Source of the DNA: Chloroflexota bacterium
GTDB taxonomy: Bacteria; Chloroflexota; Anaerolineae; Anaerolineales; UBA4823
Direction: 5' to 3'
Assembly: GCA_029265355.1 (NCBI GenBank)
Contig: JAJUJL010000003.1
Span: 124,001-188,000 of the forward strand
Length of the DNA: 64,000 bases
Shown here: positions 1-64,000 of the stretch, one piece after another
Position numbering within the stretch: the stretch's first letter is position 1
How the letters are laid out: each line of letters starts with the position of its first letter
Program-made: the position numbers and the translations under genes
Notes under the pieces: generated by a model
Databases searched by the model: none
What the model was told of the DNA's origin: nothing
The model's input: only the letters and a program-made list of their open reading frames with translations

Positions 1-276
1 CACGCGCAGGGCGGCCGCGCCTGAGCCGCAGGCGGCTTCCACCTTGAAGGCCTCGGCATGCTTCAAGCCGGTCCAATCCGCCACCAGGGATCCGAGGTGC
101 TCTTGCCGGCTGAGCATACCCGAGAGCATATTGCCAACAAAGATCGCATCGGCTGAGTCTCGCCCGGCGTCTTGCAGCGTGTGAAAGACAGCTTCGCCCG
201 CCAGCTCGCGCAGCGAGAGATGCCAATGTTCATCCACGGGCACCTGGCCGATGCCGATGATCGCGATTTTGCGCAT
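1..276 (-). CDS. Thiolase-superfamily protein (N-terminal part, runs off window)
   Basis: Only the first 92 codons are present; the gene continues beyond the left edge. The N-terminus reads MRKIAIIGIGQVPV, typical of the SCP-x/acetyl-CoA acetyltransferase branch, and the nucleophilic cysteine context VEAACGSGAAAL lies near the truncated end. Thiolases of this type condense or cleave acyl-CoA units, and many archaeal and chloroflexal members work with a small OB-fold (DUF35) partner; no such partner is visible here. The ATG at 274-276 is the first in frame. The neighbour at 407-1288 is on the same strand 130 bp upstream of it. Family assignment is good; the exact substrate cannot be told from a fragment. 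Confidence 0.8.
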   Translation of the reverse strand, partial: MRKIAIIGIGQVPVDEHWHLSLRELAGEAVFHTLQDAGRDSADAIFVGNMLSGMLSRQEHLGSLVADWTGLKHAEAFKVEAACGSGAAALRV

Positions 277-406
277 AGAATTTATTCTCCGTAGCGGTGC
301 AGCCTGGCTGCATCCGAAATTTTTGATATTTTATCCACCAGTTACTCTCAATTGCTATCTTTTTGCCCACTTTCTGAGGGCATGAACAGCAGATAATGGA
401 CCGGCT

Positions 407-1288
407 TTAGCACCCAGGCGCACGCAGCAGGAAATTGGTGATTTCGGGCGGGCAGTTGATGCGCAGGTGCAGCTCGGCAGCGCCCAGGCCGCGGTTGGTG
501 TAGTGTTGCATTCCGTTGATTTGATACAGGCCAGCGCGGTACTTGCGGCCGAGGCGAGGGGTGACCGGCGCGCCGATGAGCGGCAGGACAATCTGCCCGC
601 CGTGCGAGTGACCCGATAACTGGAGCATGAAGCGCCCACTGGCGGCGGTCTCATCTGCCAGGTCCGGCTCATGCGCCAACAGAATGGCGGCTGCGCCCAG
701 CGGGAGCTGGCTGAGGAGCAAAGCAAGGTCATCGGCCTCGGCAGCCGCCGAATCCAGTCCGCACACGTACAAGCAGCTTGCGCCGCGCTGGATGGGATGC
801 ACTGCGTTGCGCAAGACGGTGACGCCAGCACGGCGAAGGGCGCGCGTGACGATGCGGGGGCTGGTCCAGTGGTCGTGATTGCCCAGCACAGCCACCACGC
901 CGTGCGGGGCGCGGAGTTGAGATAATTCGCTGGTGAGGGTATCGGCATAGCGAGCCGGGTCAAAGGTGACAAAATCCCCGGTGATGACCACCAGGTCAGG
1001 TTGCTGTTGATTGACGACTTGAACGGCTTCTGCCAGGAGCGGCTGGTTGATCCAGGTGCCGAGGTGAAGGTCGCTGATCTGCACCAGGCGAAGCCCGTCA
1101 AAATCGCACGGAAGGCCAGGCAGTTGCAGCGTGAGGTGGGAGAGATCCAGCCAGCCGTTGAGCAGACCCGGCGTCATCCGGCGGCTGAGACCGAGGAGCG
1201 ACATCACCGGCGGAGCATGCAAGATTTTGCGCACGGCGCGATAAGCCAGGCCCAATACAGGGTGGATGCGGCGATTTGGGTGGTTCAT
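407..1288 (-). CDS. Calcineurin-like metallophosphoesterase
   Basis: A 293-residue protein with the full set of dinuclear-metal phosphoesterase motifs: ISDLHLG (D-x-H), VVITGDFV (GD), LGNHDHW (GNHD), ILLAHEP and SGHSHGGQ (GHxH). The layout matches the YkuE/LpxH-like family, which hydrolyses phosphomonoesters or phosphodiesters, often at membranes. The N-terminus is basic and weakly hydrophobic (VLGLAYRAVRKIL), so peripheral membrane association is possible. Its start overlaps the stop of the upstream RDD gene by 4 bp, which indicates translational coupling. Substrate unknown; family call is firm. Confidence 0.88.
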   Translation of the reverse strand: MNHPNRRIHPVLGLAYRAVRKILHAPPVMSLLGLSRRMTPGLLNGWLDLSHLTLQLPGLPCDFDGLRLVQISDLHLGTWINQPLLAEAVQVVNQQQPDLVVITGDFVTFDPARYADTLTSELSQLRAPHGVVAVLGNHDHWTSPRIVTRALRRAGVTVLRNAVHPIQRGASCLYVCGLDSAAAEADDLALLLSQLPLGAAAILLAHEPDLADETAASGRFMLQLSGHSHGGQIVLPLIGAPVTPRLGRKYRAGLYQINGMQHYTNRGLGAAELHLRINCPPEITNFLLRAPGC

Positions 1289-1914
1289 GGGGCAGGGGGA
1301 GCTTTCTGAGAAGGGATCGTTTCTGGGGGAGCAGCGCCGTCCACCTGCAGGATTTCATCCACCAGGAATTGCTCGTCTGGGCGGGCTTGCCAGGCGTAGA
1401 GCACAACGGTGCCCGCCAGCTTGTCGTGCCACGCCTGGCGCTGGTCGTCGAGCAGGATCCACAGGAAGCCGGCAAACAGGGGCAGCGCGGAAAGATAATA
1501 TCCCAGGTACCGCAGCACCGCTTGCCAGGGTCTCAGCTTTCCACCGCGCACAGGCACCACCCGCACTCCCAGCAGGGCTTTACCCGGGGTTTGTCCAGCG
1601 AAGACCAGGAAAAACGCATGGTAGCCAAGAATGAAGAGCACGGTGACCAGGGCAATGAAGCCGGGGGAAGTGATGATTTCCGCCAAAGCCGTTGCGCCTG
1701 GGATGGCATCTAAAGTGATACCCAAATAGCTGCCGATGCGCAGCGTGGTCACTGTCACGGAAGTGATCCAGGTGGTGGAAACGAACAGTAAACTGACCAG
1801 GATGACATCGACCAGGAAGGCCAGCAGGCGGCTGGCGAAGCCAGCGTAATACCCCTGGAGGGTTTTGGGGGGCGCTGGCGGAGGACGGCGTGGGATGAGC
1901 GGCTCAGACAGCAT
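1285..1914 (-). CDS. RDD family membrane protein
   Basis: A 209-residue membrane protein. The sequence YAGFASRLLAFLVDVILV gives the R-D-D signature of the RDD family, followed by two further hydrophobic segments, and the conserved GQTPGKALLGVRVV stretch confirms it. RDD proteins are small multi-pass proteins, some linked to ion exchange, most of unknown role. The proline-rich N-terminal tail (residues 8-18) is probably cytoplasmic. It overlaps the next gene (metallophosphoesterase) by 4 bp and follows the upstream gene by 2 bp, so 2651-407 reads as a three-gene operon. Confidence 0.87.
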   Translation of the reverse strand: MLSEPLIPRRPPPAPPKTLQGYYAGFASRLLAFLVDVILVSLLFVSTTWITSVTVTTLRIGSYLGITLDAIPGATALAEIITSPGFIALVTVLFILGYHAFFLVFAGQTPGKALLGVRVVPVRGGKLRPWQAVLRYLGYYLSALPLFAGFLWILLDDQRQAWHDKLAGTVVLYAWQARPDEQFLVDEILQVDGAAPPETIPSQKAPPAP

Positions 1915-1916
1915 AG

Positions 1917-2651
1917 CTAAGCGCGCTTGTCCCGCCCAGTGCGCGGGGTGATGGCGCGTTGACGCAGTTCCGAAGGCGGTTCGGGCAAGCGGCTGCGAGG
2001 CGCGCGGCGCAGCAATGAGCGCGCCAGGGATTCGAGGAAGTGGTCTGCGCTGACAGCGCGCTCGCGGGCCTCTTCCAGCACTTCATTGGCTAAACCGGTT
2101 GATTGCGATTGCACCAGGTCTTTCACTTCGGGGTTCTGGGTGAGATATTCGAGAAATGCATCGACGGTATCGTCAAAGGCCAGGCTGGCAACGGCGCGGC
2201 TGCGCTGCTCCTCGCTGCGGCCGCGCTCGATCCAGCGCTGCACTTCCTGCTGGCCGCGCGCTGCGAGGTGATCGATCTGCCGGCGGGAGGGGGCAGCCAA
2301 GGGGCTCTCGAGGATGGGCTGCAGCGCTGCGCCGAGCCATCTGGACAATCTGCGTTTCAGGCGGGAAATCACCCCCAATTGGCGGTGGGCGTGGTCTTGA
2401 AGCTCGAAAACCAACCCAATCAGCGCGTACCGCGCTTGTTCTTCGGCGGCAGCCGAATGCGAATCGGCGCTACCGGCGGACAGGTTGGCTTGCAGCAGCT
2501 CAGAGGCTTGCAATTCCCACTGGCGCAGTCGGCGCAACAGTTCGATCAGCGAGACTTCTGCGCCGCCGATTACCAGGCGGGTGAGCGACTGCAAGCCGGT
2601 GAAGTGCTCGTCTGTCCCTGAAACAGATTCAGGTGCTTGAGCTTCTGGCAT
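1917..2651 (-). CDS. Hypothetical helical protein, probably leaderless transcript
   Basis: A 244-residue protein that I do not recognise. It is Gln/Ala/Glu/Arg-rich, predicted largely helical, with no signal peptide or membrane segment. It contains a central amphipathic region (ISRLKRRLSRWLGAAL) and a basic C-terminus. It is the first gene of an operon with the RDD protein and the phosphoesterase. A TATAAT box at 2659-2664 (minus strand) lies only 7 nt from the ATG and there is no Shine-Dalgarno sequence, so the mRNA probably begins at the start codon. Possibly a membrane-associated partner of the RDD protein, but this is a guess from context. Confidence 0.7.
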   Translation of the reverse strand: MPEAQAPESVSGTDEHFTGLQSLTRLVIGGAEVSLIELLRRLRQWELQASELLQANLSAGSADSHSAAAEEQARYALIGLVFELQDHAHRQLGVISRLKRRLSRWLGAALQPILESPLAAPSRRQIDHLAARGQQEVQRWIERGRSEEQRSRAVASLAFDDTVDAFLEYLTQNPEVKDLVQSQSTGLANEVLEEARERAVSADHFLESLARSLLRRAPRSRLPEPPSELRQRAITPRTGRDKRA

Positions 2652-2658
2652 GGAGGTA

Positions 2659-2664
2659 ATTATA
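2659..2664 (-). promoter_or_regulatory. -10 box of a probable leaderless promoter
   Basis: Perfect TATAAT on the minus strand, 7 nt before the ATG at 2651. The bases between are TACCTCC, which cannot serve as a ribosome-binding site. This spacing puts the transcription start at or next to the A of the ATG. Confidence 0.6.
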
Positions 2665-2677
2665 GCCTAAGTCTGAA

Positions 2678-2706
2678 TAAAAATGCCCTGGCGGAGGCCA
2701 GGGCAT
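2678..2706 (-). terminator. Rho-independent terminator
   Basis: On the minus strand ATGCCCTGG and CCAGGGCAT form a 9-bp stem with a 6-nt loop followed by TTTTATT. It ends the transcript of the secreted protein gene at 2738-3262 and insulates the leaderless gene downstream. Confidence 0.8.
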
Positions 2707-2737
2707 GCAGCAGCGCCGCGTACTGGATGTCTGTGAA

Positions 2738-3262
2738 TCAATAGCACCAAAACATCCAACGGTAGGATTTCGATTTGGCAGAAATGCTGCCGCTCTTGGT
2801 GCCGCCGCACCAGCTACCAGTGTAGCGATAATCGCCGCGCAACACAGTTAGTCGATCGGTGGTGTTCGGGGCGACGGTGATGGTGTAATTTTCGGGTCCG
2901 AATAGCTGTAAGAAGAGAGAGGTGTAACCTCGATTGATTATCTGGATCCTGGCAGTTTTACAGGCGGCAATCTTGAGCTTGACTTTGCCAGATTTTGCCT
3001 TGAGCACACCGGTAAATTCTTGACCGCAGGCGGTGTACTTGTAGCGGTAAGAGCCGGGCAACAATTCAACCGTTGTACGCCCTGGATTGGCGTAGATGGT
3101 CAGCTCGCGTGAGCCGGTCAAAACGATGTCGACGCGCTTGCTGGTCTTATTTTCGACGGTGAGCTGGCTGAGCGATGAGGCTGCCAGGGCTGGAGCCACA
3201 TTCGCCAATACGAGCAATGCAAGCGCCAATACACTGAGCAGGCGAAGGTACCATTTGGTCAT
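2738..3262 (-). CDS. Secreted protein with two tandem Cys-bearing repeats
   Basis: A 174-residue exported protein. The signal peptide (MTKWYLRLLSVLALALLVLA... ending ALAA) is followed by two tandem repeats of about 68 residues. Each repeat has a GSYRY/GDYRY motif, a Cys shortly after it (YTACG, GSWCG), a KS dipeptide and a terminal Cys (AAC, FWC), so each repeat could close one disulfide. The ATG at 3262 was chosen over an upstream in-frame one because AGGAGG lies 6 nt before it and the signal peptide begins there. Family not recognised; a beta-sandwich cell-surface role is plausible. A terminator follows directly. Confidence 0.8.
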   Translation of the reverse strand: MTKWYLRLLSVLALALLVLANVAPALAASSLSQLTVENKTSKRVDIVLTGSRELTIYANPGRTTVELLPGSYRYKYTACGQEFTGVLKAKSGKVKLKIAACKTARIQIINRGYTSLFLQLFGPENYTITVAPNTTDRLTVLRGDYRYTGSWCGGTKSGSISAKSKSYRWMFWCY

Positions 3263-3437
3263 GTCAGGCCTCCTGTGTGGGCAGATCATGCGCACATGCT
3301 GCATGATTATTATCGGTGGGAGGCCGATTTACTTGAGGCGCCCGCTGATTGCACGCCGGCTGGTCACGACGCCGGCGTCTGGGATAGGACGCTCGATGGT
3401 GGTGGGGTGAAGAATGTCCCCAAGCCGCGCGGCGAGC

Positions 3438-4433
3438 TCAGGACAATTTCATTTTCATCCAGCCGCTGGTGTTGTGAAAGTCTGCCACGGCGCTGCCCGG
3501 TGGGACGATGGCATCCAGGGCGGCCGCAGCTTCGGCATCCAGGGACATTTCCAGCACGGGCAAGGCATCCTGCAGGTGCGCCATAGTGCGCGGGCCAATG
3601 ATCGGCGCAGTGACGGCGGGTTGGTCCTTGACCCACAGCAAGGCGAGCTGGGAGGGAGATAAACCGCGCTCTTGGGCGAGACGGGCGGCTTGCTGGCCTT
3701 TTTCGATGCCAGATTGGGAGACGCGCTCCGCTGCCCAGCTTCCAATGCGGGCGACGCGCGAGCCTTCCGGCGCCTGGTCGGCCCTGGCGTAGCGCCCAAC
3801 GAGCATCCCCATCGCCAGCGGAGACCAGGGCAGCAGGGCGATGTCATAGCGCAAGGCCAGGGGCACCAACTCGTTTTCGATGCGCCGGTCGAGCAGGTTG
3901 TAGGGCGGCTGCTCGGTGACGAAGCGCGCCAGGTTATAGCGCTCGCTGATCGCCAGGGCCTCCATGACCATCCAGGCTGGGAAGGTGGAGCTGCCGATGT
4001 AGCGTACCTTGCCCTGGCGCACCAGGTCGTCCAGGGCGCGCAGGGTCTCATCCTGGGGAATATCCAGCATCGGCCGGTGAATCTGGTAAAGGTCGATCCA
4101 ATCGGTGTTCAGCCGACGCAGCGAGTCTTCGACAGCTTTCAGGATGTGCCGGCGGGAGTTGCCGCGATCGTTGATATCGCCGGATTGTGGGAAATGCACC
4201 TTGGTGGCAAGCACCACGCGCTCACGACGACCTGCCAGGGCTTTGCCGACAACGCGTTCGGATTCGCCAGCGTTGTACATGTTGGCGGTATCCAGGAAGT
4301 TTATGCCGGCATCCAGCGCGGCGTGGATCATGCGGATGGATTCATCTTCGGGAGTTGGTCCGCCAAAGTTCATGGCGCCCAGGCAGAGCGGTGAAACGCG
4401 CACGCCGGTGCGGCCAAGTTTACGGTAGTTCAT
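3438..4433 (-). CDS. Aldo/keto reductase
   Basis: A 331-residue NADPH-dependent aldo-keto reductase. The tetrad is visible: Asp/Tyr in [12 protein letters not shown], Lys in VLATKVHF and His in LYQIHRPM. The C-terminal GPRTMAHL region is typical of the NADP 2'-phosphate site. The start at [12 protein letters not shown] has AAGGAGGT just upstream; the in-frame extension to 4526 lacks this. It lies 40 bp downstream of a second aldo-keto reductase on the same strand and in the same array as methylglyoxal synthase, so reduction of methylglyoxal or other small aldehydes is a reasonable but unproven role. Confidence 0.9.
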
Positions 4434-4473
4434 GATTACCTCCTTCGTCGGGGGGACATCCGAAACGTGGGGG

Positions 4474-5445
4474 TTACCAGGCGTAGGCTTCGGGAGCGGC
4501 GCCGCCTGGGCCGGGCCAGATTTCATCCAGCTTTTTCAGCGCAGCTTCATCCAGCTTGATCTCCAGGGCGCGCAGGCTGCCGGTGAGCTGCTCCAGTGTG
4601 CGCGGTCCGATGATCGGGGCGGTGACAGCCGGGTTGTGCAGCAGCCAGGCCAGGGCAATATCGGCTGGGTGATCACCGAATTCCGCGCAGAAGGCTTCGT
4701 AAGCTTCCAGCCTGGCGCGGTTCTTCTCGATGGCTTCCTGGTTGCGGTCGGAGGCGCGCCGCCCCTGGTTCTGCTTCTGCAGCGCGCCCCCAAGCAACCC
4801 GCCGGCGAGCGGGCTCCAGGGGATGAGGCCCAAACCGTATGCCTGGCAGGCGGGAATGACCTCCAGCTCGATCATGCGCGCGTTGAGGTTGTAAAGGGAC
4901 TGCTCCGAGACTAATCCCAGGAAATTGCGCTTTTCAGCGGCGTGCTGGGCCTGGGCGATGTGCAGTCCGGCAAAGTTGCTGCTGCCAATGTACAAGACCT
5001 TGCCCTGTTGCACCAGCAGTTCCATTGCCTGCCAGATCTCTTCCCAGGGGGTCTCGCGATCCACGTGGTGCATCTGGTACAGGTCGATATAATCGGTCTG
5101 CAAGCGACGCAAGCTGTCTTCGCAGGCGCGACGGATATGCAAAGCGGATAAGCGGCGGTCGTTGGGGCCTTCGCCCATGCGCCCAAAGACTTTGGTGGCA
5201 ATGATGACTTTATCCCGCCGATTGCCGCCCTGCGCCCACCAACGCCCGATGATGCTTTCCGTGACGCCCTCGCCGAGCTTCCAGCCGTAAACATTGGCGG
5301 TGTCGAAGAAGTTGATGCCCAGTTCCAGGGCTTTGTCCATGATGGCATAGCTGTCCGGCTCGCTGGTGAAAGGACCGAAATTCATTGTGCCCAGGCACAA
5401 GCGGCTGACTTTGAGGCCCGTGCGACCCAGATTGGTGTATTCCAT
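4474..5445 (-). CDS. Aldo/keto reductase
   Basis: A 323-residue aldo-keto reductase, a clear paralogue of the gene at 3438-4433. Catalytic motifs are FFDTANVYG (Asp, Tyr), IIATKVFG (Lys) and LYQMHHVD (His), with [10 protein letters not shown] near the C-terminus for cofactor binding. It resembles the YajO/PdxI and Kv-beta-like branch. The start at [12 protein letters not shown] is supported by AAGGAG 8 nt upstream. It sits between the VWA protein and the second reductase with short gaps, consistent with one transcription unit. Confidence 0.9.
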
Positions 5446-5470
5446 GGGTTTTCTCCTTACGTAAAGACTT

Positions 5471-6883
5471 TTATCTATCCTGATTTTTGGGTGGACGCGC
5501 CGAGCGCACAAAGGCATGCGCGGCAGCGACGGATTGCTTGGCCGCTGGTGAAGCGGGCGAGGCGATTGCCTGGTAGGCGCTGTCCAACTCGCTAGCTTCT
5601 TTCAGGGCGCGATCATCTCCCAAGAGCTGGGCATAGGCTTGCAGGTGATCGCGCTGAGTTTGATGAGCCTGGGCGGCCTGGGCAGGCGCCTGGGACATGG
5701 CGCGCGCCGTGGTGAGCACTGCAGCCGCCTTCAATTGCGCCAGGACACGCTCCACCACGGGGGTCGCCACGCCGTCTCGCAGGCGGAATTGCTGCGCAGA
5801 AACGATGCGCAGCGTGACCGGGTTGAGGGCGGTGGTCAAACGGCTGCCTCCGGGAGATTGATAGGTCGCCGCACCGCGAATGGGCAGGCGCTGTCCTTCT
5901 TTTTGCGAGGTGAGCAGCAGGCGGATGGGGATTTCCATTTCCAGGTCGGCTGGCATATCGCCAACCAGTATGTCGGCGTGCGCGCCATCCTGGGTCGCTG
6001 GATAGGCGGTTGAGAGCGTCTGCACGACTGCACCCAGCGGCAACTCGAGGTGGATGTGCAGCTCGCGAGCTGCCAGCCCTGCCATCTCACCCAGCTCGCC
6101 GCTCAGGAAGCTGACGATGTGAGCGGGCTGTTGCACGTGGTAATAGCGTCCGCCGCCCTGCGAGGCGACCTCAGAAAGCAAGGCTTCGTTGTAATCGCTG
6201 CCCACGCCCAGGCAGGAGACGGTGAGCCCTTGAGCGCGCGCCTGGGCAGCTCGCGCCCCGATCTTCTCCAGGTCGGTTTCGCCAACGTTGGCCTGTCCGT
6301 CGGAGAGCAGCAGCACGAGGTTGCTGGCTTGCGCAGCGCGCAGCCCTTTCTCGATGCCAGCCTGTAAACCGCCATCCAGGGCGGTCATACCGGTGGGTGT
6401 GATTTCGCCGAGCAGCGATTCGACGCGCTTCCGCAGGTTGGCGTCGAGAGCGCCGGGTTCGAGCACGGTGCGCACATCGGAGCTGAAAACGACCAGCGAG
6501 AAGAAGTCGCCGCTGTGCAGGCTGTGCACCGCCTGGCGCACAGCCTCTTTGGCGTGGATGATCTTTTCGCCGCTCATCGAGCCGGAAATGTCCAGCACGG
6601 CGGTGAACGCCATCGGGGGACGCCCGGTGTCGGTGTTGGCTGCGAATGGCTCGGGAACCTGAGCAGGCGAGCGCAGGGTGACCAGCAGGTGGCGTTCGAT
6701 ATTTTTTCCTGCCGGGGCGTTCACCTGGTCAAGCTCGAGCTGAGCCTGGATATAGCTGCCCTGGGCGTCAGGCGGCGGGGGTTGCTCGAAAGCCAGCTCG
6801 CCCCCGCACAGAGCGCAGGTCTTTGCGCCGGAAGGCTCGTCTTGCAGGGTACCGCAGTACAGGCAGCGCATGAGTTGGGGCAT
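5471..6883 (-). CDS. Zinc-ribbon/von Willebrand factor A domain protein
   Basis: A 470-residue protein. An N-terminal zinc ribbon (CLYCG at about residues 7-11, CALCGG at 23-28) precedes a VWA domain with a complete MIDAS: DISGSMSGEK, the Thr in TPTGMTALDGG and the Asp in LLLSDGQANVGE. A beta-rich region and a helical C-terminus follow. VWA proteins of this type bind protein partners through a coordinated divalent metal. No signal peptide, so probably cytoplasmic. The start at MPQLMRCLYCG follows AAGGAGAATTGAA. It is downstream of mgsA by 95 bp; the functional link to the metabolic genes around it is unclear. Confidence 0.85.
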   Translation of the reverse strand: MPQLMRCLYCGTLQDEPSGAKTCALCGGELAFEQPPPPDAQGSYIQAQLELDQVNAPAGKNIERHLLVTLRSPAQVPEPFAANTDTGRPPMAFTAVLDISGSMSGEKIIHAKEAVRQAVHSLHSGDFFSLVVFSSDVRTVLEPGALDANLRKRVESLLGEITPTGMTALDGGLQAGIEKGLRAAQASNLVLLLSDGQANVGETDLEKIGARAAQARAQGLTVSCLGVGSDYNEALLSEVASQGGGRYYHVQQPAHIVSFLSGELGEMAGLAARELHIHLELPLGAVVQTLSTAYPATQDGAHADILVGDMPADLEMEIPIRLLLTSQKEGQRLPIRGAATYQSPGGSRLTTALNPVTLRIVSAQQFRLRDGVATPVVERVLAQLKAAAVLTTARAMSQAPAQAAQAHQTQRDHLQAYAQLLGDDRALKEASELDSAYQAIASPASPAAKQSVAAAHAFVRSARPPKNQDR

Positions 6884-6978
6884 TTCAATTCTCCTTGTGG
6901 GACACGCTGTCAGCTTGTCCGGATGTGCGCAAGCTAACAGCGTGCGCTGCACTGTGCAAGCTGGCCGCTTGGGTGAGA

Positions 6979-7443
6979 TCAGTCATCATCATCGGCAATC
7001 TGGCGCAGGCGGGAAAGATAATCGGGAACGATGCGCTGGTAGGTGCGATCCATAAAGGGCGAGGAAATCAAGAAATCTGCGGTGGCGCGGTTGGAGGCGG
7101 TGGGAATGTTGTACAGCACAGCCAGGCGCAGCAGGGCTTTGACATCTGGATCGTGTGGCTGCGGTTCGAGGGGATCCCAGAAGAAAATGAGAAAGTCGAT
7201 CTCGCCTTCTGCGATGCGCGCCCCGATCTGTTGGTCGCCGCCCAACGGACCGCTCATGAAGAGCTTTACGGGCAGGCCGGTCTCTTTGCTAATCATGGCG
7301 CCGGTGGTGCCGGTGCCGAACAGGAAATGGCGGCTGAGGGTGCCCTGGTTGTAGCGCACCCATTCCAGCAGGTCCGCTTTGCGGGCGTCGTGCGCGACCA
7401 GGGCGATGCGTTTTTGGCGAGGCAGCGGCACTTCTTTGGTCAT
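6979..7443 (-). CDS. mgsA: Methylglyoxal synthase
   Basis: A 154-residue methylglyoxal synthase, which converts dihydroxyacetone phosphate to methylglyoxal and phosphate and so bypasses lower glycolysis when phosphate is short. Seen: VAHDARK (His/Asp/Lys), the phosphate loop FGTGTTG, the catalytic Asp in [10 protein letters not shown], and the FFWDP...[11 protein letters not shown] signature. The Asp-rich tail (ADDDD) is an extension. AGGAG lies 8 nt before the ATG. It is 9 bp downstream of the M24 peptidase gene. Two aldo-keto reductases further along the same strand could remove its toxic product. Confidence 0.95.
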
Positions 7444-7452
7444 GCCAGGCTC

Positions 7453-8640
7453 CTAATGAATAAGAATGAGCTCCGTTTGCGGTTGGCTCAGGAAAACAGC
7501 GCCATCCTGGGTGACGAGCACATCTTCTTCGATGCCGATGACGCCGTAACCGGGCACTTCCAGGCTGGGTTCGATGGTGTAAACCTGTCCAGGCTCGACC
7601 AAGTAGTTGGGGGTATCACCGTACTTCTCCCAAAGCGGGCCGAGCAGCCCAGCGCCATCGTGAGCCAGGCGGCCCAATTGATGCCCCAGGGCGTGCATGA
7701 ATTCGGGGTAACCAGCCGCGGTGACGATGTTGCGGGCGATGGCGTCGATGTCTTTGCCGGGCACGCCGGGACGCAATGCGGCGACAGCCGACTGGATAGC
7801 TTTGACGGCGGTCTCGAAGCCGTGTTGCACCGGCGCTGGCGCAGAGGTCTCGCCCGGGCGCAGTGTGTAGGCCAGGCGTTGGATATCGGAGGCGTAGTCA
7901 TCCTGTATGACGCCAAAGTCGATGTGCAGGATCTGGCCTGGCTTGAGAACAATCTCCGAGGGGCCGACATGACCGACGGGTGAATCGGCGCCAGCGTTGA
8001 CGATGGGGCAATGCGGGCGATCCCAGGCGGGCAACAGGCGGCGTTGGTCGAGCTGCAGGTGCATGAATTGGCCGATCTGCTGCTCGCTCATGCCCGGTTT
8101 GGCATAGTCGAAGACCTGGGCGTAGATTTCTTCGGTGGTGCGAATGGCAGCCTTGATGCGCTCGATCTCGGAGGGAGTTTTGCGGCCGCGCAGCGCAGCG
8201 ACGATGCCTTCGGCGGAGACCAAGCGATTGGCGTGGGGCGTGCCCTGCAGGTAGCCCAACAATACCTGGTACAGCCCGTGGGGAAGGCCATCGGCCAGTG
8301 TATCGTTCCTGGAATAGTTGATGGCGATCTGGCGAGGCGCCAGCCGGTCGAGTATCTCCAGGAGGGGTTGGCGGATGCCGGTGTGGTAGGGGATGATCTC
8401 GTCGTAGGCTTGCAGGCGGCGCACCGTTTCGGCTTCGAAGGCGCCGACGATGGCGATGCGGCTGCCAGAGCGGGTGAAGATCAGGGCGGACTGCCAGGTC
8501 AGGTCATGTCCGTAGATGAGCGGCAGCACCGGGTCGCCGCCAGCGCTGGTCTCGCGCACAAAAGTGAGCCAAAGATCGATGTCTTTTTCTTGCAAGATTT
8601 GAATTGCCTGGGCGGTTTTTTCTTGCACAATGGTGGGCAT
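7453..8640 (-). CDS. M24 family Xaa-Pro peptidase-like metallopeptidase
   Basis: A 395-residue member of the M24 (pita-bread) peptidases, with an N-terminal creatinase-type domain (residues about 1-150) and a catalytic C-terminal domain. All five metal ligands are visible: Asp in LHIDFG, Asp in YASDIQR, His in HALGHQLGR, and two Glu in YTIEPSLEV and IGIEEDVLV. Such enzymes cut N-terminal X-Pro bonds or related amides and act in the cytoplasm. The ATG has CAGGAGAC upstream. It lies between an M14 carboxypeptidase and mgsA, which suggests a peptide-salvage portion of the array. Confidence 0.9.
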   Translation of the reverse strand: MPTIVQEKTAQAIQILQEKDIDLWLTFVRETSAGGDPVLPLIYGHDLTWQSALIFTRSGSRIAIVGAFEAETVRRLQAYDEIIPYHTGIRQPLLEILDRLAPRQIAINYSRNDTLADGLPHGLYQVLLGYLQGTPHANRLVSAEGIVAALRGRKTPSEIERIKAAIRTTEEIYAQVFDYAKPGMSEQQIGQFMHLQLDQRRLLPAWDRPHCPIVNAGADSPVGHVGPSEIVLKPGQILHIDFGVIQDDYASDIQRLAYTLRPGETSAPAPVQHGFETAVKAIQSAVAALRPGVPGKDIDAIARNIVTAAGYPEFMHALGHQLGRLAHDGAGLLGPLWEKYGDTPNYLVEPGQVYTIEPSLEVPGYGVIGIEEDVLVTQDGAVFLSQPQTELILIH

Positions 8641-8698
8641 GGCAGTCTCCTGGGGATGAAGCGCAAGGTATTTGCGAGTTTGGAAAACAGTCGCTGAG

Positions 8699-10372
8699 TT
8701 ACGGCAAAGTCACCAGCGAATGCAGCGAACCGGCGCGGTCGCTGAGCACATGCACGCCGACCTGTGCGCCAGAGGGACCCGTGAGCACCCATTCGCAGCG
8801 AGCACGGTTATCGGTGGGGCTGCTGGTCCAGATCATGGTAGCTTCCAGCCGACCCGAGCGGCCTGCCAGGTGGTCCAAGTCCACCTTGCGCCGGCCGCTG
8901 AGCAGCCGAACGCCTTCAGGCAGCTCCAGCTCCACGCGAACGGTGCGCCCGGCTTTGCGGGTGCGTCCCTGCTCGCTGGTGCAAGTGGGCAGGAAGCCGG
9001 TGTTCTCGACCACCAGGTTGAGGTAGGTTTTGCCATTGCCCAGCGATTTGGTTTCCAGGGTGTGCAGAGAGAGACGAGGCAGCATATCGCCAAGCGCCAG
9101 GGCGAAGGGCAGGTTGCGCTCGGCTTCGGCGCCAACCAGGGAGAGCGGTGGATTGCGCCAGGTGTACATGAAGTTCCAGCCACCCAGCTCGACTTTGCCC
9201 AGTTGGGGATGCTCGAAAGGATACCAATCCACGTAGCCGTCTTTACCGATGTGCTCATCGACCCATTTGAGAATTTGCAGGTCTTCTTCATGGGGATGCG
9301 CCCGGAACCAATCCATGAACTTGCGCTCCTGGATGCCAGCTTCGGTGGGTAAGTCCCATTGCTCTACGGTGAAAGCGAAGACACCCAGGGTATCGTACAT
9401 CCAATCGTCAAAGACGCCGGTGATGACTTCTTTGGGGTGGTACTTGAAATCGTGGAAGGTGGAGACGCTGCGGTAACCGGTGAGGGCGGTGCCGATTTCG
9501 CCCATCTTTTTGAAGACCCACAGGTCATTGGTGGGCATCTCATCGTCCGGTTTGGTACCATACGGGCGCAGGATGACGCGGCTGAAGGTGTGATAGGTGA
9601 GGGCGATGTTGATATTGGGGTGGCTGGTGATGAAGGCGATGGCAGCGCGGATTTCGGGTTCCGAGCCGGGGTATGGTCCAGCGCCAGCCTGCTCGTTCTC
9701 GGGGCGCCATTGGGAGGGAAAGTTGCGGTTGAAATCCAGTCCCTGGTAGGGGCGGGGCACTTTGATGAGGTAACCATCGAAATCTTCGAGCAGGCCTTCG
9801 TTGAACAGGCGGTAGTATTGCCCGCCGTGCTCGTCGGGAGCGCGCTTCTCTAAGAGCCGCGCATCGAGCGAGCTGATTTTCCATTCCCCGTTCGGGTCGG
9901 GAATGCGCATTTGCAGGATGCGCCCGTCGCCGTCGATGTCCTGGGCGTGCAGGCCCTCTTGCATCTCGGCAAAGGGGTAAGGGCGCACACCAGAGCGGAT
10001 GTAGCGCGGGTTATCGGCCATGCCCAGGGCGGCGCCATCCGGGTTGAGGCGTGGCACGATGTAGTACACGGAGTTGTCCAGCAGGCGGGTGGAACGCTCC
10101 TCGCGGCCATAGCCAGAAAGCAGGGCGTGGGCGATGCACAGCGAGGTGGTGGTGCCGGTGATTTCGGTGGCGTGGATATTGGCGTCGATCCACACGGCGG
10201 GTTTATCGGTATCCGGGCCGGTTTTCTGGTTGGTGAGGGTCAGCAACCAGATGGGGCGGTCTTCGTGGCTTCTGCCCAGCTCAGAAAGCTGGGCCAGGTT
10301 GGGATACTGGGAGACGAAATCTTGCAGGGTCGCTTCGAGCTGTTGGTTGGTGAAATACTGGTTGAAATCCAT
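8699..10372 (-). CDS. M14 family zinc carboxypeptidase
   Basis: A 557-residue M14 peptidase. Zinc ligands are in DANIHATEITG (HxxE) and LTYHTFSR (His); substrate-binding residues are in LDFNRNFPSQW (N-R) and the catalytic Glu in FTVEQWDLP. The C-terminal 120 residues form an additional beta-rich domain. No signal peptide is seen, so it is probably cytoplasmic, unlike many M14 enzymes. The ATG is preceded by CAGGAGGACCCC. Likely releases C-terminal residues from peptides; specificity cannot be read from sequence. Confidence 0.9.
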   Translation of the reverse strand: MDFNQYFTNQQLEATLQDFVSQYPNLAQLSELGRSHEDRPIWLLTLTNQKTGPDTDKPAVWIDANIHATEITGTTTSLCIAHALLSGYGREERSTRLLDNSVYYIVPRLNPDGAALGMADNPRYIRSGVRPYPFAEMQEGLHAQDIDGDGRILQMRIPDPNGEWKISSLDARLLEKRAPDEHGGQYYRLFNEGLLEDFDGYLIKVPRPYQGLDFNRNFPSQWRPENEQAGAGPYPGSEPEIRAAIAFITSHPNINIALTYHTFSRVILRPYGTKPDDEMPTNDLWVFKKMGEIGTALTGYRSVSTFHDFKYHPKEVITGVFDDWMYDTLGVFAFTVEQWDLPTEAGIQERKFMDWFRAHPHEEDLQILKWVDEHIGKDGYVDWYPFEHPQLGKVELGGWNFMYTWRNPPLSLVGAEAERNLPFALALGDMLPRLSLHTLETKSLGNGKTYLNLVVENTGFLPTCTSEQGRTRKAGRTVRVELELPEGVRLLSGRRKVDLDHLAGRSGRLEATMIWTSSPTDNRARCEWVLTGPSGAQVGVHVLSDRAGSLHSLVTLP

Positions 10373-10410
10373 GGGGTCCTCCTGGGAGCATTAGAATAAT
10401 ACCATGCCTG

Positions 10411-12840
10411 TCACGGGTTACCGTAGTACAACGTGAGCAATCGCTGGCCGCTGGCGAGCGCTGGCAAGTGGAATGTGTTATTTTGTATGGTCATACCTGC
10501 CCCGTCCAGGCTGGCGCGGGCGAGCGCAGCACCGTGGACGATGAAAGGCAGGTGATCGCCTGGCAGCGGATAATCTCCCTCCGTCTTCCAGCTCAGATGG
10601 AGCTGGTTGCCAGGGGAAGGTCTGGCGTCGAATCGATCCAGGCGGTGAGCGCCGTAGCCGTCGCCGGCATCGCTGTAGAGCAGACCTGCGTGCAGGTTGG
10701 CGTCCGGTGTGGAGGCCGGGTAAAAATGCAGCTCGATAGCGCCCGGCTGCGGCTCGCAGGGCAGGAGCGCGCCGGCGCGCACCAGGATCGGTAAACGCTT
10801 CAGGGGGGCGTCCAGCTCGAACTCAGCAGGCCCGCAGAGGCGCTGCTCGGACCAGAAATCGATCCATTCGCCCTGAGGCAGGTGAATGGATCGGGAGCTG
10901 GCGCCCTTTTCCAGGACAGGCGCCACCAGCAAGGAGTCGCCCAGCAGGAAGCAATCTGGCTTGCCAGTGGTGAGCGCTTCCTGGGGGAATTCCCACCACA
11001 GGGGACGAACCAGCGGTGCGCCAGTTTGGGAAGCCTGCCAGGCAAGGGTATAAAGGTAGGGGAGCAAGCGCTGGCGCAGGTGAATCATGTGGCGCATGAT
11101 GGTGATGGCTGGCTCGCCAAAAGTCCACGGCTCGCGGCGCGCCGTTCCCGCGGCGGAGTGGATGCGAAAGAAGGGCAGCAAGGTTGCCAGTTGAAACCAG
11201 CGCAGCATCAACTCAGCGTCTGGGCTGCCGGAAAAGCCGCCAATATCCGGGCCGGAAAAGGGGAAGCCCGACAACCCCAGGCCGAGCACGGTGGCAATGG
11301 TCATGCGCAGCACAGGCCAGGAGGTTTCGGTGTCGCCGGTCCAGTTCCAGGCGTAGCGCTGCTGACCGGCCCAACCGGAGCGAGAGAGCAACCAGGGGCG
11401 CTGCTGCGGGCGCAGGCTGCGCAGCGCCTCGTAACCGGCGCGGTTCATTTGCAAGGCGTACAGGTTATGCGCCTGGCGGTGATCGCCGCCTTGCCCATCC
11501 AGATCGTGTTTCACAGCCAGCGGCAGGGTCAGATCGCCCCAGGCCATGAAGTTGGTGGGCTCGTTCATGTCGTGCCAAAAGCCAGCGATGCCCGCCTCGA
11601 GCAGCCGCGGGTAGTAACTACCCCACCAGCGGCGCACTGCCGGCGATGTGAAATCCGGGAAGGCCGATGTGCCAGGCCACACCGCTCCAAGATAGGGGGT
11701 GGAGCCATCCAATGATGCGAAGCTGCCCTGGCTCAAACCGTCTTGATAGACGGGGTATGTGGGATCGGCCTTGACGCCTGGATCCAGGATCGTGACCAAG
11801 CGGACGCCAGCGGTTGAGAGCTCGCTGGAGAGCGCCGGCAGGTTGGGGAAACGCTGCTCATCCACGGTGAAGACGCGATAGCCGTGCATGTAGTCGATGT
11901 CCAGGTGAATGGCGGACAAAGGCAGCCGATGCTGCCGGTAGCCTTCGGCAACCTGGCGGATGTCGGTTTCGTTGCGATAGCCCCAGCGAGATTGGTGCAA
12001 ACCCAGGCTCCACAGCGGGGGAAGGGGGGCGCGCCCGGTCAGCTCGGTGTAGCGCTCCAGGCAGCGCTGAGGCGGTCCGGGGATGAGGTAGCCGCGCAGT
12101 TGCCCGGCTTCGAAGCTGACTTGAACGGTTGCATCCCTTTGGGCAAAATTGAATTCGGAAGGAAAAGGGTTCTCGTAGAAGATCAGGTAAGCGCCATCCG
12201 CATGCAAGCTGAGGTAGATGGGAATGGGCATGTAGATGGGATCGGCTCCCGGCGCATAGCTGCCGCCTGGGTCGGTGTTCCAGCAGCGCCGCACCTGGCC
12301 GCGCAGGTTGAAGGGACCGGCTTGCTCGCCCAGGCCGAAGAAGGCCTGCTCGGGCCTGGCGGCAAAGGCGGCTTGCCAGCCCTCCCCCGATCTGAGGGGC
12401 GGTTGGTCGCGCCGCAGCAGAACCCAGCCCGATGGCGCAGCGGCGAACCAATGCACTTCTCCGTTGGTGTGGACGGCAATGCGCAGTTCGCTGCTTTCCA
12501 GGTAGTGGACGCCATGCTCCTCGCGGGTTTGAATATCCACTTCAGGCCAGTGTGTCCGCGCCAGGGCGTAGGGAGGGGTGGGTGTTCCGGGAAGCCAGGT
12601 GAAGCGGGCGATGGCAGGATCGAGAAACTCGAGCTCGAGCTGGCAATTCTGGAAGTGAAAACGCTGCCCGCAGCGGAGGGGTTCGACGCCTTGCAGCGAG
12701 CCGGGCAACTGGGCGCTTGCGCCAGGGCGACTGCGCCGGTAAGCAGAATCCAGGCGGTCGCGCTGCAGCGTGCGCTGCACAATGGCCCAACCGCGGGAGC
12801 GCAGGTTCTCGAAAATGGTGCGCAGAGGGACTTGGAACAT
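10411..12840 (-). CDS. Glycoside hydrolase family 31 (alpha-glucosidase/alpha-xylosidase)
   Basis: An 809-residue GH31 enzyme. The nucleophile region is WHDMNEPTNFMAWGD, the acid/base region WTGDTETSW, and ISLHADGAY/GLHQSRWGYRN are typical of the N-terminal beta-sandwich and barrel entry. The length is normal for the family. There is no signal peptide, so it works on imported oligosaccharides. Its start is 3 nt after the stop of the GH36 gene and lacks its own strong ribosome-binding site, so translational coupling is likely. The pair could strip alpha-glucosyl/xylosyl and alpha-galactosyl residues from plant oligosaccharides. Confidence 0.92.
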   Translation of the reverse strand: MFQVPLRTIFENLRSRGWAIVQRTLQRDRLDSAYRRSRPGASAQLPGSLQGVEPLRCGQRFHFQNCQLELEFLDPAIARFTWLPGTPTPPYALARTHWPEVDIQTREEHGVHYLESSELRIAVHTNGEVHWFAAAPSGWVLLRRDQPPLRSGEGWQAAFAARPEQAFFGLGEQAGPFNLRGQVRRCWNTDPGGSYAPGADPIYMPIPIYLSLHADGAYLIFYENPFPSEFNFAQRDATVQVSFEAGQLRGYLIPGPPQRCLERYTELTGRAPLPPLWSLGLHQSRWGYRNETDIRQVAEGYRQHRLPLSAIHLDIDYMHGYRVFTVDEQRFPNLPALSSELSTAGVRLVTILDPGVKADPTYPVYQDGLSQGSFASLDGSTPYLGAVWPGTSAFPDFTSPAVRRWWGSYYPRLLEAGIAGFWHDMNEPTNFMAWGDLTLPLAVKHDLDGQGGDHRQAHNLYALQMNRAGYEALRSLRPQQRPWLLSRSGWAGQQRYAWNWTGDTETSWPVLRMTIATVLGLGLSGFPFSGPDIGGFSGSPDAELMLRWFQLATLLPFFRIHSAAGTARREPWTFGEPAITIMRHMIHLRQRLLPYLYTLAWQASQTGAPLVRPLWWEFPQEALTTGKPDCFLLGDSLLVAPVLEKGASSRSIHLPQGEWIDFWSEQRLCGPAEFELDAPLKRLPILVRAGALLPCEPQPGAIELHFYPASTPDANLHAGLLYSDAGDGYGAHRLDRFDARPSPGNQLHLSWKTEGDYPLPGDHLPFIVHGAALARASLDGAGMTIQNNTFHLPALASGQRLLTLYYGNP

Positions 12841-12843
12841 GGT

Positions 12844-14331
12844 CTATGCCTGTAAATATGGCTCGAAGTCAAAGATGTGCCCATCCAGCGCCACGCGATA
12901 GCGGGAGAGGCGTGCGGCATGCGGACGATGCTGAAGGAAAGCTTGCACCGCCTGGCGTTCGTGCGGGTCCAGCCAGGCAGGCAGGTCAGAGGTGGCGAAA
13001 AAGCCGCAAGCCTGCGCCAGGCGTTGGAGGACAATCTTTTCTTCCGGCTGGAGCAGGTTGTAGCGCGTACGAAAGAAAACCACGTCTGGATCGATATGCA
13101 GCAGCGGTTTGAGCCACAACCGCGCCAGGCTGGTCGAGAGGGCGTTGCGGCACGAAGGGCCAGTGGGGTCTGAGAGGTAATGCGTGCGATCGTAATTGTC
13201 CCAGAAGGGAGAGACATCCGGACCGATGCGCAATCCATCCGCCAGGCCGAGCGTGGCGAGCACCGGCGCGCCGCAAGCCAGAATGTAGGTCTGGGGACCA
13301 GCCGCCTGGCGCACGAGCTGCATGGCCAGGCGGTAGGCCTGCTCGCTGGCGATGTCCTGTTGGCGAGCGCCGCGCAGAGCTGCGCCGTACAAGAAATCCA
13401 GCTTGAGGTAGGTGTATCCCCAAGCGGTCACCTGGTGGATGAGCTCCTGCAACCATTGCTGAGCCTGGGGATGGGTGACATCCAAACCGTAAAATGATCC
13501 ACCCCAGTTTTCGCCAGCGGGCAGAGGAGCGCCAACGGCGTCCTGGATGAACCATTCCGGGTGCTGCTGGAAGACGGGCGATGATGGTGCAGCGATGAAT
13601 GGCGCCAACCACAGGCCGGGGGTAAAGCCAGCCTGTCGAACAGCGGCTGCCAGGTGCGCCATGCCGGATGGGAAGCGGTGGTTGGGTTGCCAGTGACCGA
13701 TGTGTTGCTGCCAGCCATCGTCGATTTGGAAGACATCGAAGGGCAAGCTGTGGAGATCGCGCAAAATGTCGAGCATCTGGGGCTCGGAGATGTTGCGATA
13801 GAGGCTGTACCAGGAGCACCAAACGCGCGGAGCGGGATCGGTGACGCGGGCGGAAAATTTCTCCGAGAGCAATTGCGCATAGCCATTGAAGACCTCCATC
13901 TCGGCGCCTTCTGCCAGGTACCAGCGGTGTTTTTCTTCCGGTCTGTGCGACTGGATGGCGGCAGACACGTGTGGGGCGCGCCACTCGAGGCGGGCATCCA
14001 CGCTCAGCGCTCCCAAGAGCAGCACACGCCCGGGGTCGGCTTCGAAGGCGATCAGGCCGCTGGAGGCGAATGGATAATTCTCCAAGAGGTCGGGATCATC
14101 TTGCTGCGGCCAGAGCTGGCGCAGCAGCGGGGGATGGTGTTCTCTGTCCAGATCCAGCCAGCCGGCCTGGCTCCAAGAGTGGAAGCCGTGGCGGTACATG
14201 CGGCGCGGCGCAAAGGGCAATGTGATGCGCAGCGCCTGTCCGGTCAGCAGATGGCCGCCCGGCGCAGGTTCTAGCTGGTCTGCTTCGAGCTCTAATTGAT
14301 AATTGGGGAAGGATAGATTGAAATCAGCCAT
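12844..14331 (-). CDS. GH36-type alpha-galactosidase
   Basis: A 495-residue clan-D glycosidase. VFQIDDGWQQHIGHW and GLWLAPFIA are typical of GH36; the nucleophile Asp is in YLKLDFLYG and the acid/base Asp in RIGPDVSPFW. The protein is shorter than the roughly 700-residue enterobacterial/bacillar RafA-type enzymes. No signal peptide. It lies 6 bp downstream of the SerA-like gene and 3 bp upstream of GH31. Alpha-galactosidase is the best call; other GH36 activities (for example alpha-N-acetylgalactosaminidase) remain possible. Confidence 0.88.
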   Translation of the reverse strand: MADFNLSFPNYQLELEADQLEPAPGGHLLTGQALRITLPFAPRRMYRHGFHSWSQAGWLDLDREHHPPLLRQLWPQQDDPDLLENYPFASSGLIAFEADPGRVLLLGALSVDARLEWRAPHVSAAIQSHRPEEKHRWYLAEGAEMEVFNGYAQLLSEKFSARVTDPAPRVWCSWYSLYRNISEPQMLDILRDLHSLPFDVFQIDDGWQQHIGHWQPNHRFPSGMAHLAAAVRQAGFTPGLWLAPFIAAPSSPVFQQHPEWFIQDAVGAPLPAGENWGGSFYGLDVTHPQAQQWLQELIHQVTAWGYTYLKLDFLYGAALRGARQQDIASEQAYRLAMQLVRQAAGPQTYILACGAPVLATLGLADGLRIGPDVSPFWDNYDRTHYLSDPTGPSCRNALSTSLARLWLKPLLHIDPDVVFFRTRYNLLQPEEKIVLQRLAQACGFFATSDLPAWLDPHERQAVQAFLQHRPHAARLSRYRVALDGHIFDFEPYLQA

Positions 14332-14337
14332 TGGAAG

Positions 14338-15939
14338 TTACAGGCGCACCAGGCGAGCGCGAAAGATCTCGTCTTCGGTTTCCAGCTCCTTGAGGATCTT
14401 CTTGGGGACGTAATCGTCCAGGTTGATAAAAGAGACTGCCTGACCGCCGCGGCGCTCGCGGCCGTAGCGCCATTGGGCGATATTGATTTTTGCCTGCCCC
14501 AGGCGTGTGCCAACTTTGCCGATCACGCCGGGTATATCCATATTTTCGAGGATCAGCACGTAGCCGTCTGGATAGGCATCGACGGTGAACTCGTCATATT
14601 GCACCAGGCGCGCCTGACCGCTGCCGAACAGCACGCCGGCAACCGTGCGCTGTCCGGGTCCATTTTCACCTTGCCAGTGAATGCGGCAGGCGATCAGGTT
14701 GGGATAATCTTGCAGGTGCACCAATCCCTTGGCTTGCGACATGTGAATGCCCTGCTCGTGGGCGATGACGGGAGCGGAGATCCAGTTGGGAGTGCGCTGG
14801 TCCACGGGACGCAGCATACCCGAAAGAAGCACGGCAGTCACCGGACGCACCAAATCGCGCAGACCCTCGCCCAGCAACTCGACCTCGAGACGGTGGATGC
14901 GACCTTCGGCGAGCTGGCCTTGCAGCTTGCCAAGTTTGAGCGCCAGGTTCAGGTAAGGCTGCGCCGAAAGGTAGGGCAGGTTCTGTGTGAAGGGCAGGTT
15001 GATCACATTGCGGTAGTCGCGCTGATGAAGCGCATCCAGCATATCCTGTGCGACTGCCTGGGCTGTGCGCGCCTGGTTTTCCGATGTCTGGCGGCTGACT
15101 CGTGGGGTGAGCAACACGTTTTCCAATTGCAGCAATGGATGATCTTCAGGCAACGGCAGTTCTTCCAGTGCATCCAGGGCTGCGCCAGCCAGGCGGCCAT
15201 TTTGGAGAGCTGCCAATAAGGCAGGCTGGTCGACCAGGGAGGCATGGACGCAATTGACCAGGATTGCGCCGGGGCGCGCTAACTCCAGCGCGGCGGCATC
15301 CAGCAGATGGTGGGTCTCAGGGGAAAAAGGGATGAGAAGGGTGATAACATCGGCGCGTTGGAGCAGCTCGTCCAGGTTGGCGACCTCCACACCCTGGGCG
15401 TGCGCCAGCGCCAGGTCAATGTGGGGGTCGTATGCCAGGATTTTCATACCAAATGCGTGGGCGCGCAAGGCCACTTCGGCGCCGATGCGTCCAAAGCCGA
15501 TCAACCCCAGGGTTCTGCCGGAAAGCTCGAAACCAGCCAGCGAGGCAGACGATCGATGTCTTTGCTGCACGTGCTGGTGAGCAAGCGGCAGGCGGCGCGC
15601 CAGTCCCAACAGCAGGGCAAACGTGTGCTCAGCAACGGCGGTGAGGCCGGATTCAGGTTGGTTGATCACCAGGATGCCGCGGCGAGTGGCCTCATCGAGG
15701 TCGATTTGATGGATTTCAGAGCCGGTGCAAGCCACCAGGCGCAGTCGAGGGGCGCGGTCGAGCAGGCTGGCATCCACCGGCGTGCCAGGGCAGACCAGGA
15801 TGGCATCCGCCTCGGGCAAATCTTCCAGCATCGCCTGCCGGTTGGCGTATGGACCGCTGATGTACAACCCAGCATCCTGTTGCAGCAAATGCAAGCCAGC
15901 CTGGTGGAGTGGATCACAGAGCAGCAGGCGTAAGCTCAT
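14338..15939 (-). CDS. SerA-like D-2-hydroxyacid dehydrogenase with altered active site
   Basis: A 533-residue protein with the architecture of long-form 3-phosphoglycerate dehydrogenase: substrate and NAD domains (Rossmann motif IGFGRIGAE), an intervening ASB domain and a C-terminal ACT domain (residues about 455-533, with DIPGVIGKVGTRLG). However the three catalytic positions of the family differ: the Arg of N-x-x-R-G is His (VNCVHASLVD), the Glu before Pro is Leu (LDALEELP) and the His of LTPH is Arg (LLTPRVS). The start at MSLRLLL sits 4 nt after the serB stop; the in-frame upstream extension lies antisense-frame over serB and is rejected. Normal activity is doubtful. Confidence 0.85.
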   Translation of the reverse strand: MSLRLLLCDPLHQAGLHLLQQDAGLYISGPYANRQAMLEDLPEADAILVCPGTPVDASLLDRAPRLRLVACTGSEIHQIDLDEATRRGILVINQPESGLTAVAEHTFALLLGLARRLPLAHQHVQQRHRSSASLAGFELSGRTLGLIGFGRIGAEVALRAHAFGMKILAYDPHIDLALAHAQGVEVANLDELLQRADVITLLIPFSPETHHLLDAAALELARPGAILVNCVHASLVDQPALLAALQNGRLAGAALDALEELPLPEDHPLLQLENVLLTPRVSRQTSENQARTAQAVAQDMLDALHQRDYRNVINLPFTQNLPYLSAQPYLNLALKLGKLQGQLAEGRIHRLEVELLGEGLRDLVRPVTAVLLSGMLRPVDQRTPNWISAPVIAHEQGIHMSQAKGLVHLQDYPNLIACRIHWQGENGPGQRTVAGVLFGSGQARLVQYDEFTVDAYPDGYVLILENMDIPGVIGKVGTRLGQAKINIAQWRYGRERRGGQAVSFINLDDYVPKKILKELETEDEIFRARLVRL

Positions 15940-15943
15940 CTCA

Positions 15944-16825
15944 TCATCCTGGCAGAGATTGAAGCGGAGAGCGGCGCATGGCGGTGATGAAGGCCTGGTG
16001 CTGGGATGGGTCGTTGAACAGCACCTCGCCCGCCTGGATGCGGCGCAATCCTTCGGCCCACAAGCCCGCGAAGCGCGGCGCATTTCCCAATTGCCCCAGG
16101 GCGAGGGGCAGAATGGGTGAGAGCGATGCAGATTGGATGTAGACCGGCGAAAGCTCGGCGATTTGCGGGCGGTGAACGACGCCGCCAAAGCCGACGAACA
16201 GTTCGACCTGGCTGCGCGCTTCCAGGTCGGAGAGGCCATCGCCCACCAGCATGGCGCGACCGGGATGCTCGGCGCGCAAGCGGGCAATGATGCTCTTCTT
16301 GCCGCCAGCGGCAGTGAGCGGGTTCGATTCGAGGGAGAGAAAGCTGGCGCGGGTATTTCTCCCGCCGGGTTGATCCCAGTAACGCCACCATTTTCCAGAG
16401 AGCTGGTCGTATTCCATGCTGACTGCGAAGATGTTCTCACGGGGAATGCCGAGCCAGACGCCGAAGTCGCGCACGGGCTCGAGCAGGCCGCCCGAAACAA
16501 TGAAGACCGTTGTTCCCAGGGTTTGCAGGGCGCGAATGACCTCGGCGGCGTGTTCCACCACTGTCTGGCGGTAAATCGAAGCGATGTGGGCCACTTCTTC
16601 CTGGGTGGGATTGACAGCGGTCAGGCGCTGCCCATAAACGGCTTCCAATGGCAGGTCGCCTTCCATAGCGCGCTTGGTCAGGGCAGCGATGGACAAGGCG
16701 ACATCCTCCTGGCGACCGGAGAGCCGCGCCAATTCATCGATACCCTCGATGCTGCTGAGGGTGCTGTCGCAGTCAAAGATTACCAGGCGGAAGATCGGCC
16801 AGATGGGGGGTGAAGACAATGCCAT
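15944..16825 (-). CDS. HAD-family phosphoserine phosphatase-like protein
   Basis: A 293-residue HAD phosphatase of the SerB type. Motif I is FDCDSTLSSIEG, motif II IVSGG, motif III the Lys in AGGKKSII and motif IV VGDGLSDLEA, so the active site is complete. The C-terminal 60 residues extend beyond the usual SerB core. Coupling to the SerA-like gene (4-nt gap) argues for phosphoserine as substrate, completing serine synthesis, though SerC is not nearby. The start was taken at MALSSPPIW; an upstream in-frame ATG at 16900 is possible but falls in the divergent promoter region. Confidence 0.85.
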   Translation of the reverse strand: MALSSPPIWPIFRLVIFDCDSTLSSIEGIDELARLSGRQEDVALSIAALTKRAMEGDLPLEAVYGQRLTAVNPTQEEVAHIASIYRQTVVEHAAEVIRALQTLGTTVFIVSGGLLEPVRDFGVWLGIPRENIFAVSMEYDQLSGKWWRYWDQPGGRNTRASFLSLESNPLTAAGGKKSIIARLRAEHPGRAMLVGDGLSDLEARSQVELFVGFGGVVHRPQIAELSPVYIQSASLSPILPLALGQLGNAPRFAGLWAEGLRRIQAGEVLFNDPSQHQAFITAMRRSPLQSLPG

Positions 16826-16921
16826 GCCAGGTGCAGATTCTAGCACAGAAAACGAGTTTTCAAAGGTGTTAGAGCAGCCAGGCAGGCGGGTGAATATCAC
16901 GAAAAATTTGCACTTTTCCTG

Positions 16922-16927
16922 TATACT
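16922..16927 (+). promoter_or_regulatory. Probable -10 box of the subtilase gene
   Basis: TATACT lies 15 nt before an AGGAGGT ribosome-binding site (16942-16948) and 26 nt before the ATG. No good -35 is present at the right distance; TTGCAC at 16908-16913 is too close. Confidence 0.4.
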
Positions 16928-16953
16928 TGGGTTATAAACTCAGGAGGTAGCGC

Positions 16954-19095
16954 ATGAAAATCCGTCGCTTGACCATAGTGATCGTACTGATGGCATGGCT
17001 GTTTTCGACCAGCAGCCTGGGGAGCTTGCCAGCCAGCGCTGGTGAAGGAGCGCCTGGCGTGAGCGCAGCCGGAAGCCTGGCATTCGCCCCAGGACAGATG
17101 GTGATCAAGTTTGCCTCTGCTGAGCCTTCAGAGATGAGCGTAGCGGCTTTCGAGGCAGCCCAGGCGGCGGAAATGTTGCAATCGTTGGGAGGCAGCCGGT
17201 TGCGTATCAGCCAAAACGACCCGCGACTGCAGCTCTGGACAGTCCCGCAGGGCAAAGAACGCGAACTGGCCGCGACTATGAGCACGCAAGCCGGCGTGGA
17301 ATACGCCGAGTTGAATTCGGTATACCGCGCAGATGTTGTGCCAAATGATCCCGCTTATCCCAACCAATGGGCGCACCCCAAGATCAATTCCCCGGCGGCC
17401 TGGGACGTGAGCACAGGGAGCAATACGATCGTGATCGCGGTGGTGGATACCGGGGTTGATTTAACCCACCCAGACTTGACGGGAAAACTGGTGCAGGGGC
17501 ACGATTATTATTGGTACGACACAGTCCCAGAGGATGAAAACGGGCATGGCACCCACGTGGCGGGGATCGCTGCCGCTTCGACCAACAACTCGACCGGCGT
17601 GGCGGGAATGAGCTGGGGCGCAAAGATCATGCCGGTCAAGGTGCTGGGGCCAGACGGCTCGGGTTACAATTTCGACATCACGGATGGTATTTTGTTCGCC
17701 AAGAATAACGGCGCCGACATTATCAACTTGAGCCTGGGTGGTCCAAGCTATGACTCTGCCATGCAAGATGCGATCAACCAGGCGCACACTGCCGGGGCGT
17801 TGGTAGTGGCAGCGATGGGCAATTCAGGCGTCAGTACACCGGCTTATCCGGCTGCTTACAACAATGTGATGGCAGTCTCTGCCACCGATCCGGGCGACGC
17901 CCTGGCTTATTACTCCAATTATGGTTCGCATGTGGATATCGCTGCTCCGGGCGGCGAGATGGGTTACCTGCACGATCCCAATGGCATCTACAGCACGACG
18001 CCGACTTACAATGTGTACATGGTCACCCAGTACGGGTATTCCAAGAATTACGATTACCTGCAAGGCACTTCGCAGGCCACACCGTACGTCTCCGGGCTGG
18101 CCGCCCTGATCTGGTCCGTCTCACCTGGCCTGACCAACGACCAGGTGCAAAGCGTGATCCAAAGCACGGCGGTGGACTTGGGAACTGCCGGATGGGACAG
18201 CAGCTTTGGCTGGGGACGCATCAATGCCAGCGCGGCCCTGGCAGCTTTGACGCTTAACGCTGCTACGCTGGATCCAATCGCCAACTCGGACCTGGACGGC
18301 AGCTACACCGTTAACTGGAACGATGTGACCGGCGCAACCAGCTACACGCTGGAAGAGGATGACAATGCCAGTTTCTCGTCGCCCTCGGTGCGTTATACCG
18401 GCAGTACCAGCCAGTATGCCATCAGTGGACAGGGGCCGGGCATCTGGTATTACCGGGTGAGGGCATCCAACTCAACCCTGCAGTCTGATTGGAGCAACAC
18501 GCAGTCAACCGGCGTGGCGCCCGCGGCGCCCAGCCTGAATGCGATCAGCAACCCGGCGCCTTTGGACGAGTACACGGTTAGCTGGGGGACGGTGAGCGGC
18601 GCGGCGGGGTATGAGCTTCAGGAAGCCAACAACGCCTCGTTCACCGGGGCGACCACGCGCTACAAGGGCAGCAGCACCAGCTATGACATCACCGGGCAGG
18701 CTGGCGGCACCTGGTACTACCGGGTGCGGGCGTACAATGTCGCCGGCAATGGGCCATTCAGCGGCAGCCAATCCACCTCAGTGCCCGCCGCGCCGCTGAG
18801 TGAGCCTGATCTGCTGCCGATCAGCAATCCACAGAATATCGGCAGCTACACGGTCGACTGGACGGACGTGGGTGGAGCGAGCGGCTACATCCTGGAAGCG
18901 ACCCGAGATCCATATTTCATCGATACCACGGTGGTGTACTCCGGAACCGCCAGCTCACTGCCGGTGAGCGGGCAGATCCCGGGCAATTGGGGCTATCGCG
19001 TGCGAGCAAACAGCGCGGCTGGGATGAGCGCCTGGTCGAGCGCTGAATTCACGCTCGTTTATGCGAAGATCCGTCTACCGATGATCGTGCGTTGA
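16954..19095 (+). CDS. Secreted subtilisin-like serine protease with three FnIII-like repeats
   Basis: A 713-residue exported S8 peptidase. A signal peptide (residues 1-30) and a fervidolysin-type propeptide (about 45-125) lead into the catalytic domain: Asp165 (VVDTGVD), His198 (NGHGTHVAG), oxyanion Asn290 (AMGNSG) and Ser373 (GTSQATP). Three repeats of about 90 residues follow, each with W-x-x-V-x-G-A and WYYRVRA-like motifs, resembling fibronectin III modules. The extreme C-terminus, KIRLPMIVR, resembles a short LPxxxR tail. Strong AGGAGG precedes the ATG. Single gene, divergent from serB and closed by a bidirectional terminator. Confidence 0.93.
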   Translation: MKIRRLTIVIVLMAWLFSTSSLGSLPASAGEGAPGVSAAGSLAFAPGQMVIKFASAEPSEMSVAAFEAAQAAEMLQSLGGSRLRISQNDPRLQLWTVPQGKERELAATMSTQAGVEYAELNSVYRADVVPNDPAYPNQWAHPKINSPAAWDVSTGSNTIVIAVVDTGVDLTHPDLTGKLVQGHDYYWYDTVPEDENGHGTHVAGIAAASTNNSTGVAGMSWGAKIMPVKVLGPDGSGYNFDITDGILFAKNNGADIINLSLGGPSYDSAMQDAINQAHTAGALVVAAMGNSGVSTPAYPAAYNNVMAVSATDPGDALAYYSNYGSHVDIAAPGGEMGYLHDPNGIYSTTPTYNVYMVTQYGYSKNYDYLQGTSQATPYVSGLAALIWSVSPGLTNDQVQSVIQSTAVDLGTAGWDSSFGWGRINASAALAALTLNAATLDPIANSDLDGSYTVNWNDVTGATSYTLEEDDNASFSSPSVRYTGSTSQYAISGQGPGIWYYRVRASNSTLQSDWSNTQSTGVAPAAPSLNAISNPAPLDEYTVSWGTVSGAAGYELQEANNASFTGATTRYKGSSTSYDITGQAGGTWYYRVRAYNVAGNGPFSGSQSTSVPAAPLSEPDLLPISNPQNIGSYTVDWTDVGGASGYILEATRDPYFIDTTVVYSGTASSLPVSGQIPGNWGYRVRANSAAGMSAWSSAEFTLVYAKIRLPMIVR

Positions 19096-19109
19096 TGGAT
19101 CCGAGTGGT

Positions 19110-19145
19110 AATAAAATCCGCCCCGCTTGCGGGGCGGATTTTATT
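19110..19145. terminator. Bidirectional rho-independent terminator
   Basis: ATAAAATCCGCCCC and GGGGCGGATTTTAT form a stem of about 15 bp with a GCTTGC loop; A/T runs on both sides allow it to serve the subtilase gene (plus) and the R2lox operon (minus), whose stop codon overlaps its edge. Confidence 0.9.
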
Positions 19146-20020
19146 TACTCTTCTGCCTGGAAAATCTCTTCCAGGCTGGCGCTGCGCGCCTTTTCCAGGC
19201 GGGCGTAGCGCTTGCTGAACTGGTCGATGGCGTAATTGACGAAGTCGTCGGCCAGCAATCCAAATGGCATGGGGTCGTAGGCAGCGAAAATATCGCCGAC
19301 CACGCCTACCGCGGGGGTGAGCAAAGTATTCATCTCCTGTTCCAGCAAAGACCACAGGGCTGGGTGCTCGGCAACTAGGCGCGAAAGCAGGAAAAGGCCA
19401 TAGGCGATGTGGCGCGACTCGTCCTGTTTGAGCCAGGAGATACCCTTGCGCACGCCGGGCATCAAATCGTTGCGTTCCAGGATGGTGTAGTAGGCGTGGT
19501 AGCCCGTTTCCGCCAGCACGCCTTCAACGATCATGTTGTACACGACCGACGCGCGCAACTGGTTGGCGGGCGAGGCGTCCTGTCGCAGGGCGTGGAGTGC
19601 GCCGGGCAAAGCCTGGTAGACCACGGTGCGATAGTTGTCGCTGGCAAAGCGACCCAGGTCGTGAGGCGCGCCAGCCACCTCGTCCAGGAAGCGGCGGAAA
19701 AAATCGGTGTGCTTGGCTTCTTCGAACAGGAAGGTGGTGAGATACATCTCTTCCTCGAGGCGGCCCTCGGCAACAACCGCCTGCAGAAGCGGGAGAAGGT
19801 CCAGGGTGACGGCTTCTTCACCAGCCTGGAAGAGGCTGGTGAGGTGCAGGATGACGGTGCGCTCGCGTTCATCGAAGCTGCGCCAGTGCTGAATATCCTG
19901 GGTAAAGTCGATATCGGAGGGATTCCAGATGCCGTAGCGCTTGGCCTTTTCGAACAAGCGCATGGGCAAGGAAGCGCGCTGCAGGCCGCGTGTCAGAGTC
20001 ACGAAGGAAGTGTGTTCCAT
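19145..20020 (-). CDS. R2-like ligand-binding oxidase (Mn/Fe)
   Basis: A 291-residue ferritin-fold protein of the R2lox family, which builds a Mn/Fe cofactor, binds a fatty-acid-like ligand and forms a Val-Tyr ether cross-link. All signature residues are present: metal ligands Glu68, Glu101, His104, Glu166, Glu201, His204; the cross-link pair Val71 (GEEAVT) and Tyr161 (YNMIVE); and Tyr174. Numbering is one less than in the Geobacillus enzyme throughout. It lacks the NrdB radical-transfer Tyr layout, so it is not a ribonucleotide reductase subunit. It follows rph by 4 bp. Natural substrate of the family is unknown. Confidence 0.92.
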   Translation of the reverse strand: MEHTSFVTLTRGLQRASLPMRLFEKAKRYGIWNPSDIDFTQDIQHWRSFDERERTVILHLTSLFQAGEEAVTLDLLPLLQAVVAEGRLEEEMYLTTFLFEEAKHTDFFRRFLDEVAGAPHDLGRFASDNYRTVVYQALPGALHALRQDASPANQLRASVVYNMIVEGVLAETGYHAYYTILERNDLMPGVRKGISWLKQDESRHIAYGLFLLSRLVAEHPALWSLLEQEMNTLLTPAVGVVGDIFAAYDPMPFGLLADDFVNYAIDQFSKRYARLEKARSASLEEIFQAEE

Positions 20021-20024
20021 TTTT

Positions 20025-20741
20025 CTATGCCTCGAGAATTTGCTGTTGGATTTGGATCAACCGGCGAATACCCTCACCTGCCAGGTCGAGGAGCTGGTCG
20101 AACAAGTGTCGGGAAAAGGGAGCGCCTTCAGCGGTGCATTGCACCTCGATGATCTCCCCGCGGGCGTTCATGACCACGTTCATATCGGCCTGGGCGTTTG
20201 AGTCTTCTTGATAGCACAGGTCGAGCAGCGGCTGTCCATCGAGCAATCCCACGCTCACCGCTGCTACCGGCGAGAGCAAGGCGCTGGCAGGGATTTCGCC
20301 CGAGGCGACCAGGGGTTTCATGGCCAGCGCCAGGGCGACGTACCCGGCAGTGATGGAAGCCGTGCGGGTGCCGCCATCGGCTTGCAGCACATCGCAATCC
20401 ACGATGAAGGTGCGCTCGCCCAACAATTCCAGGTTGAAGGCGGCGCGCAGGCTGCGACTAACCAGGCGTCGAATCTCCTGGGAGCGACCCGAGGGGCCGT
20501 TGATTTCGCGAGGTGTGCGCTGCAGCGTGGCGCGTGGCAGCATGGCGTATTCGGCGGTGATCCACCCACCAGGGCGATTTTGCTGCTGCATCCAGCGAGG
20601 CGCACCGGCTTCGATGGTGACGCTGCACAGCACGCGCGTGGCACCCAGACTCATCAGCAGCGAGCCTTCGGCGTAATCCAGGTATCCAGGCAGCATTTCG
20701 ATTTTTCGAAGCTGATCCGGCAGGCGACCGTCGGGGCGCAT
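20025..20741 (-). CDS. rph: Ribonuclease PH
   Basis: A 238-residue phosphorolytic 3'-5' exoribonuclease that trims tRNA 3' ends. MRPDGRLPDQLR is the classical N-terminus; GRSQEIRRLVSRSLRA, DCDVLQADGGTRTASITG-like and DLCYQEDSNAQADMN contain the phosphate-binding Arg residues and catalytic Asp residues. AAAGGAA precedes the ATG at 20741; the longer reading frame back to 20978 lies over the GNAT gene and is rejected. It is the middle gene of a GNAT-rph-R2lox set. Confidence 0.95.
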   Translation of the reverse strand: MRPDGRLPDQLRKIEMLPGYLDYAEGSLLMSLGATRVLCSVTIEAGAPRWMQQQNRPGGWITAEYAMLPRATLQRTPREINGPSGRSQEIRRLVSRSLRAAFNLELLGERTFIVDCDVLQADGGTRTASITAGYVALALAMKPLVASGEIPASALLSPVAAVSVGLLDGQPLLDLCYQEDSNAQADMNVVMNARGEIIEVQCTAEGAPFSRHLFDQLLDLAGEGIRRLIQIQQQILEA

Positions 20742-20763
20742 GGAAGTTCCTTTCAGGGAAATT

Positions 20764-21915
20764 TTACCATTCAAGCTCGAAGAATCGGTAGGCTGCGCCT
20801 CGCTGGGCGCCAGCGGAGGCCAGCAGCGCCGCGCCAGGCGAGCCCTCCGCCAGCGGGGCAGAGATGAGGCTGCGCCAGCCCGCCGCCAGGGCAAGCTGGA
20901 TCGCCTGGTGGAGGAGGTGCCTGCCCAGGCCCTGCCGGCGAAAGGCTGGTAGAACGCTGGCGAAATAGATGCGCCCATGCAGGAATGGGCGCTCGAGCGC
21001 CAGGGACAAAATCAGGCGAGCGACAAGGTTGCGCCCGCCGCGCCAGGCCCGCAAAGCTGGCGAGATATCTGGACCGATGAGGGCGAAGCCAACCATTTCG
21101 CCGGCGTAGATCGCCTGCCAGGCCTGCGCCGTTGGCGGCAAGCGAGAGAGCAGGTAGCTGACCTCCAGTCGATCGGGAGGAGGGAACCCTGGCATGGCTT
21201 CGCAGGCTGCCACCATCAAGGGTAAGAGATCATCCGCCAGGCGTGCCCGGGCGAGCGGTTCAAATCTCAAGCCTGGCACCTGGGGCGAGGGGGCAAGGCG
21301 AGCGGAGATGGGGAGATGCCAGAGGTTGAACGGTTTCCCCACTGGCTGCATAAACTGCGCCAGCAGCTCGGGCAGATAGGGGGGATTGGAGGCAACCAGG
21401 TTGGGTACTGGAAGGTGCCAGTAGTCCAACTGCACACCGCTCTCAATATAAGGTGACAATGAGGTCGGACCGAGCAAGCGGCAGATCTCCAGCTCGGCGC
21501 AGGTGCTTGCCAGTGCGTCAAATAGGCTCTCGGAGCAGCCGGCATCATTGATCACGTGGGGCAGAAACAGGTAGGCTGTGCCCGGGTCAAGACGCTCATC
21601 GAGCACAATGCCCGCCGCAGAGGTGAAGGTCCCCAACGAAGGGCTGCCAATGCCGCCGCTGTCCACCCAGGTGTGCATCTCCCAGGAATTGCGCCCACGC
21701 CGGCGACGCACAGCCTCCTGGGAAAGAAAGACCCAGCGCAGCCGTTGAGTGTGGGCGTCGCGGCATTGAACCAGGTGCTGGAAATATTCGGCGTAGCAAG
21801 GCGGCGTCCAGGCTGGATCGTCGCAGCCCAGGCTCCACCAGCGCTGCAAGAAGGCGCGCCGCTGAGAGTGGCTAACGGCGTACTCAGTCTGGAAATTGAA
21901 ATAGGTTACATCCAT
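20764..21915 (-). CDS. GNAT-family N-acetyltransferase
   Basis: A 383-residue protein. The C-terminal half is a GNAT domain: the acetyl-CoA pyrophosphate loop is FRRQGLGRHLL, preceded by the YFASVLP strand, and GEMVGFALIGPD is the preceding beta-strand pair. The N-terminal half (residues 1-190) looks like a second, degenerate GNAT-like or substrate domain. The substrate is unknown. It starts the operon that continues with rph (22-bp gap) and R2lox. Divergent from the cyclase-domain gene. Confidence 0.8.
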   Translation of the reverse strand: MDVTYFNFQTEYAVSHSQRRAFLQRWWSLGCDDPAWTPPCYAEYFQHLVQCRDAHTQRLRWVFLSQEAVRRRRGRNSWEMHTWVDSGGIGSPSLGTFTSAAGIVLDERLDPGTAYLFLPHVINDAGCSESLFDALASTCAELEICRLLGPTSLSPYIESGVQLDYWHLPVPNLVASNPPYLPELLAQFMQPVGKPFNLWHLPISARLAPSPQVPGLRFEPLARARLADDLLPLMVAACEAMPGFPPPDRLEVSYLLSRLPPTAQAWQAIYAGEMVGFALIGPDISPALRAWRGGRNLVARLILSLALERPFLHGRIYFASVLPAFRRQGLGRHLLHQAIQLALAAGWRSLISAPLAEGSPGAALLASAGAQRGAAYRFFELEW

Positions 21916-22016
21916 CTGTAAATTTAAACTGATAGATTTGTTAGATGACGCTTTGCAGTCTTGACCTTGATCATTTCATGGCATACACTAACACAGCGAA
22001 AGGAACGCTTTGGGTG

Positions 22017-22616
22017 ATGGCCAGCGAGCTCATCAACGGTGATAATACCAGAACTGCCGGACTGCACGAACAGCGATTGAGTGTTTTGATCACGGATATT
22101 GCTGAGTCCTCGCGCCTGGCGGTGCGGTTGGGTTCTGAGCGCTTTGGCGAGTTATTGACCCGTTACTACCAGAGCGTGCTGGAGATCGTTGCGGATGGCG
22201 ATGGTGAGCACAGCGGCTACAGCGGCGATGGGATCTTGGCGGTATTTGGCAGGGGAACGAGGCGCGGTGGACACGAAAACGAGGCGGTGCGCGCCGGGCT
22301 GGAGATTTTGAAATTGGTTGAGCGCTTAAGCTACGAGTTCCGCGAGCAAATCATCGTGGGTGTGGGTATCGAAACCGGCACAGTGATCGCAGGGTATGTG
22401 GATACCAGCCAGCGACTGGAGCTGACGGTCTTGGGGGAAGCGGTGCATATTGCCGAGAAACTGCAATCTATAGCCCGCCCCAATCGTTTGTTCATTGGAC
22501 CGACCACTTTTGCTGGTCTGCATGACCAATTTGCTACCCGCCAGTTGGGTTCGATAAAAGTGGACGAGCGCTCGGTAAAGGTGGATATCTTCGAAGTTCA
22601 ACGTCCGCAGGGGTGA
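22017..22616 (+). CDS. Class III adenylate/guanylate cyclase-domain protein, altered active site
   Basis: About 199 residues from the chosen start; in-frame starts at 21945 and 21978 and a GTG at 22014 are alternatives. A single class III cyclase homology domain has both metal-binding Asp positions (LITDIAESSRL and YSGDGILAVFG). The transition-state pair, normally Asn and Arg in VNLAxRL, is His and Lys here (VHIAEKL), so catalysis is doubtful. No membrane or sensor domain is present. AAGGAA lies 12 nt before the ATG. Its 3' end overlaps the convergent small secreted-protein gene by 83 bp. Confidence 0.78.
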   Translation: MASELINGDNTRTAGLHEQRLSVLITDIAESSRLAVRLGSERFGELLTRYYQSVLEIVADGDGEHSGYSGDGILAVFGRGTRRGGHENEAVRAGLEILKLVERLSYEFREQIIVGVGIETGTVIAGYVDTSQRLELTVLGEAVHIAEKLQSIARPNRLFIGPTTFAGLHDQFATRQLGSIKVDERSVKVDIFEVQRPQG

Positions 22617-22866
22617 GTTCGCCAGATTCGCCATTAATCCAGGCCTCAGCAAACCTGTCTGGGGTTGGAAGGCGCTCGGCAGGCAGATGAGCAACCTGAA
22701 GGGTTGGATCTGTGGGATCAATTTCAGGATCCGTAAACAGCCAGGGGGAGAAGAGTGAGGATTCTGGCAAGTCATCTGGCGTTGAGGCCAAGCCGCTCGT
22801 GGGGATCATAGCGGCGTACAGGCACAGCATGCCAAGGAATATGACGATCAATGGCCGATGGTTCAT
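22534..22866 (-). CDS. Small secreted protein of unknown function
   Basis: A 110-residue product with a good signal peptide (MNHRPLIVIFLGMLCLYAAM, cleavage near GLAS) and a Pro/Glu/Asp-rich mature part without cysteines or recognisable domain. The ATG at 22866 has GGAG 9 nt upstream. It overlaps the 3' end of the cyclase gene in antisense, which lowers confidence, but the combination of ribosome-binding site and signal peptide argues for a real gene. It is 69 bp downstream of the selenoprotein-like peroxiredoxin gene on the same strand. Confidence 0.55.
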   Translation of the reverse strand: MNHRPLIVIFLGMLCLYAAMIPTSGLASTPDDLPESSLFSPWLFTDPEIDPTDPTLQVAHLPAERLPTPDRFAEAWINGESGELTPADVELRRYPPLPSARPLLSNPTGG

Positions 22867-22935
22867 CCTATTCTCCATAGGTGTGGTGAACAAACAAGAG
22901 GGATTGGCATGTTTTGCAATCTGCAAAGGGTGCGT

Positions 22936-23430
22936 TTAGACAGCGTCTTGGACCGGCGAATGCTCCTGGTTTAGCTGCTCCAGTATTTCCAGCAGTTCTT
23001 CGTTGGCAGGAATGTCATACATCTGTTTGCCGTAGTGCACATATCGTGCAACACCCTCCTGATCAATGATCACCTGGGCAGGCATCCGTCCAAATTTAAA
23101 AAGGTTCACTTCTTGACCATATTTACGCAGCACGGTGTGATCTGGATCTGGCAGCCCGATAAACGGCAGTTTGTGCTCCTTCCAGTAGCGGCGGAAGGCA
23201 TCTTGATTTTCAGGACCAACCACAACGATCACGGCGTCTCGTTCGATAAACTTTTGATGATCATGACGCAACTGCGCCATATGCGCCTGGCAGAATGGTC
23301 ACATGAATCCGCGGTTGAAGACTAGCAGGACATTCTGATGACCCCTCAGGGAAGATAGGGTGAATTTCTGCCCATTTAAATCCTCAAGCGTAAAATCGGG
23401 GGCGGGTTGATTGAGAGCGATTTTAGGCAT
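22936..23430 (-). CDS. Peroxiredoxin-like protein with in-frame UGA: probable UxxC selenoprotein
   Basis: Read through one TGA at 23299-23301, this gives 164 residues with a complete AhpC/TSA thioredoxin fold: MPKIALNQPAPDFTLEDLNG at the start, then FNRGFM-U-PFCQAHM, then the helix, FKFGRMPAQVIIDQEG and C-terminal helix. Homologues have RGFWCPFC at this site, so the TGA replaces the first (peroxidatic) Cys of CxxC; U44/C47 are the predicted redox pair. A GGCGCA/TGCGTC hairpin begins 11 nt after the TGA and could be the SECIS element. A perfect-spacing promoter lies upstream. A standard caller would find only residues 51-164. No Sec machinery lies in the window, so this is an inference. Confidence 0.82.
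23265..23287 (-). other. Candidate bacterial SECIS hairpin
   Basis: In the mRNA, GGCGCA (23287-23282) can pair with UGCGUC (23270-23265), one G-U included, closing an 11-nt loop; the stem starts 11 nt after the UGA. Another fold using CUGC/GCAG within the same stretch is possible. Position is right for SelB recruitment, but bacterial SECIS sequences vary and no folding program was run. Confidence 0.45.
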
Positions 23431-23522
23431 TCGAGCAAACACTTTCTAGCAGCGCCAGGCGATTTTATGCCAGGCGGCGGGATTTCGATCGGTTTTCCGT
23501 AAATGTGCATCTAAGTAAAACT

Positions 23523-23551
23523 AGTATAGCATAATGTTTATGTTATGTCAA
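23523..23551 (-). promoter_or_regulatory. Strong sigma-70 promoter of the peroxiredoxin gene
   Basis: On the minus strand TTGACA (23551-23546), a 17-bp spacer and TATACT (23528-23523). Expected start of transcription near 23515, giving an approximately 85-nt untranslated leader before the ATG at 23430. Confidence 0.75.
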
Positions 23552-23568
23552 GGTAATGTACATATATC

Positions 23569-24768
23569 TTAGAATTCGCCAGCCATCGAGCCGCTATAGC
23601 CGGTCATCTCGACATAACCATCGCCGAGCACCTGAGAACCAGCAAGCTGTCCCTGGATGGCAACCGCGCCTTCCCAGTAGGCGTAGGTCAGGTCGAGCTC
23701 CTGGTCGGCGAGATGGGGCGTCAGCTCCAGAGAAAGCCGCAGGCGTGGGATATTGATGTGCCAGCGCGCGGGGTAGACAGCGCCGGTGATCGGGCTGCGC
23801 CAGGTTGCCTGGACTGCGATTTGAAAATCCTCACGTGAAAGAGGCAGGCTGCTTCCATCCGAGGCGATGTAAGCGCCACTGGAGAAAGGATCGATGCTGC
23901 CGTCGTCACGGCGGATCTGGAAGAGCATCAGCTCGCTCTGATCCTCCAATTGGATGGAAAACCAATCCCAGCCAACCTGCCCCGGGGACAAAGCGCTGGT
24001 GCTGTACTCGTGGTCCATCCAGGAATAGCCGCTCACCGGGTAACTGGCGCCAGCGATGCTGAGCGTGCCCTGCGATTGCAGGCGGGTCTGGCTGAAGTAA
24101 TACGAAGCGTTTCCGGCTTGAGGCCCCTTTTGGCTGTAGCCGGCATCGCCCTGCAGGATTGGTCCTTTCAGATCGCGCAGGGTCAAATCCAGGCGCACGT
24201 CTTCTTGGGCGGCGATCAGGCGGTATTCTCGCTCGCCGGTTTGCTCAATGCTCCAATCTTCTAACCACACCTGGTAAGGCTGCGCCTGGGCGCCGGCCAG
24301 GCCAGCCGAGCCGCGCGACAGGCGTTCGAAAGCCACATGTTCCCCGGCGCGGGTATCGGTGATGGCAAAATGCGCCATATACGCCTGTGTCGTTCCCCAC
24401 CGGGAGGGGCGCGCGGGCCACAGCGCCGGAGGGAGCAGCGCCCGGCGGAAAAAAGTGAGCTGGAAACCAAAATGGCGCCCTTCCTGGGTGCGCAGATTTC
24501 CGGTGTAATACCACCATTCGGTCTGGTATTCCGGGTGAGCGCCAAAATCATCTGGAAAAACAATCGGCGCAGGACCATCCGCCCGGGCGAAACTGCTATC
24601 GGAGTCGCTCTGCAAGGCCAAGACCGGATCGCTATTGCCCGGTGCAGATGGGCTGGCGAGCTCGGCTGAGATCGTGGATCGTGCTGCAGGCTGGCAGGCG
24701 GACAAAAGCAGGGTCAGAAGGAGCGCCATCCAGTAAAGAGATTGCGGTTTACGAGGGGTATTTGGCAT
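23569..24768 (-). CDS. AttH/CrtC-like lipocalin-fold lipoprotein
   Basis: A 399-residue exported protein. The lipobox LLLSAC at about residue 24 predicts a lipoprotein. The mature part matches the carotenoid 1,2-hydratase/AttH family: EYQTEWWYYTGNL, HFGFQLTFFRR, YMAHFAITD and GYSWMDHEYSTSAL are its conserved blocks. AttH proteins are encoded with AttEFG ABC components, and here the gene follows the FtsX permease by 9 bp. The role in Att systems is unclear; it may bind a lipid at the membrane surface. Last gene of a run that begins with the ATPase at 29282. Confidence 0.85.
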   Translation of the reverse strand: MPNTPRKPQSLYWMALLLTLLLSACQPAARSTISAELASPSAPGNSDPVLALQSDSDSSFARADGPAPIVFPDDFGAHPEYQTEWWYYTGNLRTQEGRHFGFQLTFFRRALLPPALWPARPSRWGTTQAYMAHFAITDTRAGEHVAFERLSRGSAGLAGAQAQPYQVWLEDWSIEQTGEREYRLIAAQEDVRLDLTLRDLKGPILQGDAGYSQKGPQAGNASYYFSQTRLQSQGTLSIAGASYPVSGYSWMDHEYSTSALSPGQVGWDWFSIQLEDQSELMLFQIRRDDGSIDPFSSGAYIASDGSSLPLSREDFQIAVQATWRSPITGAVYPARWHINIPRLRLSLELTPHLADQELDLTYAYWEGAVAIQGQLAGSQVLGDGYVEMTGYSGSMAGEF

Positions 24769-24777
24769 AAGGTTGAG

Positions 24778-27423
24778 TCACTCAGAGCGCAATGCTTCGG
24801 AAACCAGCATGCGCGCCATGCGCGCCGCTGGGTAGAGGCCGGCGAGCAAGGCGGCCAGGACCGCCAGCAGCAGCGCCTGTAGAAACGGTTCGGGTATGGT
24901 TTGCATCTGCAGCGTCCAGCCAAACGAGCGCCGATTGATGATGTAGATCAGAATAACCGCCAGGATATAACCGGTGGGTAAGGCCATCAATCCAGCGACC
25001 ATGCCCATCAGGCCGGTTTCGAGCATCACCAACCCCCACATCTGTCGCACGGTGAGCCCAACTGCGCGCAGGATGCCCAGCTCGCGCTGTTTCTCAAGCT
25101 CCAATGAAAGCAGTGTGCTGAGGACGCCGATGAAGGCGACGAGGGTTGCCAGGAGCTGCAAGGCGCCGGTGATGGCGAAGGTGCGGTCAAAGACCACCAG
25201 GACCTCGCTGCGCAGGTCTTGATTGGGGCGCACGAGCAGGTTTTGGACGCCGGCCAGGCTGGAGCGCAGCTCGCGCGCTACCTGCGTGCTGTCTTGTCCG
25301 GGTTTCAGCCGCAGCGCTACGGCGGTGATCGAAGAATCTTGCCAGAAACGACGGTAGGTTTCCAGCGACATCAGCACGGTGCCGGTAGTTGAGGCATAAT
25401 CGTAGTACACACCGGCCACTGGGAAGCGCTGTTCGCCGCGGTCGGTGTACAGGCTGATGGCGTCGCTTCTCAAGGTTGGCTGACTCAAAAATGCCTGGTC
25501 GAGCATTCCCAGGCGATTCGCCAGCGGCTCAGAAACCAGGACGGCTCCATCTGCCATTGCCTGGGGGATCTGCTCGATCGGCATGCGCCGCGCAACGTAG
25601 CTGCGCTCGAGCCCGACCTCGGGATTGCTGGAGGCGGCAATCTGCAACATGCCGTTGGGAGAATCGACGCGCGCTGCGCGCAGAGTGAGCGTGGTTTGCA
25701 CCGCCGGGTGAGCGGACAAGATCGCCAGGGCTTCCGGCAACACCGGGGCGGAGGTGGAGGTGGCGGTTTGCGAGGGTGCGGAGATGTAGACATCCCCCGA
25801 AAGCGTCTGGTCGAGCCAGGCGATGACCGTGGCGCGAAAACTGCCCACCATCAGGCTGACCCCGATGCTGACCGAGATGGCCACCATGAGAGCCGCGATA
25901 GCGATCGAGGTGCGGCTGATGGCGTTGGTCACGTCACGCGGCGCCATGCGCCCCAGGCTGCCCCAAACGCGCCCCAAGGGTGGGGCCGCCAGGCGCATCA
26001 AGAGGTGAGTGGCGGCGGGGGCCAGCATGGCGATGCCCACCAGGATGGCGAAGGTGGCGGCAAAGCTGATGATAAGGTTGTTGGTTGGGACGAAAAGGAG
26101 CGAAACGCCAGCGATCAAAAGCGTTGCACCCAGCAGCCCAGCGAAAAGGATGGCCTGGTACGCCTTGCCTTCCAAGCCAGAGCGGGATAAGGCAGCGCGA
26201 GGGGGCACAGATGCAGCCTCCCAGGCAGGGGGCGCAGCGGCCAGCATCGTCGCGCTGACGCCGATCAACAACCCTTTGGCTATGCTCTCCACCGGAAGCT
26301 GTACGCCGCGGACGGATACCACGAAGAAGAGATCGTTGATGGTCTGGGTGACCAGGCGCACCGCGCCCTGGCCCATGAACACACCCAGAGCAACGCCCAA
26401 CAGTGCCCCGGTGAGGCCAACCAGGAGCGATTCTACAATGACCAGTGCAAACACTTCACGGCGAGTGACGCCCAGGCAGCGCAGCGCGCCGAACATTGGT
26501 CGGCGCTGGATCACCGAGAAAGTCATGGTGTTATAGATCAGGAACAAGCCGACCACCAACGCCAATAAGCTGAGGGCAGTCAGGTTCAACCGAAAGGCAG
26601 CGGTCATCTCGGCGATCGAACCAGTGCGGGCGGAGACAGTCTGCAATTGCACGCCGGGGGGGAGCAGGAGGTTGATTTGGGATTCGATGCCGCCAGGTTG
26701 GGAGGCGTTCTCTGGCAGGATGAGGTCGATGCGATCCAGGCGTCCGATGCGTCCCGTCAGCTCTTGGGCGGTGGCGATATCCGCCAGGATGAGATTTTCA
26801 AGGCCGCGGCGGCTGAGGGCGTCTTCGGGCTGGAGCAATCCGGCGATGGTCGCGCTGTGCTGTTTGCCGCCGATGTCCAGGGTGATGCTGTCGCCTGGAG
26901 ATAAGCTGTAGCGCTGGGCTGTCTCCTGCGAAAGCAGGATGGCGCCCGGTTGTGTGAGGAACAGGGTCAAATCGCCAATCGGCGGGCGAAGCCCCTGCCC
27001 ACTCAGATAGCTGCGGAAAGGGGCGTCCACGAAAGGATCGATGCCCAGCAGTTGGAAGAGCACGCCGCCAAGTTGAGGCGAGGAGACAAAATCGCTGATC
27101 ACCGGGGCGGCGATGGGGAGAGCGCCGCGGCGTAATAGATCGGCATAAAGATTTTCATCGAGGCCGGTCGGGCCAGCGACGATCTGGTGGGTGGCGCGCC
27201 CGGCGATGGTGTCGGTGGAGAGGTCAAAGGCGCGGCTGGCGCTGGCATTGGCGAGATCGATAGCGACGATGACGGCCACACCGAGGGCGATGCCGAGGAT
27301 CATCAAGGAAGATTGCCAGGGGTGGCGGAGAAGGTAGCGCCAGCCGACGATGAAGATGGTGCGGCGCACAAACGGAGCACTGCGCATAGACATTGATAAT
27401 CGCGGAAATTCGCCTGGCTTCAC
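24778..27423 (-). CDS. FtsX-type ABC transporter permease (AttF/LolCE-like, two-domain)
   Basis: An 881-residue permease with two FtsX domains: a first membrane helix near residue 30 (WQSSLMILGIALGVAVIVAI), a large extracytoplasmic domain, three helices around 280-410, a second N-terminal helix near 490 and a last trio near 760-870. This layout fits mechanotransmission exporters that move lipids or lipoproteins rather than import solutes. The GTG at 27423 overlaps the TGA of the upstream GNAT gene and has GGAAAG before it; ATG at 27393 is an alternative start. Confidence 0.87.
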   Translation of the reverse strand: MKPGEFPRLSMSMRSAPFVRRTIFIVGWRYLLRHPWQSSLMILGIALGVAVIVAIDLANASASRAFDLSTDTIAGRATHQIVAGPTGLDENLYADLLRRGALPIAAPVISDFVSSPQLGGVLFQLLGIDPFVDAPFRSYLSGQGLRPPIGDLTLFLTQPGAILLSQETAQRYSLSPGDSITLDIGGKQHSATIAGLLQPEDALSRRGLENLILADIATAQELTGRIGRLDRIDLILPENASQPGGIESQINLLLPPGVQLQTVSARTGSIAEMTAAFRLNLTALSLLALVVGLFLIYNTMTFSVIQRRPMFGALRCLGVTRREVFALVIVESLLVGLTGALLGVALGVFMGQGAVRLVTQTINDLFFVVSVRGVQLPVESIAKGLLIGVSATMLAAAPPAWEAASVPPRAALSRSGLEGKAYQAILFAGLLGATLLIAGVSLLFVPTNNLIISFAATFAILVGIAMLAPAATHLLMRLAAPPLGRVWGSLGRMAPRDVTNAISRTSIAIAALMVAISVSIGVSLMVGSFRATVIAWLDQTLSGDVYISAPSQTATSTSAPVLPEALAILSAHPAVQTTLTLRAARVDSPNGMLQIAASSNPEVGLERSYVARRMPIEQIPQAMADGAVLVSEPLANRLGMLDQAFLSQPTLRSDAISLYTDRGEQRFPVAGVYYDYASTTGTVLMSLETYRRFWQDSSITAVALRLKPGQDSTQVARELRSSLAGVQNLLVRPNQDLRSEVLVVFDRTFAITGALQLLATLVAFIGVLSTLLSLELEKQRELGILRAVGLTVRQMWGLVMLETGLMGMVAGLMALPTGYILAVILIYIINRRSFGWTLQMQTIPEPFLQALLLAVLAALLAGLYPAARMARMLVSEALRSE

Positions 27424-28547
27424 AGCGCTTTCCGGTAAACGCGGTGATTTTTATAGGCCTTACCGCCCAGGTTAATCAGGTCGGCGCGCATTTGCTCTGC
27501 CGTCTCAGCGACCTGGGTCAGGTCGGCATGCTCGAAGTGGTATTCACGGATGGTATTTTCCATCTCAGCGTAGAGCAGGGCATTGCCGCCTCGGCCCTGG
27601 AATTCTGGCAGGATGCCAGCGCCGTTCAGAGCCACCCAGCGCGTGCGGCGCATCTCCAAGAGCAGGTCCACCAGACCGAAAGGCAACAGACGCCCGCGAG
27701 CGCGCTGCAGCGCAGCCGAGAGATCAGGGAAACCAAACAAAAAACCAACCGCTTCGTCGTTGTGTGCAATGACTTTGATCAGGCGCGGGTCGGCGACGGT
27801 CAGCAGGTTGTCCAATATGAATTGGATTTCACGCTCGGTCAGCGGGTAGTATTCCCAGTTGTTGACGAACGCCTGGTTGTAGGCTTTGCCGATGCGCGGC
27901 GCCCAGGCTTTTAGATCGCTCTTGGTGCGAAAGCGCTGCACGCGCAGCGTTCCCCGCTCCTGCACACGTTGGGCGATGCGGTGAACGCGCTCGGGCAGTC
28001 GAAAAGCCTGGCTGTTCAGGTAGCAGGAGACAAAATCCACCTCTTTTGTGAATCCCTGGGCTTCCACCAGTGTCCGGTAGTAGGGATAGTTGTAGTTCAT
28101 CATGGTCATGAGCTGGCGGTGTTCGTAGCCTTCGATCAATATCCCATAGCCATCCAATGCACCAAAGCCTTTGGGGCCGACGACGGTATCCAGTCCTCGC
28201 TGGCGCGCCCAATCAAACACGGCCGAGAACAAAGCCGCGGCGGCTTCAGGATCATTTTCGCAATCGAAATGATAGAACTGGGCTTGACGGGTGCCATGGT
28301 ACTCGTTGAAATGGCGGTTTTCCAGGGCAGCGATGCGACCGATGTCTTTGCCCTGGCGGGAAGCGATGAAGAAATCGGCGGTGGAATGCTCGTAGAAGGG
28401 GTGGCGATCGCGGTTGAGCTGCAGCTCGGCATCCAGGTACAGAGGGGGAACCCATTGTGGATGATCTTTGTATAATCGAAATGGGATATTAATATAGCGA
28501 CGCACCTGCGAGCGATTGCGAGTGTCGATCTTCTCAATGGACAACAT
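27420..28547 (-). CDS. GNAT-like acetyltransferase within ABC exporter operon
   Basis: A 375-residue protein with an N-terminal domain (YINIPFRLYKDHPQWVPP, GRIAAL) and a C-terminal GNAT fold containing the ILPEFQGRGGNALLY acetyl-CoA loop. Both halves look like GNAT modules, as in FemABX-like and mycothiol-synthase-like enzymes. It lies between the ATPase (42-bp gap) and the permease (4-bp overlap), so the product is probably linked to what the exporter handles, for example by modifying a lipid or amino compound. CAGGAGGC precedes the ATG. Substrate unknown. Confidence 0.8.
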   Translation of the reverse strand: MLSIEKIDTRNRSQVRRYINIPFRLYKDHPQWVPPLYLDAELQLNRDRHPFYEHSTADFFIASRQGKDIGRIAALENRHFNEYHGTRQAQFYHFDCENDPEAAAALFSAVFDWARQRGLDTVVGPKGFGALDGYGILIEGYEHRQLMTMMNYNYPYYRTLVEAQGFTKEVDFVSCYLNSQAFRLPERVHRIAQRVQERGTLRVQRFRTKSDLKAWAPRIGKAYNQAFVNNWEYYPLTEREIQFILDNLLTVADPRLIKVIAHNDEAVGFLFGFPDLSAALQRARGRLLPFGLVDLLLEMRRTRWVALNGAGILPEFQGRGGNALLYAEMENTIREYHFEHADLTQVAETAEQMRADLINLGGKAYKNHRVYRKAL

Positions 28548-28589
28548 GCCTGCCTCCTGGGGATTGGGATCTGGGATGGTATATGCGAT

Positions 28590-29282
28590 TTATGAATCGC
28601 ACGGATTTGCCAGGCGACCTTCACGCAAGCACAAAACCCGGTCGGAGATCGAGGCTGCTTCCTGGCTGTGGGTGACCATGAGCAGGTTTTTGCGCCGCTG
28701 GCGTGTGAGATGATCGAGCAACATTAAGACCTGGCGACCGGTTTCTTCATCGAGGTTTCCGGTGGGCTCGTCGGCGAGCACCAGCACCGGATCATGCACC
28801 AGGGCGCGGGCAATCGCAACGCGCTGCTGCTCCCCTCCCGAGAGGCGATCCGGGAAGGTGTTCAGGCGATCCAGGAGGCCAACCGCGTCCAGCAGCTCTT
28901 CGGCGCGGCGGCGCGCCTGGCGGTGATCGACTCCATTGAGTTCCAGGGGCAGGATAACATTCTCGAGCACCCGCAAGGTGGGCAACAGGTTGAAAAATTG
29001 GAAAATAAAACCGATATTTTGGCGGCGGAAAAGGGTGCGTTGGTGGTCAGTCAAGCTGGTCAGCTCTTGGCCCTCCAGGTAGATGCGACCTGAGTCAGCG
29101 CGATCGATGCCGCTGATCAAATTGAGCAAGGTGCTTTTTCCGCTGCCGCTTTTGCCGACGATGGCGACCAGCTCGCCGCGTTGGATCGTGGCGTCGACAC
29201 CCTGCAGCACAGGTCGAGCGCGTTCGCCTTCGGTAAAGCACTTGGTTAAGTTTTCCAGGCGCAAAAAGCCATTCGATTTCAT
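28590..29282 (-). CDS. ABC transporter ATP-binding protein (LolD/MacB type)
   Basis: A 230-residue ATPase. Walker A is GKSGSGKST, the Q-loop lies in [13 protein letters not shown], the signature is [15 protein letters not shown], Walker B/D-loop [11 protein letters not shown] and the switch His is in MVTHS. Sequence class is that of LolD/MacB, the usual partner of FtsX permeases, so it pairs with 24778-27423. Its ATG overlaps the photolyase stop by 4 bp, which ties the export set to the light-associated genes upstream. Confidence 0.92.
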
Positions 29283-30709
29283 CGGGTTTCCCTGCTGACT
29301 GGCGTTGCTGGTTGATGATAGGCGTTCAGAGCGCGCTGGCGAGCGTACTGGTGATCAATGATCGGCGCGGGATACTGGCGACCGATGTGCACACCCAGGC
29401 GAGACTGCAGGCTCAAGGGCATCTTCCAGGGTTCGTGGATAAATTCATCGGGCACGGCGTGCAGCTCGGGTAGCCAGCGGCGAATATATGCGCCATGCGG
29501 GTCGAAGCGTTGGCTTTGAAGGATGGGATTGAAGATGCGGAAGTATGGGGCGGCGTCGGTGCCCGTGCCAGCCGCCCACTGCCAGCCGCCGTTGTTGGCC
29601 GCCGGGTCGCCATCCAGCAAATTCTGCATGAACCAGCGCTCACCCAAACGCCAATCGACCAGCAGGTCTTTGGTCAAGAAGGAGGCGACAATCATGCGCG
29701 CCCGGTTGTGCATCCAGCCGGTGGATAAAAGCTGGCGCATGGCGGCGTCCACCACCGGGTAACCAGTTTGGCCCGCCTGCCATGCCTGAAGGTCAGCGGG
29801 ATTGTCCAGCCAGTCGATGCGCATGGGGCGGAAATTCCGCTCGAGCACATGCGGGAAATGCTGCAGGATGTGGATGTAAAACTCGCGCCAGATCAGTTCG
29901 TTCAACCAGGTTTCAGCGCTCTTGGCTGCAGCAGCCTGGCGGCGTCGCTGGATCGCCTGCCAGGCTGCAATGACAGCCTGGCGCGGGCTGAGCATGCCAA
30001 AGCGCAAGTAGGGGGAGAGCCCCGAGGTGCCTTCGATATCCAGGCGATCTCGCCCTTCACCATACGCAAAAATGGGGGCATCCAGGCTTTCGCTGAATAC
30101 CCGCAGTCGGCGTTGCGCCTCCTGCTCGCCAGCCGGGAAAGGCGAGAGAGCGGCGGGTGGGTTCCCGGGCGGAATGGTCTCGGCGGCGGGCAAATCCGGT
30201 GTGGAGATGCGCGCAGGGGCGGGAGATGGCTGCAGGCTAGAAATACCCGGCAGGCTTTTCCAGGCGCGGCTGAAGGGTGTGAAAACCGTGTAGGGCTGGC
30301 CATCGCTCTTCAAGACGGCGCCGGGTGGGATGACTGCGGAGCTGCCCACCAGGGTGAGGGGCAAATGTCTGGCAATGAGGGCGTCTCGGCGGCGGGCGTA
30401 AGGAGAGTGATCTGCTTCGGCGAAGATTGCGCCTGCCCCGCTCTGTTGTACCAGTTGGGTGAGAATCTCTGCTGGATTCCCCCGAAAAAAGGCCAGTCGG
30501 CTGCCGCGGCGCCTGAGATCTGCATCCAGGCTGTGCAGGCCATCCAGTAGGAAAACCAGGCGGCGCGGGCTGGTATACGGCGCGTTGACCAGGTGTGGAT
30601 CGAGGATAAAAACCGGCAGCACCTGGGAGGCGCTGTTCAGCGAGGCTTGCAATGCCTGGTTATCGAAGAGGCGCAGGTCGCGCCGCAGCCACCAAATTGC
30701 GAGATCCAT
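29279..30709 (-). CDS. phrB: Deoxyribodipyrimidine photo-lyase (class I type)
   Basis: A 476-residue cryptochrome/photolyase. The N-terminus [17 protein letters not shown] is the antenna-binding Rossmann domain; the C-terminal FAD domain has [46 protein letters not shown] and [20 protein letters not shown]. It repairs UV-induced pyrimidine dimers using blue light. The ATG at 30709 shares bases with the TGA of the aldo-keto reductase upstream. Its place downstream of a CarH-controlled promoter fits light induction of photolyase, known in several CarH/LitR regulons. Confidence 0.95.
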
Positions 30710-31668
30710 CACGGTGTCTCCCCTTTTTCGGGATGCAGGTCGCTAGTGATCCTGTCAAGGGCAGCGATCTCGTCCGGTGTGAGCGACCAGCCCAATGCGC
30801 CAGCATTTTCCTGCGCCTGGCGCAGGTTTTTTGCCCCCGGTATGGGCACTGCGCCTTTGCACATCACCCAATTCAGCGCAACCTGGGCGGGAGTCTTGTC
30901 GCCGTGGGCGTGCCCGATCTCTCCAAGAAGCCGGATGAGAGGCGGTAGGCGGTTCAGCAGGTCGGTGGAAAACTTGCGCCCGCGAATGCCCGAGGGTGGA
31001 TTAACCACCGTGTATTTGCCGGTCAGCAGGCCTTGCGCGAGCGGGCTATAGGCGATCAGCGTGATCTTGTGCTGGCGGCAGAGTTCCAGCAGCCCGTTGG
31101 TCTCCACGCTGCGGTTCAAGAGATTGTAGAGCACTTGGTTCGAAGCCAGGGTGACGCCGCGCTTGAGTAAAACCGTCTCGATGTGCAGCATCTGTTGGCG
31201 ATTGAAATTCGAGACTCCCACAGCGCGGGTCAATCCACGCTGCACGGCGTCCGCCAGGGCATTGCCCCAGGTTTCCAATGAGGCTGGGGGCAGAGGCCAA
31301 TGAATCTGATAGAGATCGACGTGTTCCAGGCCAAGACGGCGTAAACTGCCACGCAGCGCGGTGACGAGCTGACTGCGATTGAAACGCCATGGGTAGGGGT
31401 AGAACTTGGTGGCGAGCACAACGCTCTTGCCAGATTGGCGGATGAATTGGCCGGTGAGGCGCTCAGACTTCCCCATGCCGTACACCTCAGCGGTGTCCAC
31501 CAACTGGATACCGGCTTCCAAGCTGGCCTGGAAGGCCGCTCTGGCATCTTCTGGGGAATAATCTCTGCCATATCCCCAAAAGAATCGATCTCCCCAAGCC
31601 CAGGCGCCCACACCCAGGGGTTTGATGACGATATCTGTGCTACCGAGTGTAATTTGATCTGGAATCAT
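30709..31668 (-). CDS. Aldo/keto reductase
   Basis: A 319-residue aldo-keto reductase with LVDTAEVYGMGKSE (Asp, Tyr), VVLATKFYPYP (Lys) and LYQIHWPLP (His). It is closer to plant/cyanobacterial pyridoxal-reductase-like enzymes than to the two paralogues at 3438-5445. The ATG at 31668 was chosen; a TTG at 31692 would overlap the ldh stop. Gene order and overlaps put it in the putative light-responsive operon. Substrate unknown. Confidence 0.88.
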   Translation of the reverse strand: MIPDQITLGSTDIVIKPLGVGAWAWGDRFFWGYGRDYSPEDARAAFQASLEAGIQLVDTAEVYGMGKSERLTGQFIRQSGKSVVLATKFYPYPWRFNRSQLVTALRGSLRRLGLEHVDLYQIHWPLPPASLETWGNALADAVQRGLTRAVGVSNFNRQQMLHIETVLLKRGVTLASNQVLYNLLNRSVETNGLLELCRQHKITLIAYSPLAQGLLTGKYTVVNPPSGIRGRKFSTDLLNRLPPLIRLLGEIGHAHGDKTPAQVALNWVMCKGAVPIPGAKNLRQAQENAGALGWSLTPDEIAALDRITSDLHPEKGETP

Positions 31669-31688
31669 AGGTGGGCAAATTTTATGGG

Positions 31689-32639
31689 TCAAGTGATCTG
31701 CAGAGACAGTTCGCTGATCAGATGGCGGATCAGCTTAGCGCTGGCTTGCAAGGCGCGGCTTTCTTCATCGCTCAGCGGTGGCTGCAGGGTAGCCAGTATC
31801 CCTTCTCCGCCAACCAGATGGGGCAGTGAGACGCTCACATCCGGCACGCCGAGCACATCGCGCAGTGGTGTGGTGACAGTCAGGATGGCGCGCTGATCAC
31901 GCAGGACCGCTTCTGTGATGCGCGCCAGGGCGCTGCCGATGCCATAATAGGTGGAGCCTTTGCCTTGAATGATGTGGTAGGCTGCATTGCGCACTTGTTG
32001 ATCGATCACCTGGCGATCTTCCTGGCAAACGCTCAGCCCGCGCAGTTTACAATAATCCTCGAGCGGGATACCCCCAACGGAGATCAAAGACCAGGTGAGC
32101 ACTTCTGAGTCGCCGTGTTCGCCAAGCACGTAGGCATGCACATGCTGCGAGTCGACGCCGAGCTGGCGCGCCAGCAGGGTGCGGAAGCGGGCTGTGTCCA
32201 GGGTGGTGCCTGATCCAATCACGCGGTTGGAAGAAACGCCGTGCTGAGCGGCATAATAGGCGGTGATGTAGGTCATGATGTCCACGGGATTTGTGGCGAC
32301 CAACAAGATCGCGTCTGGCGCGTGCGCCAACACCTGGGGAACCACCTGGGCGAAAATGCGGGCGTTGCGTTCCAGGAGCTGCAGACGGGTCTCGCCCGGT
32401 CGTTGGCTGACGCCGGCTGAGAGGATCACCACCCGGGCGTTGGATAGATCTGCGTAGTCGCCAAAGGAAATTTCCATCGGGTGGGCAAAGGGCACGGCAT
32501 GCAAGATATCGTCAGCTTCGGCGCTGGCGCGCTCACGGTTTAAGTCGACCAGGACAATGTGTCGACCAACCCCACGCATCACCATGGCATACGCGGCGGT
32601 TGCGCCAACCAGGCCACTGCCGATGATTCCGATTTTCAT
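31689..32639 (-). CDS. ldh: L-lactate dehydrogenase
   Basis: A 316-residue NAD-dependent LDH of the LDH/MDH family. [10 protein letters not shown] is the NAD loop; [10 protein letters not shown] carries the Gln that selects lactate/pyruvate over malate and the mobile-loop Arg; [10 protein letters not shown] gives Asp168/Arg171 equivalents and LGEHGDSE the catalytic His. Pyruvate to lactate with NADH regeneration. AAAGGAG lies 7 nt before the ATG. Its presence between an oxidoreductase and an aldo-keto reductase in a putative light operon is unusual. Confidence 0.95.
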
Positions 32640-32682
32640 AGTCGTCTCCTTTCAATCCAGCGTTGGACAGTCGAGGCAGGGG

Positions 32683-34230
32683 TCAATCCAATGGCGCTGC
32701 GGGGGGCGCTTTGAACCAACGCAGACCATGGGAGGCGTAACGCCCTGGGAGAGCGGACAGCACCACCCTGGCGATGCGCAAACCTCCCAGGGCGACGGCA
32801 GGCATGCTCTGGCCTGGAAAAATCGAGTCGCCGACCATCCACAGGTTCCGAGCGAGGCGCGGCTGCCGGGCGGTGAACAGATTGGCTTGGGGATAACCGC
32901 CCACCCAGCCCCACTTTCGTCGGGTGAAGCGCTCGAAGGTAACCGGCGTGCCTGGCAGGATGAGGCGAGCGCGTTTTCGCAGATCCGGTACAGCGCGCTC
33001 TGCTCGATCGAGGATTCGCTCCAGGTAGGCTTGCTTGCGCGCTTCGTAAGCGGCGGGGTCGTTCTGATAGAGCTGCCACCAGGGGCGAAGATCGGTGTGG
33101 GTGCTGATGGTCAGGGCGCGATGGCCGGCAGGGGCGCGACTTGCGTCTTGTGGCAGGCTGAGCGACATGAAAATGGTATAGCCTTCTCCGATTGGCATTT
33201 TCTCTTTTTGCGAGGCGAGATCGATGACCTGGTGATGCAAGGGAAGATCTCCTGGCAAACCTGCTCCTTCCAACCCTATATATACCATAAAGGCGCCCCA
33301 ACCGTGACGCGGGGAGGGAGGTGAATCAGGCGCTTGCTTTCCGAGAAGGGTTGCGATGTTCGCTTCGGGCAGGTTGGCAATCACGACTGAGGCATCGTAA
33401 ACTTCACCGCGCTTGGTGTGAATGCGCCACGAGCCATCCGAGCGCGGCTCGAGTTGGGTCACTTCCTGGCGAAAGCGCACCTGGCCTCCATTTTGGCGCA
33501 CCGCCTGCACCAGCAGGTCGCTCACAGCGCCCATACCGCCGTGCAGGTGTGCAACGCCGCGGCGAGGCAGGTCGAGAGCGGCCGCGCCATACAGGGCGTA
33601 CACATCCTGGCTGGTCGCCTGGGCTGAGATGAGCAGTTGCGCATCGACGAACTGCCGGAGACGAGGATTGGCATTCACCAGGTGATCCGAAACAGGGCGG
33701 AAGGCGTCGCGCAGCAAGCCGGGCAGCCTGCGCGGCGGGACGTCCCGCAGCAGCCACTGGAGGCCGTTGTTGAGCAGTGACACCGCCTGGCGGGAGCCAT
33801 GAGGCGGCCAGGGTGGCAAGCGCAAAGCCAGGTTCCACAGCATGTCGGCGATGTCTTCCTGCCAGCGGAAGAAATCGTTTGCCGCAGCGCCAAATACCCG
33901 CTGCTGCTCTTCCCAGCGCTGCGCGGTGGTGTAGCGCGCTACTTGTTCGCCGTCGGGCAGGTGCACGAGCATGGCAATCTCGGGCTGCTCGAGCGGCCAA
34001 TCACGGATGCCAGTCGCCTCAGCGACCCTGTGCATTGGGCCGTCGGTGTAAAAGCCCCCAGCAAGCGTCGCGCCAGCGTCGAAGCGATAGCCCTGGTGAA
34101 AGAACGTCCCAGCGCACCCGCCAGGATAGACATGCGCTTCCAGCACAGTCACATCGAGGCCAGCACGAGCCAGGACAGCCGCGGTGGTCAGACCGCCAAT
34201 GCCTGCGCCGATGACCACAATCGAGTTCAT
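32683..34230 (-). CDS. CrtI/CrtD-family FAD-dependent oxidoreductase (carotenoid desaturase/isomerase-like)
   Basis: A 515-residue flavoprotein of the phytoene desaturase superfamily. The N-terminal dinucleotide motif is [20 protein letters not shown], followed by [17 protein letters not shown]; the C-terminal FAD motif is [22 protein letters not shown]. It resembles the CruA/CrtD/CrtO and CrtISO groups. No phytoene synthase lies nearby, so a carotenoid substrate is likely but not shown. The ATG overlaps the stop of the SRPBCC gene (ATGA). Confidence 0.87.
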
Positions 34231-34691
34231 GGTTGCGCCGCCGCAGCCTGCTGGATAATTCGCCGTGTCTGCCAGGCGCGATAGGCAAACAGCAGCGGTA
34301 AACCGAGCCACATCGCCAACCCAACCAGTCGCCACCAGGGATGGCGCTTCAACTCAGCCTGGATCTCGTCGCGCACCAGGGTGACGGAGTCCGACAGCGG
34401 CACATAGCTGTGTTGGTGCACCCAGGTCTCGAAAGGTCCTTCGAGCTGCCGATCCACAAAGCCATAGGGCGTGACAGCCTCGATGGCTGATGCCCAGGGA
34501 ACTGGAATCGGTCCTGCCCAAAGCGTGAAATCCATGCGTGACCCTTCGGCAAGCAATGGAGGAGCCTGCCTCATCTGCACGATGAGGGGCGGGGGTGTGA
34601 TAGCGGCCATGTTTTCTGAGCGACTGTGGAACTCAACCACCGCCGCCAGCGGCGCATTGATTGCGAATTCATGTCGATAGCGCATTGTCAT
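34227..34691 (-). CDS. SRPBCC-family lipid-binding protein with C-terminal membrane helix
   Basis: A 154-residue START-like (SRPBCC) protein: [21 protein letters not shown] is the first strand-helix pair, and [30 protein letters not shown] and VTLVRDEIQ are typical of the COG4276/CPBP-like cell-division inhibitor-type subgroup. A hydrophobic segment ([16 protein letters not shown]) near residues 120-137 should anchor it. Frequently found next to TIGR01777 epimerases and CrtI-like enzymes, as here. It lies 3 bp downstream of the epimerase gene. Confidence 0.8.
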
Positions 34692-34694
34692 CAG

Positions 34695-35636
34695 CTATGC
34701 AGATCTAAAAATGTCGCGCAGGGCTGGCTCCAATTGAACAAATCGGAACTCAAACCCCATTTTTTGCAAGCGCTCGGGTATGACCTTTTGCCCGGTGAGC
34801 AAGACCGAGGCTGTTTCTCCAAAGGCGAGCTTAATGGCGAAGCTGGGAGCGGGCATGTAGTATGGGCGGGAGATGACTTTTGCCAGGGTGCGCCCGAAGT
34901 CAGCGTTGGTCACGGGGACAGGGGCAGTCAGATTGAAGGCGCCCGATGCGCCTTTATTCTCGATCAGGAAACGAATTGCCGCGATGTGATCTTTGATGTG
35001 TATCCAGGAGTGGTATTGCTTGCCAGAGCCAACCGGCCCACCGGCAAAGAGTTTGAAAGGCAACATCTGCAGCGGCAGAGAGCCGCCTTCGGCGCTCAAC
35101 ACGAGACCTGTGCGGATGATCGCCCGCCGCACACCAAGCTGCTCGACAGGCTGAGTCGAGTCTTCCCACTTTTTGCACACTTCGGCCAGGAAATCAGAAC
35201 CAAGGCTGGATTGTTCGGTGATCGCCTCAGCCTGGCGAGGACCGTAAATGCCTATTGCCGAGGATTGGATGACCACGCCCGGCTTCTGAGAGGCAGCCGA
35301 TACGGCCTCGACGACAGCTTTGCCAGCATCCAGGCGGCTTTGAAGAATGCGGCGTTTTTTCTCCGGGGTCCAGCGCTCGCTGAACAGCATGGCAGGGATG
35401 GTCTCGCCGCGCAGGCTCTCGCCGGCCAGGTTGACGATGGCGTCTGCGCCGTCTGCCAGGTGCCCCCAGCCATCAGCGCTTTTTGCATCCCAGGCAACCA
35501 TGCGCACGTTGCCAGGGCGAGCTTGCTCACTGTGGGGCGTGCGGGTCAAGATGATGACTTCATGACCATCACCTGCCAGATCGGCAGCGAGGTGTTTACC
35601 GATAAAACCGGTTCCGCCGGTGATAATGACTCGCAT
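34695..35636 (-). CDS. TIGR01777-family NAD-dependent epimerase/oxidoreductase
   Basis: A 313-residue short-chain dehydrogenase-like protein. The N-terminus IITGGTGFIGKHLAADLAGDGHEV binds NAD(P); the family blocks DAIVNLAGESLRG, RWTPEKKRRILQSR, IQSSAIGIYGPR and the C-terminal GQKVIPERLQKMGFEFR identify the YfcH/SDR39U1 group. The activity of this family is not established. CAGGAGG precedes the ATG. First gene after the divergent CarH promoter region. Confidence 0.92.
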   Translation of the reverse strand: MRVIITGGTGFIGKHLAADLAGDGHEVIILTRTPHSEQARPGNVRMVAWDAKSADGWGHLADGADAIVNLAGESLRGETIPAMLFSERWTPEKKRRILQSRLDAGKAVVEAVSAASQKPGVVIQSSAIGIYGPRQAEAITEQSSLGSDFLAEVCKKWEDSTQPVEQLGVRRAIIRTGLVLSAEGGSLPLQMLPFKLFAGGPVGSGKQYHSWIHIKDHIAAIRFLIENKGASGAFNLTAPVPVTNADFGRTLAKVISRPYYMPAPSFAIKLAFGETASVLLTGQKVIPERLQKMGFEFRFVQLEPALRDIFRSA

Positions 35637-35705
35637 GATAACCTCCTGTAATCACTACGTGGTGCGCGAAAAGAACGCGGAGTAAAGAACTCATCGAACA
35701 GCTAA

Positions 35706-35734
35706 ATTATACGTGAGATTGCCAGTTGTGTCAA
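35706..35734 (-). promoter_or_regulatory. Perfect-consensus sigma-70 promoter for the light-associated operon
   Basis: On the minus strand TTGACA (35734-35729), a 17-bp spacer and TATAAT (35711-35706). It drives the TIGR01777-to-AttH run. Promoters this strong normally need a repressor, which fits the CarH gene next door. Confidence 0.85.
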
Positions 35735-35741
35735 TGTATTG

Positions 35742-35780
35742 TAGAGATATATTAAAAAATATCTTGACAGCTAGAGATAT
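35742..35780. promoter_or_regulatory. Direct repeats TAGAGATAT: candidate CarH operator
   Basis: TAGAGATAT occurs at 35742-35750 and again at 35772-35780, exactly 30 bp apart (about three helical turns). The second copy lies in the spacer of the carH promoter. GATAT-N8-ATATC at 35746-35763 also forms an inverted repeat. CarH proteins bind tandem repeats as tetramers over promoter elements, so this is the likely operator; the match to known CarH sites was not tested. Confidence 0.45.
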
Positions 35781-35792
35781 GTTCTGTATAAT
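35764..35792 (+). promoter_or_regulatory. Perfect-consensus sigma-70 promoter of carH
   Basis: TTGACA (35764-35769), 17-bp spacer, TATAAT (35787-35792), about 34 nt upstream of the expected leader. Its -35 is 29 bp from that of the divergent promoter, so one bound tetramer could cover both. Confidence 0.85.
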
Positions 35793-35833
35793 ATTCGAAG
35801 CAGTGAAATTGTCTGACAAATGAGGTTTGTGAA

Positions 35834-36847
35834 ATGAGTCCTTTACCCGACGTGGAATTCGGCAATGCCGAGCCCTTGTACAATATCGGCGTAGTGGCGA
35901 GGATGACTGGCATTTCGATGGCCACCTTGCGCGCCTGGGAGAGACGCTATGATTTTCCCGAATCGGAGCGCACGGCAGGGGGGCATCGGTTGTATTCTGA
36001 GAGAGATGTGCTCCGCCTGCGCTGGGTGAAGGCACGCATCGATGAGGGAATGCAGACTGCGCAATCCATCGCTGCCTTGCGCCACCAGGAGGAGACCGGG
36101 CACTTATTGCTCGCGCCTGCCGTGGGAGTGGGAGCGGAAATCGAACTCGAAGCTGGACAAAGGCAGCCGGAAACCCATGCCTTCGAAAAGCGCCAGTATT
36201 TGCTTGTCTACCAGGATCGCCTGTTGGATGCGCTGATCCATCGCAATTTTACGCGAGCGGATGAAATCTTGGGTGAGGCTTTGATGTCTTCCACTCCTGA
36301 GGACGTCATTCTACAGATGATTGGGCCGGTGATCTCGCGCACAGGCACTTTGTGGGAGACGAACGAGATCAACGTCGCCACGGAGCACATGGCGACCAAC
36401 TACCTGAGACAGCGCTTGATGACCTGGATGTTGAGCGGGCCGCCGCCGGTGGCAGTACCTCCAGTGGTGCTGGCCTGCGCCCCGGACGAGTGGCACGAAG
36501 GCGGATTATTGATCATCGGCGCTCTTCTTCGTCGCCGGCGATGGCCGGTAGCTTACCTGGGGCAGGCTTTGCCTTTGGAAGACCTGGCTGTGTTTGTGAA
36601 TGAAATTCACCCCAATGTGGTTGTGTTGGTGGCGATGACAGAGAACACTGCCAGCGCAATCGCGCAATGGCCAAGATATTTGCCGGAGGCGGCGGAGAAC
36701 AAGAAGCCTGTGATCACCTATGCAGGACGGGTGTTTGTGGAGCAGCCGGAATGGCGGCTACGAGTGCCAGGCATGTACCTGGGAGATAAGTTCGAGGATG
36801 GGGTGAAGACGATCGAACGTTTGATGGGTTCCGCGAAACCTGGTTAG
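35834..36847 (+). CDS. carH: CarH-like B12-dependent MerR photoreceptor repressor
   Basis: A 337-residue regulator. Residues 15-85 are a MerR-type winged helix (YNIGVVARMTGIS, RAWERRYDFPESERTAGGHRLYSE). Residues 120-200 are the helical bundle with the W-x9-EH motif of AdoCbl-dependent CarH (Trp174, Glu184-His185). Residues 205-330 are a cobalamin-binding domain with PDEWHEGG, giving the lower axial His221. In characterised CarH, the dark tetramer represses and light cleaves the Co-C bond and releases DNA. It is divergent from the operon holding photolyase and the CrtI-like enzyme. GAGGT lies upstream of the ATG. Confidence 0.92.
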   Translation: MSPLPDVEFGNAEPLYNIGVVARMTGISMATLRAWERRYDFPESERTAGGHRLYSERDVLRLRWVKARIDEGMQTAQSIAALRHQEETGHLLLAPAVGVGAEIELEAGQRQPETHAFEKRQYLLVYQDRLLDALIHRNFTRADEILGEALMSSTPEDVILQMIGPVISRTGTLWETNEINVATEHMATNYLRQRLMTWMLSGPPPVAVPPVVLACAPDEWHEGGLLIIGALLRRRRWPVAYLGQALPLEDLAVFVNEIHPNVVVLVAMTENTASAIAQWPRYLPEAAENKKPVITYAGRVFVEQPEWRLRVPGMYLGDKFEDGVKTIERLMGSAKPG

Positions 36848-36883
36848 AACAGCACGTCGCCCTGGTTGGCAAGTAAATAAAAC

Positions 36884-36921
36884 AAAAAGCTGGCTCGGTG
36901 CAGAGATCGAGCCAGCTTTTT
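36884..36921. terminator. Bidirectional terminator between carH and tRNA-His
   Basis: AAAAAGCTGGCTCG and CGAGCCAGCTTTTT form a 14-bp stem around a 10-nt loop, with A and T runs on both flanks. It can end carH (plus) and the hisS/tRNA-His transcript (minus). Confidence 0.9.
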
Positions 36922-36931
36922 TTGTGATCTG

Positions 36932-37004
36932 GGTGCCAGATGGGGGTCGAACCCACAACCACCTGATCCACAGTCAGGTGCTCTGCCATTGAGCTACTGG
37001 CACC
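36932..37004 (-). tRNA. tRNA-His (GUG)
   Basis: Cloverleaf on the minus strand: acceptor GTGCCAG/CTGGCAC, D arm TAGCTCAATGGCAGAGC-type, anticodon stem CCTGA/TCAGG around CTGTGGA (anticodon GTG), T arm GTGGG-TTCGACC-CCCAT. The base before position 1 is G (37004) and the discriminator is C, giving the G-1:C73 pair that identifies tRNA-His. CCA is not encoded in full. It lies 17 bp after the hisS stop on the same strand. Confidence 0.95.
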
Positions 37005-37021
37005 ATAGCGACGCTATTCTA

Positions 37022-38308
37022 TCACGAAGCGGAGTCGCTCGCAAGCAATTGGCGCAGGTATTGGACGGCGCCGGCGCGAGGTACAACCGCTTGTTGGCCA
37101 AGGTGCAAGTCTTTGATGGCAACGCTGCCAGAAGCCAACTCGTCGGGGCCAAGCACGATGGCGATCTTTGCCCCGATGCGGTCGGCAAACTTGAGCTGGC
37201 GCGACAACTTGGCGGCCTCAGGGTAACATGCCACCGGTATGCCAGCCTGTCGCAACTCGTTGGCAAGCTCGAATGACTCGAGCAGCATGCCAGCTTCGAA
37301 CACCGTCACCAAAACAGGCGCTGGCGAGAGAACCGCGGGATCGGGGACAATGCCCAACTTCTTCAGCACCAGAGTGGCAACTACATCGCCCATGGCAAAA
37401 CCCACGCCAGGCAGAGGGTCGCCGCCCACTTCGCTGACCAGGTTGTCGTAGCGACCGCCGCCCAGTATGGCGCGAAACTCTCCCGCCTGGTCCCAGGCTT
37501 CGAACACTGTGCCGGTGTAATAATCCAGGCCGCGGATGATGTGCGGCGCGAAACGGACGTAAGGCGAGGCGCCCAGCGCATCCAGGGCAGCGAAGGTGCG
37601 CACCAGTTCGGGAGATTTTTGCCACAGGTCGTTGTTGGCCAGCAAGCGCTGCAAACCCTCGAATTGGGCGGCGGTCAAGCCCAGCTCGATCGCATAAGCA
37701 TTCCAGTCTGCGGGGGACATTTTATCGCGGCGATCCACCAGGCGCAGCACGCCTGGGCGCAGCTCGGCAGGGATATTGAGGGCGGCGAACTCGCTATCCA
37801 TCAAGCGGCGGTTGTTGACCAGGATGTTGATCTGGCCGGGCTGCACGCCGAGCTGGCGCAAGAACTGGGCGGCGATGGCAATCAATTCAGCGTCAGCTTC
37901 GGGCGTGTCCACGCCGATGAGATCGATATTCCATTGGAAGAATTCGCGTGTGCGCCCTTTTTGAGGCCTTTCGTAGCGCCAAAAAGGGCCGAAAGACCAC
38001 CAGCGCAGAGGAAAAGCCAGGGCGCGCTGGCGTTGAGCCACCATGCGGGCGAGGGTGGGGGTGAGCTCGGGGCGCAGGGTGATCAGGTCGCCGCCGCGAT
38101 CGGGGAAGACAAAGGATTGTTCCTTGACCAGCTCTTCGCCGGATTTGGCTGCATAGAGGGCAATGGATTCGAGGAAGGGGCCTTCATACTCCTGATAACC
38201 GAAGGATTCGGAGACGGAGCGGATGTTGCGATACAGCCAATTGCGTATAGCCATATCCTCGGGATAGAAATCCCGAGTTCCCTTCAGCGATTGAATGATA
38301 TTTTTCAT
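37022..38308 (-). CDS. hisS: Histidyl-tRNA synthetase
   Basis: A 428-residue class II synthetase. Motif 1 surrounds GYQEYEGPFLES, motif 2 is FRYERPQKGRTREFFQWNID-like (FGPFWRYERPQKGR), the His-specific region is LDYYTGTVFEAW and motif 3 GVGFAMGDVVATLVLKK, followed by the anticodon-binding domain (about residues 330-428). The start at MKNIIQSLKGTRDFYPEDM is standard; the upstream extension to 38386 overlaps the divergent exonuclease gene. Its cognate tRNA gene lies directly downstream. Confidence 0.96.
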   Translation of the reverse strand: MKNIIQSLKGTRDFYPEDMAIRNWLYRNIRSVSESFGYQEYEGPFLESIALYAAKSGEELVKEQSFVFPDRGGDLITLRPELTPTLARMVAQRQRALAFPLRWWSFGPFWRYERPQKGRTREFFQWNIDLIGVDTPEADAELIAIAAQFLRQLGVQPGQINILVNNRRLMDSEFAALNIPAELRPGVLRLVDRRDKMSPADWNAYAIELGLTAAQFEGLQRLLANNDLWQKSPELVRTFAALDALGASPYVRFAPHIIRGLDYYTGTVFEAWDQAGEFRAILGGGRYDNLVSEVGGDPLPGVGFAMGDVVATLVLKKLGIVPDPAVLSPAPVLVTVFEAGMLLESFELANELRQAGIPVACYPEAAKLSRQLKFADRIGAKIAIVLGPDELASGSVAIKDLHLGQQAVVPRAGAVQYLRQLLASDSAS

Positions 38309-38361
38309 GGGGTGGGGTAGCTCTCCTGGAAATTTTTCTGGCGGTGAGAGAGATTTTAGCA

Positions 38362-38367
38362 TAAAAT
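38362..38367 (+). promoter_or_regulatory. -10 box of a probable leaderless promoter for xth
   Basis: TAAAAT 8 nt before the GTG start of the exonuclease III gene and no Shine-Dalgarno sequence between them, so the transcript should begin at or near the start codon. Confidence 0.45.
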
Positions 38368-38375
38368 AAAGCCTG

Positions 38376-39164
38376 GTGAAACTCATCTCGTGGAACGTGA
38401 ACGGTGTGCGCGCCTGGCTGGATAAAGGCGCCGTTGACTGGGTTTGGGAACAAAAGCCCGATGTTTTATTGCTTCAAGAGATCAAAGCGCGGCCCGAGCA
38501 GCTCACCAGCGAACAGCTCGGTGCTTTGCGGCAGGGGTATCGGGATTACTGGCACCCCGCATCGCGACCCGGCTACAGCGGCGTGGCGACCTTTTCGCGG
38601 CGAGAGCCCGAGCAGGTGCACCTGGGGCTGGGTGGGGCGCTGTATGACGATGAAGGCCGCGTGATTGCCAGTCGGCATGGCGATGTGCTGCTCTTCAATA
38701 TTTATTTTCCAAACGGGCAGCGCGATCATGGCAGGTTGAGCTATAAGCTGGATTTCTACGCTGATCTTCTGGCACTGTGCGATCAGTTGCAGGCGCGGGG
38801 CGAAAAAATCATCCTGTGCGGGGACTTCAACACATCGCATCGCGAAATCGACCTGCGCAACCCACGTGAAAACGCCAACACATCCGGATTCATGCCAGAG
38901 GAGCGGGCCTGGATCGATCGCTACCTGGAGCATGGCTTGGTGGATATCTACCGCCTGCGGTACCCAGAGCGAGTGCAGTACACGTGGTGGACATACCGCT
39001 TCAATGCCCGGCAGCGCAATATCGGTTGGCGTTTGGATTATTTCTTGATCAGTCAAGATTTAGTGGAACGGGTGAAGGAGGTGAGCATCCACGATGATGT
39101 GCAGGGCTCAGATCACTGCCCGGTGAGCCTGGAGATCGAGATGCCACAAGACGAAGATGAGTGA
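38376..39164 (+). CDS. xth: Exodeoxyribonuclease III (AP endonuclease)
   Basis: A 262-residue exonuclease III/AP endonuclease. Catalytic and metal residues: ISWNVNGVRA (Asn), LLLQEIKA (Glu), NIYFPNGQ (Tyr), CGDFNTSH (Asp, Asn), GWRLDYFLIS (Asp) and GSDHCPV (Asp-His). It cuts the backbone 5' to abasic sites in base-excision repair. The start is GTG at 38376, judged by alignment of MKLISWNVNG to family N-termini. Divergent from hisS with 67 bp between starts. Confidence 0.95.
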   Translation: MKLISWNVNGVRAWLDKGAVDWVWEQKPDVLLLQEIKARPEQLTSEQLGALRQGYRDYWHPASRPGYSGVATFSRREPEQVHLGLGGALYDDEGRVIASRHGDVLLFNIYFPNGQRDHGRLSYKLDFYADLLALCDQLQARGEKIILCGDFNTSHREIDLRNPRENANTSGFMPEERAWIDRYLEHGLVDIYRLRYPERVQYTWWTYRFNARQRNIGWRLDYFLISQDLVERVKEVSIHDDVQGSDHCPVSLEIEMPQDEDE

Positions 39165-39203
39165 ATGAGAAAGGGCTACGCCAGTTATTTTAAGTTGGTA
39201 AAC

Positions 39204-39290
39204 CGATTAATGCGTATAGCCATTACCACCAACCGAATATTCATAATCAGATAAAAACCAATAACAACAGAACAGCGATTCATGCGTATA
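39204..39290. repeat. Imperfect direct repeat upstream of the permease/VIT operon
   Basis: CGATTAATGCGTATA (39204-39218) and CGATTCATGCGTATA (39276-39290) match at 14 of 15 positions, 72 bp apart. The second copy runs into TATACT (39287-39292), a likely -10 for the downstream genes. Possible operator or duplicated promoter element. Confidence 0.5.
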
Positions 39291-39311
39291 CTGTATTTAG
39301 ATAAATAAGCC

Positions 39312-39337
39312 CCCTGGGCATTCTCAGCCGCCCAGGG
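39312..39337 (+). other. GC-rich hairpin in leader of the AI-2E-type permease gene
   Basis: CCCTGGGC and GCCCAGGG pair around a 10-nt loop, 36 nt before the ATG, with no T-run after it. It could be a leader structure or a weak terminator for xth read-through. The remaining intergenic sequence (39165-39373) is AT-rich. Confidence 0.5.
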
Positions 39338-39373
39338 CGACCAATTTGAGATGCTTTGCCTGACAGGAGCAGT

Positions 39374-40726
39374 ATGGGCGCAGAGTGGAGCCGAACAACA
39401 CGCTACATTGTTGGCATTGGGCTGTTCTTATTTTTACTGTACTTGCTGGTTCTCAGCCGGCAGGTGATCCCGCTTTTTATTCTGGCAGCTTTACTTTCTT
39501 TTCTTATTCGACCGGTGGTGAGGTTTGCGCAAAACCGGCTTCGAATTCCCAAGGCCATTGCTGTGCCGGTGATTTATTTCCTGGCGGTCATCGTTATTGC
39601 CTCAGCGCCATTGGTGCTGACGCCCACCGTGATCACCGCGGTAGAATTCCTGGCAACGCTGAATTACCAACAGCTCGTAAATAATTTTTTTCAATGGCTG
39701 AGAGATACGCTGACCGGTTTGCAAGGGGTTGGGTTCTACATTCTCGGCTTTCACATCAACCTGGACAGCTTCGTGACACCCTTGCTGGAGGGGCTGCAAG
39801 ACAGTGGACCGGTGATTGCACCCAGCTTGCCGCCGCTATCGGTAATCATCAATTCGATCAATTCTGCTTTTAACTTCAGTTTTGGCATCGCTTTCAATGT
39901 CCTGGGAACCGTATTCTCTGTCTCTCTGTCGATCCTGTACCTTTTCATCGCCGGTATCTATTTGAGCATGGATGGCGGCAGGCTCTATACCAAGTTCATC
40001 GAAAATGTTCCAGACGAGATGCGCCCTGAAATTGTGCTGCTCCTGGGCAAACTGGAGCATATCTGGGACGCTTTTTTCAGAGGCCAGCTCACCTTAATGA
40101 TTTTGATTGGGGTGATCGTTTGGCTGGGCGGCACAGCCCTGGGTTTACCGGGCGCGTTTGCGCTGGGCATCATTGCCGGATTGTTGGAAATCATTCCCAG
40201 CGTGGGGCCGATCATCTCTACGCTGCCGGCGATCATCGTTGCGCTGCTGCAAGGCTCGTACTTCCTGCCGGTTAATAACCTGACCTTTGCGCTGATCGTG
40301 ATTTTGTTCTATTTCCTGGTGCAGCAACTGGAAAATTACATCGTCGTTCCGCGGGTGCTCGGGCAGGCAGTTGAACTGCATCCATTGGTGGTGTTGACCG
40401 GCGTGCTCGTCGGCGCAACAGCCTTTGGCATACTTGGGGCGCTCTTAGCTTCACCAACCATCGCCTCGATCATCGCCATTGTGCGTTATCTTTACAGCAA
40501 GATCACCAATCAAAAACCATTTATTGAGCAAGAATTATCACGTCCGCCGCTGAAGCCATTGATTCCAGAATGGGTGCATCGACTCTGGCGCCAAATGAAA
40601 GACACCGTGACAGCGCGCATAAAATCTGCCAGAGCACAGCGCAACAGCGACCAACAGACTCGTTTACCAGAAAGTGAAAAACTGCCCATCCAGTCTGGCA
40701 GTGAGCAGGAAGACGATCAACCATGA
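39374..40726 (+). CDS. AI-2E (PerM/YdiK) family transporter
   Basis: A 450-residue membrane protein with eight or so hydrophobic segments. Typical blocks: LSFLIRPVVRFAQNRLRIPKAIAV near the N-terminus, FALGIIAGLLEIIPSVGPIIST and QQLENYIVVPRVLGQAVELHPLVV in the C-terminal half. Family members export small molecules or act as antiporters; autoinducer-2 export is shown only for a few. The last 60 residues form a polar cytoplasmic tail. CAGGAGC lies 6 nt before the ATG. It overlaps the next gene by 4 bp. Confidence 0.9.
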   Translation: MGAEWSRTTRYIVGIGLFLFLLYLLVLSRQVIPLFILAALLSFLIRPVVRFAQNRLRIPKAIAVPVIYFLAVIVIASAPLVLTPTVITAVEFLATLNYQQLVNNFFQWLRDTLTGLQGVGFYILGFHINLDSFVTPLLEGLQDSGPVIAPSLPPLSVIINSINSAFNFSFGIAFNVLGTVFSVSLSILYLFIAGIYLSMDGGRLYTKFIENVPDEMRPEIVLLLGKLEHIWDAFFRGQLTLMILIGVIVWLGGTALGLPGAFALGIIAGLLEIIPSVGPIISTLPAIIVALLQGSYFLPVNNLTFALIVILFYFLVQQLENYIVVPRVLGQAVELHPLVVLTGVLVGATAFGILGALLASPTIASIIAIVRYLYSKITNQKPFIEQELSRPPLKPLIPEWVHRLWRQMKDTVTARIKSARAQRNSDQQTRLPESEKLPIQSGSEQEDDQP

Positions 40727-41844
40727 ACGACTACGATCCCAAGCAAATCATTGACTTCTTGCAGGATGAGCGCAACAGCATGGTTTTGTACCAGACTGCT
40801 GCGGAGGCTGAGACAAACCCTTACCTGGCAGAGTTCTACAGAAAACTGGCGCAAACAGAAAAGGCGCACGCTGAGCGGTGGGCCAAGAAATTGGAAGAAC
40901 TCGGTGTACCGGTACCCAAACCCGCGCTCACCTGGCGGACGAAGACGCTGGTGTGGTTGGGAAAACGGTTTGGAGCGAATATGATCACCCCCGTGCTTGG
41001 CAAAATGGAGCAGAGCGGCGCCGCGGGATACTCCAGCGCCTCTGGAACTGGCGACCTGGCCCTGGTGGAGCAATCGCATGCCCGGTTGTTGAAAGAGCTC
41101 ACGTTGGGCAAAGCGGGCGGCATCGAGGGAGGTGTGCTGGCGCAGATCGAAGGGCGGCACCGATCAGCAGGTGGGAATGCACTGCGCGCGGCCGTGTTGG
41201 GCGCCAATGATGGATTAGTGTCCAATTTCAGCCTGGTGATGGGCGTGGCCGGAGCCGAGCTGGCTGGCTCCAGTATTTTGCTGACAGGCATGGCAGGGCT
41301 GCTGGCAGGTGCGATATCCATGGCTCTGGGCGAATGGATCTCAGTGCAGAGCTCGCGCGAGCTGTACCAGAAACAAATCCGCACCGAAGAGCAGGAGCTG
41401 GCGCAGTTTCCCGAAGAAGAGATGGAAGAGTTAGCGCTGATTTACCAGGCGCGCGGCATCAGCCGCGAAACAGCCAATAACCTGGCGAAGAAAGTGCTGG
41501 AGAATAAAACGGACGCGCTTGAGATCCTTGTGCGAGAAGAGCTGAGCATTGACCCAAAAGAATTGGGCGGTTCTGCCTGGGAGGCGGCGCTGACCTCATT
41601 TTTCCTCTTTGCAGTCGGTGCGATTCTGCCGGTCATTCCCTATCTCTTCACCGACGGGATGCCAGCGGTCATTTTGAGCGCCGTGTTGAGCGCGGCGGGT
41701 TTGTTCGGCATCGGCGCTTCGATCACCCTTTTTACGGGTCGTCCGGTGCTTTCTTCTGGAATCCGGCAAATGCTGTTTGGACTGGCTGCTGCAGCGGTGA
41801 CGTTCGGAATCGGGCGCTTGCTCGGCGTAAACCTGGCAGGGTGA
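40723..41844 (+). CDS. Ferritin-like domain/VIT1 iron-manganese exporter (MbfA-like)
   Basis: A 373-residue two-domain protein. Residues 1-65 are a rubrerythrin-type half-ferritin with DERNSMV, AAEAE and TEKAHAE carrying the carboxylate/His ligands. Residues 150-373 are a VIT1/CCC1 domain with NALRAAVLGANDGLVSNFSLVMGVAGA, GAISMALGEWISVQSSRE and five membrane helices. In MbfA the ferritin part senses or feeds metal for export, which protects against iron and peroxide. It is coupled to the AI-2E-type permease (ATGA overlap). Convergent with the ABC genes 2 bp away. Confidence 0.93.
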   Translation: MNDYDPKQIIDFLQDERNSMVLYQTAAEAETNPYLAEFYRKLAQTEKAHAERWAKKLEELGVPVPKPALTWRTKTLVWLGKRFGANMITPVLGKMEQSGAAGYSSASGTGDLALVEQSHARLLKELTLGKAGGIEGGVLAQIEGRHRSAGGNALRAAVLGANDGLVSNFSLVMGVAGAELAGSSILLTGMAGLLAGAISMALGEWISVQSSRELYQKQIRTEEQELAQFPEEEMEELALIYQARGISRETANNLAKKVLENKTDALEILVREELSIDPKELGGSAWEAALTSFFLFAVGAILPVIPYLFTDGMPAVILSAVLSAAGLFGIGASITLFTGRPVLSSGIRQMLFGLAAAAVTFGIGRLLGVNLAG

Positions 41845-41846
41845 TC

Positions 41847-42521
41847 TTACAGGTGAGGTACGATCCTGCCATCCTCCATAAAAACTGAACGCGTACCGAA
41901 TTCAATGAGCTCGGGTTCGTGAGTCACCATCAGAATGGTCAGGCCGGTGCGGGTGTGCAAGGCTTTGATCAACTCCATGATTTCAGCTTCGGTGCGCACG
42001 TCCAGGTTGGAGGTGGGTTCATCGGCAAGCAACACTTCAGGTTGGTTGATCAGCGCGCGGGCAATGGCGGCGCGTTGCTGCTGCCCGCCAGAGAGCTGGT
42101 TCGGATGGTCGTTGACTTTATCCGACAGGCCCACATCAGCCAGCAATGCCATCGCGCGGTCCTGGGCAGAGCGACGTTGATCAGCACTGCCAAAGATCGT
42201 GGGCAAAAGCACGTTCTCCAGCACCGTCAGTGTGGGAATCAGGCTGTTGAATTGAAATACAAACCCGATCTTCTGGTTACGAAATTCAGCTTGCTGCTTA
42301 TCGGGCAGCTTCCAAACTTGCACATCCCCCAGTAAAACATCGCCGGAGGTGGGACGCACCATACCGGCAACCAAATTCAACAGGGTGGACTTACCACATC
42401 CCGAGCGGCCTGAAATAATCACAAATTCTCCGCGATCGATCTCAAGGCTGACATCCTTAACTGCCTCAACAAGGCGATCTTTCAATTGAAACGTTCTACT
42501 CACATGTCGCAGAGAAATCAT
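41847..42521 (-). CDS. ABC transporter ATP-binding protein (MacB/LolD type)
   Basis: A 224-residue ATPase with Walker A GRSGCGKST, Q-loop FVFQFNSLIPTL, signature LSGGQQQRAAIARAL, Walker B LLADEPTSNLD and switch His MVTHEPE. It is the last gene of an operon with two FtsX-type permeases (42528-44979), which should form a heterodimeric exporter with it. TGAGGT lies upstream of the ATG. Confidence 0.93.
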   Translation of the reverse strand: MISLRHVSRTFQLKDRLVEAVKDVSLEIDRGEFVIISGRSGCGKSTLLNLVAGMVRPTSGDVLLGDVQVWKLPDKQQAEFRNQKIGFVFQFNSLIPTLTVLENVLLPTIFGSADQRRSAQDRAMALLADVGLSDKVNDHPNQLSGGQQQRAAIARALINQPEVLLADEPTSNLDVRTEAEIMELIKALHTRTGLTILMVTHEPELIEFGTRSVFMEDGRIVPHL

Positions 42522-42527
42522 GCCAAT

Positions 42528-43718
42528 TTACCTCATTGCAAGAACCGGATCCATGAAGGTGATCTTAACCGTGGGGATGAAGATCGCTGGTGTCACGGTT
42601 GCCAGGGCGACTGCCAGTCCTTCCAGGATCAACAAAATCAGAGCCGATGTCTGTGGGAAGAGAAACGGCACGCCCATCCAGGCGATGAGACTTTCCTGGA
42701 AAAAGTAGATGAGCAGCAGGGATAAACCGATCCCAGCCATGCCGCCGAAGAGCGCCAGCAGCAGCCCCTCTGAAAGCAGAGTGGTCAGGATGGTGGGACG
42801 ACCTGCGCCAAGGGCGCGCATGACGCCAATCTCGCGTTTGCGACTCGTGATCACCATGGAGAAGACCAGCGCGATCAAGCCGATGGCCAGCAACCAGGCG
42901 ATGGCCAGGAGCAGGGAGACGGTGTTGAGCAAGCCATTCATCCGAGAGCGATGGGTTTGGAAAAGGTTGGCGCTGACCACCACATCGACACCTGGCACTG
43001 CCCGGCGAATATCTTCGGCGACTTTTTCCGGATCCTGCTGGGCTTCGACGCGCACCAACACCGACGAGATGCTCCGCGGTGGGATCTCCAATAGTTCGAC
43101 CGCCTGAGTGACGGACGTCCTGGCGATCTCATCTGCTGTTTCGTAGGTGAAGAACAGGGTCGCATCGATGCCGGTACCGGTCGGCTCCAGGTTGGCGACC
43201 AGATCTACCGGGTACCCGTAGACCAGGATATTGTCTGAGCCAGCCGGCTCGAAGACAAAACTGCCTCCGACCGCCTGGCCAATTTCCAGGCTGCCGCGAT
43301 GGTGGCTTTCCAGCCAGGGTTGGATGGTGAAGTCAGTCTTAGGATCGAAGGCGATGAGCAGCATATCCGGAACTGCGCAGCACAACACGCCCTTCAAAGT
43401 TGCCAGGTAGCGCTGTGAAGTCGCAGCCTCCACACCGGGCACCTGGCTCACTTTTTCTAAGATAACATCCGACATCCACATCTTGACGGTTGCACCCATC
43501 AAGAATGCATCTTCGAGGCGGGTTTCGGTGCCGCGTGGGATAACGGCGATATCTGCCCCCAAGCGCTCGCGCGCCAAACGGATGCTGGAGCGGGCGCCGC
43601 CGATTAAGACGGTTGCTGCAATGGCAAATCCAGACATGAGAGCAGCCACTAAGAATATCGCCCAATTCCGGAAAGCGGCACCTTCCAGGTTTCGCAAGAT
43701 CAACCGAAATATGCTCAT
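42528..43718 (-). CDS. FtsX-type ABC permease
   Basis: A 396-residue MacB/FtsX permease: one N-terminal helix (WAIFLVAALMSGFAIAATVLIGG), an extracytoplasmic domain of about 220 residues with a Cys pair (LCCAVPD), and three C-terminal helices including SRKREIGVMRALGAGRPTI. Paralogous to the gene at 43783-44979. The ATG at 43718 has GAGGT upstream; the TTG at 43736 is less likely. Substrate of the transporter cannot be inferred. Confidence 0.88.
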   Translation of the reverse strand: MSIFRLILRNLEGAAFRNWAIFLVAALMSGFAIAATVLIGGARSSIRLARERLGADIAVIPRGTETRLEDAFLMGATVKMWMSDVILEKVSQVPGVEAATSQRYLATLKGVLCCAVPDMLLIAFDPKTDFTIQPWLESHHRGSLEIGQAVGGSFVFEPAGSDNILVYGYPVDLVANLEPTGTGIDATLFFTYETADEIARTSVTQAVELLEIPPRSISSVLVRVEAQQDPEKVAEDIRRAVPGVDVVVSANLFQTHRSRMNGLLNTVSLLLAIAWLLAIGLIALVFSMVITSRKREIGVMRALGAGRPTILTTLLSEGLLLALFGGMAGIGLSLLLIYFFQESLIAWMGVPFLFPQTSALILLILEGLAVALATVTPAIFIPTVKITFMDPVLAMR

Positions 43719-43782
43719 GATGTTTACCAACCTCAAGCTAACGTGATTAAACAGGGTTCAAGGCTGCGCCTCACCCGAACAG

Positions 43783-44979
43783 TCACTCCTGGAGGATGTA
43801 GGCTGCCTCCAGCCGGGTGATGCGCAGTGCAGGGAGCAAGGTAGCTGTGATCACGCCAATCAGCGCCAGGAGCATGCCGCCCAAAAACAGGCCAATCAGC
43901 AGTAACAACCCTGGCGGCTCGATCAAAATGTCCATGTTTTGGTATAAAGAATCTTTGAGCAAATAGAAAATTCCGCCGGCAGCTATCGAGCCCAGCAAAC
44001 CACCGAACAGCGCCAGCAATGTACCTTCGTAAATTAAGGTGCGAACAATCGCGGTGCGAGGGAAACCCAGGGCGCGCAGCACACCGATCTCGCGAGCGCG
44101 TTCATTGACAGCGATGGTATAGACCAAGAAGACAAAGGCTATGGCTAAGACAATGATTGCCACCAACAGACTAATCGCACTGCGCAAAAGCCCCACCAAC
44201 TGCTCGCGCTCGGTTTGAAACATATCGGTTGTACTCAGGGGGCGAACGCGATCGACATCTGACAGGATGCGCAGATACACATCGCGCACACTGCTGCGGG
44301 TATCAACGCGCAGCATGATAGCTGACATGCGCCCATCCATATAGCGGCTCTCGTAACCGATGTCGTAGCCCGTGGCGTCCACCAATTGTTTGGCGGTTGC
44401 ATAGGTAACAAATACAGTTTGATCAGCGATATTTTCGGTGCGCTCCAGGCGACCGACAACCTGCAAAGGATAGCCGGCAACCTTGATTTGCCCCGATTCC
44501 GGAACGTCCAGACCATTGCCCACCAACGCTTCGCCATCCGCCAACGATCCATCCCAACCCGGCATCACCCAGGGGTGGATGGTGAAATCGGACTGCACGT
44601 CGAATGCGACCAGGTAGAGACGCGGGATGTAGGGTCCGCCTTCCTCCGTGAGGATGTACAATTGAGGGGAAACCGCCGCAACCCCCGGAATTTTCAGGAT
44701 TTGCTCCAGCGTCTCGCGCGGCATCCAATTGTTAATCGGAGGCGTCATAATGCGCACGGTTTTCATCTCTTCCCGTGAGGTGAGCCCACCAAATGGAATG
44801 ATGATAAAATCAGCACCCAGGCGAGCCAGGCTGGCGCGTAACCCTGCTTCTGCGCCGCGCAACAGCATCACCATGGCAAAGATCGCTGCAGCAACCAGGC
44901 CCGCACTGAGCGTAACAACCAGGCTGCGAAAAGGATTGCGGAAGATGTTCTTGAATGCGAGGCGCTCAATACTGATCAT
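43783..44979 (-). CDS. FtsX-type ABC permease
   Basis: A 398-residue permease with the same plan as its neighbour: N-terminal helix (LVVTLSAGLVAAAIFAMVML), extracytoplasmic domain with RLGADFIIIPFGG, and three C-terminal helices around NERAREIGVLRALGFPRTAIV. First gene of the three-gene exporter set. The start MISIERLAFKNIFRNPF matches the family; the reading frame continues upstream to 45111 without family similarity. Divergent from the dual-kinase gene. Confidence 0.87.
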   Translation of the reverse strand: MISIERLAFKNIFRNPFRSLVVTLSAGLVAAAIFAMVMLLRGAEAGLRASLARLGADFIIIPFGGLTSREEMKTVRIMTPPINNWMPRETLEQILKIPGVAAVSPQLYILTEEGGPYIPRLYLVAFDVQSDFTIHPWVMPGWDGSLADGEALVGNGLDVPESGQIKVAGYPLQVVGRLERTENIADQTVFVTYATAKQLVDATGYDIGYESRYMDGRMSAIMLRVDTRSSVRDVYLRILSDVDRVRPLSTTDMFQTEREQLVGLLRSAISLLVAIIVLAIAFVFLVYTIAVNERAREIGVLRALGFPRTAIVRTLIYEGTLLALFGGLLGSIAAGGIFYLLKDSLYQNMDILIEPPGLLLLIGLFLGGMLLALIGVITATLLPALRITRLEAAYILQE

Positions 44980-45211
44980 TAAGACAGGCAATGCTCCACG
45001 GGCAATGATAACACATTCATTATCTAAATTACAATTTAATGACCTTTTGTCACCCGAAATCGCTCCGGCAAAATCAAGGACGCACACCTGGCGGTTGAAA
45101 CATATCCCCAACAGTTTCCGAACTGGTTATAATTGGCACAATCTTTGCGCAGGATGAAAGCAACCCCCCAGACAGACGTTAGTATAAGCTGCTCGCAAAA
45201 AAGATTTTAAG

Positions 45212-48200
45212 ATGATTATCAGCGAATTTGCCAGCGGTCAAAAATACCGTTGGCGTTTAGTTGAAAAACTTGGCGAGGGGGATGCGGGGGAGGTCTATCT
45301 TGTCGAGTCGCTGTTGGACAGGAAAACCGCGGTATTAAAACGTCCGTCCAAAAGCGCTTTCGCCACGGACATTATCCGGCAAGCGACCCAGATCAGAACA
45401 GAGGGTCGGGTGCTCAGGGCATTGGAAAGCCTCCAGCCCTTGCTGAGAGGTGCACACGTGCGTACCCCCGCGCTGCTCGATCAGAGCCCTGAGATTGTAG
45501 GAAACGCTGAGGGATATTTCATCGTCATCGAGAAAGCCACGGGTGTTGATTTGCAGACCCTGGCTAAAGCTGCCCGGTTTGGCTTACAGCCTGAGGAACT
45601 GATCAAGCTTGGTCTTGAATCGCGCACTTTCCATTGGTTATCGGGATTGAACCAGTGCGGAGCAATTCCCCGGGAGCTCATCATCCGCATCCTGGGGGCC
45701 ATACAATCCCTACTGGCGCGCATTCACGCTTCTGCATTGAGCAGCGAGGCCAGTCAATATCAAGGCATGATTTGGAACGATATCAAATCCGAGCACATTT
45801 TCTGGGATCCTGTGCAGGGCGGGATAACGGTCATTGATTGGGGCAATGGAAAATTTTTGGGACAGGATGGGATCAGTGAAGACCGACGGGCGTCGCAGTA
45901 TGACGATAATCGCCAATTCATCGAGCAGTTCGGGCGTTTCTTACTCGAAGAATGCGCTGAGTTGCATGAACAGTTGGAATGGCCCGAAGCGCTGGCCCCC
46001 GGCGAAAGCTCTGAAGATGTGATGCTCTCGTTGGCTAACCGCATCCAGGTCAGGGTTGAAGAAAATCTCCTGGATTTGCAAAAATTGCAATCCGTGGAAC
46101 AGGAGATCTTTCTCCAAGACACCCCGTCATTGGATGACCTGAATCGCCTGGCGGACCTCCAGGGGCGAATCCTGCGCTACGGCGCCTTGCCCGACTGGAG
46201 CAGCACCACACGCTTGCGGGTCAAGATCGCTCAAGACCTGGCAGAAGATCGCGATGCCCCTGCCTTGACGCGCTTGTGCCAGGATTTCAGCAATTTCCCT
46301 GGCGACGACGCTTTTCGTTGGAAGCTGCTATCGCAAATATTACACAGTCAAGATGCTGAACTGCTGCCTGAGGCAAACCGTTGGAGCGCCATCCACAATG
46401 CGCTGATAGGCGAGTGGGGAGACGCCTTGTGGGATATTTTGACGGGCATACAGAACAACGTCGATCATCCCTGGTGGGAAGAGATCAGCCAGGCTGTGCG
46501 CCAGGCGTTGACCGGAGATGATAAGGCGCCAGTTCGGCCGTTTGTGATGGTCAACCGGTTGTATTACACTTTGCAGAGCGCGCCGGCTGCTGCCTTCAAT
46601 CCTCGCTCGGGCGGAGCAACTCATGCTGAGAATCAGCAGCCAACGCTCAGCCAGGAAGCGGCGTTGGTGATCTTGCAGGATGATGTGATCAAAAAGTGGC
46701 GCCAGCTCGAGCCCTTGCCCCCCAATGCAGATTTACCCTACAATGACCTGGAGCCGATCAGAGCCACCCTCGAGTTGTACGCTAATGGGGCATTGGAGCC
46801 TGTGGACAAGGCGCTGGAGCAAGCGAAGGCACACATCCAAATTGTGATGGATGCCTGGGAGCGCAAGGACTTCGATACAGCGAGGCGTGGGCTGCGGCGG
46901 GCGTTGGTCTGGGATCCGGATCGTTTGCGTTTGCTGGATGCAGATCGCGCCCTGCAATCCACGCCAGCCTGGCTGGCAAAACTGCGAGAAGGACCGGCAA
47001 AGGACAGCAAGCCAGGCGATTACTTTACGGAGATGGAATACTCGGGAAGGAGACTGCGCAACCGGATCGGCCCAGCCAACTGGCTGGATGGCGCTCTTGA
47101 AGCGCTGCGAGCGCTGCGTAAAGGGGCGCGTCCGGCAGATTTGATGATTGCCCACCCCAATGTTTTAGTAGAGATGCCCTGGTTGAGCCAGTTCCACGCG
47201 GTCGAGACGATCACACTTCCGCTCTCTGGCGCGATGACACACGAGCGCCCCACAACGCTGGTCGCAGAACCCACGATGACAGGCAGCGAAGAAGGGGCGC
47301 TCAATGCGGATGGTAATTTCGTCCTGGGATTGCCGTTGGACACCTGGATGCCCGAGGCGCGCGGCTCTTCGGCGCGCGTATTTCAAATCACTTTGGCTGG
47401 GAGCGCCAAAACCGATCGCGCCATTAAAGTTATGCGTCCCGACCAGCGCGATTACGCGCTGCCCTTATTCTTCGAAGAGGTGCAGATATTGAGCGTTATG
47501 CGCGACGTGCCTGGGGTGAACACCATGTCAGAATGCGGTTTCCTGCAATTAGATTCAGGTCAGGAACTGCCCCCTGAAAACCTGGCGGTTGGCGCTGGGC
47601 ACCTGCGCGGGCGAGTGATGCGTTTTGGCGTCGAGCAGGTTCAAAATTATCTGCCATTGTTAGAGACCAGAACCGCTGAGGGGTGGCTGCCCTATATCAT
47701 CTTGCAAAAGATGGATGACGCCGATAACTTGATGAACTATTGTGACGCAGGAAGAACCAACGGACGATTCCTGCACCTGCGCCAGGCGCTGATGCTGGCT
47801 ACCCAGATCTGTGGGATACTGCAAGCAGCGCACGATCGAAACATTGTCTACCGAGATCACAAATTATTACATTATTACTGGCAGCGGGATCAGAATGGCG
47901 TGGTTTTAATCGATTGGAATATCGCCAGGCGCTTCGTGCAGGGCCTATCACCGGCGGAGCGTTCCTTCGACCTGGTGCAGTTTGCAGCGCGCGCTCTGCA
48001 CCACATTTTCACGGGCAGACCAGCTCCGGGTGCTCTGCCAATGGGGCCCAATCGCCCTGAAGAGATCGAACAGGCTGCCCACCATTACAAACCCAATTGG
48101 ACGTATGACGACGAGCGACTGCCGAACCGGTTGAAAGAGATCCTCTCGGGTGCGTTGGCAGAGGAATACACAACCGCCCGGGAGCTGCGCCAGGATTTGT

Positions 48201-48229
48201 TGGAAATTTACCGTCAGATACCCGAATAG
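45212..48229 (+). CDS. Large protein with two degenerate protein-kinase-like domains
   Basis: A 1005-residue cytoplasmic protein. Domain one (about 15-260): Gly loop LGEGDAGEVYL (20-30), Lys43, catalytic Asp190 in WNDIKSEH, metal Asp209 in IDWG. A helical middle (260-700) follows. Domain two (about 710-1000): Lys739 in AIKVM, Glu in EEVQIL, Asp882 in YRDHKLLH, Asp901 in IDWN; its Gly loop is weak (RGSSARVF). In both domains the Asn that normally follows five residues after the catalytic Asp is His. The key Lys/Asp residues remain, so activity is possible. It precedes a membrane coiled-coil gene on the same strand by 59 bp. Confidence 0.82.
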   Translation: MIISEFASGQKYRWRLVEKLGEGDAGEVYLVESLLDRKTAVLKRPSKSAFATDIIRQATQIRTEGRVLRALESLQPLLRGAHVRTPALLDQSPEIVGNAEGYFIVIEKATGVDLQTLAKAARFGLQPEELIKLGLESRTFHWLSGLNQCGAIPRELIIRILGAIQSLLARIHASALSSEASQYQGMIWNDIKSEHIFWDPVQGGITVIDWGNGKFLGQDGISEDRRASQYDDNRQFIEQFGRFLLEECAELHEQLEWPEALAPGESSEDVMLSLANRIQVRVEENLLDLQKLQSVEQEIFLQDTPSLDDLNRLADLQGRILRYGALPDWSSTTRLRVKIAQDLAEDRDAPALTRLCQDFSNFPGDDAFRWKLLSQILHSQDAELLPEANRWSAIHNALIGEWGDALWDILTGIQNNVDHPWWEEISQAVRQALTGDDKAPVRPFVMVNRLYYTLQSAPAAAFNPRSGGATHAENQQPTLSQEAALVILQDDVIKKWRQLEPLPPNADLPYNDLEPIRATLELYANGALEPVDKALEQAKAHIQIVMDAWERKDFDTARRGLRRALVWDPDRLRLLDADRALQSTPAWLAKLREGPAKDSKPGDYFTEMEYSGRRLRNRIGPANWLDGALEALRALRKGARPADLMIAHPNVLVEMPWLSQFHAVETITLPLSGAMTHERPTTLVAEPTMTGSEEGALNADGNFVLGLPLDTWMPEARGSSARVFQITLAGSAKTDRAIKVMRPDQRDYALPLFFEEVQILSVMRDVPGVNTMSECGFLQLDSGQELPPENLAVGAGHLRGRVMRFGVEQVQNYLPLLETRTAEGWLPYIILQKMDDADNLMNYCDAGRTNGRFLHLRQALMLATQICGILQAAHDRNIVYRDHKLLHYYWQRDQNGVVLIDWNIARRFVQGLSPAERSFDLVQFAARALHHIFTGRPAPGALPMGPNRPEEIEQAAHHYKPNWTYDDERLPNRLKEILSGALAEEYTTARELRQDLLEIYRQIPE

Positions 48230-48288
48230 GTGTCTGGCAAAAAGCGACTGACGCAAAGCAGAACGCGTTGGAACCGAGGTCCACAACC

Positions 48289-50082
48289 ATGTTGAACATC
48301 GAACAACTAGAACAGCAATTTGACCTGCTGCGCAAACAGCCGGCTGATCAGCAAATCAATAAGCTGCGAGACCTGACGATCGAGCTGGAAGATTTTCTGA
48401 GCTCACCCGAATATAGCACCCTGGCGCCCGAGGTGCGTGGACGGGCGCAAAATCTGCAGCGTGAACTGCACGAGCGTATACACAGAATAGAATCTGGCGA
48501 GGGTCTAACAGATGATTCACCTGCGCCGGAGAAGCCAGCTCAAGCGGCTGCCGAGACAAAACCAGCGCCAGAAGGCGAAACTCAAGCGGCGCAGGAAGTG
48601 CGCCAACGCAACCCTGCCGCCGAGCAGCAAATGGAAGCTGCCGAGCGCTTGTTTTACAGCGGTCGCTATGCCGACGCGATCAATCTTTTCGACCGGGTGC
48701 TGCAGATGGAGCCCAACTGGGAACGGGCGCGCCAGCACCGCACCGAAGCAGAAAACTACCTGCGCACGGGCTATATCCCAGCCGTTGCGCTGCCAGCGGA
48801 TGCCGCTTCGGCGTACGGGAAGGCGCAGTCTGCCGCGCGTGTCGGACGATATGAGGACGCGCTGGCGATGCTGGAAAAAGCGCAGTCCATCTTGCGAGAT
48901 TTGGGCATCTTGCGTTGGCAGGAGGGGCAGGAATTTTCTCAGAAATTGCTCGAGAACATCGACGCGTTGAATGTTTACCAGGAAGGGCTGGCGCTCTTCC
49001 AGCAAGGCGCGTTCGATGAAGCTATTGAGCGGGTCGACTCAGCCAGTCGAGCGACAGGCTTGCCCAAGTATGCCGAAAAGGCGCAGGAAATCCGGCGAGT
49101 GAAAGAAGCTGTGCGCCGCTTGAACGAATTGCTCAGCCAAACGAGCATCGAGCCCCAGACCGCCTCGCAAGCCAAATCCGAAATTGACAACCTGATCTCC
49201 GAACAGGGAGAAAATCCTGCATTTGTGCGCCTGAAGGAACGCTTGAACGCCTCCATCCCGCGGGTGGTCGAACCCTTGAAGGAACAGGTGCGCGCATTGA
49301 AAAACCAGGCTGAACGCGCCAGCACACTGGAGGAAGCGCAATACCTGGTGCGCCAGGCGCGCGGCATGCTGGATCAAATTCGCAACCTGGAAGGACTGGA
49401 TGAAAGCCTGGATCGCCTGCAGCGGGATATCGATCGCCTGCAGCGAGAAATCCAGAAGATGGATTCGGATTTGCAGCAAGCGCAGCGCGCATACGAAAAC
49501 CAGCGCAGTTGGCCAGCAGAAGCCGCACGCTTGAGCGTGGAAGTGCGCGAGCGCTACCCCTACGATCCTGGGGTGGCTCGCCTGAAGCGCTCCTTAACTC
49601 GCTACCAATTAACGCTGGCAGCTATTCGCGCTGGCGTGACCCTGGCGGGGATAGCGGTGCTCATTCTGCTCGGCTGGTGGGGCGTCGGGCGCGTGCGCGC
49701 TTACCTGGTCTCGCTCACACCCACAGCTACGCCCACGCCGACTGCGACCGGCACAATGACGCCGACGGCGACCCACACCGCCACGCCGACCTCCACGGCG
49801 ACGATCACGCCGATGCCATCCTTGACGCCCACGCCACTGAACGGATTCGCGCAACGCGACCTGTTTGCGCGCAGCGATTGTTACGAAGGCTTTTCAGCCG
49901 CCGGGCGCATCCCAGCGGGGGGCTTGCTGCGCTTCTTACCCGCAGAGCGGCGCTTCGACTCTTTCAGCCGCGAGTGCGTCCTGGTCGAGTATCGAAAATT
50001 GGATGGTGGGGCTTTGATCGGCTGGGTGCTGCTGGCGGATGTCGGCGGCAGTCCGCCAGGCACTGCTACGCCGACGCCTTAG
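48289..50082 (+). CDS. Coiled-coil/TPR-like membrane protein with Thr-Pro-rich linker and SH3-like tail
   Basis: A 597-residue protein with no single known family. Residues 1-60 are helical; 100-165 contain a TPR-like unit (AERLFYSGRYADAINLFDRVLQMEPNW); 180-430 form long coiled coils; a membrane helix lies at about 443-470 (AGVTLAGIAVLILLGWW); a linker rich in TPT repeats follows; the last 80 residues look like an SH3b fold (DCYEGFSAAGRI, GALIGWVLLADV) outside the cell. GAGGT is 10 nt before the ATG at 48289. It probably acts with the dual-kinase protein encoded just upstream, as a membrane-spanning sensor or scaffold. Confidence 0.78.
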   Translation: MLNIEQLEQQFDLLRKQPADQQINKLRDLTIELEDFLSSPEYSTLAPEVRGRAQNLQRELHERIHRIESGEGLTDDSPAPEKPAQAAAETKPAPEGETQAAQEVRQRNPAAEQQMEAAERLFYSGRYADAINLFDRVLQMEPNWERARQHRTEAENYLRTGYIPAVALPADAASAYGKAQSAARVGRYEDALAMLEKAQSILRDLGILRWQEGQEFSQKLLENIDALNVYQEGLALFQQGAFDEAIERVDSASRATGLPKYAEKAQEIRRVKEAVRRLNELLSQTSIEPQTASQAKSEIDNLISEQGENPAFVRLKERLNASIPRVVEPLKEQVRALKNQAERASTLEEAQYLVRQARGMLDQIRNLEGLDESLDRLQRDIDRLQREIQKMDSDLQQAQRAYENQRSWPAEAARLSVEVRERYPYDPGVARLKRSLTRYQLTLAAIRAGVTLAGIAVLILLGWWGVGRVRAYLVSLTPTATPTPTATGTMTPTATHTATPTSTATITPMPSLTPTPLNGFAQRDLFARSDCYEGFSAAGRIPAGGLLRFLPAERRFDSFSRECVLVEYRKLDGGALIGWVLLADVGGSPPGTATPTP

Positions 50083-51911
50083 GAACCGGTGAGTCGCGAA
50101 AACAGGTTGCCCCGACGCCGGGCTGGCGGCTCTGCTGGCTCGGTCTCGCGGGTCTCCAGGTGTGTTGGAGGGGTCGGTTCGCCGTCCAGTTTGAACTGGC
50201 GGCGGTAAAGGTGGGCGTATAAGCCATTTTTCTCCAACAACTCCTGGTGTGTACCCACTTCGACCAAACGCCCGTCATCGAGAACGGCGATGCGATCGGC
50301 ATTCTGGATGGTCGACAGGCGGTGCGCGATGATGATGCTGGTGCGCCCACGCATTAAAAACTGCAGCGCCTGTTGCACCAGCCCTTCGCTTTCGCTGTCC
50401 AGAGAGGAAGTGGCTTCATCCAGCAGCAGGATGCGCGGGTCCTTGAGCAGCGCCCGGGCGATCGCCAGGCGCTGTCTCTGGCCGCCGCTCAGCTTCACGC
50501 CGCGCTCGCCGACGAGCGTATCATAGCCATTGGGCAACGCCATAATGAACTCGTGGGCATTGGCAGAGCGGGCTGCATCGACCATTTCTTCTTCGGTCGC
50601 ATCCAGTCGCCCGTACAAGATATTTTCTTTCACCGTGCCGCCAAAGAGCAAGGTCTCTTGAGGCACCAAGCCGATTTGCTCTCTCAGGCTGCGCACTTGC
50701 ACCTGGCGAAGATCATATCCATCAATTAAAATCCTGCCCTGGGTGGGGTCGAAAAAACGTGGGATCAGGTTGACGAGGGTGGTTTTACCCGCTCCACTCG
50801 GCCCGACCAGCGCCAGAACTTCTCCGGGCTGAATTTCCAGGTTGATATCTTGCAGGATCAGGTCTTCGGGATGATCGAGATAGGCAAAAGTCAGGTTTTC
50901 GATCTTGATGCGCCCCTGGATGCGCGGCAAAGCGACGGCGTTCGGCGATTCGGAGATATCCGAATTTGTGTCCAGGATCTCGAACAAGCGGCGAGTGGCC
51001 CCGAGCGCTTCTTGCAGCCCGGTCCACAAGCCGCTGAACTGGCCGATCGAGCCGGCAATCGTCAGGGTGAGCACCAGAAACATGAATAACTGCCCAGCGG
51101 TGAGATTGCCAGAAAGAACTTCCCTGCCGCCAAACCAGAATACGCCGACAACAGCCGCAAATCCCAAGAAAGACACGGTCGGTCCAAAGGTTGCAGATAA
51201 ACGCAGGCGCTGCATAGCCAGGGTAAAGGTTTTCTCGATACTGTCCCTGAAGCGTGATCGCTCGTAATCTTCGCGAGTGAAAGACTGCACCACGCGGATG
51301 CCCGACAGCGACTCTTCCAGGACGGTGGTAGCGCTGGCAAGCTGATCCTGGACACGGGATGAGAGCTGGCGAAGACGTCGGCCAACCAGCAAGGCGATGG
51401 CCATTACCGCTGGGATGAGCAGAAACATAAACAGAGTCAGTCGCCAGTTGGTGATGACGATCAGCACCAGCGCACCGATGAAAGTCAGCGCCTGAGAGAT
51501 CGCTGTTGAGATATCGCTGGTCACCAGGGCGCGCACTGTGGACACATCATTGGTCACCCGGCTGACCAGCTCGCCGGTGCGCCGCTCGTTGAAGAAGCTC
51601 AGGGATAACCCTTGCAGGTGATTGAAGAGCCTGATGCGCAAATCGGCCATGACCCGCTCACCCACATAGGTGAGCAAGTAAGCGCGGATAAAGTAAAAAA
51701 CACTCTGCAGGGCAAAGATGGCGACCAGGATCAGTGTGATCCGGTTGAGCAAAGCAGCGTTGTTCTGCTGAAAGACGGCGTCGATGAGAAACTGCAATGT
51801 GTACGGGCCAGCTAACCCCAGCAAGCTGCCAACGATGATGGCAACGAAGGCCAGGTAAAGGCGGAAACGATGGGGGCGGACAAAGGCAAACAGGCGGCGG
51901 AATTGTTCCAT
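50079..51911 (-). CDS. ABC exporter, fused membrane and ATPase domains (MsbA/BmrA type)
   Basis: A 610-residue half-transporter: six membrane helices (residues about 15-310) and an ATPase with Walker A GPSGAGKTTLV, signature LSGGQRQRLAIARAL, LLLDEATSSLD and AHRLST. It exports lipids or drugs as a homodimer. Start taken at MEQFRRLFAFVRPHR; the frame continues upstream over glgA in antisense and is rejected. TATTAT/TATACT lies 6-9 nt before the ATG and no ribosome-binding site is seen, so a leaderless transcript is possible. The C-terminus has a Pro/Thr/Arg-rich extension. Confidence 0.93.
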   Translation of the reverse strand: MEQFRRLFAFVRPHRFRLYLAFVAIIVGSLLGLAGPYTLQFLIDAVFQQNNAALLNRITLILVAIFALQSVFYFIRAYLLTYVGERVMADLRIRLFNHLQGLSLSFFNERRTGELVSRVTNDVSTVRALVTSDISTAISQALTFIGALVLIVITNWRLTLFMFLLIPAVMAIALLVGRRLRQLSSRVQDQLASATTVLEESLSGIRVVQSFTREDYERSRFRDSIEKTFTLAMQRLRLSATFGPTVSFLGFAAVVGVFWFGGREVLSGNLTAGQLFMFLVLTLTIAGSIGQFSGLWTGLQEALGATRRLFEILDTNSDISESPNAVALPRIQGRIKIENLTFAYLDHPEDLILQDINLEIQPGEVLALVGPSGAGKTTLVNLIPRFFDPTQGRILIDGYDLRQVQVRSLREQIGLVPQETLLFGGTVKENILYGRLDATEEEMVDAARSANAHEFIMALPNGYDTLVGERGVKLSGGQRQRLAIARALLKDPRILLLDEATSSLDSESEGLVQQALQFLMRGRTSIIIAHRLSTIQNADRIAVLDDGRLVEVGTHQELLEKNGLYAHLYRRQFKLDGEPTPPTHLETRETEPAEPPARRRGNLFSRLTGS

Positions 51912-51956
51912 ACCGAAAGTATAATACACTCCATACCAGCAATCCGGGAGGAAAAC

Positions 51957-53417
51957 ATGAACGTTCTGATGATCGCATCGGAATGCGTGCCGTATGCCAA
52001 GACCGGGGGATTGGCGGATGTGGTTGGAGCTCTGCCAAAAGTTCTGCGCAAGATGGGACATGATGTGCGCGTGGTCATGCCGCTGTACGGCGGCATTGAT
52101 ATTATCCGCTTTCATCTGAAACCAGCGTTGCCGATGATGGGGGTATGGATGGGGAATACCCAAGAGTGGTGCGCAGTGCACGAGGGCAGCAACGATGGCG
52201 TGCCGGTGTATTTCATCGAATTTGAGCGTTATTTTGGGCGCTTTGGGCTGTATCACGATGCCAGTTTCAACGACTATGCCGACAATCCACGGCGCTTCGG
52301 TTTTTTGACACGGGCCGGCTTGCAACTCTGCCGAGACCTCAACTTCACACCCGACATCGTCCACGCCCATGACTGGCACACTGCCCTGGCAGGGGCTTAT
52401 CTCAAAATCTGGCACTGGAATGACCCCATCTTGGGCAAAGCTGCCAGCGTGTTGACGATTCACAACATTGCTTACCAGGGCGTTTACCCGTCTGTTCACC
52501 TGGATTACCTGGGGTTGCAGTGGGGTAATTTCACCCCAGACAAATTCGAAGACCACGGCAATCTCAATTTCTTGAAGGGCGGCATTGTCTATTCCGACGT
52601 GGTCAACACCGTCAGCCCGACCTACGCTCGCGAGACGCGCACACCAGCAGGCGGTTTTGGTCTGGCGCCATATCTGAACAACAAAGGTGAGCGCTATGTG
52701 GGAATCTTAAATGGCGCAGAGTACAGCCAGTGGGACCCTGAAAGGGATACCCTGATTCCCGCCCGGTACAGCGCGAAAGACCTGAGCGGTAAAGCGGTCT
52801 GCAAACGCGAGCTGCAGCGCCGCTTTTGGTTGGAAGAAGATCCCGACACACCCATCGTGGGTGTGGTGAGCCGCTTTGCGGCCCAGAAGGGATTGGATCT
52901 GCTGGCCCAGGTGATCGAGCCGATGATCAATGCCATGCGGGTGCAATTTGTGGTGTTGGGCGCTGGCGATAATGCCCTGGAGCAGTTTTACGGTTCTTTG
53001 CCAGGTCGCTACCGGGGAAAAATTGGCAGCTATATCGGGTACTCGGATGAGCTGGCGCATTGGATCGAGGCGGGGAGCGATTTCTTCTTGATGCCTTCCA
53101 TCTACGAGCCGTGCGGGCTGAACCAGATGTACTCGCTGAAATACGGCACCTTACCGATCGTGCGCGCTACCGGAGGCCTGGACGATACCGTGGTGCAATA
53201 CAACGAGGCGGATGGCGCTGGCACAGGTTTCAAGTTCTGGGCTGCCGACCCTGGGGCAATCTATTACACGACCGGTTGGGCGGTCAGCACATACTTCGAC
53301 CGCCCTGCGCATTACCGCAAGATGCAGCAAACAGCGATGAAACAGGATTTCTCCTGGGAGCGCTCAGCAAAGGCGTATGAGGAGCTGTACCAGCAGGCAA
53401 TCGAGGCGCGGCCATAG
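51957..53417 (+). CDS. glgA: Glycogen synthase
   Basis: A 486-residue GT5 glycogen/starch synthase using ADP-glucose. The ADP-glucose site KTGGLAD is at residues 15-21; HAHDWHTAL, LTIHNIAYQGV, GVVSRFAAQKGLDL, and the catalytic E-x7-E in IYEPCGLNQMYSLKYGTLPIVRATGGL are present. GGGAGG lies 6 nt before the ATG. The start codons of glgA and the divergent ABC exporter are only 45 bp apart. No other glg genes are nearby. Confidence 0.95.
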   Translation: MNVLMIASECVPYAKTGGLADVVGALPKVLRKMGHDVRVVMPLYGGIDIIRFHLKPALPMMGVWMGNTQEWCAVHEGSNDGVPVYFIEFERYFGRFGLYHDASFNDYADNPRRFGFLTRAGLQLCRDLNFTPDIVHAHDWHTALAGAYLKIWHWNDPILGKAASVLTIHNIAYQGVYPSVHLDYLGLQWGNFTPDKFEDHGNLNFLKGGIVYSDVVNTVSPTYARETRTPAGGFGLAPYLNNKGERYVGILNGAEYSQWDPERDTLIPARYSAKDLSGKAVCKRELQRRFWLEEDPDTPIVGVVSRFAAQKGLDLLAQVIEPMINAMRVQFVVLGAGDNALEQFYGSLPGRYRGKIGSYIGYSDELAHWIEAGSDFFLMPSIYEPCGLNQMYSLKYGTLPIVRATGGLDDTVVQYNEADGAGTGFKFWAADPGAIYYTTGWAVSTYFDRPAHYRKMQQTAMKQDFSWERSAKAYEELYQQAIEARP

Positions 53418-53458
53418 CGTTGCTTGAGCAGTTACCCCGTATTCAGGATGGATTTTTT

Positions 53459-54013
53459 ATGGAAGAAAACACAACAGAGATCGGGACTGCGCCTGGATGC
53501 GGTATGTGGCTCGGATGGCTGCTGGCCAGCATCTTGGGATGCGCTTTGGGCTGGGCTGCAGGTTGGTGGTTGAGTTTTCGCATTCCAGGAGCGTTATCGA
53601 CGATTGCAATAGGCCTGGTGTGCGGGCTGGCGCTGGGCGCGCTTCAGTGGCTGGTGCTGCGTCCACACTTGAATTTTGCCTGGCGTTGGATCATCGCAAC
53701 TGCAGCCGGCTGGGGAGTGGGCTTCCCGGCGGGCGTGTCGCTCGCAAGTCTGCTCGGAATGGTGGGATTCCAATTCGGCGTCGTGGTTGGCGCGACCACT
53801 GGCTTTGCCAGCGGGCTTGTCCAGTGGCTGGCGCTGCGCAAGCACCTCAAAGATTCTGGCTGGTGGGTGCTGGCGAGCACGTTTGCCTGGACCTCCAGCC
53901 TGCTGTACTACCAGCCGGGCGCCTCCTGGCTGGGGGCGTACTACGGGCTGTTATCCGGTATGGTGAGCGGCACGGTGCTATTTTGGTTGGTGTATCGGCC
54001 AAGTGATACGTGA
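53459..54013 (+). CDS. Small multi-pass membrane protein
   Basis: A 184-residue hydrophobic protein with about six membrane segments arranged as an internal repeat: ALGALQWLVLRPHL and ASGLVQWLALRKHL are equivalent positions in two or three repeat units, each with Gly-rich helix packing. Family not recognised; similar proteins of unknown role are common in Chloroflexota and cyanobacteria (from memory). The ATG at 53459 has AGGATGG upstream; a TTG at 53420 is an alternative. It follows glgA and overlaps none of the aminotransferase start chosen here. Confidence 0.75.
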   Translation: MEENTTEIGTAPGCGMWLGWLLASILGCALGWAAGWWLSFRIPGALSTIAIGLVCGLALGALQWLVLRPHLNFAWRWIIATAAGWGVGFPAGVSLASLLGMVGFQFGVVVGATTGFASGLVQWLALRKHLKDSGWWVLASTFAWTSSLLYYQPGASWLGAYYGLLSGMVSGTVLFWLVYRPSDT

Positions 54014-54026
54014 ACAGGCGGTTGGC

Positions 54027-54914
54027 ATGACCGAGCGCGGAGAACTCAATCGGACTACCTGGTGTTGGGAAATCAGCCAGGGGGAAGGAAGAATTTCTCT
54101 CCAGCCTGTTTTGCTGCCTGATCATTGCCAGGGGCTCGACGCCATCTCAAATTGCCTCCCGTCCGGCAGTTACTCCACTTTTCGCACTTATCGATTCACT
54201 TACGTGCTATTGCTGGGGGATCACCTGCGACGCCTGGAAAGCTCTGCGAAGCTGAGCGGGAAAGACATTTCACTCGACGATAACGCGCTGCGCCAGGGAT
54301 TGCGCCTGGCAATTGCGGAAATTGCGCGCCTGGAAGGCAGGCCAATCGAGTTGCGCATGCGATTGACGCTGGATTTAGAGGAGCAGCCTGGCAGGGTGAT
54401 CATCAGCGCGGAGGCGCTGCGCACACCGGGTGAGGCGGTGTATGTGGCAGGCGTCAGGGTGGTCACGAGCCGTGTTCACCGCCACCTTCCGGCAGCCAAA
54501 TTGACCGCATTCATTCAAACCGCCAACGAGGAACGGCAGAGCTTGCCCGCGGATGCTTTCGAAGCGATCATGATCGATGAGGAAGGTCGATTGAAGGAAG
54601 GCCTGAGCAGCAATTTCTTTGCCGTGTGGGAAGGATCGCTTTGGACGGCGGGGGAAGGTGTGTTGCCGGGGGTGACTCGCTCGCTGGTGCTGGAGAGCGC
54701 CAGGCGCCTGGGGATAGAGACGCGCCTAGAAGCCGTGAAATTGGAGCAGGTTGCAGAAATTCAAGAAGCCTTCATCACCAGCTCGAGCAGGGGGGTTGTT
54801 CCGGTGGTCAAGATCGACGATGCGCTGGTGGGCGAAGGAAAGCCTGGGAAAACGACGCGCCTGATCTCCGCCGAATTCCAGCGATTGATCGATGAAAAAT
54901 TGGAACCGATCTGA
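54027..54914 (+). CDS. Class IV PLP-dependent aminotransferase
   Basis: A 295-residue fold-type IV enzyme (branched-chain aminotransferase, D-amino acid aminotransferase or aminodeoxychorismate lyase group). The PLP Lys is in LPAAKLTAF, the Glu that contacts the pyridine N is in GRLKEGLSSNFF, and the phosphate loop is VLPGVTRSLVLE with TSSSRGVVPV. Which substrate it uses cannot be told; PabC-like activity is possible. ATG at 54027 chosen over a GTG at 54003 that would overlap the upstream gene. Confidence 0.88.
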   Translation: MTERGELNRTTWCWEISQGEGRISLQPVLLPDHCQGLDAISNCLPSGSYSTFRTYRFTYVLLLGDHLRRLESSAKLSGKDISLDDNALRQGLRLAIAEIARLEGRPIELRMRLTLDLEEQPGRVIISAEALRTPGEAVYVAGVRVVTSRVHRHLPAAKLTAFIQTANEERQSLPADAFEAIMIDEEGRLKEGLSSNFFAVWEGSLWTAGEGVLPGVTRSLVLESARRLGIETRLEAVKLEQVAEIQEAFITSSSRGVVPVVKIDDALVGEGKPGKTTRLISAEFQRLIDEKLEPI

Positions 54915-54929
54915 GCAAGGCTGCCCGGG

Positions 54930-55475
54930 TCAAATCTTTTGCGGCTCGAGCAGCTCCCATCCGCCTTCTGGGATATCGAGCAGGTGCAACCATTCCACAG
55001 CTTTTGCATTTAGCAGAAAACTTTGCGGGCCGTTCCACCCTACCAGGATCAATGGATAGGGAAGCCTGACAGCAAACTCCTCAATTGGCAGCGAGCCCGG
55101 ATCAATCGGCGCGCCTTGCAGCGGGTAGCCCATCACGACCAGATCCAACTGGTTCTTGCGCAAGCAACGCACCAGTTCAACCTGGTATTGTCCTTCGCAG
55201 AGCTTGAACGCCACATTGGTAAAATCACCCAGCAGGGGATCGTAACGTTGGCGTAGCTGCAGCTCGAGCTGCGTTAGCAAGCGCGGTGTGATCTGGACCG
55301 GGCTATTCGAGGGAAGCAGCTCATCCTGGACCAGGTCGCGGCGCAGCAGGTACGGTGAGACGAGCCAGTGGCAGATGTTCAATTGCCAACCGCGTGATTT
55401 GACCAGGTTAAGCGCATACTCGAATGCCCATTCGTCGGTTTGAGTAAAATGGGTGCAAAATCCAAGCGTGGTCAC
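54930..55475 (-). CDS. Universal-stress-like protein
   Basis: A 181-residue protein with the Rossmann-like layout of UspA domains: first strand TLGFCTHFTQTDEWAFEYALNL, late strand LDLVVMGYPL and PYPLILVGW at the end. The ATP-binding G-x2-G-x9-G motif is not clear, so it may not bind nucleotide. The GTG start at 55475 is supported by AAGGAG 8 nt upstream. It is 16 bp downstream of the fused NrfD-cytochrome gene, thus the last gene of the redox operon. Confidence 0.7.
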   Translation of the reverse strand: MTTLGFCTHFTQTDEWAFEYALNLVKSRGWQLNICHWLVSPYLLRRDLVQDELLPSNSPVQITPRLLTQLELQLRQRYDPLLGDFTNVAFKLCEGQYQVELVRCLRKNQLDLVVMGYPLQGAPIDPGSLPIEEFAVRLPYPLILVGWNGPQSFLLNAKAVEWLHLLDIPEGGWELLEPQKI

Positions 55476-55491
55476 GGGTGTCTCCTTAAAC

Positions 55492-57318
55492 TCACTGATG
55501 ATGGGGGGCGTTTGATCGCTGCAACTCAGCAGGCTTGAAGTGGCAGACGCTGCAGCTTGCCAGGTCGGGTATATCAGCAGCAGCCTGTCGCTCCTGGTGG
55601 CACGCCAGGCACCTGCCGTGCAACGCTTGTTGGTAGCTGGGGGCAAAATATTGGAAGGGTTTCTCTCCAGCCATCGACGACATATTCTCGTGGCAGGCTG
55701 CGCAGGCTGCTGCGGTTTGTGCACGATGCTCGCCGAGGTGGCACTGCTGGCAGGCAGCGTTGCCGCCCAGTTGGCGGGTGTGCAACGTGTGGTCGAAGAT
55801 GCGGGTCGGAGAATCATTTTCTTGGTGGCAAGCGGAGCAAGCGGTAGCGCGGTCACCGGGCAGGTCCAGGTGATGGCACACCTGGCATGCTCGCTCGCCC
55901 AATTCATTCGCCAGGCGCTGCTGGTGATCGGTGTGGGGGAAGATCACCAGCCTGTCACGGCGATTGCCATCAATTGCCAGACTCTCCCATCCCCGAGCGG
56001 GGGAAACCGGGGAGGTTGGCAGTTGCGCCCCCTGGATGGATCGAGCCGGCGCAAAGGCTGCCGTGAGCGCAATGGCCACGACAGCCAAACCGCTGCTGCG
56101 CTGCAACCCGTGAGCGCGATTTCTTTGGAAAAGCGAGCCATACTGAGAAGGGCGGGCGCCGGCTGCGTGCTGTAAGCCCGGGGCGCTGTACTGGCGCTCA
56201 GGGGCGTGACTCAAGACGGGGAGGTTCTCGGCGAAAAGCAGGTAAACCAGCCCCGCGGCGGCAGGGATGGCTAAAGCAATGATGATCTCGAAAGCAGAGG
56301 GGAAATACGGCGCGCCTGGAGGACGCCACTGGGTGAACATGCTGAGCGACATGCGTTGACTGAGCACGCCGAATATCCCCAGGATCGCGCAGGTGAGTAA
56401 ACCGTAGCGGTTGGCGCGGACACCTGGCAGAAGCAGAAGCATCGCCGGCAGCATCCCGCCGATCACGATCTCACCCACAAAGATCAGGCTCTGCCAGGAG
56501 CCGTCTAACCCGGCAGGCAGTACACCTCGCACAACCAAATCGCCGAGGCGAATGCCCAGATAAACCCAAAGAACCCATGCGCCAGCGTTTCCGAGTCGCC
56601 CGAGCAAACTCAAGCGCAGGCGGCTGCTAAACAGGCGCTGCGCAACAAAACTTTCCACAATCAGAGCAAACAGGCCGGCGGCAATGGCTGAGGTGAAGAA
56701 CAGCACCGGGATCCAGGCGCTATACCAAAGCGGGTGAACGCGGTGGGGCATGATCAGGAAGAGAGCCCCCAGTGAAGATTGATGCAGGGTTGACAAAACA
56801 ATACCGGCAATGACCAGAGGAATGGTTGCGCGGTGCAGCAGGTGATAGATATTCTTGAAGAATGGCCTGGCAAACCAGGGATGTTCGAGGATCACAGGCA
56901 TGAATTCCAACCCCAGCACCGAAAAGTACAGCATCACACACCAGGCAATCTCAAACATGACCGAATGGTGCTGCCAATTGAGTATGGGCATGTAAATGTG
57001 CCAGGGCAAACCCAGGTCGAAAAGCAGGGACACGATAAAAGAAGCGTAGCCCAAGAGAGCGATCAGTATCGCGCGGCGCAACATCGGGCGCAGGCTTTCC
57101 AGGCGGAACACATACACCAAACCAGCCAGCGTAAAGCCCCCGCCTGCCAGGGCGACAAATCCTAGCTTGACAGCGATCCACAAGCCCCAGGGAGCGGCAT
57201 CGTTCAAACCAGTGGTAGCGCCCAATCCCCGCGTGAATCGCACACTTGCTGCAACCAGGCCAGCCATCACCAGGAACCAGAGCAGATCTCTGAGGCGCTG
57301 CAAGGCAATCTTGTCCAC
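55492..57318 (-). CDS. NrfD-type quinone subunit fused to a hexahaem cytochrome c
   Basis: A 608-residue fusion. Residues 1-385 are an NrfD/HybB/DsrP membrane protein with about nine to ten helices. A further hydrophobic segment (GLAVVAIALTAAFA, about 405-420) leads outside to a c-type cytochrome domain with six CxxCH motifs at about residues 478, 494, 523, 539, 570 and 589. Extra His residues (HTDHQ, DHTLHTR) could serve as distal ligands. In DsrMKJOP and Hmc complexes these are separate subunits. GTG start with GGAGG upstream, 0 bp from the ferredoxin stop. It should pass electrons between menaquinone and outside haems. Confidence 0.88.
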   Translation of the reverse strand: MDKIALQRLRDLLWFLVMAGLVAASVRFTRGLGATTGLNDAAPWGLWIAVKLGFVALAGGGFTLAGLVYVFRLESLRPMLRRAILIALLGYASFIVSLLFDLGLPWHIYMPILNWQHHSVMFEIAWCVMLYFSVLGLEFMPVILEHPWFARPFFKNIYHLLHRATIPLVIAGIVLSTLHQSSLGALFLIMPHRVHPLWYSAWIPVLFFTSAIAAGLFALIVESFVAQRLFSSRLRLSLLGRLGNAGAWVLWVYLGIRLGDLVVRGVLPAGLDGSWQSLIFVGEIVIGGMLPAMLLLLPGVRANRYGLLTCAILGIFGVLSQRMSLSMFTQWRPPGAPYFPSAFEIIIALAIPAAAGLVYLLFAENLPVLSHAPERQYSAPGLQHAAGARPSQYGSLFQRNRAHGLQRSSGLAVVAIALTAAFAPARSIQGAQLPTSPVSPARGWESLAIDGNRRDRLVIFPHTDHQQRLANELGERACQVCHHLDLPGDRATACSACHQENDSPTRIFDHTLHTRQLGGNAACQQCHLGEHRAQTAAACAACHENMSSMAGEKPFQYFAPSYQQALHGRCLACHQERQAAADIPDLASCSVCHFKPAELQRSNAPHHQ

Positions 57319-58083
57319 TCAAACCTCCATACCACCTCGGCGCGCGCGGGCTTCTTTCACCTGCATGCGTCGGCCAATCACCCAGAATAAACCCGTCATC
57401 AAACCGCCGGTGGCCAGGCTCAGGGCAGGTACCTTGCTGAGCCAGCTCCAGCTCAATTCAGGTAACGCAGTCTCTCGGAGGTCGCTGTTTGGGGCCAGGA
57501 ACGATAGATCAACATCTGAGATATACATCACCGACGAGCCGCCATACTCTTGCTCGCCAAACACGCGAGGCAGATACCTGCCTGGCTCATACGCCAGGCG
57601 CTCGTGAGCCAAAGAGAGCAACTCCGCGCGTTCGCCGAAGATCAACGCTTCATCAGGGCAGGCCTCGACACAGGCTGGCAGTTTACCGGCCGACAGTCGC
57701 TCAACGCACAGCGTGCACTTGCACACAGACGGCGCAGCCGTATCCCATTCATATCGCGGTATGCCATATGGACAAGCCATCATGCAGTAACGACATCCCA
57801 TGCATCTGCTGCTATCGTAGAGCACGGGGCCGTCCGGGGTTTTATACATGGCGCCCACCGGACAAACCGAAACACAGGCAGGTTCCAGGCAGTGACGGCA
57901 GAACTTGCGCACCGGGCGACCCTCTGGGCTGAGGACAATCGCCGACAGGCGCTGGGCGGAGAGACCATCGCCGATTTGTTGCGGCTGCCCGATTTCCTGC
58001 CCAAGTGAATTTGCCTCAGCGCAGGCTTCTATGCAACTGCTACAGCCAGTGCAGCGGGTGACATCCACCAAAATGCCGATCAT
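57319..58083 (-). CDS. Four-cluster ferredoxin subunit with C-terminal membrane anchor (HmcB/DsrO-like)
   Basis: A 254-residue iron-sulfur protein of the HybA/FdnH/DsrO class. Four cluster motifs: CTGCSSCIEAC, CRHCLEPACVSVCP, CMGCRYCMMACP and CTLCVERLSAGKLPACVEACP. A hydrophobic segment near residues 220-238 (LATGGLMTGLFWVIG) anchors it. No Tat signal is seen, unlike DsrO, so the clusters may face the cytoplasm. The ATG overlaps the cytochrome b stop by 4 bp; the frame upstream to 58152 is rejected. Confidence 0.9.
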   Translation of the reverse strand: MIGILVDVTRCTGCSSCIEACAEANSLGQEIGQPQQIGDGLSAQRLSAIVLSPEGRPVRKFCRHCLEPACVSVCPVGAMYKTPDGPVLYDSSRCMGCRYCMMACPYGIPRYEWDTAAPSVCKCTLCVERLSAGKLPACVEACPDEALIFGERAELLSLAHERLAYEPGRYLPRVFGEQEYGGSSVMYISDVDLSFLAPNSDLRETALPELSWSWLSKVPALSLATGGLMTGLFWVIGRRMQVKEARARRGGMEV

Positions 58084-58784
58084 ATCCGCCTGCCTTCGGA
58101 TCCATGCAACCTTTGCACCACTTCTTTTCCGGCCTGCGGTGGAAACTGCCATGCCACAAAGGTTCCCAATCGCACCAACGGATAGAGCACGCAGTGAGCG
58201 ATCTTGGTGAATGGGATAATCGCCAGCAATAACATGCCAGAGATTATGTGCAGCAGCATCAGGCCGTCATAGGGAATCGGGTTCCAGGACTGCCCGGACA
58301 GGAAACCCGAACAGAAGATGCACAAAATCAGCGCCAACAACAGGTAGTCAGGGGTGTTGCTCAGCTTGCGCGAAGCGCGGTTGTAAACACGCGATAAGAG
58401 CAGGTAGGCGCCGGCAGCCAGGGTCAGCAAGGTCAAAATGTCCAGCACAGGCTTGAGCAGGGCGGGCCAGGCCAGCCCGAAATGATCCCTGAACAGATCG
58501 ACGTGATTTCCCAAGAATGGCGTCACGATCAAGATGCCCAGGTGGAAGGTGAAGGACGCCAGGCTGTAACCTGCCCGCGCGCGGTACAGGCGTGTCATGG
58601 GGAAGAGCCAGGCGAGCGACTCAATCAAAAGGCGAGTGAGGGGAATTTCGCGACGGTGCGTTCGATACAGCGCAGCGTGCATTTCCCACACAGAAAGCAA
58701 CACCAGGCGCAGCAATCCCAATGCGAACAGCAGCATAGCAAAACGACTCAAGGGGCTTTTGGCAAGCGTCACCCAGGCTGGCAT
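58080..58784 (-). CDS. Dihaem cytochrome b subunit (NarI/DsrM/HmcE-like)
   Basis: A 234-residue membrane protein with five helices of the nitrate reductase gamma type. Candidate haem ligands are His in SFTFHLGIL, LMLLHIISGML and FTKIAHCVLYP. Such subunits exchange electrons with quinone and an HdrD-like cytoplasmic partner, encoded here directly upstream (58803-60194). The ATG at 58784 was chosen: GGGAGGAG lies just before it, and the GTG at 58802 is part of that ribosome-binding region. Confidence 0.88.
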   Translation of the reverse strand: MPAWVTLAKSPLSRFAMLLFALGLLRLVLLSVWEMHAALYRTHRREIPLTRLLIESLAWLFPMTRLYRARAGYSLASFTFHLGILIVTPFLGNHVDLFRDHFGLAWPALLKPVLDILTLLTLAAGAYLLLSRVYNRASRKLSNTPDYLLLALILCIFCSGFLSGQSWNPIPYDGLMLLHIISGMLLLAIIPFTKIAHCVLYPLVRLGTFVAWQFPPQAGKEVVQRLHGSEGRRI

Positions 58785-58802
58785 CGCGGAAGCTCCTCCC
58801 AC

Positions 58803-60194
58803 TTAGATTTGGATAGCGCGCAGCACCAGGTCGTGCACGCCAACGACCTGCACAGGCAGTTGATAATACTCAACCAACTCGCGCAACTGCTTTTTACAAT
58901 TAGCGCATGGTGTAGCGACGATATCAGCGCCCGTGCGACGAATTTGCTCAGCTTTGGTTTTTCCAGATACGCGCATGCGAAACTCATGGGTTTCGTCCAA
59001 AGAAACCAGGCCGCCACCGCCGCCGCAGCAGTAGTTGCGGGCGCCATTCGGCGTCATCTCCACAAAATCCTTGACAAAGCTGCCCAGGATACGGCGCGGC
59101 TGCTCAACAATCCAACCTGAGCGAGCCATATTGCAGGGATCATGATACGTAACCCGCTCTGGGACAGCCGTGGGATCAAGCTGGATGCGTTTGGCCTGGA
59201 TGAGCTGCCAGGTGAGTTCCAGGACACTGACAACTGGCAGAGCGTTATTCTGGCTGAAAGCAGGCACGTAATGCTTCGCCGAGCGAGAAGCATGGCCGCA
59301 TTCTCCAACCAAAATCTTGGCGGCTTTCAAGCGCTGCGCTTCTCCAACCAACCGGGAGATGACCCTTTCAAGCACCCAGTCATTGTAGAACAGCCCATAG
59401 TTGATGCCGTCGTAATACTGAGAGCCAATAGTCCAGGATATTCCAGCAGCGTGCAACACGACCGCGTTGCCCATCAATGTGTCCGCCTCCATCAGGTAGT
59501 CACTCACCGCGGGAAAAAAGATGTATTCAGCGCCAGCCCGATCTACCGGGAAGGTGACGGCTGCGCCTTTCATTTCTAGCAGTTCATCTTGCAAGAATTC
59601 CAGGTTATCCAGCAAGGCCGGCAATGGGATGGCGGAGGTGTTGGCGGTTTTGCCTTCCAGCTGCTCACGCACGGAGACGATCAATCCCTTGGGTGCAATG
59701 CCAGCTTCGCTCAGGATATACCGTCCAAGGTGGGTGATCAAGCCATGATCAACACCCAGCGGGCACTCAAGGGTGCAGCGGCGGCAGGTGGTGCAGCGAT
59801 AAAATAGTTCAACCATCTCATCGATTGCGGCTGCAGTCAATTTGCCATTTTTCGCAGATAGACTGCCCAGCAAGCCGCCAGGGGAGAAATGCCGGCGATA
59901 GATATCCAGGAGCAGGGTTGTGCGATAACACGGCACATCCTTTTCGTTGCCAGTTGCCTGGTACACCTGGCAAGCGGAAGCGCAACGACCGCAACGGCTG
60001 GTGATGCGCGCATAGAGGTCTAATAAAAAGCGATAATTTCCATATTCCAGGATGGCTTCGAACGCCGTTAGAAACGCCGAGACACGGTCTGCCGGGTGAT
60101 CCGGCAGACCGCTTGGTTCAAGATGAATAAAGGCTTTCTTGACCTGGGCGCCTTGGGTGTTGCTGCGATCGGACTGTCTTAATGAAGCCATCAT
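58803..60194 (-). CDS. HdrD/DsrK/HmcF-like iron-sulfur protein with CCG domain
   Basis: A 463-residue soluble protein. Two [4Fe-4S] motifs at C68-x2-C-x3-C and C134-x2-C-x2-C-x3-CP are followed by cysteine-rich domains; the second holds a CCG motif (NYCCGGGGG) with the downstream CANC and upstream DPCN, which bind the special catalytic cluster in HdrB/HdrD. The first repeat lacks the CCG, as in DsrK. Thiol/disulfide chemistry at the cytoplasmic face is expected. ATG at 60194 with GGGAG upstream; the long frame to 60275 is rejected. Confidence 0.9.
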   Translation of the reverse strand: MMASLRQSDRSNTQGAQVKKAFIHLEPSGLPDHPADRVSAFLTAFEAILEYGNYRFLLDLYARITSRCGRCASACQVYQATGNEKDVPCYRTTLLLDIYRRHFSPGGLLGSLSAKNGKLTAAAIDEMVELFYRCTTCRRCTLECPLGVDHGLITHLGRYILSEAGIAPKGLIVSVREQLEGKTANTSAIPLPALLDNLEFLQDELLEMKGAAVTFPVDRAGAEYIFFPAVSDYLMEADTLMGNAVVLHAAGISWTIGSQYYDGINYGLFYNDWVLERVISRLVGEAQRLKAAKILVGECGHASRSAKHYVPAFSQNNALPVVSVLELTWQLIQAKRIQLDPTAVPERVTYHDPCNMARSGWIVEQPRRILGSFVKDFVEMTPNGARNYCCGGGGGLVSLDETHEFRMRVSGKTKAEQIRRTGADIVATPCANCKKQLRELVEYYQLPVQVVGVHDLVLRAIQI

Positions 60195-60211
60195 ACACGC
60201 TCCCGAGATGC

Positions 60212-60745
60212 TCAGTAAGCGACAGGCGTCAGCACCATCACCGCAACCGCCGCGCTGCTGCCTGGGTTTTTCCAACGATGAAACGCTTCAGCATTGAAAG
60301 TGAGACTATCGCCAGGATTGAGCAAGTAGCTTTGACCATCCACTTCATACTCAACCGACCCGCACACACACACCACCATCTGGGTGCCTGCTGCGGAGGT
60401 GGTGCATACCCTCCTGGCGTCGGAAGGCAATTCCATGGGTGAGCCAGCGCGGGTCAATGCCTGAAAAGCCATCTCAGCCGGGTTAACTCGTGAAGGGTCA
60501 GCTCGGGTGAGGACAACCTCCGACGGGCAAACATCCTGGAAGAATGCGCCGGCGGGGACACCCAGGGCATGGGCAATCTTGCACAGCGTGATCACCGTTG
60601 GGGCGACTTCTCCACGTTCGATCAGGCTGATGGCGTTTGGTGAGAGGTCGCAACCGACTGCGAGCTGTTTGAGGGTCAAGCCGCTCGCTCTGCGCACCTT
60701 ACGAATGTGCGCGCCGACATTGCGCCAGGTATCGCTGTTTATCAT
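60212..60745 (-). CDS. XRE-family regulator with C-terminal cupin domain
   Basis: A 177-residue regulator. Residues 10-65 are a helix-turn-helix (LKQLAVGCDLSPNAISLIERGEVAPTV is split over two helices), and residues 85-177 a cupin (SVEYEVDGQSYLLNPGDSLTFNAEAFHRWKNPG) that may bind a small ligand or metal. It is the first gene of the redox operon, 17 bp before the HdrD-like gene, and is divergent from a paralogue at 60922, suggesting that the two control the redox complex. Confidence 0.9.
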   Translation of the reverse strand: MINSDTWRNVGAHIRKVRRASGLTLKQLAVGCDLSPNAISLIERGEVAPTVITLCKIAHALGVPAGAFFQDVCPSEVVLTRADPSRVNPAEMAFQALTRAGSPMELPSDARRVCTTSAAGTQMVVCVCGSVEYEVDGQSYLLNPGDSLTFNAEAFHRWKNPGSSAAVAVMVLTPVAY

Positions 60746-60790
60746 TATGAATTACTAAAGTATTGTGAATAACATGGCTAATATGATTTA

Positions 60791-60819
60791 AAATTACCAA
60801 AATAATATATATTTGTCAA
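60791..60819 (-). promoter_or_regulatory. Promoter of the XRE-cupin/redox operon
   Basis: Minus strand TTGACA (60819-60814), 17-bp spacer, TAATTT (60796-60791). The whole intergenic stretch (60746-60921) is AT-rich; no clear shared inverted repeat was found for the regulators. Confidence 0.6.
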
Positions 60820-60855
60820 GTATATGTTTCAACAAATAGATCGGTTTGCAAGCCT

Positions 60856-60884
60856 TTGCGTTCTCGAGCGATTTCATTTAGAAT
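60856..60884 (+). promoter_or_regulatory. Promoter of the second XRE-cupin gene
   Basis: TTGCGT (60856-60861), 17-bp spacer, TAGAAT (60879-60884), about 30 nt ahead of the ATG at 60922. Confidence 0.5.
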
Positions 60885-60921
60885 TAACAAAAACATCACA
60901 GCATGAACGCGGACAAACATT

Positions 60922-61530
60922 ATGGCAGCCTACCTGTCTATTGGGACAAAATTACGCACGATACGAGATGAACGCAAACTATCGCAGCGGGAGCTAGCGC
61001 AGAAAGCAGGGATCTCTCCAAACGCCATCAGCCTGATCGAGAGGGATGAAAGTTCTCCAAGCGTGGCCACATTGCAGAGTCTAGCGACCGCGCTCAATGT
61101 CAAAATAAGTTACTTCTTCGACGATGAAACTCCACAGCATGTGCTGCATGTGAAAGCAGGGGAGCGACCCATGATCAGCAGCAATGGGGTCAAGATCGAG
61201 GGAATTGGAGGGGAACTCTCCCGGCAGGAGATCGAACCATTCCAGATCACCCTGGCGCCGAATTCCCACAGCGGAGACCGGCAAGTGGTTCACACCGGTC
61301 ACGAATTCGTCTACTGTCTGAAGGGCAACGTGGAATATATTATCGATGGGGTGGTGCACATGCTCTCACCCGGTGACTTTTTGATGTTCGAAGCGCACCT
61401 GCCACACACCTGGCGCAACACCTCGCAGGACGAAGCGCAGTTCCTGCTGGTATTGCAAACCCCTGGCCAATCCCCTGACCCCGTGCAAAGGCATTTTTCG
61501 AGCTACCCTTCGCTGTATCACTTGGGCTGA
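60922..61530 (+). CDS. XRE-family regulator with C-terminal cupin domain
   Basis: A 202-residue paralogue of the regulator at 60212. The helix-turn-helix contains RELAQKAGISPNAISLIER, sharing SPNAISLIER with the neighbour, so both may read related operators. The cupin part (EFVYCLKGNVEYIID, MLSPGDFLMFEAHLPHTWRN) keeps the usual His/Glu pattern. PuuR/SutR-like domain order. Its 3' end overlaps the convergent recombinase gene by 13 bp. Confidence 0.9.
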   Translation: MAAYLSIGTKLRTIRDERKLSQRELAQKAGISPNAISLIERDESSPSVATLQSLATALNVKISYFFDDETPQHVLHVKAGERPMISSNGVKIEGIGGELSRQEIEPFQITLAPNSHSGDRQVVHTGHEFVYCLKGNVEYIIDGVVHMLSPGDFLMFEAHLPHTWRNTSQDEAQFLLVLQTPGQSPDPVQRHFSSYPSLYHLG

Positions 61531-62522
61531 TCGAAGATCTCTGAATAACCTTCATCCAGCTCGTCATCGCTCAAATGGGCGTAGCGCTGCGTCACAGCGA
61601 TGTTCTTGTGCCGGGCCAGTTCCTGAGCCAGCTTGAGATTGCCACCTGAGCCGCGCAGCACGGTGGTGACGAAGTAATGGCGGAAGGAATGGGGTGTGAT
61701 AGCGTCCGTCGTTTCGCTGCCCAGGGCTTCATGCACACGCTGGTCGACAATGTTGCGCCCGGTAGCGGTGGTGATAGGCTTGACCTTCTTGCCAGCGCCC
61801 TTGTCGTGGCGAGCAAAGAGCGGCAGGGAAGGGAGCGGGCGACCGCTGGCGCCATCCAGGCGGGCGCGGGCGTTGAGGTAATCGCGCAGCGCGGAGAGCG
61901 AGCGCCGAGAGAAGCGCACAACTGCCTGTTTATCGCCCTTGCCAATGATCACAGCGCGTCCTTCGTTCCAGTCGATATCACCGCGCCTCAGGTTGCAGGC
62001 TTCGTGAACACGCAGCCCGGTATCAGCCAGGGTGAGCAAGAAAGCCCGGTCGCGCAGTTTGCGCAGGCGGTCAGGCTCACTGTCAGCCGGCATTAATTGC
62101 ATATTCATTGCATATTGCAATATAATATCAATTTCATTGCGCGGAAATTGCGGCAAGCGCACACCAGGACGCCGCGAACGCTGGCGAACCAACAAGCGCA
62201 CCCGGGGCAAATTGATTTCCGCCAGGTCCTCGGCTGCGAGATACTCATAGAAGAGCGTGGCGGCGGTCATGTACAGGCGCTCGGTGGCGGGAGAAAGGCC
62301 TTTCAGGGCAGCGGCAAACCAGGCGATGCCATCTTCGGAAAGATCAGTCACAGGGTCATGCCTGGGGGAGAGGCCATGCTGGGCGAGGACCTGTTGAAAG
62401 AATTCCATTGCCACGCGATACATGCGCGTGGTGCTTTCGCTGCGCGCCAGCTCAACGCTTCGCAGGAACGAAACGATGGCAGAGGCGATAGGGGGATGAT
62501 TCGTAGCGGTGGGGGGCGTCAT
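61518..62522 (-). CDS. Xer-type tyrosine recombinase
   Basis: A 334-residue integrase/recombinase. Residues 10-110 are the SAM-like core-binding domain; the catalytic domain has Arg171 (TGLRVHEA), Lys198 (GKGDK), His278-x2-Arg281 (PHSFRHY), His305 (ARHKNIA) and the nucleophile Tyr314 (TQRYAHLS). Length and spacing fit XerC/XerD-like enzymes rather than phage integrases with arm-binding domains. No transposon or phage genes lie nearby. A dif-like palindrome begins 23 bp upstream of the start codon. It could be the host's dimer-resolution recombinase or a domesticated element integrase. Confidence 0.92.
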   Translation of the reverse strand: MTPPTATNHPPIASAIVSFLRSVELARSESTTRMYRVAMEFFQQVLAQHGLSPRHDPVTDLSEDGIAWFAAALKGLSPATERLYMTAATLFYEYLAAEDLAEINLPRVRLLVRQRSRRPGVRLPQFPRNEIDIILQYAMNMQLMPADSEPDRLRKLRDRAFLLTLADTGLRVHEACNLRRGDIDWNEGRAVIIGKGDKQAVVRFSRRSLSALRDYLNARARLDGASGRPLPSLPLFARHDKGAGKKVKPITTATGRNIVDQRVHEALGSETTDAITPHSFRHYFVTTVLRGSGGNLKLAQELARHKNIAVTQRYAHLSDDELDEGYSEIFDQPK

Positions 62523-62545
62523 CGGCTATTTTCTCTCGGCATTTA

Positions 62546-62575
62546 TGCTTTTGATAATGATACTTATCAAAAGCA
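62546..62575. repeat. dif-like palindrome: 12-bp perfect arms, 6-bp centre
   Basis: TGCTTTTGATAA, then TGATAC, then TTATCAAAAGCA. Two perfect inverted arms separated by 6 bp, the geometry of Xer core sites; the inner ATAA-N6-TTAT is the same as in E. coli dif. It lies just upstream of a Xer-type recombinase gene. An operator function for that gene is the alternative. Confidence 0.65.
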
Positions 62576-62904
62576 TTATTGAGCTTATTGTAGCAGAGCC
62601 CCCTGCTCCTGTCAATAAGCACTTTTAGCGCCAGAATCGTCTACCTGTGTTTGCGCGCCGTCACTCTGGAGGGATCTTGGCGCTTTGCTTCCTCAGATGT
62701 GCAGATCGGCAAATCAATCGCCGGGACTCCCCACCCCTGCTCGCCCGGATTGCCAGCCAGGATGCTTCCGTAGCCCATTTGCGGCAATGCCCCATCCAAA
62801 GGCATAGATTAATATTGGATTAGTTTTGTCTTATTTATACTTTCCGACACATCCAGGAGGGGTCGAAATGCGTAACCAAGGGTTAGAAAGAAAGGAGAGC
62901 GATA
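62576..62904. other. Non-coding gap with nested hairpin and CHRD-gene promoter
   Basis: At 62583-62620 GCTTATTG and CAATAAGC enclose AGCAG/CTGCT around AGCCCC, a long imperfect hairpin. The GC-rich middle (62630-62800) shows nothing I can identify. TATACT at 62836-62841 is the likely -10 for the CHRD gene, and AAGGAG at 62893-62898 its ribosome-binding site. Confidence 0.5.
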
Positions 62905-63423
62905 ATGAAAAAACCAAGTTTCATCACGACAGCGCTTCTAGTCATGCTTCTGGCTGCTTTGAGCGCCATAACCGTCTTCGCCGATGACCTGGAAAACTTC
63001 AGGGCAAAGCTGAAAGGCAAATACGAAGTGCCGGCGGTCAACACGAAAGCCAAAGGCAAAGCGGAATTCACGCTCTCAGAAAGCGGCGATGCTTTTCACT
63101 TTGAGCTGAAAGTCGACAAGATACAGAATGTCGTTGCGGCCCATATCCACATGGGCGCGCCTGGTACGAATGGTCCTGTCGTTGTTTGGCTGTATGGACC
63201 GGCAGCTCCGGGCGGCGGAGCGCTCAAGGGCACGATCGCAGAAGGCGTGATCACCAGCGCTGATTTCGTCGGACCGCTGGCGGGCCAGCCCTTCAGCGCA
63301 TTAGTGGATATGATTGCCAGCGGCAATGCGTATGTCAACGTACACACCAATGATGGCGTTGCCCCAACCGGAACCGGGCCGGGTGATTTCCCGAGCGGCG
63401 AAATTCGCGGCCACCTGCACTAA
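62905..63423 (+). CDS. Secreted CHRD-domain protein
   Basis: A 172-residue exported protein: signal peptide ending near TVFA at residue 26, then one CHRD domain (FRAKLKGKYEVPAVNT, FELKVDKI, AAHIHMGAPGTNGPVVVWL, YVNVHT, SGEIRGHL). The repeated His-containing strands are typical of the domain found in chordin and many bacterial secreted proteins; its function in bacteria is unknown. AAGGAG precedes the ATG and a strong terminator follows, so it is a single-gene unit. Confidence 0.92.
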   Translation: MKKPSFITTALLVMLLAALSAITVFADDLENFRAKLKGKYEVPAVNTKAKGKAEFTLSESGDAFHFELKVDKIQNVVAAHIHMGAPGTNGPVVVWLYGPAAPGGGALKGTIAEGVITSADFVGPLAGQPFSALVDMIASGNAYVNVHTNDGVAPTGTGPGDFPSGEIRGHLH

Positions 63424-63460
63424 ACCCCTCCCCCACTCCTCCCTCCCGATGGGTTTCAAA

Positions 63461-63499
63461 CCATCCAGGCCCGACTGACCACCGGGCCTGGATGGTTTT
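63461..63499 (+). terminator. Rho-independent terminator of the CHRD gene
   Basis: CCATCCAGGCCCG and CGGGCCTGGATGG form a 13-bp stem around a 9-nt loop, followed by TTTT. Confidence 0.92.
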
Positions 63500-63549
63500 G
63501 TTGTACGGCGTTATCGTTCAAAAAGAAACACCAGCGTGGGTCAAAATTA

Positions 63550-63558
63550 TGGTATAAT
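63550..63558 (+). promoter_or_regulatory. Extended -10 promoter of the radical SAM gene
   Basis: TGG-TATAAT, a TGn extended -10, 3 nt before the GAAC-N4-GTTC palindrome. No consensus -35 is seen, as expected for extended -10 promoters. Confidence 0.6.
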
Positions 63559-63560
63559 TA

Positions 63561-63572
63561 GAACAATAGTTC
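63561..63572. promoter_or_regulatory. LexA-type SOS box candidate (GAAC-N4-GTTC)
   Basis: GAACAATAGTTC, the Gram-positive/actinobacterial LexA consensus, with AGAAC/GTTCT symmetry extended one base each side. It covers the expected transcription start of the radical SAM repair-like gene, the place where a LexA repressor would block initiation. Confidence 0.55.
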
Positions 63573-63574
63573 TT

Positions 63575-63606
63575 ATTGTCGGGCGTGATGATTGTCGGGT
63601 GTGATG
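63575..63606 (+). repeat. Tandem 16-bp duplication at the start codon
   Basis: ATTGTCGGGCGTGATG and ATTGTCGGGTGTGATG follow each other without a gap, one mismatch. The second copy ends in the ATG used by the radical SAM gene; the first ATG is out of frame. Confidence 0.7.
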
Positions 63607-64000
63607 ATGGATGCCCTGGAGCGCTTGAAATTTTTATCCTCCGAGATGCAGCACGAGCCGGCTGAGGATGCTGGCTGCCCTCAGCCGCTGCGCAACCATC
63701 GCTCCAAAGAGGTGTATCTCAGCAAGGCTGTGCTGCCTAATGGTCAACGCATCACGCTACTCAAATCATTGCTGACATCGGCGTGCGAGCGCAACTGTTA
63801 TTACTGCCCATTTCGCGCCGGGCGAGATACGCGCCGTGAAACCTTCAAGCCCGAAGAATATGCCAGGACGTTTATCAACCTTTACCGGGCTGGGCTGGTC
63901 GAAGGCAGCTTCCTCAGCTCAGGGATCATCGGCGGCGGGGTGCGCACGCAGGATCAGCTGCTCGACACAGCAGATATATTGCGACGGATGGGGTACACCG
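63604..64000 (+). CDS. Radical SAM protein, putative DNA modification/repair type (5' part)
   Basis: The first 132 codons; the gene runs off the right edge. The cluster motif is CERNCYYCPFRAGRD (CxxxCxxC), with LTSACERNC before it and SSGIIGGGVRTQDQLL after it, which resembles the TIGR03916 group that is encoded next to a uracil-DNA-glycosylase-like partner. That group is predicted to act in DNA repair or modification, without a proven reaction. The promoter holds a LexA-type box, which fits DNA damage control. Start at 63604 or 63607. Confidence 0.75.
   Translation, partial: MMDALERLKFLSSEMQHEPAEDAGCPQPLRNHRSKEVYLSKAVLPNGQRITLLKSLLTSACERNCYYCPFRAGRDTRRETFKPEEYARTFINLYRAGLVEGSFLSSGIIGGGVRTQDQLLDTADILRRMGYT

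Follow-up and report, generated by a model that had tools for sequence, protein, structure and literature searches.

Selenocysteine (Sec) is almost certainly inserted at an in-frame TGA (23299-23301) in a redoxin gene on the minus strand of the stretch of Chloroflexota DNA analyzed here, 64 kb in full and referred to below as the window. The initial annotation had proposed a UxxC selenoprotein with an AhpC/TSA fold at this locus, and that proposal is borne out by the Sec machinery of the genome, by a TGA at the same column in all 110 of the loci compared, by a conserved SECIS element behind the TGA, and by a homologue with Cys in its place. The chemistry of the protein is a separate question, and here the evidence points, with less assurance, away from the peroxiredoxin selenoprotein with which it had been compared.

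Results

Reading frame and in-frame TGA

If the TGA is taken as a sense codon, translation of the minus strand from 23430 to 22936 gives a single open frame of 164 residues, which starts MPKIALN, carries NRGFM-U-PFC mid-way and ends VQDAV (Table 1). The TGA at 23301-23299, residue 44, is the sole in-frame stop ahead of the frame end, with 43 codons before it and 120 after; the figures of 50 and 114 given earlier were slightly off, 114 being the length of the callable ORF. The frame is intact across the TGA as had been stated, since the Pfam AhpC-TSA match (residues 7-130, E 1.5e-23) passes through it, and a Redoxin match also spans it. The expectation that gene callers would yield only a 114-residue C-terminal fragment likewise agrees with the ordinary ORF list, where the one ORF reported starts at ATG 23280. 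A TTGACA-N17-TATACT sequence, proposed as the promoter, is present with 11 of 12 matches, and a consensus match is weak evidence that it drives the gene. Upstream of the redoxin gene on the same strand lies a gene (23569-24768) for a CrtC/Lipocalin_9 protein with a lipoprotein-like N-terminus.

Table 1. Features of the redoxin locus, in window coordinates.
Feature	Position	Strand	Basis
CDS, 164-residue UxxC redoxin (AhpC/TSA, predicted peroxiredoxin fold), stop included	22936-23430	-	Read-through frame, Pfam, 110 aligned relatives, AlphaFold
In-frame TGA, predicted Sec codon, residue 44, first position of UxxC	23299-23301	-	TGA in 110/110 relatives; Cys in L130
TGC codon, Cys47, second UxxC residue, invariant	23290-23292	-	Invariant in A1, A2 and 110/110 relatives; aligns with AhpE and Bcp peroxidatic Cys
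Putative bSECIS hairpin, AUGGCGC-AGUU-GCGUCAU	23263-23280	-	Synonymous freeze; hairpin in real versus shuffled sequences; model of PMC13188914
Sigma-70-type promoter-like site, TTGACA-17-TATACT	23523-23551	-	11/12 consensus matches; single sequence only

Conservation of the TGA among relatives

Among 400 Chloroflexota genomes sampled, nearly all of the close relatives had exactly one in-frame TGA. A wider search, based on an alignment with the TGA column masked, covering 84,980 species with one genome per species and using a pattern about 60 residues away from the UGA site, found 433 relatives, of which 80 were kept; these supply 80 of the 110 loci compared. Every one of the 110 loci had TGA at the column and Cys three codons on. 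Most of the relatives are metagenome-assembled genomes. The titles mostly name Anaerolineae, the cultured Longilinea arvoryzae and Levilinea saccharolytica included, and some belong to bins labelled Actinomycetota, Coriobacteriia, Deltaproteobacteria or Myxococcales. Because the TGA occupies the same column in all of these relatives, its origin by chance is excluded. A pseudogene with a nonsense mutation, or a sequencing artefact, would formally account for an in-frame stop seen in one assembly, but the fixation of the TGA in 110 of 110 relatives from many genera, the intact frame, the invariant active-site residues and the SECIS refute an ordinary stop or error, to which we assign practically no probability. 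The earlier judgement that the gene is not decaying is upheld on the same grounds.

One homologue with 44% identity (L130) reads CPFC in place of UPFC, and in a paralogous AhpC/TSA group several genomes (L131-L134) have Cys (ETTCPQC) and another (L144) has TGA (EYT-U-MQC). Exchange of Cys and putative Sec at a homologous column is a mark of selenoproteins, and the alignment of homologues proposed as a check shows TGA in every locus of the family and a Cys form beside it. L130 was the only close Cys-form relative seen. In its genome (G232) the selA match is split, with an N gap at that place, selB is intact, and a search for tRNA-Sec returned nothing convincing, the candidate match being a tRNA-Ser; this genome may conceivably have lost Sec decoding.

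Selenocysteine machinery

The genome from which the window comes (5.05 Mb in 64 contigs, 98.45% complete) was searched for selA, selB, selC and selD. All four were found, neither selB nor selC being absent: selC, the tRNA-Sec, scored 75.4 bits and has the anticodon TCA, and selA (543 bits), selB (344 bits over both pieces) and selD (358 bits) each scored above the cut-off. With the four genes present the organism is, judged by its gene content, able to insert Sec. The selD gene (L018, G000:C31:236905-237837) has an in-frame TGA of its own in the context SSCAG-U-ASK, and a UxxK motif is listed for SelD (PMC13188914); with its TGA at a known Sec site, selD is by prediction a second selenoprotein of this genome. 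Full-length selA was present in 45 of 45 tested Chloroflexota genomes with the UGA form, against 322 of 400 in the phylum sample, and this co-occurrence is of only moderate weight because selA is common in Chloroflexota. An Rfam scan of the window returned nothing but one tRNA. A changed genetic code, with the TGA read as another amino acid such as Trp, found no support, and a complete Sec system, a SECIS past the TGA and a homologue with Cys rather than Trp at the column all speak against it, so that its likelihood is negligible.

SECIS element

A hairpin had been noted just past the TGA, and one does exist there, but the conserved SECIS is a different hairpin at 23263-23280. Its stem is 7 bp long, extended to 8 if a U-G pair at 23281/23262 is included, and its loop, which begins 25 nt past the UGA, is of the type NGUN (AGUU in the window) and contains GU. 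The published bSECIS model specifies a stem of 4-16 bp, a location 16-37 nt after the UGA and a loop 3-9 nt long that has G among its first two places (PMC13188914), and the hairpin agrees with it on every point (AGUU loop, 7-8 bp, 25 nt). A stem of at least 4 bp together with G at loop place 1 or 2 was found in 99 of 106 relatives, and 99% of real sequences had a bSECIS-like hairpin, versus 9% of synonymous-codon shuffles. At codons +8 to +10 past the UGA the synonymous sites are frozen, with GCG in 101/102, CAG in 93/93 and TTG in 98/102, whereas the choice of Leu codon is free at other places of these genes. Folding of the stretch +4 to +42 across the family gave a mean z of -1.4 (SE 0.07) versus synonymous-codon shuffles, compared with 0.02 for a control stretch. 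Covariation is scarce in the stem because the stem is so conserved that it hardly varies, and the case for the SECIS consequently rests on the synonymous sites. The window sequence alone, folded behind the TGA, showed no advantage over shuffles (z about 0), and the signal emerged only from comparison of the family. The family is, on these sequence data, a source of a clean and strongly conserved bSECIS that is usable as a benchmark.

It might be argued that translation stops at the TGA or restarts at ATG 23280, leaving the 114-residue C-terminal piece as the functional product; this ATG opens the callable ORF, and Met is common at that place in relatives. Conservation at the protein level upstream of the TGA (APDF.L.D..G and NRGF), in a part that holds the first strands of the fold, and the fact that the ATG codon belongs to the SECIS stem make this very improbable. 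Under Sec insertion, SelB bound to the hairpin 25 nt downstream would deliver Sec-tRNA(Sec) at the UGA codon (23299-23301) and translation would run on to the stop at 22936, a read-through that we infer from the machinery and hairpin found in the sequence.

Fold and active site

AlphaFold run on the family alignment gave a model with pLDDT 88 and pTM 0.85; on the single sequence, pLDDT was 42. The best solved structural relatives of the model are peroxiredoxins, with Z of 20.5 for Bcp1, 19-20 for AhpE and 19-20.5 over the set including Prx1/4, and the 164-residue protein is predicted to have the peroxiredoxin/AhpE fold. In alignments with AhpE and Bcp homologues it is Cys47, not Sec44, that falls on the peroxidatic Cys, while Sec44 is aligned to the Thr of TxxC and the Pro of PxxxTxxC is matched by Arg40. 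The peroxiredoxin motif PxxxTxxC is thereby absent from the protein, its place reading RGFxUPxC with Thr replaced by Sec and Pro by Arg40. Further along, Pro117 aligns with Arg116 of AhpE and with the corresponding Arg of the Bcp homologue; an invariant Arg115 two residues earlier might substitute for the peroxiredoxin catalytic Arg.

Gene neighbourhood

Genes flanking the relatives (L050-L129) often include those for DUF1295, MerR-B12-binding, DNA photolyase, TspO-like, DUF3159 and MFS proteins, in varying order. In 28 of 80 relatives, a count uncorrected for kinship, the 4 kb around the redoxin gene hold a gene for DUF1295, a MerR-B12-binding regulator, photolyase or a TspO-like protein, in several different arrangements, and two or more of these four neighbour types occur together at 19 loci. 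No operon partner common to all relatives was found. The window's own locus is without DUF1295, MerR-B12, photolyase and TspO neighbours and has the CrtC-type lipocalin gene at 23569-24768 instead.

Discussion

The insertion of Sec at this TGA appears nearly beyond doubt, and what the protein does with it may be considered from its motif and predicted fold. One possibility is a true peroxiredoxin, in which Cys47 would reduce peroxides, Sec44 would resolve and the role would be peroxide removal; this concerns the chemistry and leaves Sec insertion as it stands. Consistent with it, both the fold and the best PDB matches are those of one-Cys/Bcp peroxiredoxins (AhpE and Bcp1, Z about 20), and Cys47, at an invariant column, aligns with the peroxidatic Cys. 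Yet Arg40 and Sec44 take the place of the Pro and Thr of PxxxTxxC, and classical peroxiredoxin membership, despite the common fold, fails on this motif. The alignments also put Pro117 in the catalytic Arg column, where the nearby Arg115 might substitute. UxxC together with Pro at the place of the catalytic Arg is the arrangement of thioredoxin-like oxidoreductases, including that of thioredoxin and ResA, and ResA is itself among the matches of the protein. We consider a true peroxiredoxin rather unlikely, and the protein probably resembles a UxxC thiol:disulfide oxidoreductase in its action more than it does PrxU. Judged by motif and fold, thiol-disulfide chemistry is preferred over peroxidase chemistry, with some reserve. 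By taking the place of Thr in the peroxiredoxin motif, Sec may shift a peroxidase scaffold towards thiol-disulfide chemistry.

The active site is made up of Sec44-Pro-Phe-Cys47, and Pro117 aligns where peroxiredoxins have the catalytic Arg. Sec44 would act as the nucleophile on a disulfide or hydroperoxide, and Cys47 would resolve it by forming a selenenylsulfide, which would then be reduced by a thioredoxin-type system.

A possible physiological context is suggested by the gene neighbours. The flanks of the relatives look like a light-stress island, the MerR-B12-binding regulator being LitR/CarH-like, and LitR regulons are light-induced and include photolyase (PMC9758184). It is conceivable, at a tentative level, that these Sec-based redoxins form a lineage, found almost always as the Sec form in Chloroflexota, that helps to protect against damage by light or singlet oxygen. 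Such a role is a lead and not a conclusion because the neighbours in the window itself differ. Members of the family are common among Chloroflexota genomes, and ordinary annotation would give a C-terminal fragment of them or nothing.

Comparison with known systems places the protein among the redoxins but apart from the selenoprotein it had been likened to. PrxU of the Eubacterium acidaminophilum type likewise combines a peroxiredoxin fold with Sec at the active site, but in the window protein Sec occupies the Thr of TxxC, three residues before the place it has in PrxU, and Pro aligns at the catalytic Arg column. The NCBIfam PrxU model NF040737 gave no match to the window protein at E 1e-3 and only weak matches to 20 of 32 relatives (best 3.2e-7). 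Peroxiredoxin selenoproteins, the class of PrxU, are listed as TxxU in two recent reviews (PMC13188914, PMC9312934), and the likeness to PrxU is, with the PrxU model unmatched and the Sec at the Thr position, not sustained. AhpE of Mycobacterium tuberculosis (PDB 4x0x) and Bcp1 of Sulfolobus (3drn) share the fold (Z about 20), 25-26% identity and the position of Cys47, but both are without Sec, and AhpE has the TxxC active site, absent from the window protein, and a catalytic Arg to which Pro117 is aligned.

The window protein stayed below the cut-off of every NCBIfam model. The nearest is that of a SelL-related redox protein (NF040769), which is the top NCBIfam match for all 32 members scanned and scored 78.9 bits (E 3.4e-22) against the window protein, over residues 8-105 only and with a curated cut-off of 120 bits. 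SelL carries UxxU, whereas the window protein has UxxC.

The closest counterpart appears to be a known class, predicted with high confidence, of UxxC/UxxU proteins with a PF00578 domain, termed "Prx-like thiol:disulfide oxidoreductase" and exemplified by WP_010940744.1 (PMC13188914, PMC9312934). The PF00578 domain and UxxC are both present in the window protein, which shares with that class the AhpC-TSA domain, one Sec in UxxC and, as predicted here, recoding of UGA by a bSECIS. A search of the literature on selenoproteins of the UxxC redoxin type in Chloroflexota or Anaerolineae found nothing specific. Likened to the class by domain and motif, and differing from it in being centred on Chloroflexota, the proteins described here apparently form a new, unnamed subfamily of that predicted class, common in Chloroflexota and above all in Anaerolineae.

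Follow-up and report, generated by a model that had tools for sequence, protein, structure and literature searches.

A putative chromosome dif site beside the gene of a single Xer recombinase in an order of Chloroflexota

The palindrome and the adjacent recombinase gene

The window (the whole stretch of DNA analysed here, 64,000 nucleotides from a Chloroflexota bacterium) contains a gene for a Xer-type tyrosine recombinase of 334 aa (61518..62522, minus strand), which matches Pfam Phage_integrase at 7.1e-28 and has an invariant catalytic set. The end of this gene overlaps by 13 bp, tail to tail, a plus-strand gene for an HTH-cupin regulator (60922-61530). Upstream of the recombinase gene lies a dif-like recombination core site (62546..62575), which reads TGCTTTTGATAA-TGATAC-TTATCAAAAGCA on the plus strand and TGCTTTTGATAA GTATCA TTATCAAAAGCA on the minus strand, the latter being the common orientation in the family described below. 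In this orientation, the left arm occupies 62564-62575, the centre 62558-62563 and the right arm 62546-62557, and the pairing extends by one outer A/T pair, giving 13-bp arms (62545-62576). An earlier note on this DNA had described two perfect 12-bp inverted arms around a 6-bp centre, the inner ATAA/TTAT of dif, and a recombinase gene starting 23 bp away; reading of the sequence and of the ORF bore out this description.

The palindrome occurs once in the window at up to three mismatches, and never in 100 shuffles. A search for further copies, suggested in the same note, found it single in the 5.05-Mb genome at the same tolerance. It should be noted that the window holds two perfect 12-6-12 inverted repeats (the second lies elsewhere within 1-64000), so that the bare palindrome is less special; 60 first-order Markov copies of the window contained none with gaps of 4-8. 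That the palindrome is beyond chance follows from its conservation in 74 of 81 loci (see below).

A sigma-70-type promoter of the recombinase gene is predicted at 62587..62615 (minus strand) from its consensus match (TTGACA, 17, TACAAT, with TG before the second hexamer). From this promoter, transcription would be expected to start shortly before the site.

The catalytic residues of the window recombinase (R171, K195, H278, R281, H305 and Y314) all fall in invariant columns among 29 aligned orthologues, and align with R148, K172, H244, R247, H270 and Y279 of E. coli XerD. The best-scoring family models were XerC (125 of 335 bits), XerA (NF040815, 117 of 220 bits) and XerD (109 of 330 bits), each far below its cut-off, which for XerC and XerD is the equivalog cut-off; the XerS model (NF003462) gave 57 of 267 bits, also below the cut-off. 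On these scores, membership of the XerS, XerC, XerD and XerA families was rejected. XerH is a distant PDB match (E 4.5e-4 with the single sequence, 5.6e-11 by profile), and the family models matched included none for XerH. An AlphaFold model of the protein had a mean pLDDT of 85.8 and a pTM of 0.61, so that, despite the good local confidence, neither the arrangement of the domains nor the region around the tyrosine is sure. The best structural matches of the model were XerA structures (4a8e, Z 18.0; 5hxy, Z 17.9).

Conservation of the site upstream of the gene

From a scan of GTDB genomes, the best 80 of 138 relatives were kept, with ~60-72% identity to the window recombinase; their titles are nearly all Anaerolineae, Anaerolineales, Anaerolineaceae or Chloroflexi. 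Sites were located by a weight matrix that was seeded from the sites upstream of the relatives and refined on its own matches. A site was present upstream of the recombinase gene in 74 of the 81 loci (the window and the 80 relatives), in one orientation throughout. The distance to the gene, measured from the start of the match, ranged from 12 to 1584 bp over the 74 loci, and in most loci the site was within ~130 bp of the gene start. The weight matrix revealed no second site in any locus over 3.39 Mb. There is likewise one site in the genome of Longilinea, and in Pelolinea a loose pattern matches four places, of which only the gene-adjacent one fits the inner arms of the family.

No site was found by the weight matrix in the other seven loci (L020, L044, L049, L050, L071, L074 and L080). 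In L071 and L074 the sequence leaves only 67 and 353 bases ahead of the gene, and that of L050 is masked inside the site. L020, L044, L049 and L080 leave room for a site, and none is present in the adjoining DNA examined; for L044, there was no convincing site elsewhere in the bin either. The genome of L049 holds two sites with identical arms and different centres (L239:2802 and L240:3278), both off the contig of the recombinase gene, which suggests an integrated element, a mixture of strains or a mixture of bins. A further bin contains two recombinase genes (L241 and L038), each with its own site type (GATAA and CTTAA), and is perhaps a chimeric MAG.

Arm pairs 2, 4, 10, 11 and 12 are symmetric in all 74 sites. 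Full symmetry is rare, with 12 of 12 pairs in eight sites, while 53 of the 74 sites have 9 or 10 symmetric pairs. The left arm is steadier than the right (at pair 8, G in 66/74 left arms, C in 55/74 right arms), and the commonest centre is GTATTA (26/74 sites).

Position relative to the replication terminus

The earlier note had also proposed a plot of GC skew, and an inversion of the skew was indeed found near the site. In the contig of the window (329 kb), the skew is positive up to the site region and mostly negative beyond ~210 kb; the cumulative skew peaks at 210,347, 24 kb from the site (186,546). Pelolinea submarina, whose chromosome is complete, has the site at 2,044,154, 209 degrees from dnaA (at 1 kb); within the 400 kb read, the skew maximum is at 2,055,557, 11 kb away from the site. 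In Longilinea, sampled coarsely, the skew has opposite signs in the samples at 2.70 and 2.91 Mb, which flank the site at 2.785 Mb. Contrary skew samples were met in Pelolinea near the origin and at 0.89 Mb, and in Longilinea at 1.46 Mb. In all three of these informative genomes, the common orientation of the site is on the minus strand, where the skew drops from plus to minus. Skew was uninformative in two of the five genomes examined, the MAG pseudo-chromosomes CP070764 and CP070639, which show no coherent skew anywhere and neither support nor oppose a terminus position; CP070639 also gave no full DnaA match.

One enzyme apparently in the place of XerC and XerD

Separate xerC and xerD genes and a canonical dif elsewhere, which the earlier note had named as evidence against its reading, were looked for. 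None of the 17 tyrosine recombinase matches in the genome of the window reached the XerC equivalog cut-off, the best of them scoring 187 of 335 bits, and the same genome contained no XerD-family match at E<=1e-70. A generic XerCD-type dif pattern was not matched exactly in any of three genomes, and with one mismatch allowed it matched there about as often as a control pattern did.

The distribution of the two enzymes was compared in 151 Chloroflexota genomes, with thresholds of E<=1e-40 for the window enzyme and E<=1e-70 for XerD-type proteins. The window enzyme was found in 12 of the 151 genomes, all of the same order, which we infer from the titles of the relatives to be Anaerolineales; they are 12 of the 13 same-order genomes, that of the window included, and in two of them the identity is only 44-45%. 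XerD-type matches were present in 103 of the 151 genomes, namely in none of the 13 same-order genomes, in all six from other orders of the class and in 97 of the remaining 132. In this sample the two types exclude each other (Fisher p 3.7e-7, relatedness ignored), and the window enzyme stands where other genomes have XerD-type proteins. The thirteenth same-order genome (G113) has neither the window enzyme at E<=1e-40 nor a XerD match.

PF00589 proteins were clustered in seven genomes, covering 16 of 16 in the genome of the window, 24 of 24 in five relatives and 6 of 8 (those with loci) in a sixth; a 17th recombinase of the window's genome, found only by the XerC model, was omitted. The window family was the only one both catalytically intact and present in all seven. 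The FtsK gamma domain is encoded twice in each of five genomes (5/5). Judging from these sequence data, the window enzyme appears to take the place of the customary XerC/XerD pair in the order. In the genome of the window, several neighbouring tyrosine recombinase matches are clustered at C25:2062-8541, probably a mobile recombinase cluster.

Matched changes of arms and enzyme

In eight of the 74 loci both arms have changed from GATAA to CTTAA, the switched sites reading CTTAA / TTAA[T,G] instead of GATAA / TTA[T,C,A]. The enzymes have changed with them: D or E at residue 33 together with F or Y at residue 37 occurs in 8/8 CTTAA loci and in 0/66 of the others, and no other alignment column fully separates the two site types. 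Both residues (codons 33-37 at 62412..62426 of the window, minus strand) belong to the second helix (29-48) of the predicted N-terminal domain. In a tree built without window columns 27-40, the switch arose twice, on supported branches, once in L038 and once in the clade L061 to L096. Two switches are too few for the association between site and enzyme to become significant in a test by independent pairs (p 0.5). In XerH, N-terminal helices are described as contacting the inner 5 bp of each arm (PMC5241119), i.e. the same part of the site and of the protein as switched here.

Look-alike sites in viral contigs

The pattern TGNTTNNGATAANTANNATTATCNNAANCA had exact matches in seven IMG/VR contigs, six of them distinct. 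Of two control patterns, the scrambled one had no matches in viral contigs and the reversed one had four, and this makes the bare count of seven weak. However, the positions that the pattern leaves unspecified are more telling, as five of the six distinct viral sites score like host sites there (p 0.003 to 0.03 each), and the site of L310 does not (p 0.44). No CTTAA-type site was matched in the viral contigs.

Among the look-alike contigs L305, L306, L307, L308, L309 and L311, several have their site among head and packaging genes. Their neighbours are terminase and portal genes in L309 and a major head protein gene in L306; in L308, a head maturation protease is further from the site. The viral contig DNA examined does not encode the window enzyme, and L310 carries a distantly related integrase beside a similar site. 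Integrative elements that use host Xer by mimicking dif are known (PMC9765430). By analogy with them, dif mimicry would be the likeliest explanation of the viral look-alikes, and the contigs may belong to phages that make use of the Xer enzyme of their host.

Separation of the site from the gene

The site is not always next to the recombinase gene. In the genome of L080, site and gene share a contig but are 68 kb apart (site at G011:C1:287394, gene at 218813-219772), the site being in an intergenic region between what we take, from the translations, to be a phosphatase-like and a transporter-like gene. In Longilinea, another gene, presumably VIT1-like as read from its translation, intervenes between site and recombinase gene.

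These cases bear on the possibility that the palindrome is only an operator for autoregulation, a sequence in the 5' UTR to which the recombinase or another repressor binds, with no recombination taking place there. Such a role would agree with the strong promoter predicted immediately before the site and with the closeness of the site to the gene start in most loci. However, the site is kept 68 kb away from the gene in one genome and past an intervening gene in Longilinea, so it is most probably more than an operator. Its location at the skew inversion and its presence in viral contigs, in whose examined DNA the gene of the window enzyme is missing, also speak against this explanation, which we regard as very unlikely. 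Since the site also falls in the predicted 5' UTR, the bound enzyme may in addition repress its own gene, so that autoregulation may, judging by sequence, come on top of recombination.

A conserved paralogue devoid of catalytic residues

A second conserved protein with the tyrosine-recombinase fold is encoded in the genome of the window at C29:122117-123019 (L017, L276), with copies collected as L275-L304. None of the 30 copies examined retains the catalytic arginine I, either of the histidines or the tyrosine. The paralogue is present in 13/13 same-order genomes and in 5/6 genomes of other orders of the class; it was recovered in six of the seven clustered genomes and, by a separate search, in the seventh as well. 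In Longilinea and Pelolinea, its gene adjoins genes that we take from their translations to be tilS-like and LCP-like.

Its constant presence in the order, together with the greater constancy of the left arm of the site, could be explained by a two-protein Xer system, in which the catalytically dead paralogue occupies one arm or regulates the reaction. This is nevertheless highly unlikely. Catalysis is lost in every copy examined, both arms switch together with one enzyme, and the paralogue is also found in the genomes of other orders, which have XerD-type enzymes, so that it does not track the palindromic site. A related scenario, in our opinion improbable, is that the order swapped XerC/XerD for one Xer, whose specificity switched twice with dif, and that the pseudo-recombinase is a working part which occupies or gates the weaker dif arm; if this were true, dif look-alikes would let tailed phages use this machinery too.

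Finally, it is extremely improbable that the gene is the integrase of a mobile element and the palindrome its attP or attR: the gene does belong to the Phage_integrase family, and a distantly related integrase does lie next to a similar site in the viral contig L310, but the identity of the orthologues (~60-72% in the best 80 of 138 relatives), the occurrence of the enzyme in 12/13 same-order genomes, the single genome copy of the site and its terminus position argue against it. Rather, the data point to vertical inheritance at a fixed chromosomal place.

A probable chromosome dif with one recombinase

Xer enzymes bind their site as two monomers, bring two sites together in a synapse and exchange strands at the centre; at the septum they resolve chromosome dimers with FtsK. 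The most probable reading, to which we assign a probability of about 0.86, is that the palindrome is the chromosome dif of this bacterium, cut by the one Xer recombinase encoded beside it. Two monomers of this enzyme would bind the two near-identical arms, the two dif sites of a chromosome dimer would be brought into synapsis at the division septum, and strand exchange across the 6-bp centre by four monomers, all of this one enzyme, would resolve the dimer. FtsK proteins with the gamma domain would probably load or trigger the reaction.

The locus shares the general features of single-recombinase dif/Xer systems, i.e. a site in the 28-31 bp range with two inverted arms of ~11 bp around a short centre, one per chromosome and at the terminus, an enzyme with the R-K-H-R-H-Y set, and no second intact conserved recombinase. 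Such systems are described for a handful of lineages, with XerS, XerH, XerL and archaeal XerA (PMC5357621, PMC9765430), and by analogy the system would work like XerS/difSL, XerH/difH and XerL/dif.

The earlier note had compared the locus with XerS/difSL of streptococci and lactococci, where one recombinase acts on both arms of a site beside its gene (PMC5357621). The comparison holds for the layout, with one recombinase, a gene-adjacent site and, presumably, a single enzyme for both arms; it does not extend to family membership, as the XerS score reported above indicates. In addition, difSL is described as 31 bp long, its arms being unequal and its centre 11 bp (PMC5357621), whereas the centre here is of 6 bp and the arms are equal. 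XerH/difH of Helicobacter and Campylobacter also combines one recombinase with a site near its gene (PMC5357621), but difH has an inserted base pair in one arm, in contrast to the equal 12-bp arms found here, and XerH is only distantly similar in sequence to the window enzyme.

XerL/dif of Legionellales, compared here by description only, resembles the present system in its one recombinase and in having long inverted arms without interruption (10 and 12 bp), but in L. pneumophila dif is more than 400 kb from the gene (PMC9765430). Archaeal XerA/dif has one recombinase and a 28-bp site that is sometimes gene-adjacent (PMC5357621), and XerA provides the best structural matches; XerA is, however, described as FtsK-independent (PMC5357621), whereas FtsK gamma domains are encoded here. 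With XerC/XerD/dif, the site has in common the layout of 11-12 and 6 bp and the inner ATAA/TTAT, and it differs in its nearly symmetric arms and in the lack of a second intact partner.

A search of the literature other than subscription papers and preprints turned up no dif/Xer system described for Anaerolineae. A XerCD-type dif was predicted for three Dehalococcoides genomes by Kono (2011), the sole Chloroflexi in the table of that paper (PMC3025954). The present analysis would add an order of Chloroflexota to the lineages with a single-enzyme dif/Xer system, in a phylum represented in that work by three genomes. The site could serve as a sequence marker of the replication terminus in MAGs, which are often fragmented, and it is a likely entry point for phages of these bacteria. 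Furthermore, the natural enzyme-site pairs, in which the inner arms have switched twice along with two helix residues, make a Xer specificity code directly testable. One prediction is already available, because the enzyme of L074, a locus truncated 353 bases before the gene, has E33 and F37, which predicts a site of the CTTAA type.
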